41,931 nt of DNA from an uncultured Mycoplasma sp. (GTDB lineage: Bacteria; Bacillota_I; Bacilli_A; Mycoplasmatales; Metamycoplasmataceae), in assembly GCA_947040455.1 (NCBI GenBank), contig CAMRBN010000007.1:1-41931 (forward strand). Reading direction: 5' to 3'. The position numbers and the translations under genes were made by a program. Positions 1 to 41,931 of this stretch are shown here, one piece after another. Positions within the stretch are counted from its first letter, which is position 1. The number at the start of each line of letters is the position of its first letter. The notes beneath the pieces are model-generated. The model saw nothing but the letters and a program-made list of their open reading frames with translations. It did not search any database and was not told the origin of the DNA.

Positions 1-90
1 CAAGAAGTTCAACAATTTACACAACAACCTCAAGTTCAAGAAGTTCAACAATTTATACAACAACCTCAAGTTCAAGAAGTTCAACAATTT
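1..90 (+). repeat. 36-base in-frame tandem repeat
   Basis: The segment CAAGAAGTTCAACAATTTA recurs at 1, 37 and 73, an exact 36-base spacing that encodes a 12-residue unit. A related shorter unit continues to about position 190. The repeats are in frame, so copy-number change would alter protein length without breaking the frame. Confidence 0.9.
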
Positions 91-474
91 ATGCCTGTTT
101 ATTTAGATCAATTAATTAGCGAGCCTATACAACCTCAACAATTTATACAACAACCTCAACAATTTATACAACAACCGCAAGTTCAAGAAGTTCCACAATT
201 TATGCCTGTTTATTTAGATCAATTAATTAGCGAGCCTATTGAACAAGATATAGCAAACAAAGAACCACAAAATACACTGATGATGTCTGACAAAATTTTG
301 AAAAGAAATTCAAGATTTGATAATGTAGAAATGTTTGAATCTGGTCTTTTATCTAGTGATTCCAAATTAAAACTAGAAAACTTAAATAGTTTATTAATTT
401 TGGGTGGAATTTCTTATGAAGATTACTTTAAAATTAAAAATGAAATTTTTATAAAAGAAATTAAAAATTTTTAA
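1..474 (+). CDS. Q/P-rich repeat protein, C-terminal part (5' end outside window)
   Basis: The reading frame is open from base 1 and ends at a TAA at 472-474, giving the last 157 residues of a longer protein. The first 80 residues are a glutamine/proline-rich repeat of about 12 residues (QPQVQEVQQFIQ and variants), followed twice by a module containing MPVYLDQLISEP. The final 35 residues (about 120-157) have the look of a SHOCT-type short helical module: a leucine-rich helix, then GGISYEDYFKIKNEIF, comparable to the family pattern 'L..G.IT.EEF..kK'. SHOCT modules are usually at the ends of bacterial proteins and are thought to mediate oligomerisation. I do not recognise the whole protein. Low-complexity Q/P-rich proteins in mollicutes are often cytoskeletal or adhesion-related, but that is only a family-level suggestion. 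dnaE follows 69 bases later with its own promoter. Confidence 0.75.
   Translation, partial: QEVQQFTQQPQVQEVQQFIQQPQVQEVQQFMPVYLDQLISEPIQPQQFIQQPQQFIQQPQVQEVPQFMPVYLDQLISEPIEQDIANKEPQNTLMMSDKILKRNSRFDNVEMFESGLLSSDSKLKLENLNSLLILGGISYEDYFKIKNEIFIKEIKNF
84..239 (+). repeat. 45-base exact direct repeat (84-128 and 195-239)
   Basis: Two identical 45-base copies, 111 bases (37 codons) apart and in the same frame, encode the module QFMPVYLDQLISEP. Exact identity at DNA level, including synonymous positions, points to recent duplication or gene conversion. Confidence 0.9.
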
Positions 475-528
475 CAAATAATTAGTCTATGAACTAAAAT
501 TGGAGTTTTTAATTACATTTATATAAAG

Positions 529-534
529 TATAAT
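529..534 (+). promoter_or_regulatory. -10 box TATAAT of dnaE
   Basis: Consensus TATAAT ends 9 bases before the dnaE ATG at 544. A start site about 7 bases after the box would give a leader of roughly 3 bases. No Shine-Dalgarno site is visible between the box and the start. Confidence 0.65.
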
Positions 535-543
535 CTATTATAT

Positions 544-3447
544 ATGTCCAAATTTATTAACTTACATTTTAACAGTGAATATAGTTTATTAGAATCTAGT
601 GTAACAATAGATTCTTATATTTCTTTTGCTATTGAGAACAATATCTCTACACTATCCATAACTGACCACAATAATATGTATGGAATTGATAAATTTGTAT
701 CTTTATGTAAAAAAAACAGCATTAAACCAATAGTGGGAATAGATTTAGATGTTCAAGATTTTAGACTTATTTTACTTGCCAAAAATTATTTAGGATTTCA
801 AGAATTAAATAGATTAGCATCATTAAAATCAAAAAGAGAAATTGTTTTAGAAGATATTAATCACAATAATATATTTATTATTGACCATCCAAAATATGGT
901 TATGTTAAAAAAAATAATACTATTTTAAAATATGATAATTTTTACTTTCAAAACGATAATATTAAAAATCAAAATAACATTATTATTAGAGAAAACAGAA
1001 TAATTGAAAGAGACGATAATGAAACTTTATCTATTCTTTATTCTATAAAAAATCAGAAGAAACAATCCTTTGATTATCCCGGTTTCATCAATGAAAGCAA
1101 TATTGATGAAATGATAATTAAAAAAACGAATTGAATTGCTGAACAATGTAATGTTGAATTTCCTAAAGTTATTTCACTATTTCCAAAATTTGATGTAAAT
1201 AAAAATTCTTTGGAATATTTAAAATTACTTGTACAAAATTTTTTTAAAGAAAAGTTTGAATTATTTAAAAATAATAATATTGAAATTATAAAAGATAGAA
1301 TTAAATATGAGTTATCTATTATTGAAAAATTAAATATTGCTGATTATTTTTTAATAATATGGGATTTTATGAAATGAGGAAAAGAAAATGAAATTAGTTT
1401 TGGTCCAGGAAGGGGTTCTTCTGCAGGTTCTTTTATTTGTTTTTTGCTTGGAATTACAGAAGTTGATCCTCTAGAATACGGCTTACTTTTTGAAAGATTT
1501 TTAAACCCAGAAAGAATATCTATGCCCGATATTGATATCGATGTTCAAGATGATAAAAGAAGCAGTTTAATAAATTATATACAAAATAAATATGGAAAAG
1601 ATATGGTTTCACAAATAATAACTTTTCAAAGAATGACTTCAAAAAGTGCTTTTAGAGATGTAGCTAGAGTTCTTGAAATTCCCAACTCAGAAGTAAATAT
1701 CATCTCAAAAACAATACCCTTAGATTTAAAACTAAAAGATGCTTATGAAAAATCTTCTTCTTTCAGAGCTAAAATTAACGAAAAAGAAATTTATATAAAG
1801 GCATATAATTATGCTTTAAAAATTGAAAACTTACCCAGACAACGAGGAACACATGCTGCAGGCATAATAATTTCTCAAACTCCGTTAGTGGAAAAAATTC
1901 CAGTTTTATACGATGAAGAGACTTTAATTTCTCAATTTTCAATGGAAAACTTAGAATTTTGAGGAATGTTAAAAATAGATTTATTGGGTCTAAAAACACT
2001 CTCAACAATTAAAAGTATAATTCAGGAAATTGAGTTAAAGATGAATAGCAAAATTATATTTAAAAATATTCCTTTGAATGATGATAAAACGAACAAATTA
2101 TTAACAGATGGTAACACAGTTGGAATATTTCAATTAGAGTCACCAGGAATGATGAATACATTAAGAAAAGTGAATGTTAATAATTTCAATGATTTAGTGG
2201 CGATTATTTCTCTATTTAGACCAGGTCCAATGTCAAATATTTCTGAATATACAAAAATTAAACACAAAGAGATAGATGTTGTAAAACTTTGTAAAGAATA
2301 TGATGATATTGTAAAACCTACATATGGAATAATTATTTATCAAGAACAAATAATGGAAATTGCACAAAAATTTGCTGGAATGACATTTGGAAAAGCAGAT
2401 ATCTTGCGAAGAGCAATAAGCAAAAAAAACAAAGATGAAATTCAGGAATTGAAAAGTGTGTTTGTTGATGGTGCATCTGAAAAAGGTTGACCAATAAAAT
2501 TAATAGAAAAAATATATTTTGAGATTGAGAAATTTGCAGAATATGGTTTTAATAAATCACATGCCGTTGCTTACGCAATGTTATCTTATAAAATGGCTTA
2601 CTTAAAGGCGTGATATCCCATAGAATTTTATACATCCATCATTTCTTCATTACCTGGATTAGATACAATAAATAAATATGTTTCAGAAGCTAGGTCTATG
2701 GGATTCCAAATTGTAAGTCCACATATCAATAATTCAAAATTAAATGTTTACAATAAAGATGGTAAAATTTATCTTCCGTTAATTATCGTAAAAGGATTAG
2801 GTAAAGTAGCTAGCGAAAAAATTGAATTAGAAAGAAATGATGGAGGAATCTTTACTAGTTTTTATAATTTTATTGCAAGAGCTAAAAAAATAAAACTTGG
2901 AGATTCAATTATTGATATTTTAATTAGATCAAACTCTTTAAGAGATTTTGGTAATATGACTACTTTAAATACAAATTTAATGAAGGCAAAAAATTACGCA
3001 GATTGTATAATGATTTCTAAAAATGAAGAAATAATTTTAGACTATGATTTAGCTATAGAGCAAGATTTAATTGTTGAAGATAAAATAATTAGTGAAGAAA
3101 TGAATTATGAGCAACAATATTTGGGTTCTAAATACAATTCTTTACCAACAATTGACTATGAAACAAAGGATTTATTAAAAAATCTTTCTACCAATGTAGA
3201 ATACAAAATTGTTTTACTGGTTGAAAATATAATCGAAAAAATTTCTAACACAACTAAAAAGAAATTCGGAATAGCTACTTTGAGTGACAGCAGTGGTACT
3301 GAAGAAATATTTATTTTTGATCCAAATTGAAATAAATTCAAAGAAATAAAATTATTATCTTTAATAGAATGTAAAATAATAAAAAGCAAAACCTCTTCAA
3401 GAATAAGTTTTAAATTATCTGGTTGAAGGGTGATTAATGAAAAATAA
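544..3447 (+). CDS. dnaE: DNA polymerase III alpha subunit, DnaE type
   Basis: A protein of 967 residues under code 4, with in-frame TGA (Trp) at 1132, 1375, 1960, 2488, 2611, 3328 and 3424. It is the second replicative polymerase beside PolC (30279-34580); in Firmicutes DnaE extends primers before PolC takes over. The N-terminus (1-130) is a shortened PHP domain. The polymerase palm has [11 protein letters not shown] (about residue 287) and the catalytic PDIDIDVQD (about 326), followed by the typical '[11 protein letters not shown]...SAFRDVARV'. The fingers carry [14 protein letters not shown] and [11 protein letters not shown]. In the PHP domain the H-x-H ligand pair reads H8-F9-N10 and the following conserved Asp reads Glu17, while TDH (40-42) is kept. 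The tail overlaps the exonuclease start by 11 bases, so the two are probably translationally coupled. The start is fixed by the promoter 15 bases upstream. Confidence 0.96.
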
Positions 3448-4312
3448 AATATTATTGGTAGATGGCAATTTGTTATTATTCAAAAGTTTTTTTGCAACAC
3501 AATATTCTTCTAAATTTTTAACAAAACAAGGTGTAGAGACTAACGCTATTAACACCTTCATATTGTCTTTGATAAAAGTTATTAATACTTATAATCCCAC
3601 TCATTGTTTTGTTGCTTTTGATGCAGGAAAAAAAACAAAAAGACATGATATATATCAAGAATATAAAGCTGGAAGAGCTAAAGCTCCAATAGAAATATTC
3701 GAACAAAAAAAAGTTATTATAGACATATTAGATGCAATGAATATTTTTCATATGGATATGGAAGGATATGAAGGAGATGATTTAATTGCAAGTATGACAA
3801 CTAAATTCTCAGACAACAATATTATTTTAGTTTGATCGGATGACCAAGACTTACTACAATTAATTGATAATAATGTAGGTGTTATTGTAAAAGATTTCAA
3901 AACAAAAAAATTTGTTGTGAAAGATATTAATAATTTTAAAGATAATTATGGATTTGAGCATTATCAAATACCTGATTTTAAAGGCATTTCAGGAGATTCG
4001 TCAGATAATCTACCTGGAATAAAGGGAATAGGTCCAAAGGGAGCCATAGACCTTTTAAATAAATATCAAACATTAGAAAATATTTACAACAACTTAGAAA
4101 ATTTAACAGAAAATCAAAAAAGTAAATTTATTGAATCAAAAGATATCGCACTTATGTGTAAAAAATTAGCTAAACTTGAATTATTTTTAGATATTAAAAT
4201 TGAATTAGAAGATTTTGAAATTGCTAATTTATTTAACTCTAAAGTTGATGAACTTTTGACAAAATATGAACTAATGACAATTAAAAAAATATTAAACAAA
4301 AAAATATTTTAA
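3437..4312 (+). CDS. 5'-3' exonuclease (PolA N-terminal domain only)
   Basis: A 291-residue stand-alone homologue of the 5' nuclease domain of DNA polymerase I, the usual form in mollicutes, which lack the polymerase part. It would remove RNA primers and flaps. Motifs in order: LLVDGNLLLFKSFFA (about 6-20, first metal-binding Asp), FDAGKKTKRHDIYQEYKAGR (55-75), EGDDLIAS (about 114), WSDDQDLLQL (about 132, the Trp encoded by TGA at 3833), and the helix-hairpin-helix GDSSDNLPGIKGIGPKGA (about 184-202). It starts inside the last codons of dnaE, and GAAGGGTGATTA just before the ATG provides a plausible ribosome site. Pairing with dnaE suggests joint expression for primer removal and gap filling. 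The symbol polA is often used but would imply a polymerase that is absent. Confidence 0.93.
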
Positions 4313-4315
4313 ATT

Positions 4316-4344
4316 ATTATTTTATTCTAAATAATCTTTTTTTT
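4316..4344 (+). terminator. Rho-independent terminator after dnaE-exonuclease
   Basis: A 7-bp perfect stem (4316-4322 with 4329-4335), 6-base loop, then C and eight T (4337-4344). It lies almost wholly inside the 3' end of the opposing gene 4322-4927. All stem pairs are A-T, so the T-run is the stronger part of the evidence. Confidence 0.5.
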
Positions 4345-4927
4345 CATTATAAAAAAATTTATTTTTTATTGCAAGAGAAAATAAAATAGTTAACGGAATA
4401 GCAGAAATAGAAACAAATGAAATACCAATAATTGAACCTATTGGACTTTCCCTAACAAGTCTAAATTTATCAAATATAGGCTTTATCGGATCAATTAATT
4501 TAGTAGCTAATTTGATTTCATTAGACACCTCTGGTTTTGTTAATAATGTATCAAAGCAATTTGAAAATTTCATATTTTGGTATTTTTCCCTATTGTGACT
4601 TAATGACATAAATTTTGAAAGTTTATAATTTCAGTCAATTCACATTGGTCCATGAATTATTTTATCTCCACTAAAAATAACATTCAATAAATTTACAAAA
4701 TTATTGGCATCATTCTCTAAGGGATCGCTTAAATTCAATCCTTTACTAGTCAAAATTTTTAATTCACTAATTTGAATTTTAAAATTTTCATGTTTAGATA
4801 ATTTTTCTAAAATAATTGTTTGTTGTCAAGAATCAAAACTTGTGCCCAAAACAATTGATCCAACTCCAATAAATAAAGTTGTCGATACCACTAAAGAATA
4901 TTGGATAACATTTTTTTTATTAAACAT
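4322..4927 (-). CDS. Hypothetical membrane protein, two predicted TM segments
   Basis: A 201-residue protein under code 4, with TGA-coded Trp in several places (for example in HGPMWIDWNY). A hydrophobic stretch at about residues 8-30 (VVSTTLFIGVGSIVLG) looks like a signal anchor, and a second at about 168-190 (GSIIGISFVSISAIPLTILF) a C-terminal membrane helix; the part between is hydrophilic and probably faces one side of the membrane. The start ATG at 4927 follows the sequence GAGAGTAAGTAAAT, a modest ribosome site. A TATAAT on the minus strand at 5017-5012 could be its own promoter with a leader of about 78 bases. It lies 129 bases downstream of lepA and convergent with the exonuclease. I recognise no family; no catalytic motif is visible. 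Confidence 0.7.
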
Positions 4928-5011
4928 ATTTACTTACTCTCATTAATTTTTTTCTTATAATAAAAAAATAATATAACTTACTATTTTCATATTGGTGTAG
5001 ATATATTGATA

Positions 5012-5017
5012 ATTATA
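5012..5017 (-). promoter_or_regulatory. Possible -10 box for gene 4322-4927
   Basis: TATAAT on the minus strand in the 129-base gap between lepA and the downstream membrane-protein gene. Given the AT content, chance occurrence is possible; no clear -35 was seen. Confidence 0.35.
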
Positions 5018-5056
5018 CATCAAAATATTTTCGATATTTATTATCTCTTAACAAAA

Positions 5057-6847
5057 TTAAGAATTATTGGTTTTCAAAATAGCTAAAAAAGCTTCTTGTG
5101 GTACTTCCACTTTTCCAAAAGCTTTGGCGCGTTTTTTCCCAGCCTTTTGTTTTTTTAGAAGTTTTTGTCTACGAGTTACATCACCACCATATAATTTAGC
5201 AGTAACATCTTTACGATATGCTTTTACAGTTTCACGTGATATTATTTTTCCACCAGCAAATGCCTGAATGGGAACTTCGAAGTTTTGACGAGGAATAACT
5301 TCTTTTAATTTCTTTGTTAAATCTCTTGCTTTAAATTCCAAAAAATCCTTATGAATAATTGCACTTAAGGCATCCACTTTTTCTCCATTTAATAAAATAT
5401 CAACCTTTACTAAATCTGACTGTCTGTAATCAATTAATTCATAATCAAAAGAAGCATAACCTTTGGAAGCAGATTTCATTTTATCAAAAAAATCAAAAAT
5501 TATTTCTACAAGAGGTAATTCATAAATCAATTTTCTTCTGGTTCCATCAATATATTCTAAATCAATATATTTACCTCTTTTAATTTGACACAAGTCCATA
5601 ATAACACCAATAAATTCATCATTAACAATAATGGTAGCTCTAATATATGGTTCTTCTATTTTGCTAATATTTACTTTGTCAGGAAATTCAGAAGGGTTGG
5701 CAATTACTTGCATGGTTTTATCTGTTTTATAAACTTTGAATTCCACAGAAGGAGCGGTTGCTATTATCTCTATACCAAATTCTCTTTCTAGTCTTTCTTG
5801 TAAAATTTCCATGTGAAGAAGTCCTAAAAAACCAATTCTAAAGCCAAATCCTAAAGCTTTTGATGTTTCAGGTTCATATGTTATAGAAGAGTCAGAAAGT
5901 GAAATTTTGCCCAAAGATTCTTTTAACAAGTCATAATCTTTTCCATCAATGGGATAAAATCCAGTATAAACAACAGGATTCATTTTCTTATAACCTTCTA
6001 AAGATTCGGCTGTAGGATTATTCACCAAAGTTATTGTATCTCCAACTGCCACATCCTTCGCTTCTCTTATAGATGCAGCAATTCAACCCACTTCTCCTGA
6101 AGTTAATTTGCTAGTTTTTATTTCTTGTGGTTTTTTAACACCAAGTTCAGTTACTGTAAATTTTTTATTATTTGACTTAAAGAAAAATTCATCACCAACC
6201 TTAATTTCTCCATCAAATATTCTTGCCAAAAGAATCACACCTCTAAAAGAATCAAAATAAGAATCAAAAACTAAAGCTTTCAGAGGTAAAGAATCATCGC
6301 AATTTTTGGGAGCTGGAATATGTTTAATAATTGCCTCAAAAACTCCTTCAATATTTTGACCAGTTTTTGCAGATATCAAAACAGCATCCGAAGCCGGAAT
6401 TCCGATAACATTCTCTATTTCGCTTTTAATTTTATCTGGATCTGAAGAAGGTAAATCTATTTTGTTAATAATTGGAATTATTTCTAATTCATTATCAATT
6501 GCTAAATATACATTAGCTAATGTTTGAGCTTCAATCCCTTGTGTAGCATCTACCAACAATAAAGCACCTTCAGTTGCCGCCAAAGATCTAGAAACTTCAT
6601 AAGTAAAATCAACATGTCCAGGGGTATCTATAAGATGAAATAAGTAATCTTTATAATTTATTTGAACTGCATTCAACTTTATTGTAATTCCTCTTTCTTT
6701 TTCTAAATCCATAGTATCAAGATGTTGAGCTTTTAAAGAGCGTGAATCTACAGTTTTTGTATATTCCAATATTCTATCAGCTAATGTACTTTTACCGTGG
6801 TCTATGTGAGCTATAATTGAAAAGTTTCTTATCTTTGATTTATCCAT
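5057..6847 (-). CDS. lepA: Elongation factor 4 (LepA), back-translocating ribosomal GTPase
   Basis: A 596-residue protein, matching the usual family length of about 600. G1 is AHIDHGKST (about 12-20), G3 DTPGHVDF, G4 NKID, and the G2 region contains ERGITIK. The LepA-specific C-terminal domain ends in a basic segment ([29 protein letters not shown], quoted here only as the region about 560-590). One TGA-coded Trp at about position 6083 would split it under the standard code. I chose ATG 6847 ([14 protein letters not shown]) rather than the in-frame ATG at 6865, because the -10 box at 6860-6855 lies between them; this gives a nearly leaderless mRNA. LepA is thought to act on stalled ribosomes. 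It is divergent from the phosphohexomutase-like gene. Confidence 0.97.
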
Positions 6848-6854
6848 AATATGA

Positions 6855-6860
6855 ATTATA
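6855..6860 (-). promoter_or_regulatory. -10 box TATAAT of lepA
   Basis: TATAAT on the minus strand ends 7 bases before the ATG at 6847, predicting a leader of about one base. It also excludes the upstream in-frame ATG as start. Confidence 0.6.
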
Positions 6861-6904
6861 AACAATTAAAAGTAAATGATTGTGGTTTTTAGTGTTTTAA
6901 TTGA

Positions 6905-6910
6905 TAAAAT
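6905..6910 (+). promoter_or_regulatory. Extended -10 (TGnTAAAAT) of the phosphohexomutase-like gene
   Basis: TG at 6902-6903, then TAAAAT, ends 10 bases before ATG 6921. This predicts a leader of about 4 bases without a Shine-Dalgarno site. Confidence 0.5.
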
Positions 6911-6920
6911 TATTTAATAT

Positions 6921-8552
6921 ATGGAAAATGATGAAATAATTAACAAATGAAGGGCTTCATTCGCTGAAGATAAAGAAAGTTTAAAAAAACTTTCTAAATT
7001 GAACAATTTAACTGATGATAGTCCATTTTTTTCTAACTTGTTTTTTGATTCTAAAAAAATTATCGCCAGATTAGGGATTGGTTATGGAAAACTAAATAAA
7101 TTAGTGATAAATTCATTAGCTTATTCTTTTGCAGAAATTCTGAAAAGAAGGAAGATGGAAAATGATTTTATTGATATTTTAGTTTGTAGTGATGGATCGC
7201 CAGAAATAAAATCATTTTTAAAAAATATTTCTGATGTTTTGTATGCACAAAAATTAGTAATTACAGCATTTAAATTTTATGCAGGATACGATATTAAGTT
7301 TGTTTGTAGAACTATTGGAAGATTGAAAATAACTGCAGGAATTTATATCGAAAGATCTATTTATAATAACAATATTTTCAATGTTTTTTTTATTGACCAT
7401 AAAGGAAATTATTTTGGAGAAGAATTTTTTCAAGAAATTAAAAGCGAAATGTCAAAGCATGATATATTTTCAATTAAATCGCAATCTTCCAAAGTTGACT
7501 TCTTATCAAACAATAGAGTTATCAATGATTATACCCAAAAATTATTATCTTTATCCAATAGAAAAGGCGACCAAAGAAAAGTGAAAATTGCCATCTCCAA
7601 CTATAATAATGGTGTGACCAAAATTTTACAAAAAATATTGGGTAATATGGATTTTAATTACATTATTAACAATAAAATAAACAAAGGTAATATCCATCAA
7701 AAGAAAAATAGAAATGATAGAACCTTTAATTCTTTTTATAAACGAGATATTTTATTTTCAAGAGAAAATAAGTGCGATATGCTTATTTGTCCATCAAAAA
7801 ATGGAACTGAATTAAATCTTTTTGTTTTTAATGGCAGACAAGTATTTCACTTAGATGCAAATGAAATCACATTAATGTTTTTAAACTTTTTTTTAATTGA
7901 AGTTAATATTTCTACCAAAAAATTACCAAACTCATATATCGGAACAGATATACCTCCCATTCAAAGTATTAAAAATTTAATTAAAAAATACAACTTAGAA
8001 CTATCGGTTTCAGAAGACATTAAAATTTCAAATGATAAATTTTTATTGTTTTATTGAAATCAAAATTCGCAATTTATTTTTGGAGAAAATACGATTATTG
8101 AATTTGGTTTTTACCATTTAATAATTAAGTTTTTAGAAATGATTAATTACTATAAAACACAACGTTTAACAATTCCTGCTTTAAGAAATATACTAACCAA
8201 GATGTATGGGTCTTATAAAACCCACATCATCATACTTAATTTTGATTTAAGTAGATTGTATGCTTTATTAGATAATATAAATCTTTCATTATTAAATGCA
8301 AAATTTCCAGTAGAAAATACTGTCATATTTGAACACTCGACTGTTTTAAATGAAAATTTAATTGCCAAAATATTACTTAAAAATGGAGTTGAGCTTCTTA
8401 TAAAATTTAATTATTTAAATAAAAAAATAGTTATTTTTATAAGGTTAGAAGATATCAACAATAAAATATGAAGTAGAGATCATATTTCTAAAAATAGCTT
8501 TGTCAAACACTTAAATTCAATTATTAAAAAAGATTTGAAACATATGATTTAA
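6921..8552 (+). CDS. Phosphohexomutase (ManB/PGM) family protein lacking active-site motifs
   Basis: A 543-residue protein, the full length of mollicute phosphomannomutase/phosphoglucomutase. The family course can be followed from end to end: ARLGIGYGKLNKLVINSLAYSFAEIL aligns with the 'RG.MG.G.NR.N...V....A...' region, quoted as residues about 40-65; TAGIYIERS (138-146) sits where the phosphoserine loop 'AGIMITASHNP' belongs; ICPSKNGTELNLFVF (about 289-303) sits where the metal loop 'DPDGDR' belongs; FIFGENTII (about 388) replaces the sugar-binding 'EESYG', followed by the typical EM..YK....T.PALRNILTKMYG. The catalytic Ser-His, the metal Asp residues and the EESYG loop are all missing, so mutase activity is not expected. 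The start uses ATG 6921 with TGA Trp at codon 10. It is divergent from lepA and ends 6 bases from the opposing EAL-like gene. The family assignment is by my own motif alignment. Confidence 0.72.
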
Positions 8553-8557
8553 CAACC

Positions 8558-8578
8558 ATTATTTTTCATAAAAATAAT
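8558..8578 (+). terminator. Possible terminator hairpin at convergent junction
   Basis: A 9-bp perfect A-T stem (8558-8566 with 8570-8578) with a 3-base loop, followed by TTTATTTTATT. It overlaps the last codons of the opposing gene. An all-AT stem is weak, so confidence is low. Confidence 0.35.
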
Positions 8579-10082
8579 TTATTTTATTATTGATTAATTC
8601 AAATTTTGAAGGATTTTCAAAAATAAGTGTTGCAGGATTTTTATTACACAACATAATCAATTGTTTTAATTTTAAAAATTTTCTTAAATCTGTTGAATCA
8701 ATTAAAGATTCTGAAATAATTATTGCATGTGGCATTATTGATTCTATCAAAGTTATTGTCGAAGGTCCAATTTCATCTATTCTAACGCCAAATTTAATTC
8801 CCTTTGACTTTAATGTAGAAGTAATAAGTTCAAAATTTGGGACATCAGTTGATTCAAGGAATTTAACTACAAAAATCATTCCTGATAATTTTTGTAGTTT
8901 ATCAACATTTTGCAAAATAACATAATCATTTACGTCTATTAAATATTGATCCATAGTTTTAAAAGAAGATAATGCACTATTGAAATATTCATCCTCAATA
9001 TTTGGCAAAATATTGTCATTTTCAATAATCATATTTATTCAAAAATTATCAGGATAATTTGGCTCTGGTTTTATATATGTCGCTATAGTAGTATTATTTT
9101 TATAATCCATTATAGACATTTTAGAAAAATTAATTATTTTATTCTTAATAATATTATTCAATAATAAATAATTTTCTTTGAATTCTTCAAATTCATTAAA
9201 AAATATGTTTTTTGCATTAAAATAAAATGTTTTTTTCAATTGAGTTGATTTTATTATCGAAAAGTAAATTCTATTAATTATTTTTAATAAATCTTTTGTA
9301 TCAAATAAATTTTTGCTTTCTACAATACCGATAGCATTGCAATAAGAAATTAAATTGCTAGACACTTTAATTTTTTCAAATTTTTTCATTATTTTGTTAA
9401 TTCTTTCTTGTATTTCTTCAGAATTATCACCATACAAAATTAAAATAACGATGTTTTTGGATATAAAAAAATCTAAATTTTTAATTTTAAGACTTTCAAA
9501 TAAAATCATTATAAAATCTTTAAATGTTTTTTGGTCTTTTGTTCTAAGGTTAAAAGCAATAAAGGATTTGTATTTTTGAGTATTTTCAAATAATTTTTCT
9601 TTGGTAATTACTCTCAATCCATCAGGAAGTTCTTTGACATAACTTCATTTAATTGTGGCATTAACAGAATCTTTTGTTTGAAAAAATTCTACAATTCATT
9701 CAATATAATAATCAGGATCTTTAGTTGTTTTATTTTTAACAGTAAATTTTACATATTTTTTATTTACTTTAATAGCGTCCAAAGCATTTAAAAAAAGTTC
9801 TTTGTTTTCATCTGACAAATTAGATAAAAATTGGCTAATATCCATTCATCCATCATCAAAAAATTCATGATTATAATTTTTACTAACTTCTTTGTCAATA
9901 ATTTCAATAATATCTGATTTTCTTAATCTATTATTTTTCAAATCCACATCTATAAGAAAAATTCCATTGTTAGATTTAATGATACCTTTTTTTTGGATAA
10001 AAAATATGGCTACTATAATAAATATTAATGCTATTAATCCAATTGAAAAAATTGCTAAAAAAATATATAGTAAAATATACAT
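8559..10082 (-). CDS. Membrane-anchored degenerate GGDEF/EAL-like protein
   Basis: A 507-residue protein under code 4. Residues 2-30 form one strong membrane helix (YILLYIFLAIFSIGLIALIF). Residues about 165-300 resemble a worn GGDEF fold: SFIAFNLRTKDQKTFKDF, then FFISKNIVILILYGDNSEEI, where canonical proteins have 'D.d.FK..ND' and 'R.GGDEF'. Residues about 310-507 follow the layout of an EAL phosphodiesterase domain: FSKMSIMDYKNNTTIATYI where 'QPI.d...g...EAL.R' belongs; PDNFWINMIIENDNILP for the 'P..FI..AE..g.i' helix; FVVKFLEST for 'ei.Es'; GIKFGVRIDEIGPSTITLIE for 'g...aiDDFGtG.ssl..l'; HAIIISESLI for the 'KID..fi' strand. The metal and catalytic acids (E of EAL, DD of DDFG, K of KID) are not conserved. 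The ATG overlaps the pcrA stop by one base (TAATG), so it is the last gene of the operon. A sensor or scaffold role is inference. Confidence 0.6.
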
Positions 10083-12259
10083 TAACTTATCCTTTCAATT
10101 GATTTATGGTTTTTTAAAAACTGTTTTATACCAATGTCTTCCTTATTAAATTTTATAGTTATTTTATCTCCCTCTAAATCTAAAACTACACCTTCTCCAA
10201 ATGATATATGTGAAATGAAATCACCTATAATATAGTTTTTATTAATTTTAATATCATTTTCAAAGTTTTTTATTGTTGTCAAGTCACTTACATAAGGAGA
10301 AAGATCAATTCCCATATCAGAAATAAATCTAGATGGAGATTTTTGATTAATTACATCTGCAATAAAATTAGTTCCTCGAGCCCCTGATACAAAAAGTTTT
10401 TCTTTAGCCCTGGTAATCGCTACATAAGCTAATCTTCTTTCCTCTTCCATTTTGTTTTTTTGCTTGTCTATATTATCTATTTTTGATATTCTCGCTGAAG
10501 GAAAAATGTCTTCATTAAGACCCAAAATAAATACATTCTTAAACTCTAAACCTTTAGATGCATGAATCGTCATTAATGTTACATAGTTTATAGCATCTTC
10601 TTCTGAATCAGATGACATATTCATTAAAGATATTTCTTCTAAATAATCTTCTAATTTTAAAGTAGGATTTTTGGTTTCCCAATTTTCAATTGATTTAAAT
10701 AATTCATTAATATTTTCCAACTTTGAATCCGCTTCAGTATTGTCATCTTTAATAGAGAACATATAATTAATGGAATTTAAGAAAGATTCAATTGTTTTAG
10801 CAATAGAAATTCCTCTTTCTAAAAAGTTTTGATGTCTTCTAATTTCATTTAAAAAATCCACAATTTTTGATTTTGTTTCTTTAGGAACAGGAATTATTTT
10901 AAAATGTTCAATCAAACATTCATAAATTGACATATTTTTTTCTTCAGCAAACTTAATTAATTTTGCCTCTGTGGCAGGTCCTATTTTTCTAGCGGGAACA
11001 TTTATTATTCTTTGAAAATGAATTTGTGAAGGAGTTTTAGAGAGAGTTCAAAGATAAGAAATTACATCTTTGATTTCAGTTCTTTCAAAAAACTTTTGAC
11101 CTCCAAATATTTTATGGTTAATCGAATCTGTAATTAAACTTGATTCAATTAATCTAGAGTAGAAATTAGATCTATAGAAAATGGCAATATCTTTTAGTTG
11201 TACTTTGTTTCTTTTTAATTCATTTATTTGATTTACAACTCATCTAGCTTCCGCCTCTTGAGAATAAGCATAATAAAACTCAATAGGATCTCCGACAGGA
11301 CCACTTGTCTTTAAAGATTTAGGCAACCTGTCTTCATTAGAGCGAATAAGTTTGTTTGCTGCATCTAATATATTTTTAGTAGAACGATAATTAACATCCA
11401 TAGTAATGGTTGTAGTACCTTTAAAATCTTTATGAAAATTATTTATCAAATTAATATCTGCACCACGTCATGAATAAATGGTTTGATCTGGATCACCGAC
11501 TATAGTAATATTTTTAAAATTAGTTAACAATTTTATAATGTTATATTGAATTATTGATGTATCCTGAAATTCATCAACAAGAATATAATCAAATTTAGAT
11601 GATCATGTTTTTCTAACTTCAGGGAAGTCATTTAAAATTTTATTTGTCAAAATTAATAAATCATCAAAGTCAACATATTTTTTGCTTTCTAATTCAGCTT
11701 TGTATTTTTTATAAATTTCTATTTTCAATGATTTTGTATCATTTTCAACATCAACTTCTTGTACATCATCATAATCAATAGATAAAATTTTTGATTTAGA
11801 AATAAACTTAATTATTGAAGTATATGAAAGAAGTGAACTAGTTAAATTGATTTCTTTATATATTTTTTTTAAAATATAAATTTGGTCTGTAGAATCAATT
11901 ACTATAAAATTTTTAGGAAAATCAATGTTGGCAATTTCCGTTCTCAAAAATTTGTAACACAATGAATGAAACGTTAAGATATTGCTTTTGTCACCATCAT
12001 TTCCAATAATTGAAACAACTCTTGATTTCATTTCATTAGCAGCTTTATTAGTAAATGTTAAAGCTAATATTCTTTCTGGCAAAATTCCCATTTTCTTTAT
12101 TAAATATGAAATCTTTCTAGTTAAAACACCAGTTTTTCCAGAGCCTGCACCAGCAACAATTCTAAGTGGACCATTGTTTTTTAAAATAGCTGCCTTTTGC
12201 TCTTTATTTAAATTTTCAAATATTGTTTCTTCAAAAATATTCATTTCTTCTTTATTCAT
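10082..12259 (-). CDS. pcrA: ATP-dependent DNA helicase PcrA/UvrD (SF1A)
   Basis: A 725-residue protein, typical for the family. From the N-terminus: Q-motif region LNKEQKAAI (about 18-26), Walker [13 protein letters not shown], motif Ib [10 protein letters not shown], the region [12 protein letters not shown] (motif III/IV), then C-terminal [17 protein letters not shown] (motif V) and [19 protein letters not shown] (motif VI). Several in-frame TGA Trp codons, for example near 11603 and 11240, break it under the standard code. ATG 12259 has AAGGAA 8 bases upstream, whereas the in-frame TTG at 12274 would place this site inside the coding sequence, so 12259 is preferred. It unwinds DNA 3'-5' in repair and in restart of stalled forks. 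It starts 3 bases after the RDD stop and its stop overlaps the next ATG, so the genes are cotranscribed. Confidence 0.96.
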
Positions 12260-12261
12260 AA

Positions 12262-12924
12262 TTAATTCCTTCAAATTAGTTTTTGTTTTTTAATTTCTTC
12301 TTTTAAAATAACTTTATTTTTTTCATCAAATATTTCTATATTTTTTTTAGGGTATATCATTTGAGTATTTGTTAATTTGTCATTTATGCCACGCATGTTT
12401 TTATTCATATTTATTGACAAAATAGTGAAAATATTTATAAAAACTATTATTCCAGAGGTTGTAGAAGGGATTGCTAACATGGCAGCTTCTCAAGATTGGA
12501 GTTTCAATGTTCCATCAATTGATTGTTTAGAAATGTTTACCATTTTTTGAGACAAATCTGGACTTATGAAACTCATTGACACTAATATGCTAAAAATTCA
12601 AAGAAATGCATATAATTGATTTTTCCTCACAACCATTAATCACACCGATTCTTCTTGAAGAGAAATTAAATTAATTTGACAACACCACATGCCAATGCTT
12701 CTTCCTTTGGATAATATTGGTATTACAATAAATAAAATTAAAATTTCAAATATAACCAACACCATCCAAACATAATAACCTCAAGGTATAATTAATAGTG
12801 AGCTATTTCTTGTATCAATTGCAATTAAAGATGAAGAAATTGCAATTACACAAAATATTATTAAATCTATAAATATTGACAAGACTCTTATTCAAAAGCC
12901 AGCAGGTTTTTTAACTATTTTCAT
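12262..12924 (-). CDS. RDD-family integral membrane protein
   Basis: A 220-residue protein. The N-terminal PAGFWIRVLSIFIDLIIFCVIAI (about residues 6-28) holds the Arg and Asp of the RDD family within the first helix, and LSKGRSIGMWCCQINLIS (about 68-85) is the conserved loop after the second helix. Two more helices follow (LWIFSILVSMSFI; SGIIVFINIFTILSI), then a basic C-terminal tail. RDD proteins have mostly unknown functions; some are ion antiporters. Under code 4 the reading continues past TGA 12273-12271 (Trp) to TAA at 12264-12262, three bases before the pcrA ATG. Its ATG directly follows the stop of the GT2-like gene, with AGAGAG as a probable ribosome site. Both TGG and TGA are used for Trp. 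Confidence 0.82.
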
Positions 12925-13917
12925 TTACTCTCTCAAAATTTTAATAATACTAGGTCATTTATTAGGTGGATGTGATTTATTTAAATATTCTGTTTCAGAT
13001 GAATTTAATAACATATATTTGTTAGTATAGTTGAAGGAAACAAATTCATGAGATCTTAATTTTTTGTTTTTTTCAAATATTTTTGCTGATACATTTTTAT
13101 CAACTCCTCTAGAACGTATTATTATGTCCACTAATCTTTTGTTAGTATATAAAAGAGGAACTATCATCTCAAGATTAAAGATTTGCGCATACTCAATTTC
13201 TTGAATAAATTTATTCTCTAATATATATTTATTCCGTATACTTTTTCATTCTTTATAAAAGTTGGAATAATTAGGTACATCGCCTTTTTCAATTAAAGTA
13301 TTGCAAAGCACTTTATCGATATACACGTATGTTTCAGAATGCAAGAATAACATATATAAAAATTCCAATGATAAATGTGAACTAGTTTCAATATAAGAAC
13401 TTTTTTTACTTACTTCATTAGCTAAAGAAATTTTAAATATTTTATTAGAGATAAACGGAAAGGCAAAGGCAATAACTTTTGGGAAATCCACAATTTTAAA
13501 AGAATGATTTTGTTTTAAATTGCATCTTTCTTGTGGGACAAAATTTTCAAAACCTCTAAATGAAACTTTAAATTCAATAATGTCTACATTAATGTGTTTT
13601 TTAATAATTTGATCTATGTCATTAACAAAGTTTTTAGAAAGCGATTCATTAACATTTAAAACAATAGCATGTGTACCACTTGATGTTTTAGAGCCATTTG
13701 TGATAATTTCATTAAAACCTATTTTTCTAGTAGTAAAAATAACTTGTAAAACAATATTTGATTTTTTTTCTACTTCCTTAATAATATTTGTTAAATATTC
13801 AGAAATAGAATTAGTCAAAATTATTAATTCAAAACGCACATTTTTTTGCTCTAAAATACTATTTCAAAAATTTTTATGTATTTTGCTAGTGTACACTGGT
13901 GCAATTAAAGATATCAC
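12925..13917 (-). CDS. Glycosyltransferase family 2-like protein, active-site residues replaced
   Basis: A 330-residue protein. The N-terminal half has the GT2 (GT-A) layout: SLIAPVYTSKIHKNFWNSIL (residues 3-22) for 'siiiP.yN....l..~l.Sil', then QKNVRFELIILTNSIS where 'DDgS' should follow the second strand, KIGFNEIITNGSKTSSGTHA for the 'G...aRN.g...a.G.y' helix, and IVLNVNESL (about 84-92) where the metal-binding 'D.D' belongs. Neither the nucleotide-binding Asp pair nor the D-x-D is present, so transferase activity is doubtful. The C-terminal 170 residues are unassigned. I chose GTG 13917, which has AAGGAAG 5 bases upstream; no ATG is available nearby. It begins the operon with RDD, pcrA and the EAL-like gene, behind an extended -10 promoter at 13961-13953. 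Confidence 0.62.
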
Positions 13918-13952
13918 TTTTACTTCCTTTTTTTTATTCAAATTATTATTAA

Positions 13953-13961
13953 ATTATATCA
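13953..13961 (-). promoter_or_regulatory. Extended -10 promoter (TGATATAAT) of GT2-RDD-pcrA-EAL operon
   Basis: On the minus strand TG-A-TATAAT occurs just after the asnS stop and 35 bases before the GTG at 13917. The leader carries the AAGGAAG ribosome site at 13929-13923. Confidence 0.6.
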
Positions 13962-13965
13962 CAAA

Positions 13966-15303
13966 CTACATTTTTAAATTTCCTGGAGTTCTTGGATAAG
14001 GTATTACATCTCTAATGTTTTCAGTGCCAGTAACATACATCACTAATCTTTCAAAACCCAATCCAAACCCTGATGATCCGGAATCTCCGAATCTTCTAAG
14101 GTCCAGATATCATGCCAAGTCTGATTCATTAATGTTCAAAGACTGCATTCTCGACTTTAGCACATCAATCCTGACTTCTCTTTGAGAACCACCAATCAAC
14201 TCCCCAATTCCTGGAACAAGTAAATCAAAAGCTGAAACAGTTTGATTGTCATCATTTAAATGCATATAAAATGCCTTAAAGTCTTTTGGATAATTGATAA
14301 TCGCTACAGGACCTTCACAATGTATTTCCGCTAAATATTTTTCATGTTCAGTGCTTAAGTCCATACCAAATTCAATATTAGAGTTTTCAAAAGTAACTTT
14401 TGCTTTTTTCAAAATTTCAATAGCATCTTTATAATCTAAAGTTTTAAGTGGAGAGGTTAAAAAAGAATCTAAACTAGTTAATAATTTATTGCCACTTTTA
14501 TTGTCTAAAAATTCAAATTCTTTAGGATGTTTCATAATTGTTTTTTTAATAACTTTTTTCAACATCTCATCTGAAAGTTTAATAATATCTTTTAATTCAA
14601 AAAAGGCAACTTCAGGTTCTAACATTCAAAATTCTGCTGCATGTTTTTTAGTATTGGAATTTTCTGCTCTAAATGTTGGACCAAATGTATAAACTTTTTT
14701 AAATCCTATTGCATAAGATTCTGCATGTAATTGACCTGTTACCGAGAGAGTGGCCTTTTGAGAGAAAAAATTATCTTTGCTCTCATCATCGACAACAAAC
14801 GTTTCTCCAGCACCTTCTCCATCATTGGAAGTAATTATAGGAGAATGCATATAAAGAAAATCTTGATCATCAAAAAAATTGTGGATTTCTTTGGACAATG
14901 TTGATCTAATTAACATAATTGATCTAAATAAATTAGTTCTATGTCTTATGTGTGGAATATCTCTTAAAGTTTCTAGATTGATTTCTTGTTTTTGTATTGG
15001 AAAATCTTCATCTGTCAAAGATAACAATTCTATTGTTTTGGCTTGACACTCAAAATTTTGTTCTCCTCCAGTAGTTTTGATAAAATCACCAATAATTGAA
15101 ACTGCAGAACCAATTTTTCATTTATCAACTTCTTCAAAGCCTAAAACTTCAGATTTAATAACAATTTGTAAAGATGTAATTATGGATCCATCATTAATAT
15201 TTAAAAATCTTATTTTTGTATTTCCTCTATTAGCTGTAACTCAACCTTTAATTAATATTTCTTTGACTTCTATAGAATTTGTTAAAAGTTTTTTTATGGT
15301 CAT
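13966..15303 (-). CDS. asnS: Asparaginyl-tRNA synthetase
   Basis: A 445-residue class II synthetase, normal length. The N-terminal 100 residues are the OB-fold anticodon-binding domain ([22 protein letters not shown]). Motif 1 region: [15 protein letters not shown]; motif 2: [25 protein letters not shown], with the Trp encoded by TGA at about 14626; motif 3 and the C-terminal end read [13 protein letters not shown] and PYPRTPGNL, the usual AsnS ending. The substitution of '[13 protein letters not shown]' agrees with AsnS rather than Asp[18 protein letters not shown] 15303 is the start; a TATAAT on the minus strand at 15357-15352 lies 49 bases upstream. It charges tRNA-Asn with asparagine in the cytoplasm. 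It is monocistronic by position, since the next gene has its own promoter. Confidence 0.96.
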
Positions 15304-15351
15304 AATTATGTTTTCTTTCTTAAAATTTATTATTATTTATCTTATATTAAT

Positions 15352-15357
15352 ATTATA
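15352..15357 (-). promoter_or_regulatory. -10 box TATAAT of asnS
   Basis: TATAAT on the minus strand 49 bases before the asnS ATG, giving a leader of about 40 bases. Confidence 0.45.
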
Positions 15358-15559
15358 AAGCAAAAATTATTTTGTAATTTGAAAAGAAAATATATAATAG
15401 CGTGTTAAAAAGATTGGAATTTAAAATTAAAATTACTTCTGAAATAAAATTTCATTAGAATAATTGAATTACTAAAAAAATTATAGAAGAAATGCAAGTG
15501 AATCAAAACGGACTATTAATAATAATGATAAAATTAAAAACTTTTATATAACAAAATGA

Positions 15560-15565
15560 TAAAAT
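15560..15565 (+). promoter_or_regulatory. Extended -10 (TGnTAAAAT) of dnaX
   Basis: TG at 15557-15558 followed by TAAAAT ends 6 bases before ATG 15572, so transcription would start at the A of the start codon: a leaderless mRNA. Confidence 0.5.
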
Positions 15566-15571
15566 TGTTTT

Positions 15572-17713
15572 ATGAATTATAAAGCACTTTACAGAACATA
15601 TAGACCTGCTAATTTTAGTGAAGTAGAAGGTCAACCACACATCGTTAAAACTTTAACAAATTTGATTAAATTAAAAAGGGTTTCTCATGCTTATCTTTTT
15701 TCTGGTCCAAGAGGAACTGGTAAAACTTCTGTGGCTAGAATTTTTGCTAATGTGGTTAATTGCGGCCACAACATCAACATTGAAATAGCTTGTAATTCTT
15801 GTATTATGACAATTAATAACTCTATTGATATTATTGAGATAGATGCTGCTTCAAATAATGGAATAAGTGAAATAAGAGAGTTGAGAGAAAAAGTTAAATT
15901 TTCACCAACAAAATTTAAATATAAAATTTATATTATTGATGAAGTTCATATGTTAACAAAGGGTGCATTTAATGCTCTTTTAAAAACCTTAGAAGAACCA
16001 CCTAAGCACATTATTTTTATCTTGGCAACTACTGATCCAGATAAATTACCTTTAACAATTTTAAGTAGAGTTCAAAGATATAACTTTAAAAGAATTAATA
16101 ATGAAGTTATTGAAAAACAAATAAATGTTATTTTTAAGAAAGAAAAAATTGAAGCTGAAGCTGGAGTTGTAGAAATGATTTCAAGTTTATCAAACGGTTC
16201 TTTGAGGGATGCTCTTTCAATTACCGATCAAGTTAATGCTTATTCTAATTCTCATATTACTTTAAATGATTTAAATGAAATTTTTGGATTGACTTCTAAA
16301 GACAACCAAGTTTCCATATTGAACTATTGTGTAGATAATTTTGTAGGATTAGCATTAAAATTATTAGATGAATTAATAAACCAAGGTATTGATATTCAAA
16401 GATTAATTAATTCATTAATAAGAATGTTGAAAAATCACTTACTCTATCTGAAAACAAAAGATGAAACAATAATTGAAGAATTTGATATTGAAACATTAAA
16501 CAAAATTAAAGTTAATGAAAATATGGTTTATGAAATTATGGATATTTTAATTGCCCTTATGAGTGATATTAAATATAGTGATATTCCAAAACAATTATTT
16601 CAAATTGCAATAATTAAAATTTGCTCTTTAAATAATGACTTTAACAATGTTTCCTTCAACACTATCAAACCAATTGATAAACAACAAAAAATGAAAACCA
16701 TAGAAAGTCATATTGAAGACACTGAAGAACGAGATGTTAATGAAATTACCGATAATTTTATAATTGAACAAGAAGCTGAAACAGATAACTTTGTAATAAA
16801 ACAAGAAGCAAAACCAAGAGTTGAAATAATCGAAGAATTAGATTTAAAATTAAAAAATAATATTGAAGCAGGTTCAGATAACAAATTATTGAAGAAAACA
16901 GAAAATATTAGCGAATCTATTGAATTAAAAAATGAAACCTTTATTAAGGAAAATATTTTGGAAGAAGTAACTAACCTATTAACTTTGTCTAATGAATCAA
17001 ATATTGATGGAGATGTTGTAGAAGGTTCTATTTTAGGGCAAACCGATATAGAAAGTATTATTTATGATACTAATGAATTTTCAACAAAAAAAGTTGTTGA
17101 AACCAAAGAAACTCAAAGCAACAATGATGAAGCAACAAAATTGTTTAATTCGGAACCAAACCAAATAACGTCTGAAGAAAATAGTTTTGCATTTGATAAT
17201 TTTCAGGATCAAAAAATAGATATGAACAAACCGATCATTTTAACTCAACCAGATATTATTAATTTATTTTTGTTAGGAGATAAATTAGAAGTTCCTAAAA
17301 CAAAATCCATGTTAGATGAAGGACTATTGTTGACGGACGAAAGATTTACAACAATTATTAGTTATTTAGAAAATTGCAAAATAATCACCTCTTCAAAAGA
17401 ATTTATATTAATGTCTTCTTCAGATAATGCATCTATTGAATACTTAACTTTAAATAGTGTAAATGCAATGTTTCAAGATTTTATTATTGAAGTGTTTGGA
17501 GTTCCTAAACACTTTTACGCAATAACTAAAAGCAATTTTCTAGACTCTGCAGAATTATTCAAAGAATTAAAAAGCAAGGACAAACTTCCAGATCCCATAC
17601 TTTTACCTATATTGAAAAAGAAAGAGAAAATTTCTAGACAAATAGCAGATGTTGTTGAAGCGGAAAAAAAAGGTATGGATATTTTTGGTAGAATATTTAA
17701 AACAAGGAAATAA
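15572..17713 (+). CDS. dnaX: DNA polymerase III subunits gamma/tau (clamp loader ATPase)
   Basis: A 713-residue protein. The AAA+ domain has Walker A GPRGTGKTS (about 45-53), a Cys cluster (C64, then CNSC about 77-80) for zinc, Walker B IIDEVHML (about 118-125), and TILSRVQRYNF where sensor-1/'SRC' normally reads SRC: the arginine finger is kept but Cys is Val. Domain III ends near residue 365. Residues about 370-560 are acidic and low in complexity (linker). The last 150 residues are a folded tau-like domain that should contact the polymerase. The leader is predicted to be absent. It heads the cluster dnaX-ebfC-recR-tmk, a conserved Firmicutes order. An A-only slippery heptamer lies at 17086-17092 (see findings). 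Confidence 0.96.
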   Translation: MNYKALYRTYRPANFSEVEGQPHIVKTLTNLIKLKRVSHAYLFSGPRGTGKTSVARIFANVVNCGHNINIEIACNSCIMTINNSIDIIEIDAASNNGISEIRELREKVKFSPTKFKYKIYIIDEVHMLTKGAFNALLKTLEEPPKHIIFILATTDPDKLPLTILSRVQRYNFKRINNEVIEKQINVIFKKEKIEAEAGVVEMISSLSNGSLRDALSITDQVNAYSNSHITLNDLNEIFGLTSKDNQVSILNYCVDNFVGLALKLLDELINQGIDIQRLINSLIRMLKNHLLYLKTKDETIIEEFDIETLNKIKVNENMVYEIMDILIALMSDIKYSDIPKQLFQIAIIKICSLNNDFNNVSFNTIKPIDKQQKMKTIESHIEDTEERDVNEITDNFIIEQEAETDNFVIKQEAKPRVEIIEELDLKLKNNIEAGSDNKLLKKTENISESIELKNETFIKENILEEVTNLLTLSNESNIDGDVVEGSILGQTDIESIIYDTNEFSTKKVVETKETQSNNDEATKLFNSEPNQITSEENSFAFDNFQDQKIDMNKPIILTQPDIINLFLLGDKLEVPKTKSMLDEGLLLTDERFTTIISYLENCKIITSSKEFILMSSSDNASIEYLTLNSVNAMFQDFIIEVFGVPKHFYAITKSNFLDSAELFKELKSKDKLPDPILLPILKKKEKISRQIADVVEAEKKGMDIFGRIFKTRK

Positions 17714-17722
17714 GGAGTATTT

Positions 17723-18013
17723 ATGGATATAAAAAAAATGATGGAGCAGGCAAAAAAAATGCAAGCAGTTATGGATAAACAAGAAAGCGAATTAAAAGCT
17801 AATATTTTTGTTGTTGAAAAACAAGGAATAACAATTAAGTCTAATGGAAATAGAGAAATATTAAGCATAGACATTAATGATGTACTAATAGATCCTGAAG
17901 ATAAGGAAATGTTGCAAGATATTATTATTATTGCTATTAATGAAATTACTGAATTAATAAATGATGAATATGAGAAAATTTCTCCTAAAAATCAAAAGGG
18001 AATGTCATTTTAA
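17723..18013 (+). CDS. Nucleoid-associated protein, YbaB/EbfC family
   Basis: A 96-residue protein that starts with the typical MDIKKMMEQAKKMQAVMDK helix, followed by the conserved EVEGQGG-like region reduced to VVEKQGITIKSNGNREILSIDIN and a C-terminal helix rich in acidic residues. Family members are DNA-binding dimers that coat the nucleoid. It lies between dnaX and recR, the classic context, with AAGGAG 6-7 bases before the ATG and only 9 bases after the dnaX stop. Its stop is directly followed by the recR ATG. Family length is about 100-110, so it is slightly short. Confidence 0.9.
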   Translation: MDIKKMMEQAKKMQAVMDKQESELKANIFVVEKQGITIKSNGNREILSIDINDVLIDPEDKEMLQDIIIIAINEITELINDEYEKISPKNQKGMSF

Positions 18014-18595
18014 ATGGACTCAAGAGAGATATCTAATCTTTCGATTTTCTTTCAAAAATTTATTGGTGTAGGAAATAAACAAAGTAAAAAAATGGCTCAT
18101 CAAGTTTTAAAATTCGATAAAAATGAATTTGAAGAATTTGTATTTCTATTAAATGAACTAAAAAATAATGTTAAAAATTGTAGAATTTGTAAAAATTATA
18201 CTAACAATGATATTTGTTTAATTTGTTCATCTACAACTAGAGAAAATAAGTTAATGATTGTTGAATCTATAGAAGACATTTCAAGATATGAAGAATGAAA
18301 AATCTTTAATGGAAAATATTTTGTATTTCCTATTATTTTTAATAATAAATTCGAAAGAACACAAGACTTTGACCTTTCTGAATTAATTAAATACACTTCA
18401 CAATTTGATGAAGTAATCATTGCGCTAAGTGCAACAATAGAAGGAACTCTAACATCTAACTTTTTAGATGAACAACTTTCTTCTACAACTAAAGTGTCTC
18501 ATTTGGCAAATGGTGTTCCTGTAGGATCTAACATTGAATACATTGACAAATTAACATTTAATCATGCATTTAAAAATAGAAAAGAGAGTGAATAA
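18014..18595 (+). CDS. recR: Recombination mediator protein RecR
   Basis: A 193-residue protein, the usual RecR size of about 198. It has an N-terminal helix-hairpin-helix (FIGVGNKQSKKMAHQVL, about 16-32), a four-cysteine zinc finger CRIC-x8-CLIC (about 57-72), and a Toprim region with LMIVESIEDI (about 84). The C-terminal part keeps ALSATIEGTLTSNFL and VSHLANGVPVGSNIEYID, equivalent to the family 'T..GE.TA.Y' and 'AhGiPvGg.lEy.D'. One TGA Trp at 18296 would truncate it under the standard code. It has no intergenic gap from the upstream gene, and its stop overlaps the tmk ATG (TAATG), so translation is likely coupled. RecR loads RecA at gaps together with RecO and RecF. Confidence 0.94.
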
Positions 18596-19242
18596 TGTTT
18601 ATAACATTTGAAGGATTAGATATGGCAGGGAAAACTACAGCCATTCAAGAAATTGTTTCTTATTTAAAAAATAAGAATATTGATGAATATTTTGTAGTAA
18701 CTAGAGAGCCAGGCGGCACCGGAATCAAAGAAGCTGAAATTATCAGGAATTTTGTTTTATCCCCTGAACACAATATTGATTCCATGTCGGAATCTCTTCT
18801 TTATTTGGTTTCTAGAAAGATTCATTTAACTCAAAAAATAGAACCTGCATTGAAAGCAGGGAAAATAGTTATATGCGATAGATTTATTGATTCTTCTATA
18901 GCATATCAAGGTTTTGGTAGAGAATTAGGTTATGAAAAAATACAAAAATTAAATGATATAGTGACTAACAATATGAAGCCTGACATAACATTCTTTATAA
19001 AAGTAAATCCAGAAATTTCTTTTGAAAGAGTTTTTAAGCAAACAAAAAACATAGATAGATTAGAAAATAATGGAATTGACTTTTACAAAAAGGTATCAAA
19101 TGGTTATGAAGAAATAATTAAAAGAAATGAAGAAAGATTTATAATTATTGATGGTTCATTGTCTATTGATCAAGTTGCAAAAAATGTAATAATAGAATTT
19201 GAAAAAGTACTACAAAAAAATAACTTTAATTTTAAAAAATAA
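18595..19242 (+). CDS. tmk: Thymidylate kinase (dTMP kinase)
   Basis: A 215-residue protein. P-loop GLDMAGKTT (residues 6-14), DR(Y/F/H) motif CDRFIDSSIAYQGFGRELG (about 96-114), and the TREPGGTGIKEAE segment (about 39-51) that binds the substrate phosphate. It phosphorylates dTMP to dTDP using ATP, feeding DNA synthesis. The ATG overlaps the recR stop by one base; holB follows after 19 bases with its own -10 box. Length and all motifs are normal, so there is little doubt. Confidence 0.96.
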   Translation: MFITFEGLDMAGKTTAIQEIVSYLKNKNIDEYFVVTREPGGTGIKEAEIIRNFVLSPEHNIDSMSESLLYLVSRKIHLTQKIEPALKAGKIVICDRFIDSSIAYQGFGRELGYEKIQKLNDIVTNNMKPDITFFIKVNPEISFERVFKQTKNIDRLENNGIDFYKKVSNGYEEIIKRNEERFIIIDGSLSIDQVAKNVIIEFEKVLQKNNFNFKK

Positions 19243-19248
19243 ATACTT

Positions 19249-19254
19249 TATAAT
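19249..19254 (+). promoter_or_regulatory. -10 box TATAAT of holB
   Basis: TATAAT lies in the 19-base tmk-holB gap and ends 7 bases before ATG 19262, predicting a leader of about one base and an additional promoter inside the cluster. Confidence 0.55.
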
Positions 19255-19261
19255 TTAAACT

Positions 19262-20191
19262 ATGGATACTAAAATACAATCTTTAAAAATAATATCTAAT
19301 TCTAAAATAAATAATTCTTTTTCGCATGCTTATTTATTTTTTGCAGAACAAGGAGTAGATGTTTTTTCAGTTGCAATAGAAGCTATCAAAATAATGATTT
19401 GCGATAATGATAAATGTATGAATGCAAAAACAATTGAAGAGCTTAATTATCCGGATTTGCTTTTTGTTAATCCAGAGAATAATTTGATAACTAAAGAGAG
19501 CATTATTTCCACAATTAAAATTATGTCAAATACATCATTATTAATGAATAAAAAGAAAATTTTGTTAATCAAAGATGTTGATTTAGGAAACAAATATTCT
19601 TTAAATTCTTTATTAAAATATATTGAAGAGCCATCGGAAAATACACACATTATAATGACCACAAATAAAATTGATACTTTATTGCCAACAATTAAATCTA
19701 GGGCGCAAAATATAATGGTCAAAAGAGAAACTACAATTCAAATTATTGATGATTTATTATCCAATAAAGTTGATGCTAAATACATTAGACTATTTGCTAA
19801 TATATTCCCAAATGCAAATAAAGTAAAAGAACTGGATTATAAAAAATTTGAGAAAACTTATTCTAATATTTTAGATGCATTAAAGATTGGTATTGATAAT
19901 TCAGAAAAAATGAAAATGGCATTAAGTTTGTCTATAACAAAAGAAAATATTTTACATGCCATAAGTATTTTAGAATATTTTTATTATCAAGTGCAAACTA
20001 TGATAGAAGACAAATACCCATTGTTCCCAAACTATGATATATTAATCAATAAATACAAAAAAAGCAAGATTAACTATAGCGAAATTCAAAATTATATTTC
20101 TATATGAAAAAAATCTTTTATCAATAAAGGGAATTTTAATTTACAGAAAGAAAACTTTTTAATAAAGTTAGTAAGTATTTATGAGGGGTAA
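19262..20191 (+). CDS. holB: DNA polymerase III delta' subunit
   Basis: A 309-residue clamp-loader homologue. It has SFSHAYLFFAEQGVD (about 19-33) where other loaders have Walker A, but the P-loop lysine is absent, as is usual for delta'. MNKKKILLIKDVDLGNKYSLNSLLKYIEEPSENTHIIMTTN (quoted as residues about 96-136) is the degenerate Walker B and sensor-1 region, followed by LLPTIKSRAQNI with the SRx arginine finger element. Under code 4 it reads through TGA 20105-20107 and ends at 20191, overlapping rsmI by 11 bases. Its neighbour dnaX encodes its partner. It belongs to the pentameric loader that places the beta clamp on DNA. Confidence 0.92.
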
Positions 20192-20900
20192 ACTTTATAT
20201 TGTTGGAACTCCTATAGGGAATTTACAAGATATAACCTTAAGAGCCATTGAAACATTAAAGGGAGTTGACTATATCGCTTGCGAAGATACAAGAGTTACA
20301 AAAGTTCTTTTATCTTTCCTAAATATTCAAGGCAAAAAAATAATTTCATATCACAATCATAACGAAATACCTTCAACAAAAGGAATTTTAGAATTACTGA
20401 CAAAAAATAACAATGTTGCCTTAGTTAGTGATGCAGGAATGCCAATGATTGCAGATCCTGGATTTAATTTATTAAAAGAAGTTAAGAAAGAAGGTTTTGA
20501 TTTTGAAATTATACCTGGAGTTTCTGCAGTCACTACTTCAATTGTTATTTCTGGTCTAGGGCCTAATTTTACTTTTTTAGGATTTCCTAAAAATACCAAA
20601 AGCCAAATGGCTAACCAAATCAAAAAAATTATTAGTGGAACATATGTATTCTTCATAGCTCCTCATAAATTATTATTCACGTTAGAAATTCTTCACGAAC
20701 ATTTTAAAGGAAAAGAAAAAGTGGTTCTTTGCAAGGAGTTAACTAAAAAATTTGAAGAACATTTTGAAGGAACCGCTCAAGAATTAATGAATAACTTACC
20801 ACAAAATATAAAAGGAGAATTTACATTAGTTTTTACCATTGAAAAAACCAAAAAAGAAAAAATCAACAAATATCAAAAAAATGTCATTAATAAAATATAA
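20181..20900 (+). CDS. rsmI: 16S rRNA (cytidine-1402 2'-O)-methyltransferase
   Basis: A 239-residue protein of the tetrapyrrole-methylase (SAM-binding) fold. The start LYIVGTPIGNLQDITLRAIETL and ACEDTR are the family signature; ALVSDAGMPMIADPGFNL (about 86-103) and PGVSAVTTSIVISGL (about 113-127) line the SAM site. LGFPK and KELTKKFEE follow. It is about 40 residues shorter than enterobacterial RsmI, lacking the C-terminal extension. It overlaps holB by 11 bases, a common order in Firmicutes relatives. The product methylates the P-site region of 16S rRNA, tuning decoding. Confidence 0.95.
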   Translation: MRGKLYIVGTPIGNLQDITLRAIETLKGVDYIACEDTRVTKVLLSFLNIQGKKIISYHNHNEIPSTKGILELLTKNNNVALVSDAGMPMIADPGFNLLKEVKKEGFDFEIIPGVSAVTTSIVISGLGPNFTFLGFPKNTKSQMANQIKKIISGTYVFFIAPHKLLFTLEILHEHFKGKEKVVLCKELTKKFEEHFEGTAQELMNNLPQNIKGEFTLVFTIEKTKKEKINKYQKNVINKI

Positions 20901-20924
20901 TTAATGAAATAAAAAAGAGGTTTT

Positions 20925-21743
20925 ATGAAAATGATATTTGCTACAGATGTAGATGGAACAATATTAAATGATCAAGGAGTTCCGCATAAAGAAACAAATG
21001 ATGCTTTTAAATATGCTATATCCAAAAACCATAATATAGTTATTGCGACAGGAAGATCTCTTTCTAGAACCAAAGATTTATTAAAGATGATGCCTGATGT
21101 TAATTATTTAGTTTGTAATAATGGGTCTTTGGTTAAAGATATCCAAAATGATAAGATTATTGATTTAAAAACTATTCATCCCAAATATTATTTAGAAATG
21201 ATGGAATTTGCTAAAAATAATAATTTTTCTTTTTCTATGCATACTGATAAATCCACTTACACATGACCCAAAGCAAGATTTGAAAACACCATTACTATTG
21301 ATGATAAATTTCATAAAACAATTACTGAATTTATTATTGATAATCCAAATAGTGAAATTCTTCAAAATGGCGAATCAATGACACAACTTTCACTTTTAGG
21401 AACTATTGATTCATGTAAAAAAAATTTTCCAATAATACAAAACATGTTTAAAAATGTTCAAAGTGTTTTTTTAACTAATGGTGTTTTTATTGATGTTAAT
21501 CCTTTAGGAATTTCAAAATGAACTGGTTTGAAATTTTTAGCAAATTCTTTAAATATTGATTCTAAAAACATTGTAACATTTGGTGATTCAGGAAATGATT
21601 TAGAAATGTTACAAAATGCTGGCGAATTAGGTTTTCCTATGAAAAATTCTACAGATGACTTAATTGCCATTTTACCAACAAAAATTGGTGATAATAATAG
21701 TAATGCTATTGCAAAAAAAATAATTGAATTAGTTAATCAATAA
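20925..21743 (+). CDS. HAD superfamily phosphatase, Cof/YcsE type
   Basis: A 272-residue protein. Motif I TDVDGTILND has nucleophile Asp8 and Asp10; motif II is IATGRSLSR (about 44); motif IV GDSGNDLEML lies at 220-229. The cap between motifs II and III, residues about 85-185, is the type IIB cap of the Cof family. TGA codes for Trp twice (21265 and 21519). Members remove phosphate from sugar phosphates or flavin and vitamin precursors; the substrate cannot be told from sequence. AAAGAGG lies 9 bases before the ATG. It follows rsmI by 24 bases and may be cotranscribed. Confidence 0.92.
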
Positions 21744-21754
21744 TTTAACTAATT
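21727..21754 (+). terminator. Possible terminator hairpin spanning the HAD gene stop
   Basis: A 10-bp perfect stem (21727-21736 with 21745-21754) and an 8-base loop that includes the stop codon, with a T-rich stretch at 21759-21769. The stem is mostly A-T and the T-run is a few bases away, so this is only a candidate. Confidence 0.35.
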
Positions 21755-21760
21755 AATTGT

Positions 21761-23590
21761 TTATTTTTTCTTAAATAATCTTTTTCCTATTTTTTCATAT
21801 TCATCTATTTTGGACTTTAAAACATCAAAAGCTTGATTATAAATATTTGCATCATAAAGATCAATTCCAGCATTTTTTAAAATTTCAACAGGTCAATCAC
21901 TGCCACCCGCTTTCAAAAAATTATTAATATAATTTTCCAAAGCTGGTTTGCCATCCTTTTTATATTTTTGAAAAAAGGCATTTGCAACCACAAATCCAAT
22001 AGCATATTTATAAACATAAAAATCATAGTAAAAATGAGGAACTATTACAGAAGGAATTAATTGGCTATCTTTATCAAATTTTTGATTCTTTTTAAGTGAG
22101 TATTTTTTGGCATTGTTTGCATAAACTTCTTTTATAGCATCAAAAGTTGAAACAGATTTCCCTTCATCGATTAAATTGTATAAATCAAACTCGTAATTTG
22201 ATCACATAGTTTGCCTTCTAACTGTTCCTTCAAAATCTTCTATAGCCTCTGATAAAAGGTGAAATTTTAATTTGTCATCTTTAGTGTTACTTAATAAATA
22301 ATCTTGAAGCATTAACTCATTGAAAATTGACGCTATCTCTGCTAAAAAGATAGGATATGAAGCCAAGTTAATTGGTTGTTCGTTATCTGAATAATAAGAA
22401 TGCATAGAATGACCTATCTCATGTGCTAATGTAGCTACAGATCTAATAGATTCATCAAAGTTCATTAAAATATATTTCTTATCTAAACCGAAAGAACCAC
22501 CAATAGAATACGCGCCCGTTCTTTTATTTTCTACAGGAATATAATCTATTCATCTATTGTCAAACATTTCTTGGACTTTATTTTGATACTCTTGTCCCAT
22601 TGGTTTTAAAGATAAATGAACTTCTTTTTGCATTTGTTCAACTGTATAATCTGTATCCGAATTTACCAATGGTAATAATGAATCTCAAGCCTTCATAGGT
22701 TTATTGAACTTAATAGCAAAAAATGATTTTTTTAAATTATAAAATCTTTGAAAGTGATGATTGTTCTTTTGTACAGAGTCATATAAGGTAGTTAAAAGCT
22801 TTGTATCAACTTGATCTTCATCTATTAAGGCCGATATACTAGATTCATATTTTCTTTCTATAGATCATGTTGATATATTTTTGAAATGTTGATATAAAAG
22901 GTTTGCAAAAGTTCCTTTGTGTTGTAAGTAAGCATTGTTTCAATTATTATATGTTGATTTACGAATTAATTCATCTTTAGATTTCAAAAGAGATGTACGA
23001 TTTGCTAATGTAATTTTGGTTTTCTTTCCTGTTTTAGAAATCGCTTCTTTGTAGTTAAGTTCAGAATTATAAAGAATACTGAAAACATCACTAGCACTAA
23101 TTTCTGCTCTTGATATTTTTTTCACAAACTCTTCAATTTCATTTGCTAATTTGTGTTTTCTACCATCTAATACAAAAAGAATATCTTTTTTATAGTTTTT
23201 AAATTCAGGAAGTTTAACTCATTCTTTAAGTTTTTTTTCATTATCGAAAAACCTATTGGTTTCTGAACCTAATCTTTTGTTAAATTCAAATAATTTAAAT
23301 TCCAAATCATCTTGAATTTTATTAAATTCCGGAGAAACTACATTAACACTTATATTATTGCTAATATAATTAGATATTTTATTAGCAAGAATGGAAGATT
23401 TTTCACTATTTTTAATATGTTTTAAGTAAGATTCTGACGTGTCGTATTTTGAATCTTTTTCAATAATATCAACTTCAATTAAATCAAAATATTGAGAAAT
23501 CAAATCATCTATTTTTTTACCCTCTAATAAATAATCTAAATCGAATCTATATTCTTCAGGTATATCTTTATATTTTTTATATTCTTTCAC
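21761..23590 (-). CDS. pepF: Oligoendopeptidase F (M3B metallopeptidase)
   Basis: A 609-residue protein, the usual PepF length. The zinc motif [12 protein letters not shown] starts at His390 (ligands His390, His394, with Glu391 as base), and downstream [16 protein letters not shown] supplies the third ligand Glu. The N-terminal half is the helical domain seen in PepF. Multiple TGA Trp codons interrupt it under the standard code. The start is GTG at 23590, supported by AAAGAGG 8-9 bases upstream; no ATG fits. It cleaves short peptides in the cytoplasm, providing amino acids to an organism with little biosynthesis. It lies 18 bases downstream of apt. Confidence 0.95.
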
Positions 23591-23608
23591 AATGCCCTCT
23601 TTAATTTA

Positions 23609-24118
23609 TTACATTTTTATTAATGACACTACTTCAATGTTGCCAAATTTATTGGCACCGTGCAATTTAGTTAATTCTAATAAAAAAATAATTTTTGAAA
23701 CAATTCCACCCTGTGATTCTACCAAATCTATAATTGCTCTTGTAGTTCCGCCAGTTGCTAAAACATCATCAATAATAATTATTTTTTGTCCAGGTTTAAT
23801 TCTATTTGCTTGGATTTCTAAAATATTTTTTTCACCATATTCTAATTCATATTCTTTTTGTATAACTTCACCAGGCAATTTTTTTTGCTTCCTTACCATT
23901 ACAAAAGGCTTTGTAAGTATTGCTGCAACAGGTGTTCCAAATAAAAAACCTCTAGCATCAGGTCCCAAAATTATGTCTGCATCTCGAGAATAATCAACCA
24001 TCTTCATAACACTATAATTTAAAGCTTCTCCATTAGCTAATAATGGAGATATATCTTTAAAATTAATTCCTTTTTCTGGAAAGTCAGGGACATTCATAAT
24101 ATATTTTTCTAAGTTCAT
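23609..24118 (-). CDS. apt: Adenine phosphoribosyltransferase
   Basis: A 169-residue protein, typical for Apt. The start MNLEKYIMNVPDFPEKGINFKDISPLL is the family's N-terminus. The flexible hood region is RKQKKLPGEV, and the PRPP-binding motif is IIIIDDVLATGGTTRAI (about 119-135). It converts adenine and PRPP to AMP, an essential purine-salvage step in mollicutes. ATG 24118 is chosen over the in-frame ATG at 24130, because the extended -10 box covers 24138-24130. Confidence 0.96.
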   Translation of the reverse strand: MNLEKYIMNVPDFPEKGINFKDISPLLANGEALNYSVMKMVDYSRDADIILGPDARGFLFGTPVAAILTKPFVMVRKQKKLPGEVIQKEYELEYGEKNILEIQANRIKPGQKIIIIDDVLATGGTTRAIIDLVESQGGIVSKIIFLLELTKLHGANKFGNIEVVSLIKM

Positions 24119-24129
24119 AATATGTAGCA

Positions 24130-24138
24130 ATTATATCA
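24130..24138 (-). promoter_or_regulatory. Extended -10 (TGATATAAT) of apt-pepF
   Basis: On the minus strand TG-A-TATAAT ends 11 bases before ATG 24118; the predicted leader is about 5 bases. Confidence 0.6.
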
Positions 24139-24231
24139 TTAAAAATCATAATTCTTTTTTAAATAAAAAATAACTAAACTAAATCATGTTTAATAATCCC
24201 CTTATAAATATACAATATTAAAATAAATAAT

Positions 24232-24240
24232 TGTTATAAT
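24232..24240 (+). promoter_or_regulatory. Extended -10 (TGTTATAAT) of M42 aminopeptidase
   Basis: TG-T-TATAAT lies 27 bases before ATG 24268, leaving a leader of about 20 bases that carries AGTAGG as a weak ribosome site. Confidence 0.55.
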
Positions 24241-24267
24241 TTATTTAATATAAAAGTAGGTATAAAA

Positions 24268-25356
24268 ATGAATAAAAAAGATGAAGAATTATTTGGTAAA
24301 TTAAAGAAATATATGGATATTCAAGGAATGTCTAGATACGAAGAAGAAGTAGCAAATGAATTGAAAACAACATTAAATGATAAATTGATGTACGAAAGAG
24401 ATGGGTTAGGGTCAATGATTATTAGCCATAAAGCAAAGCAAAGTGGACCAATCATCCAAATTGCTGCCCATATGGATGAAGTTGGATTTATTGTTCAAGA
24501 TATTTTAGAAAATGGGCAACTAAGTTTATCAATGATTGGTGGAGTTTGACCTTTAACAGTAATTGGTTCAAGGGGAATTCTTGTTCTTAATAGTGGTAAA
24601 AAATTAGATGGAGTTTTTGGTCATACTTCAATTCATATTTTGGAAATTGAAAAAAGAACTAAAGCTCCTGAATTAAAAGAATTGTATTTAGATGCCGGTT
24701 TTTCTTCTAAAAAAGAATCTCTTGAACAAGGCATCGAAGTTGGTAATAGAGTTTATTTAACTGGAGATGTTTTTGCTTTTGGTAAAGATAATAAATTTGT
24801 TGCTGGTAAAGCTATGGATAACCGTGCAGGGGTAACTATTCTACATGAATTAATTTTAAAATTAAGAGACAAAGTTCTTCCTAACCAAACTTACTTTGTA
24901 GGAACAACTCAGGAAGAAGTTGGAACTAGAGGAGCTAAAACTTCTGTTTCTAAAATTAAACCTGATGTTGCAATAGCCCTTGATACCTGTGCTGCACATG
25001 ACACCTTCGGTGCTATTCCTGGAATTCAAAAACTAGGAGCAGGTGCTACAATTAGAATTAAAGATGGTGGAACATTAATGGATCCTAAACTTGTTGACTA
25101 TATTATGGACATTGCGAAAACTCATAACATCCCAACTTATAAATATGTTGCTCAGGGCGGAGGAACAGATGCTGCTGAATTACAATTTGGAGCGAATGGT
25201 GTTTCAACAATTACAATTTCAATACCGCAAAGATATTTACACTCACCTTTAGGAGTTTCTCATTTAGATGATTTACATGCAATCATTGATTTAATTGAAA
25301 AAATAGTATTAGGTTTAGATCAAAAAACATTTGATACTAAGATTAAATATAATTAA
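24268..25356 (+). CDS. M42 family metallo-aminopeptidase (glutamyl aminopeptidase-like)
   Basis: A 362-residue protein with the M42 signature in order: AAHMDEVGFIV (about 69-79, first zinc ligands), GKAMDNRAG (about 184-192, bridging Asp), TTQEEVGTRGA (about 214-224, catalytic Glu pair), ALDTCAAHD (about 236-244), YKYVAQGGGTDAAELQ (about 292) and RYLHSPLGVSHLDD (about 323, last His ligand). One TGA Trp at 24547 lies in the PDZ-like insert (GGVWPLTVIGS). These dodecameric enzymes trim N-terminal residues from peptides, matching the nearby PepF and amino-acid permease. The name PepA is sometimes used for this family; I leave the symbol empty because the specificity is not readable. Confidence 0.93.
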
Positions 25357-25368
25357 TAATTATTTTGA

Positions 25369-27051
25369 TTAATTTAAGTCAAACACTCTTGTTTCTAATA
25401 CAAGAGTTTTTTCATCTTCTATTTGAGAATATAATTCAACATCAATATCTTCGAAAATGTTTTTTTCATTTTTCATTCAAAACAAGAAATAATTAACTGT
25501 TGGTATTAAAACGAAGACACCTGCAAAAACAAGATGTAAGATGGCTGCTGTTAAATTAGAAATCGCAGCTTTTTTGTTTAAGAAACCTCAATTAGAATCT
25601 CCATCAGGATTATTTATAGCTGAAACCAGAACGAAGATTACACTTAGAGTTAAAGTTAAGAAAACAGCAATAACAGAAGTAAATACTAATGTTGTATAGA
25701 TTCAAGGTTTTTGATCATCCTTAACTTTTCCTTCTTTGAAATTTAATCTGTTGTTTTTATCAATGTGCATTTTTTTCAGAAAACTTTGATTCACTAAATT
25801 TTGACCCTTGTTATATTTAGCTCTAAAAATATTTTTTCAATATAAGAAGATTAATATCGCATAAACAAGGAAGAAAAATAACACAGGAAAGTTTGACAAT
25901 CCATCAATTAAAGCATCAGAATTCATAATAATTGATGGAATATAAGCAACACATGCTCAAAATAGAATAGAACATGTGAAATATATTAAAGCAGTCTTTT
26001 TATGACCATACTTTAAATTAAGTTGTCTTGAGAAAAAGATTTTTTCAGATAATGAAATATTTTCAAATTCAGATATTGTCGCTGCTAAAATAGCATTTGT
26101 AGTTCCTGCCGCTGAAATGAATAAGAATAACATAACGAATATCTTCATTCCATGAGCAACTTCTTTACTAAAAATATCAGTAAACATTTGTTCAATACTT
26201 GAAGAAAATGTTGGATTTCCATTTATATCCACACCTTCTTGTAAGTGCAAGATTGCTGATATTGAAATTAATAAATAAGCAATAACAACTAATAGCATAC
26301 TTAAAACTATTACTTTAGAAACTACTTTTTGACCACCCTTGATTTTTTTTGACATAGAACCAATTCCTGCAAAAGCATCAAAAGCAAATAAAGCTGCTGG
26401 CAAAGACCTCATAACACCTTGAAATGAATCAAACGATGATGGTCCTCCAGGACTTGGAATAAATCCATTTGATCCACCGGCGTTATGAGCGTTTGGTAAA
26501 GCAATACCGACAATCATTACAATAAATAAGGGAATGAATTTTAAAAATGTTGTTCCCAAAGCAAAAAACCCCGACGCCTTTATTGAAAGCTTATTCATTA
26601 GTGTCAAGAATCCAAGCATAGTTATTGAAAGGATTGCAATAACATATAAAGGAACATTGATCGATGAGTTAATACTTCTTAAAAATTGAAAAAATATCTC
26701 AATTGTAAAAAAAGATAAAACAACCAACATAATACTGTTGTAAAAAAAAGAATAATTAGTTGTTACTAAATGTCTAAATCAATTTTGTTTACTAGTGCTT
26801 ACTCTTTGAGCTCAACTTGATAAACCAGCTGAGCCTTTATTTTTAACCATAGCTATTTTCCCAAAATGCACAGCAACCAAAAGAGCTACAATCCCTGAAG
26901 TAATTCAAGTAAATAATCAAGCAACACCATCACCTTCAACATTGCTAGCAATACTACCGTTTTTAAAAAAGATTCCGATACCAACTATTGAACCGATACA
27001 TATTGCAAAAGCAGAGAAGAAGCCTAGTTTTTTAAAATTTTGTTCTTTCAT
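25369..27051 (-). CDS. APC-superfamily amino acid permease
   Basis: A 560-residue integral membrane protein with about 12 hydrophobic segments. The first helix has GFFSAFAICIGSIVGIGIF, the APC 'G.GSiIGsGIF' substrate motif, and FAFDAFAGIGSMSKKIKGGQK (about 225-245) matches the helix-6 'F..F.G.~...E..~P.k' region. A cytoplasmic tail of about 25 acidic residues ends the protein. Many Trp codons are TGA. ATG 27051 follows AAGGAAA closely, with a TATAAT 20 bases upstream. The substrate cannot be assigned. Its last codons contain the terminator of the opposing aminopeptidase gene. Confidence 0.88.
25385..25412 (+). terminator. Rho-independent terminator of the M42 gene inside the permease CDS
   Basis: An 8-bp perfect stem ACTCTTGT / ACAAGAGT (25385-25392 and 25400-25407), a 7-base loop and T6 directly after. 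It contains three G-C pairs, which is strong for this genome. It lies within codons for the permease C-terminal tail (TLVLETRV region). Confidence 0.75.
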
Positions 27052-27070
27052 ATTTTCCTTTTTAAAATTA

Positions 27071-27076
27071 ATTATA
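27071..27076 (-). promoter_or_regulatory. -10 box TATAAT of the permease
   Basis: On the minus strand, 19 bases before ATG 27051, with the AAGGAAA ribosome site between box and start. Confidence 0.5.
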
Positions 27077-27142
27077 TAACAACAAGATAAAATTTATAAT
27101 TATTCATGTGAAACATTAAAAAATAAACACATTGAGATCAAA

Positions 27143-27148
27143 TATAAT
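27143..27148 (+). promoter_or_regulatory. -10 box TATAAT of the glutathione peroxidase gene
   Basis: TATAAT ends 9 bases before ATG 27158; the predicted leader is about 3 bases. Confidence 0.55.
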
Positions 27149-27157
27149 ATATTATTA

Positions 27158-27655
27158 ATGTATATGAAAAGGATGAGTATGTCAATATATAATTTTAAAT
27201 TAAAAAATATATCAGGAGATGAAATTGATTTTAATAATTTCAAAAATAAAATAATTCTCATAGTTAATGTTGCAAGTAAGTGTGGATTCGCAATTCAATA
27301 CAAAGGTTTAGAAAAACTTTATAACAGTTATAAAGATAGTGGTTTGGTAATTTTAGGATTTCCTTGCACACAATTTAGAAATCAAGAATTTGAAACCAAT
27401 AATGAGATCAAGGATTTTTGTCAATTAAAATATAATGTTACTTTTGAAATATTTTCTACAATCGATGTTAAAGGAGATAATCAATCTCCTTTATATAAAT
27501 TTTTAACAGAAGGTTTGCCTTGAAGTGACAAAAAAAATGATGTAAAATGAAATTTTGAAAAATTTTTAATTAATAAAAAGGGTGAAATTATTAAGAGATA
27601 TTCATCACTAACCACACCTAAAAAAATAGAAAAAGATATTATTAAAATAATATAA
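27158..27655 (+). CDS. Glutathione peroxidase family (thiol peroxidase)
   Basis: A 165-residue thioredoxin-fold peroxidase. IILIVNVASKCGFAIQYKGLEKLY carries the peroxidatic Cys42 (numbered from ATG 27158); FPCTQFRNQEF (about residue 71) is the 'FPCNQFggQEp' motif with an additional Cys; WNFEKFLI (about 129) holds the conserved Trp-Asn pair, with the Trp encoded by TGA. It would reduce hydrogen or lipid peroxides, probably with thioredoxin as donor, since mollicutes do not make glutathione. Four in-frame ATG codons (27158, 27164, 27173, 27179) compete as starts; 27158 is favoured by the promoter spacing, while MSIYNF at 27179 matches family N-termini. The stop lies 5 bases from the nagA stop on the other strand. 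Confidence 0.9.
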
Positions 27656-27660
27656 TATTT

Positions 27661-28818
27661 TTATTTTCAAAGATAACCATTTATGAATGATTGAATATAT
27701 TTCATTTCTTTATCACTTGATAAAAAAACTATGTTCGCTTTTTTACCAATAATTAAATCACCAAAATTATCATCAAGATTAAGGTTTCTTGCTGCATTAT
27801 AAGATGAAACCAAAACCAATTCTTCTAATGAACAATTAGTGGTTTGTTTAAAGTGATTTACTAAAAATATGTAAGGACAAGCACCTCCAGAAAGAGTTTC
27901 AGTTCCTTCTAAATAAAATCAATTGCCTTTTTTCTCAATAGGTAAATTTCCTAATTTATAATTTCCGTCTTTATAGCCTTTTGGAGGTAACGAATCAGAA
28001 ACAATAGAAATATTTTTGATATCAAAGTTTTTGTATGAATACTTTATTACTTCATCATCAACATGAACACCATCAGCAATAATTTCAATATTTAAATTTT
28101 CTTTGTATTCTTTGTTCATTATAGCATTAACAATTCCTAAATCATGATGATGGAAGCCACTCATAGCATTATATAAATGAGTAATTCTAGTTATTCCATT
28201 TTTTAATGACTTTTGGGCATCATCAAAATTTGCATTAGAATGACCTAAAGCAAATATAAAATCATTTTCATATTTTTTAATCAATGAAATGTTTGAATCT
28301 ATCTCAGGCGCAACAGTAAGTATAATCGGAATTGAAACATTATTTTTTATAGTTTTTAAAAAAGATTCATTAATTGGAATAATTAATTCTTCTTCATGAG
28401 CTCCTTTTTTAGTTTTACTAATAAAAGGGCCTTCATAATACCATGCACATAGTTTTGGGAAATGATTATTTTGTTCAGACAAATCATCAATCAACAAAGA
28501 AGATTTTTCTAATTTTTCTAATGTCGAAGTTACTGTGGTTCCCGCAAAAGCAACAACACCTTCTTGAATTAAATTATTTAAATAATTAAGATAAACATCA
28601 TTAAATGATTCTGAAGACAAATCATCAAACGCCATTCCATAACCACCATGAGTATGTGAATCTATGAAACCAGGCATAATAATTTGACCCTTACAATCAA
28701 CACCTTCTTGAGAAGTGTCTCCTTTTTGAATCTGGACAATTACACCAGAATCATCTATTTCTATAAATCCAATAAATGAAAAATCTTTGGTAGTAATTAA
28801 AGCGTTTTTATAAACCAA
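27661..28818 (-). CDS. nagA: N-acetylglucosamine-6-phosphate deacetylase
   Basis: A 385-residue amidohydrolase. PGFIDSHTHGGYG (about 49-61) has the metal HxH, YYEGPFI (about 126) the conserved Glu, LGHSNA and THLYNAMSGFHHHDLG (about 190-230) the His ligands and substrate loop, IADGVHV (about 246) and VSDSLPPKG (about 270) the catalytic Asp. It removes acetate from GlcNAc-6-phosphate, feeding NagB just upstream. The start is TTG 28818, inside the last codons of nagB (11-base overlap) with AAAGAGATA upstream; no suitable ATG exists. TGA Trp occurs twice near the C-terminus, ending in GYLWK and TAA 27663-27661. Confidence 0.94.
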
Positions 28819-29560
28819 GTTCTATCTCTTTGTCAAGTTCTGTTTCTTGATCATAAACTATAGTTACATCAGCATGCTTTAATAAAGCACTGGCTGGAAA
28901 ATTAACATCAAATTTTTTGGCATTATATAATTTGTGCATTGCTTCTTTTTTAGAAAGACCAAAAGCCAACAAGAATATTTTTTTAGTTTTTAAAATTGAT
29001 TCTAATCCCATTGAAATAGCTTGTTTAGGAACTGATGCAGTATCTTTTTTAAAGAATTTTGCAGCATTTACATTAATTGTTTCTTCTGATAAATCAACTA
29101 TTCTAGTTAATGATTTTAAAACTGATCCTGGTTCGTTGAATCCAATGTGTCCATTTGTTCCAATTCCTAATATCTGAATATCTATTCCTCCATTGTTTTC
29201 AATTAAAACATCATAATTTTGTTCTGTTGTAGGAAAGTGTGTATTATCCAAATTCATTTCAATATGTGAAAATAATTGATGAAACATAAATTCTTTATAT
29301 GATTGTGGGTGTCCATCTGGAAGTCCTATGTATTCATCTAGATTATATGTAGAAACATTTGTTCAAGGCGTTCCACTTTCATGAAAGTCATTAATCAATA
29401 ATTTATACAAAGCCATAGGTGTTGAACCAGTTGCTAAACCTAGATTTAATTTTGTTCCTTTTTTGATTTCTTTAAGCATTTCTAAAGCAACGAAATTTGA
29501 TGCTTGCACACTATTTTCAAATCCTTTAAATTCAATGTTTGATTTTTTATTTGTACTCAT
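28808..29560 (-). CDS. nagB: Glucosamine-6-phosphate deaminase
   Basis: A 250-residue protein, normal length. GLATGSTPMALYKLL (about 41-55) is the phosphate-binding loop, NLDEYIGL (about 73-80) the catalytic Asp region, and GIGTNGHIGFNEPGS (about 136-150) the signature with catalytic Asn/His/Glu. It converts GlcN-6-phosphate to fructose-6-phosphate and ammonia. With nagA downstream it completes the route from GlcNAc-6-P to glycolysis. AAAAGGA lies 11 bases before ATG 29560. No PTS gene for the sugar lies next to it in the window. Confidence 0.95.
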
Positions 29561-29632
29561 TTTTATACTATCCTTTTTTATTTAATTTAATATTTTTATA
29601 TTATTAATTTTAACACTTTAACTCAAAATATA

Positions 29633-29638
29633 TATAAT
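29633..29638 (+). promoter_or_regulatory. -10 box TATAAT of cutC
   Basis: TATAAT ends 9 bases before ATG 29648; the predicted leader is about 3 bases. Confidence 0.5.
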
Positions 29639-29647
29639 TTAATAATT

Positions 29648-30271
29648 ATGAAACAAAAAATAACCATTACAAAAGAAGCGTGTATAGATAACCTAGAATC
29701 TGCAAAGTATTTTATAGAAAGAAAAGTTGATCGATTTGAGACATGTCATGATTTATCCAAAGGAGGTTTGACTCCTAAGATTGAATTATTTAATTATATT
29801 AAAAATAACTCTGATATTCATCAGGTAATTATGATTAGAACTAATGACAATTTTTCTGTAAATGAAGATGAAATAATTTTAATGATTAATCAAATAAAAG
29901 AATTCAAACTTAACGGTGCAACGGAGTTTATATTTGGATTTATAAACAAAAATAAAGAAATTGATGTCAATGCTTGTGGGGCGTTGATTGAACACTTAGA
30001 TGGCTGTAAGTATGATTTTCATATGGCCATTGATTCACTGAGTAATTACAAAAGAGACTTCCCCATACTAATAGAAATGGGTTTTAATAGAGTGCTGACA
30101 AAAGGTGGAAATTTATCTGCAATAAATAACATTGACTCTATTAGTCAAATTATTGAAGAATTTGGAAATAAGATTGAAATTTTAATTGGTGGAAGCGTTA
30201 CTAAAGATAACTATGAAGAAATAACTTCTTTAACAAAAGCAACTCAAGTTCATGGAACAAAAATATTATAA
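29648..30271 (+). CDS. cutC: CutC family TIM-barrel protein (copper homeostasis annotation)
   Basis: A 207-residue protein following CutC throughout: KVDRFETCHDLSKGGLTP (about 28-45) for 'RIELC.dLs.GGlTPS', VIMIRTNDNFSVNEDEIILM for 'miRpR.GdF.Y...E...M', GATEFIFGFI for 'GadGvVfG.L', YDFHMAIDSL for 'vtFHRAfD', GFNRVLTKGG for 'G..RiLTSG', and ILIGGSVTKDN plus VHGTKI at the end. Many family Arg and Cys residues are replaced (LC to TC, R to H/M), so metal binding may be lost. The biochemical role of CutC is disputed even in E. coli. It ends 7 bases from the polC stop on the other strand. Confidence 0.85.
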   Translation: MKQKITITKEACIDNLESAKYFIERKVDRFETCHDLSKGGLTPKIELFNYIKNNSDIHQVIMIRTNDNFSVNEDEIILMINQIKEFKLNGATEFIFGFINKNKEIDVNACGALIEHLDGCKYDFHMAIDSLSNYKRDFPILIEMGFNRVLTKGGNLSAINNIDSISQIIEEFGNKIEILIGGSVTKDNYEEITSLTKATQVHGTKIL

Positions 30272-30278
30272 TTTAAAT

Positions 30279-33200
30279 TTAAAATAATGTTGTTTGATCT
30301 GTTTCATCTAATTGTTTAAATATTTTCATTTCTTTCATTTTAACAACAATAGTTTTATTGGCTTGTGTTCTTTTAGAGAAATTTTGAATAGAGTGAAAAT
30401 CACCATCTTTACGAGCTTCCACAATAGATTCAGCAGCTGCATTTCCCAAACCATCCAAACTAATAAATGGTGGTATTAGAGAATTAGTCGATCTTTCTAT
30501 CAGTCATTTGTAAGAGTCAGATTTATATAAATCAATATTTTGAATGATGAATCCTCTAGCAAACATTTCATTAGCAACTTCCAAATTTATAATTAGTGCT
30601 TGTTCTTTAGATGTTAATTTGTTTTCATCACGTTTATTTTGTCTAGATAGTAATTCTCTTAATTTTTGAACTATAGCATTTTTGTCTGTAGTTAATATTT
30701 TGATATCAAAATGGTCCGATCTAGTTGAAAAATATGAAGCATAATATTCAAGAGGAAAATACAATTTAAATCATGCAACTCTTCATGCCATCATTACATA
30801 TGCTGTGGCATGAGCTTTAGGAAACATATATTTTATTTTTTTAAGAGAATCTATTAATCATTGTGGAACTCCATTTGTAACCAGTAATAATTCTTCTTCT
30901 GGAGTTAAACCCATTCCTTTTCTTACTTTTTCCATAATTTGAAAAGACCTTAGTGGATCAATGTCTTTTTGAATCAAAAATACCATTATGTCATCACGAC
31001 ATGAAATTAGATCTTTAAGTTTTAAATTATGAGTTTTAATTAAATCTTCAGCATTTCCACTTCAAACATCTGTACCATGTGAAAGACCTGAAACAGATAC
31101 TAAATCCGCAAATGAAGAAACATTGGCGGTAATTAACATTTTTCTAACAAATTTTGTTCCAAATTCAGGAATTCCTATCGCACTTGTTTTTTCTCCATTT
31201 ATATCTTCGGGTTTGATTCCTAATGGTTCTGTAGAAGAAAACATTTTGATTATTTGCGGATCAGAAAACGGAATTTTATCAGGAGAAACGCCAGTTAATT
31301 CTTGCAACAATTTGATAGCGGTAGGATCATCATGACCTAATAAATCTAATTTTAAAACATTATCATGAATTGCATGAAAATCAAAATGAGTTGTTTTTCA
31401 TTCTGCATCTTGATCATTGGCAGGGAAATTAATTGGTGTGAAATCTTCCACATCATATTCTTTAGGAATAATTATTATTCCACCAGGATGTTGACCCGTT
31501 GTTCTTTTAGTTCCTGAAATTTGAGTTGATACAAATTCTATAAAAGAATCAGATTTCTCTATTCCTTGTTCTTCTCTTCAACTTTTAGCATATCCAAAAG
31601 CGGTTGTTGATGCTACAGTAGAAATTGTTCCAGCACGAAAACAATGAGTGCTACCAAAAAGGTTTTTCACTTCTTTATGAATTATATTTTGATATTCTCC
31701 GGAAAAATTAAGATCAATATCAGGAACTTTGTCAGCATTAAATCCTAAAAAGGTTTCGAAAGGAATAGTTTGACCCTCTCTATTCATAATAATATCGCTA
31801 CATTTTGGACATTTTTTTTCTGGCAAATCATATCCAGAAATATATTCGCCATTTGTAAAAAATTCTGATAACTTACAATTTGAACAAATATAGTGAGGAA
31901 CTAATGGGTTAACTTCTGTAATTTTAGCAAGTGTGGCAACCAAAGAAGATCCCACCGATCCCCTAGAACCAACTAAATAACCATCTTTTAGGCTTTTGGC
32001 AACTAATACATGACTAATTCAATACACAACTGAAAACCCATATTCAAGTATGGGTTTCAACTCTCTTTCAATTCTAGCTGCAACAATTTCAGGTAATTTT
32101 TTTCCGTATATCTCATAAGCCATTTCATAAACTATTTTTTTCAATTGATTATCTGAGTCATCAAATTTAGGAGTATATAATTTCTTTTTAATAATTTCAA
32201 TATTATCATCTATCATATCAGCAATCAGATTAGTGTTTTCAACAACTAATTCATAAGCTAATTTTTCTTCATTTAAAAAATTGAAATTTTGTAACATTTC
32301 ATTTGTTGTTAAAAAGTGTTGAAGTGGGTATATTGGCAATATTTCTTTGTACTTAAATAGATAATGTCTTTTTCCTTCCAAACCTTTTGCATTAATATAA
32401 ACATTATGAAGAATGCTTTCTTGTTCATCAATATATCTAACATCTCCAATTGCCACACAAATTTTATTTAATTTTCTTGACTGATAAATTAAATCTTTTA
32501 AGGCATATTCTAAATTTTGTTGAGAGATATTACCCCTATTAATCAAATGAATAAAAAGTGATGGAGATGGAATTTCAATGTAATCATACTTTTGAATTTC
32601 TTCAATAATATCTTCTGTTGTTCCATTAAATACTTTTTCCAACAATCTTGATTTTATTCCAGAACTTCCAATCAAAATATTTTTTGATTTTTTAAAAACA
32701 TCAAAAAATATTCTTGGTTCTGAATAAAAATACTTTGTTGAAGAATCAGAAATCAAACTAAATAACTCTTTCAATCCTTTTTGATTCTTTGCTAATATAG
32801 TTATTTGATTAGAGAATTTTTTTCCATGAATTGTTGGTGTTTCAAGTAAAAATAATTCTTGAAAAGTATTTACATTAATCAAAGATAATTCGTTAATAAA
32901 TTTGATTCAAAGAAAAGAAAGAACTTCAGCATCATAATCTGCTCTATGGGCAATTTCAGTATTGTAATTAATGGCATATTTTTTACAGACAATTTCTAAT
33001 CTATATGACTTTGAAGTAAGCAATAATTTAGCTATAGATAAAGTATCAATTCATTGATTTTGCAATTTATTTAGTTTATATTTATATATTTTTTCTTTTA
33101 AAAATCCAATATCAAAAGATGCATTGTGAGCAACCAAAGTAAAATCCTGAATGAAATTAAGAATTTTTTTAGTTCCTTCTATTTCCGATATTCCTTCATT

Positions 33201-34580
33201 CACCATATCTTGAGTAATTCCTGTTAATTCTGTAGTGAATTTTGATATAGGTTTATCTCCCTTAATAAAAAATTGGAGTTTTTCAGTAATAACACCTTTT
33301 TCAATTTTTACTCCCCCAAATTCAATAATTTCATCAAACCTAGGAGAAAGGCCGGTTGTCTCTAAATCAAATACAATATAAGTATCATCTTTGATAATTT
33401 TATTATTCGGATTGACTACAAATTTATTAGCTTTATCAATAGCATTAAAAGTAGAACCGTAAATTGGTTTGATACCTATTTTTCTTGCATCATGATAAAA
33501 ATTAGGAAATGCCTGAATATTTTCTAAATCCACTATACCAATTGCTTTGTGTCCTAATGCTTTAGCATGTTTTAAAAAATGTTCTGGTTTTTTAAAACCA
33601 TCCATGGCACTCATAGAAGTTCGGATGGATAATTCAACTCTTTTAACTTTTGCTTCATCAAGTTTTTTTTCTTGATCATCTAAAACTTCCATTTTCCTTG
33701 AATTTAAAATTGGTTTTGAAGTAAAAGAATCTATAGTTTTTTCTCCAAAAACTTTGATTTTAACTCCAATATCTACTTTTTCATATTGAACCAAATCTGA
33801 TTCATTTCTAATAAAATTTTTAATTGTTACCGCTTCTGAATAATCAGTAATTGCTAATGTTAAAATATGCATTCCTGTTTTTGTTTTAAATAACTCTTTT
33901 TTAAAAACTACACCTTCAAAAATATAGTTGGTCTCTTCTGATAAATAAAATTCTTTCATTTTCATGGCGAAATATTTTTTAGTCATTGATTTATTTTTTA
34001 ATAAGTTATTTGTGTTGAGTTTTGACTCAGAAGAATTTTTTTTATTAACCATGTCATTTAAAATTTCTTTATCTTTCTTAAACTCTTCTTCCAAACTTTT
34101 TTCAATCAATGCATGTGAAGATAAATCTACAAAAATAATGTCAAAAGATTCAAAACCAAAAATCGATAAATTGTTAATCATTTCTGGTTTTTTCGAATTT
34201 AAAATTCTTAATTTATTGTTTGAATGAACATTAATTTTTAAATCTTTAAAGTTGTCAAAATTTAAATCTGATTTAGAAATTATATTTGCTATTACTTCAT
34301 TTTGCAAAAAGGAAAATGAAAACAATAAATAATCATAAATATTTTGCAAAGTATAATTTTTATTTATATATTTTATTTTAAAATTAACTTCAAAGGCAAA
34401 ATTTTCTTTCATTTTACTTAAAAATATTTTAAAGTCATTAAGTGTTGGTACGGAAAAAAAATTAATACTAATATCAAATTTATTATTGTTTAAAACTGCA
34501 CTTAAAATTTCTGATTCTACAAGGTATTCAGGGATGGTATATTTTATCTCTTTACAAAAATTAATAAATGCATTGTTCAT
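30279..34580 (-). CDS. polC: DNA polymerase III alpha subunit, PolC type
   Basis: A 1433-residue protein under code 4, the normal Gram-positive PolC length. Order: N-terminal domain (1-200), OB fold with [11 protein letters not shown] and [17 protein letters not shown] (about 220-290), PHP domain split by the DEDD 3'-5' exonuclease ([12 protein letters not shown] at about 401, NASFDIGFL near 488), a second PHP half, then the polymerase with the CSNC...CPKC zinc site (about 900-925) and [11 protein letters not shown] (catalytic Asp pair, about 955). The proofreading motifs look intact, but the PHP ligands are not: SIR replaces HLH, VDLEN replaces TDH, and GDVRY replaces GDVHY. The start is fixed by a -10 box ending 6 bases before ATG 34580. 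It is the main replicase. Confidence 0.96.
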
Positions 34581-34586
34581 AATTTT

Positions 34587-34592
34587 ATTATA
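34587..34592 (-). promoter_or_regulatory. -10 box TATAAT of polC
   Basis: On the minus strand in the 29-base cdsA-polC gap, ending 6 bases before ATG 34580, so the mRNA would begin at or next to the start codon. Confidence 0.6.
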
Positions 34593-34609
34593 TAAAATAT
34601 ATTGTAATA

Positions 34610-35587
34610 TTATGCAAAAGACATGAAAAATGCTAAAACAAAAATCACTAAAATTAATGAATCAAATCTATCTAATACACCACCATGAGATGGTATTAAA
34701 TTAGAAAAATCTTTTATTTGTAATTTTCTTTTTATCAAAGAAAATAATAAATCTCCAGCAATTGCTGCAAGAGGAATAAAAATAGGAACAACTAATAATA
34801 AAGTTAGTGAATCAATTTCTAATTTACCAAAATTAATTCCCCCAGGTATTTTGGCGAAATTTAAGCCAAATATTATAAATAAAAACAATGCTGATATAGT
34901 ATATCCAATTATTGCTCCCTCAATAGTTTTATTAGGTGAAATTTTAGGAGCTAATTTTTTTTCAAATAATTTATTACCAAAAAATTTGCCACCAAAATAA
35001 GCAAAACTGTCAGTCAAAATAACAGATGTTATTAAAACTAGTATAAGTGAAAATTGCAATATTACAAAATATAATAAAAATTTTATTGCAAAATTAATTA
35101 AAATAATTCCAATTAATAAAGTTAAAAAAATTGGTGCTATTTTTCTTTTGTCTTTTATAAATAAACAAGGAATTAAAATAATGAATACTAAAATTGGAAA
35201 TCCAATTCCTGGAATATTTGACACATAAAATAAAAATTGTTCTTGGATTAATGATTTAAAAATATACTTAAAGTCAGAATTCGGTTCTAAGGATGTTAAT
35301 TGATCATTTGGAACATTTATAAAATTAATAAATCCATCACTAAATGGTGTTAGCATTATAAAAATAGCAGATAATGGAATTATATATTTTGTTCAATTAG
35401 GAATTTTAAATGATTTACAAAATTCAAATGTTGTAAATAAAGAAATTAATGAAAAAGTTACTAATCCCAATATTTTTCCTGGGGTTTCTAAAAAATAAAT
35501 TAATGTAATTAGGGTTATACAAATTATTGCAACTATAAAAGCAAATAGTGATTTTATTGCTACTGGACTCATTTTTTTTAATAACAC
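34610..35587 (-). CDS. cdsA: Phosphatidate cytidylyltransferase
   Basis: A 325-residue integral membrane protein with 8 or so hydrophobic segments. The C-terminal signature reads KRKLQIKDFSNLIPSHGGVLDRFDSL (positions about 290-315), equivalent to 'S..KR...iKDfs..iPGHGGilDR.Ds', and DSFAYFGGKFFGNK...LAPKISPNKTIEGAIIG is the preceding conserved metal-binding loop. It makes CDP-diacylglycerol from phosphatidic acid, the entry to phosphatidylglycerol and cardiolipin. The start is GTG 35587, with the strong ribosome site AAAGGAGGTG 5 bases upstream. Adjacent frr is 13 bases upstream, the usual pyrH-frr-cdsA order. Confidence 0.94.
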
Positions 35588-35592
35588 TAATA

Positions 35593-35602
35593 CACCTCCT
35601 TT
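35593..35602 (-). promoter_or_regulatory. Strong Shine-Dalgarno site fixing the cdsA GTG start
   Basis: AAAGGAGGTG on the minus strand, 5 bases before GTG 35587, is the best ribosome site in the window and overlaps the frr stop. It decides for GTG over the in-frame ATG 15 bases later. Confidence 0.75.
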
Positions 35603-36152
35603 ATAACTTCATCAATTCTATTTCTTTATCTTTTATTTTATTATCAATTAAAGAATTATACTGATCAATACTTTTTTGAACACTATTTTTAAAATCAACC
35701 AAGGCATCATCACTTAATTCTTCATCAGCTTTCATTAATTTTAAAACGGATTGCCTAGCATTTCTAATTTTCACCTTAGTTGCTTCTTTAGTTGTAGCTA
35801 GTTGTTTAACTGATTCTCTTCTTTTTTCAGTTGTTAACAAAGGAAAAATAATTCTTATTTGGTGCCCTTCATCAACAAGAGAAATTGAATAATTTTGTTT
35901 TTCTATCATTTTAAAAATATCTTTCAAAGTATCTTTATCAAAGGGTTTGACCAATAATTGTTGTGGTTCTGGAATAGTTATCGTACATAATTCTCCAATA
36001 GGAGTGGATTCATCATAATACATTATATTTAAATTATTTATTAATTGAGGATTGGCTCCAGATGTAGAAATACGTGAAAGTTGCTTATCAATAAATACTA
36101 AGGATTCATTTAATTCACTAATCAATTCTATTTCATATAATTCATATTCCAT
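35601..36152 (-). CDS. frr: Ribosome recycling factor
   Basis: A 183-residue protein, normal RRF length. The helical-bundle sections LNESLVFIDKQLSRISTSGANPQL (about 14-37, 'R.GrA.p.lld.i.V.yYG' region), IMYYDESTPIGELC and ISLVDEGHQIRIIFPLLTTEKRRESVKQLA (about 95-125, 'PplT.ErR..l.k.a') identify it. The usual 'GR' in 'RTGRAsP' reads 'SGANP', a conservative change. It dissociates ribosomes after termination together with EF-G. The ATG overlaps the pyrH stop by one base (TAATG), so it is translationally coupled. Confidence 0.95.
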   Translation of the reverse strand: MEYELYEIELISELNESLVFIDKQLSRISTSGANPQLINNLNIMYYDESTPIGELCTITIPEPQQLLVKPFDKDTLKDIFKMIEKQNYSISLVDEGHQIRIIFPLLTTEKRRESVKQLATTKEATKVKIRNARQSVLKLMKADEELSDDALVDFKNSVQKSIDQYNSLIDNKIKDKEIELMKL

Positions 36153-36868
36153 TATTTACTCACCTTGGTAAAAAGACCTTTGCCACCTAAGACATTCAAT
36201 ATAGAATCATTTTCACCAATATCAAAAACTAATGAGTTAATATCATTATCTCTTGCCATTGTTGCTGCAGTGGCATCAATAACTTGTAAATTTTTAGACA
36301 TTATTTCATCATAAGTTATTTCTGAATATCGTTTAGCATTTGGGTTAACATTAGGATCGGAATCATAAATTCCTTGGACTTTATTTTTTCCTAATAAAAT
36401 AATGTTTGCTCTTATTTCGGCAGCAACTAATGTCGCCGCAGTATCTGTAGTAAAATATGGTCTTCCAGTTCCTGCAGAGAAAATAACTATTTCTCCTGAA
36501 TTCAAATATTTAATTGCTTTTTCTGTAATATAATTTTCCGCTACTTTGGGATCAATATTAATCGCTGATTGCACTCTACATTTAAGTCCATGTTTTTCAA
36601 AACCTGATTGAAGAGCAAGTGCATTCATAATAGTTGCTAACATACCAATATAATCTGCTCTGTTTCGAGGAATACCATTTTTTGCTGCACTTGCACCTCT
36701 TCAAAAATTACCACCACCAATAACGATTGCTATTTGAACATTTTGCTCTTTTAATTTTTTTAATTGCTCAGCAATATTATCAATCAATGAATAATCAATC
36801 GCAAGAGATTTTTCTTTATTTGATAATCATTCTCCGGATAACTTCAATAATATTCTCTTATATTTCAT
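36152..36868 (-). CDS. pyrH: Uridylate kinase (UMP kinase)
   Basis: A 238-residue protein. KYKRILLKLSGEWL is the amino-acid-kinase start, VIGGGNFWRGA (about 50-60) the UMP loop, SAGTGRPYFTTDTAA (about 129-143) the catalytic region, and NKVQGIYDSDPN (about 161) the ATP loop. Trp in SGEWL and NFWRG is encoded by TGA. It phosphorylates UMP to UDP. ATG 36868 is preceded by AAAGGTG and by TATAATATAAT near 36905-36895. The order pyrH-frr-cdsA-polC is conserved in Firmicutes and mollicutes. Confidence 0.95.
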
Positions 36869-36918
36869 TAACTTACACACCTTTATTTTCTTTAAATTAT
36901 ATTATAAAAGTTTATTTT

Positions 36919-37134
36919 TTACTTGTAATTTATAAATGGCTGAAGTTTTTTTCTCGACTTATCTATTGCATCAAAAACTGCACTTCGAGTTGTTGCTACT
37001 ATTTGCGATATTTCTCCCATAGATAAATCTTCAACATAATGAAGATGCATTATTTGTTTTTGGTTTTGAGTCAAAATAAAATCATACTCTAAAAAGGCTT
37101 GGATTATCGCTTCTCTTTCTTGAGTTTTATTCAT
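36919..37134 (-). CDS. ylxM: YlxM-like SRP-associated helix-turn-helix protein (UPF0122)
   Basis: A 71-residue sigma-factor-region-4-like protein. LTQNQKQIMHLHYVEDLSMGEISQIVATTRSAVFDAIDKS (residues about 21-60) is the classic 'Lt..Q......y..d.sl.EIA...~isr.aV.d.ik' of the YlxM family. YlxM proteins modulate signal-recognition-particle GTPase activity, and the gene normally lies beside ftsY or ffh, as here. The start lies 8 bases inside the end of ftsY, so it is translationally coupled. It is shorter than the roughly 105-residue homologues, ending just after the helix-turn-helix. Confidence 0.9.
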   Translation of the reverse strand: MNKTQEREAIIQAFLEYDFILTQNQKQIMHLHYVEDLSMGEISQIVATTRSAVFDAIDKSRKKLQPFINYK

Positions 37135-38272
37135 TAGTCATTAGACCTTTTGTTAAACCATAAATATAAGCATCCAAATCAAATTCTTGTAAATCATCAA
37201 TTTTTTCACCGAGTCCTATTAATTTAACATCCATATCTAATTTATCTTTAATAGTTAAAATAATTCCACCATTTGACGTTCCATCCATTTTTGTTAAAAT
37301 AATTCCTGTAAGAGGAGTTACTTCCTTAAAACTTTGTGCTTGCAAAACCCCATTTTGACCAGTAGTTGCATCTAAAACTAAAAGAGATTCGTGTGGAGCA
37401 TCAGGAATAAATTTTTTAATTATTCCATTCATTTTAGCAAGTTCATTCATAAGATTTATTTTATTTTGTAGTCTTCCTGCTGTATCAACAATTAAAACAT
37501 CATAATTATCTTCCTTTGCTAGAGTTAAACTTTTATAAACCACAGACGAAGGATCAGCGCCTTCCTTATCAGGTAAAACTATATCTGCACCAATCCTGTC
37601 CGCTCAAATTTTTAATTGTTCAACTGCTCCAGCTCTAAATGTGTCAGCTGCTGCAATTAAAACTTTTTTACCTTCTAGAATTAGTTTGTTGGCAATTTTA
37701 GCAATAGATGTTGTTTTACCAGCACCATTTATTCCCACAATCAACAAAACATTTAAACCTTCATTATAAATTTTTAAAGTTGTATCCACAATTGATTGAT
37801 TAGCATAAATAACAAACATTTTATCAGCTATTATTTCATTTATTAAATTTCTATTCACGACATTTTCAGTTTTAACTTCTTTTTTAATTTCGTCAATAAT
37901 AGTCAATACTAAATTAACAGATATATCAGACATAATTAATATTTCTTCTAATTCGTCAAAAAAATCATCATCTATTTCATTGTGTTTATTTTGTAGTTCC
38001 AATATCTTTTTGCTAAAATTAATTCCACTTTTCGATAAACCTGAAACATATTTATTAATTTTCTTTTCTTTTGCTAGATTTTTTAAACGAAGTTTTTCTT
38101 CTTTTTTTTCTAACTTTTCTTGTAATTTAGCAAGTTTTTTATCTTCATCTAAAATTCGTGTCTTAGGAAGAATTTGTGGTTCATCAACAATTATTTTAGA
38201 TTTTTTCTTAGTCTCTGAATCCCCAGGATTTAAAGTAAATAATCTATCTTTTATTTTTTTGAAAAAACCCAT
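37127..38272 (-). CDS. ftsY: Signal recognition particle receptor FtsY
   Basis: A 381-residue SRP GTPase. The first 85 residues are a charged lysine/glutamate-rich coiled region; the N domain (about 85-175) has the four-helix layout; the G domain has G1 [15 protein letters not shown] (about 180-194), [14 protein letters not shown] (G2), DTAGRLQNK (G3, about 251), [10 protein letters not shown] (G4) and [13 protein letters not shown] (closing motif). It docks ribosome-SRP complexes at the membrane. The -10 box at 38286-38281 ends 8 bases before ATG 38272. It overlaps ylxM by 8 bases. Confidence 0.96.
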
Positions 38273-38280
38273 ACATAAGA

Positions 38281-38286
38281 ATTATA
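38281..38286 (-). promoter_or_regulatory. -10 box TATAAT of ftsY
   Basis: On the minus strand, 8 bases before ATG 38272; the predicted leader is about 2 bases. It lies back-to-back with the lipoprotein promoter at 38322-38330. Confidence 0.5.
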
Positions 38287-38321
38287 TTCAAAATATTTTG
38301 AAAATAGACAAAATATTTTTA

Positions 38322-38330
38322 TGGTATAAT
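38322..38330 (+). promoter_or_regulatory. Extended -10 (TGGTATAAT) of the lipoprotein gene
   Basis: TG-G-TATAAT ends 33 bases before ATG 38364, leaving a leader of about 27 bases with AAGGAG at 38345-38350. The same TGGTATAATTT is found before the BspA-like gene. Confidence 0.65.
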
Positions 38331-38363
38331 TTATAAATTATTATAAGGAGTGTCTTTTTTAAA

Positions 38364-39455
38364 ATGAAAAAAAAGTTTTTGCCAATTTTTACTGCCCCTA
38401 TTTTACCAATAATGTTTTTGTCGTCTTGTAGCCAAACTACTGAAGATTCTCCTGTAAGATTAGAAACCACAGTTTTTAAAGCAAATAATAAAAATGCCTT
38501 TAATAATATCTTTAATTTACTTAATAACCAAAAAGGTAATAATTCATTTATATCAAAAACAACAGAACAAATAAATAAAATGATTAGTGATGAAATTACA
38601 AAAAACAAACTAATACAAGAAAAATTAAAAATTTATTTTTTTGTTTCTATTTATAATTCACTAAATAGCGTTGTTGATATTGTTGATCAAACCGTTACAA
38701 CGATTAATGCAATTGGAGAAAGAGAAATTGGCGTGAATGCTATAAAAACTTTAATCAGTGATTCAATAATTCAAGCAGAACAAGAAAATTTAAATAAATA
38801 TGAAATATTAGAACAAGAATTAAACAAAATTACTGACATGAAAATTGAAGTGTCTTTGAAAAAAGTGGATGAAGTGCAATTACAATGAGTTTGAAAAACA
38901 TCTTTTAAATTATCCGAAGATTCTTCTATGAGAAAAATATTAAAAATACAAAATGATGATGGAGTTAACCCATATATTGACAATAGTATTTTTTACAAAA
39001 GAATTCTTAGTGAAGAAGAAATAGAACATGCCAAGGAAATTTCTGGTGGTGATAATGTTAAATATAAAAAATTAATTACACAAGCCAAATATCAAAGCTC
39101 TAAATGATATTGAGATGAAAAAGAACAAATTTTAACAACCATTGAAAAAGAATCGAACATTAATCCATACTCAACAGATGGAACTAGTGGTGGTTTCACT
39201 GACAAAGATATCAAAAGAACTGAATTCGCAATTGATTTTGAACAAAGTAAATCAAACATTTCTTTATATAAACCTAAATTTTTATTTCAAACAAATAGTG
39301 AAATAAATGATAGTTATATAAATAGTGAGTGAATAGATTATTTAAAATATAAAAAATATAAAAGTGATGGAAGCATTGAAGCTGATGATGACAAAATAAG
39401 TGATATTCTTATAGATTTAAAAATTGATTATTTAGAATATGACAAGAAAGTTTAA
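38364..39455 (+). CDS. Membrane lipoprotein of unknown function
   Basis: A 363-residue protein. MKKKFLPIFTAPILPIMFLSSCSQ is a textbook lipoprotein signal (positively charged start, hydrophobic core, lipobox LSSC with Cys22), so it should be anchored on the outer face. The rest is hydrophilic and rich in Lys, Glu and Asn, with probable coiled segments at about 95-175. All Trp codons here are TGA, including WVW at about 175-177. AAGGAG lies 13-14 bases before the ATG. The start codon is followed by eight A (38367-38374). I recognise no family. The next gene starts 9 bases after the stop, so they are probably cotranscribed. Confidence 0.85.
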
Positions 39456-39464
39456 TTATTTTGT

Positions 39465-40619
39465 ATGCTTTATAAATCCATTACTAAGTTAACTTTTTTT
39501 TCTATTATTATGATTGCCACTGCTCTTTTGGGTTTAATAATTTTCGGAACAACTTTTAATGATTGAATATTTTATGATAATAAATATTTACTAGGAAATC
39601 CAGATTTTTTATTACCCGTTAGCGTTCAAGTGGACCGCACCTTAATAATTATCTCTTTTATAATCTATATTTTTTGTGCATTTGCTTCTTTGTGAGAGAT
39701 AAGAAAAATTGATGATAAAAAAATAAAAAAAATTTATTTTTTAACTGGAGGTTTATTTGTTTGGTTGATTATGCCTTATACATTTTTTTTAGCTCATAAA
39801 AACAAAAGTTATCAAAAATTTTGGCAATATTTAAAAACAGAAAAAGAAGCGGATGAACAAATTAATTTTTATAAATTAAAGATGAATTTAAAAAATAAAA
39901 GATTTGATAGAGTGTTTTGAAACACAATATTTTTTATATTTATTACACTTATTGTAATTGTTGATTTTGCCTTAATTTGACTTCATGAAGAATATAATCA
40001 AGACGATCCTAATTCAAATATTTTATTCAATACTTTTTCTTATTTCACACAACTAACAAATTTTGCCATTATTATCTTTGTTTGTGTATTTTCTTTTGCG
40101 CATCAAACAATTACTTTTAGAAATAATACTTTATTAATTTTAATGACCGCTTATATAACTGTTGTGGGAGTTATGTTTTGGGGTTATTTATTACCTTTTG
40201 GAAATTTTGAAGGTGATTATTCTCACTTGCAAACTTTAGTCAAAACTATTTGATTACATGCGGTTACTCCTATTTGTTTTTCTATTTTTGCAATAAATAG
40301 TATTTTTACATCTAAAGAAAAAACTAATTCATTTTTGCACACATCTATTGTTGGAACTATTTACCCAATATTTTATGCATTTTTTTCATATTCGCTTCCT
40401 TTTTATACTCGTCATAGTGTTTATGGATCTATCACAAACTTAAACCCTAATATGAGTAATTATTACGATAACAAAACAGGCGATCCTTTAAATTTTTTAT
40501 TATTTTTCCTTATTGCAACAGTTTTTTATTTCTTCTTTTTTATTTTTTGGAAGTTGGCAAATGTCGCTTATAAAAAAACTTTGAAAAATGAAAAAAAATT
40601 AATGAAAAAACAAGTTTAA
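39465..40619 (+). CDS. Polytopic membrane protein, FAR-17a/AIG1-Pr6Pr-like
   Basis: A 384-residue protein with about seven hydrophobic segments: residues about 8-30, 60-75, 95-115, 155-180, 190-250 (two), 262-280, 290-310 and 355-375. The centre carries FSYFTQLTNFAIIIFVC (Thr195, Asn199) followed by LHAVTPICF (His265). This spacing and motif pair (a 'yFT..tN' helix and a conserved 'H..~P' helix) is what I associate with the FAR-17a/AIG1 and bacterial Pr6Pr membrane families; mycoplasma members of this kind exist as a 'MAGa3780-like' family, from memory. AIG1 and ADTRP are membrane hydrolases with Thr and His active residues, so an esterase role is possible but unproven. It uses TGG for 4 of about 9 Trp codons, more than its neighbours. 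It follows the lipoprotein by 9 bases. Confidence 0.7.
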
Positions 40620-40661
40620 TTTTATTGATAATATTATTTTAAATTTTTATTATGATTAATT

Positions 40662-40670
40662 TGGTATAAT
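40662..40670 (+). promoter_or_regulatory. Extended -10 (TGGTATAAT) of the BspA-like gene
   Basis: TG-G-TATAAT lies 57 bases before GTG 40727. The leader of about 50 bases ends with AAAGGAGA at 40715-40722, which decides for GTG 40727 over TTG 40709. Confidence 0.6.
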
Positions 40671-40726
40671 TTTAATAAATTTATTGAATATACATTAAGA
40701 TTCGTAAATTGTTTAAAGGAGATTTT

Positions 40727-41931
40727 GTGCAAAAAAAGGTTAAAAATGTTTTAATAGGAACTTCTGTTTTGGGTTTACTAGGTACAACAATAATTGTTGG
40801 AAACACAATCAACAACGGAAATGAAAAAGTAATCAACCATTTGAAAGAAATAAAAGGAGTAAATAGTAGTGTTAAAACAACAACTTCAACACTTTTAAAT
40901 CAAGAGATTGTTCAAGCTATTGGTTGAGATACTAAAACAACAATAACTTTAGAGGACTGAAAAACACAAGCTCCAAATGTAACTGAAACATTTCAATCAT
41001 TTATGAATAATACTTTATTGACATCAATAGAAATTCCCTCATCAATCCAAGTATTGGGAGAAAATACTTTTTCATCTAATGTAAATTTAAAAAATGTAAA
41101 ATTTGAAGATAATTCTAAGTTAACAACTATTGGTAATAATGCTTTTGGTGGAACTACTGCTTTAAATATTATCAAAATACCTAAATCTGTAGCATATTTA
41201 AACACTATGGTTTTTGATAGTTCTGGAATTAGCAATATAGTGTTTGAACCTAATTCTGTTTTGAATACTATTGGTAGTTATGCATTTGGTCCAAACTTGC
41301 TATCTATAAAAATTCCAGAATCAACAAAAGTTATTCAAAAATCAGCTTTTTCAAATGCAACAAACTTAAATGAAATTACAATGTCTTCTAACTTTAAAAC
41401 CTGAGGAATTATTCAAATGATACATTATGGTTTTACAAAAACTCAATGAGATAGTGTAATTTGAAGTAACCCACCAAGCCAAGCAACTATTTTAACCAAG
41501 CAAGTTATTAAAAATATTGGTTGAGATACTAAAACAACAATAACTTTAGAGGACTGAAAAACACATGCACCTAATGTAATTGAAATAAGTGCAGATGCAT
41601 TTACAAATAACGTAATTTTAACTTCAATTGAAATTCCAAGCAATATTGAAACTATAGCTGCGACTTCTTTTGGTGGAACAACTTCTTTGACAACAATATC
41701 TATGCACATATCCATGAAAACGCCTGCTTTAAGTTATGGATTTTCTCAAGAACAATGAGATGCAATAAATTGAATTTCTAAATTAACAGGAACAACTTTA
41801 AATTTAAAAATAATAAAAAAATTAGGTTGAGATACTAAAACAGAAATAACTTTGGTAGATTGAGAAATGATTCCTGATGTAATTGAAATAAGTGCAGATG
41901 CATTTACAAATAACGTAATTTTAACTTCAAT
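40727..41931 (+). CDS. BspA-like leucine-rich-repeat surface protein (3' end outside window)
   Basis: The first 401 codons of a larger protein, start GTG with AAAGGAGA 4 bases upstream. Residues 1-30 (QKKVKNVLIGTSVLGLLGTTIIVGN) form an uncleaved or cleaved signal/anchor without a lipobox cysteine. From about residue 64 it consists of modules that start with GWDTKT.ITLEDWK, followed by BspA/LRR_5-type repeats such as LTSIEIPSSIQVLGENTF, LTTIGNNAFGGTTALNIIKIP and FTNNVILTSIEIPSNIETIA. Module starts are at 40922, 41519 and 41825. All Trp are TGA. Such LRR_5 proteins are secreted or surface-bound adhesins in bacteria and protists. Near-identical DNA repeats suggest length variation between strains. 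Confidence 0.87.
40918..41565 (+). repeat. 51-base exact direct repeat (40918-40968, 41515-41565)
   Basis: Two identical copies, 597 bases (199 codons) apart, encode IGWDTKTTITLEDWKT. A third, diverged copy begins at 41822-41825 (ggttgagatactaaaacag). Confidence 0.9.
41574..41931 (+). repeat. At least 55-base exact direct repeat (41574-41628, 41877-41931)
   Basis: Two identical copies, 303 bases apart; the second runs into the window edge, so the true repeat may be longer. They encode VIEISADAFTNNVILTS. Confidence 0.9.

Follow-up and report, generated by a model that had tools for sequence, protein, structure and literature searches.

An open reading frame of the window, by which we mean the whole stretch of 41,931 nucleotides analysed here, encodes a full-length homologue of the alpha-D-phosphohexomutases in which every catalytic loop has been changed, and the gene is nevertheless maintained by strong purifying selection. 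The window is contig C7 of a genome of 820 kb that is 99% complete. The frame (6921..8552, + strand) starts with ATG and is open over 543 amino acids under genetic code 4, which reads its three in-frame TGA codons as tryptophan; it was assigned as a pseudo-phosphohexomutase by homology, by an AlphaFold2 model with its fold match and by dN/dS. We consider it likely that the gene arose long ago as a paralogue of the bacterial phosphoglucomutase/phosphomannomutase ManB/PgcA and that its product has no catalytic activity left. Strong purifying selection would have preserved this product, with its complete four-domain fold, for a function different from hexose phosphate transfer, and it would act independently of ManB as a soluble binding or scaffold protein of the cytosol.

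The family assignment was supported by several comparisons. The NCBIfam model NF045968 ("MAG5620 family putative phospho-sugar mutase") matched residues 58-537 (E 8.6e-25) with a score of 87.4 bits, below its curated cut-off of 115 bits. Single-sequence searches gave weaker results: Pfam PGM_PMM_I was found below threshold (E 0.0017), and a phmmer search against the PDB sequences returned no match. When compared directly by BLASTP, the window protein and the intact ManB encoded in its own genome aligned over 429 columns at 21% identity (E 5e-11), and comparison of the window protein profile with that of 13 intact ManBs by hhalign gave a probability of 99.85 over 485 columns (E 1e-30). The AlphaFold2 model, built from a 13-sequence alignment, had a mean pLDDT of 86.6 and a pTM of 0.87. 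Residues 36-541 of this model were superposed by VIA-align on the phosphomannomutase of T. thermophilus (1tuo) with a Z score of 28.2 and an rmsd of 3.2 over 420 residues. All 50 entries listed as structural matches had Z scores of at least 22, phosphomannomutases and phosphoglucomutases being matched end to end, and Foldseek matches reached E values down to 4e-19. The predicted four-domain fold of the alpha-D-phosphohexomutase superfamily thus extends over the whole chain. An earlier reading made from the sequence only had proposed a full-length member of this superfamily; the model agrees with it, and the lack of structural similarity that would have contradicted it was not observed. The window protein is a true alpha-D-phosphohexomutase homologue, a chance resemblance being ruled out by the direct BLASTP match, the profile comparison and the fold.

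We then have to consider what remains of the active site. The window's genome has its intact ManB on contig C9. This protein of 514 amino acids shares its fold and length with the window protein, but it carries the four catalytic motifs TASHNP, DPDADR, EESYG and RPSGTEPK. Alignment with this enzyme showed that the phosphoserine-loop equivalent of the window protein reads ERSIYN (residues 144-149, 7350..7367, + strand as for all segments below), with Ser146 kept and the His, Asn and Pro of TASHNP lost. The metal-loop equivalent, SKNGTE (residues 292-297, 7794..7811), has lost all three Asp of DPDADR, and the phosphate-binding loop RPSGTEPK is replaced by KFNYLNKK (residues 495-502, 8403..8426). 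At the entry of domain III, SYIGTD (residues 338-343, 7932..7949) takes the place of ManB SFVSSS and ranks in the top 5% of the protein for conservation. The sugar-binding loop EESYG corresponds, by alignment and conservation, to NQNSQ (residues 380-384, 8058..8072). The sequence-only reading had described the first two replaced loops as IERSIYN and SKNGTEL, in agreement with the alignment. It had also taken GENTI as the counterpart of EESYG; that loop is indeed replaced, but GENTI (residues 388-392, 8082..8096) aligns just downstream of the true equivalent. Likewise, its statement that all active-site loops are replaced is correct in that every catalytic loop is changed, but has to be qualified for the serine of the phosphoserine column. 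This serine is kept in six of seven close orthologues and is an Asn in the seventh (L060).

The aligned positions thus lack the catalytic His and Arg, all three metal-binding Asp and the phosphate loop, and none of the loops TASHNP, DPDxDR, EESYG and RPSGTEPK that define the superfamily as enzymes was found. A motif scan of the 543 residues detected neither DxDxD nor Ser-His anywhere in the protein, so that the active site has not simply been displaced, as could have been objected to the first reading. Of the 65 residues that never vary among the 13 intact ManBs, the window protein has retained only 10, most of them at non-catalytic positions. Since phosphohexomutases are known to depend on their metal ligands and phosphate loop, both of which are missing here, phosphorylation of Ser146 in the usual way is unlikely. 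The window protein is probably devoid of mutase activity.

The loss of catalytic residues extends well beyond the window. Within the window's family, 107 of 135 genomes contained a match to the NF045968 model. Six of them had no match other than a mutase whose domain I is intact, so that a degenerate protein is present in 101. We aligned 49 degenerate relatives, stand-alone or fused to another domain, the window protein included. Each keeps at most four of 15 catalytic positions, and the catalytic His and Arg and the Gly and Thr of the phosphate loop are kept in none of them. A maximum-likelihood tree placed the 22 stand-alone pseudoenzymes, which form the NF045968 group of the window protein, on one side of a branch with a support of 100/98, apart from the intact and the fused mutases. 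Stand-alone and fused pseudoenzymes together were separated from the intact mutases with a support of 100/100, a value that long branches and the shared loss of the same columns may exaggerate; the relative order of the fused and the stand-alone types is also uncertain because of the long branches. According to this tree, the window protein is a member of a monophyletic clade of stand-alone pseudo-phosphohexomutases around NF045968, and as judged from the aligned sequences catalytic degeneracy is a family-wide condition and not the peculiarity of a single gene. For one genome of genus g2 (G221), three equally scoring pseudoenzyme copies were listed (C1:16611, 32146 and 723172).

We followed the selection acting on the gene by comparison with its closest relatives. 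The six closest orthologues come from metagenome assemblies of uncultured Mycoplasma or Mycoplasmataceae. Against the orthologue of a sister genome (89% identity), the window gene gave a dN/dS of 0.087. For the same pair of genomes the values were 0.10 for dnaE, 0.11 for the MHO_4530 gene, 0.06 for uvrD, 0.138 for the active ManB and 0.098 for a fused paralogue. Since synonymous sites are near saturation in distant pairs, only this closest pair is reliable at face value; across the seven orthologues (57-89% identity), which are all open over about 540 codons, dN/dS ranged from about 0.09 to 0.3. The window gene is thus maintained by strong purifying selection and is not decaying, as had been proposed from its intact frame, its dN/dS being no higher than that of the neighbouring genes dnaE and MHO_4530 and lower than that of ManB. 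Although the loss of every active-site loop is what might be expected of a decaying pseudogene, or of a frame open by chance, this explanation can be dismissed on the grounds of dN/dS, of the open frames of the seven orthologues and of conserved synteny, genuine decay having a different appearance. Such decay is seen in the pseudoenzyme copy of a genome of genus g3 (G259:C1:603657-604958), which contains 20 in-frame TAA.

Constraint is unevenly distributed along the protein. With domain limits drawn by eye from the model and the alignment, dN/dS was lowest in domain III (0.029) and, of the four domains, highest in domain IV (0.155). The segments ILGNMDFNYIIN, SYIGTDIPPIQS, LLFYWNQNSQFIFGEN and EMINYYKTQRL rank in the top 1-7% of conservation among the seven orthologues, so that the conserved stretches lie in domains II and III, which formed the side that once bound the sugar. 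In domain II, ILGNMDFNY (residues 239-247, 7635..7661) is among the most conserved segments, its G241 and Y247 being invariant in 13 diverse relatives. The motif NYYKTQ (residues 409-414, 8145..8162) is a signature of stand-alone pseudoenzymes in several genera and is partly ancestral, as ManB has SYYKNK. The replaced hinge and EESYG-equivalent segments rank in the top 5-7% of the protein by conservation; the equivalents of the phosphoserine and metal loops, by contrast, are no more than average. Domains II and III may thus form the contact surface that has been maintained. Because neither a signal peptide nor a membrane segment was seen in the sequence of the window protein, its location is presumably cytosolic.

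This distribution can also be read in another way, namely that the protein has remained an enzyme, with a cleft remodelled to act on another substrate or to carry out another reaction, perhaps with Ser146 still taking part. Constraint is indeed strongest in domain III and in the EESYG-equivalent loop, Ser146 persists in most orthologues, and among the closest of these the replacement loops are conserved as well. However, no metal-binding Asp, catalytic Arg or His, or phosphate loop is left, the loops vary from one genus to another and have no new polar residues of catalytic appearance in common, and Ser146 itself has been exchanged for Asn once. We regard continued catalysis of this kind as rather unlikely. 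A broader proposal, that the domain III cleft was rebuilt into a new site for either binding or catalysis, with a function conserved throughout the family and independent of hexose-phosphate metabolism, is put forward tentatively, as possible but not favoured. If it were true, the entire family annotated as mutases would represent a neofunctionalised fold. The non-enzymatic role implied by the sequence-only reading agrees with the pattern of losses, and we retain it as the more plausible reading; a new catalytic activity would look the same in the sequence.

If the preferred explanation, a dead paralogue acting as a binding or scaffold protein, is correct, possible partners have to be considered. 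GlmM offers one model, as a phosphohexomutase fold that binds the c-di-AMP synthase CdaA and tunes its activity. GlmM-CdaA complexes were indeed among the structural matches (7olh, 7ojs, 9g69), and a diadenylate cyclase domain was found in 132 of the 135 family genomes. Genus g5, for which no pseudoenzyme was listed, has the cyclase just as regularly; because the cyclase is near-universal, its presence pattern speaks neither for nor against such a role. In length and in its N-terminal extension the window protein resembles ManB/PgcA and not GlmM, and an action of this type appears improbable.

We judge it equally improbable that the protein is a dead subunit that regulates or stabilises the active ManB. 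Pseudoenzyme and ManB do occur together in the window's genome and in its genus, the search for an active paralogue suggested by the first reading having led to the intact ManB described above. However, the two genes lie on different contigs (C7 and C9) in this genome, and 58 of the 101 genomes with a pseudoenzyme (thus 58 of the 135 of the family), including all 22 of genus g2, have no intact phosphohexomutase as detected by PF02878. Because of this presence pattern a ManB-regulating role is unlikely, and partnership with ManB is disfavoured.

The gene neighbourhood gave no hint of a pathway, partner or ligand, the neighbours being housekeeping genes that vary between genera. In close relatives the gene is located between lepA (-) and a gene of the MHO_4530 family (-), followed by uvrD where the contig reaches that far. 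In other genera, for which the names of neighbouring genes were read from their sequences, it follows gyrA (13 genomes), precedes rpsD (12 genomes) or lies beside ABC transporter or lipoprotein genes. A functional link to MHO_4530 was considered and rejected: this gene is present in 128 of the 135 genomes but, among the places listed, adjoins the pseudoenzyme only in the window's genus. In the window, the MHO_4530-family protein (8559-10082, - strand, 507 aa) matches NCBIfam NF045955 (E 8.6e-49) and has no Pfam match. A single N-terminal helix is followed by a predicted fold like that of PAS-GGDEF-EAL proteins (E 1.6e-10 with the GGDEF-EAL part of LapD), in a model of modest confidence (pLDDT 66.5); a GGDEF or EAL motif is not evident in the sequence. 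The window's family is not known for c-di-GMP signalling. Two further frames were noticed near the ends of the window. One, of 127 amino acids (91-474, + strand), contains repeats of MPVYLDQLISEPI and a stretch rich in PQQFIQQ, and matches no family. The other (40709-41929, + strand) runs off the end of the window and has a signal-like N-terminus followed by repeats of the type IGWDTKTTITLEDWKTQAPNVTE or LTSIEIPSSIQ, which may be akin to the BspA-like leucine-rich surface repeats.

Besides ManB and the fused pseudoenzymes, two known systems are close to the window protein. The first is NF045968 itself with MAG5620 of Mycoplasma agalactiae: the homology is full-length (58-537), the loops are degenerate in the same way and the proteins share one stand-alone clade. 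The name given to this family implies a putative mutase, yet no inspected member has retained the catalytic residues. In M. agalactiae gyrA is MAG5630 (PMC3179502), to which MAG5620 is adjacent by its number, and gyrA is the upstream gene in 13 relatives here. The second is PGM5, or aciculin, a vertebrate phosphoglucomutase paralogue without mutase activity that has been kept for another role (PMC7761743); in the herring, most of its active site is kept and glucose-1-phosphate is still bound. PGM5 is likewise a pseudoenzyme of the phosphohexomutase fold, and it matched the model of the window protein with a Z score of 22.8; the predicted fold is thus shared, but PGM5 keeps its substrate site whereas the window protein lacks all the substrate loops. 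By analogy, PGM5 might be the closest precedent for how the window protein works, GlmM coming second, and the window protein could be regarded as a bacterial counterpart of PGM5 that is more thoroughly degenerate.

Mycoplasmas are wall-less bacteria whose genomes are among the smallest known. A gene of 1.6 kb that is probably unable to do its annotated job, and is at least as constrained as an active enzyme, points to an unrecognised function. Metabolic models that trust the name "putative phospho-sugar mutase" would credit these species with a reaction that they probably lack. Our literature search found no paper on MAG5620 or on phosphoglucomutase pseudoenzymes in mycoplasmas. The NCBIfam name of the family and the existence of dead phosphohexomutases in vertebrates were already known; that the family is degenerate as sampled, old in its host family, strongly selected and independent of ManB appears to be unreported in the literature searched.

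Other phosphohexomutase-like genes were encountered in these genomes. The window's own genome encodes a second pseudo-phosphohexomutase (G000:C1:171987-174881, - strand; L085:1988-4882), a protein of 965 amino acids that is catalytically degenerate and carries a C-terminal flippase-like membrane domain (PF03706). Fused pseudoenzymes of this type resemble the window protein in their degeneracy and in falling on the same side of the tree, but differ from it in their length (about 950-990 aa) and their membrane domain. In genus g3, an intact ManB was found in 24 of 25 genomes with the fused type against one of 32 genomes with the stand-alone type only (Fisher p 8e-14, uncorrected for relatedness). 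MBOVPG45_0728 of M. bovis (2973 bp) is probably of the fused type, judging by its length and annotation, and is dispensable in that species (PMC4045577). Intact mutases with all catalytic motifs can also be fused to a C-terminal membrane domain of the same kind; examples are L084/L061 of Mycoplasma sp. ATU-Cv-703 and L087 (G010) of another family, the latter as judged from its C-terminal sequence. The fused pseudoenzymes probably descend from such proteins or are related to them. Finally, a shorter and divergent phosphohexomutase-like frame of 403 amino acids (L069:1299-2507, - strand) was found in a genome of the window's genus (G272) that already carries intact, fused and stand-alone copies.
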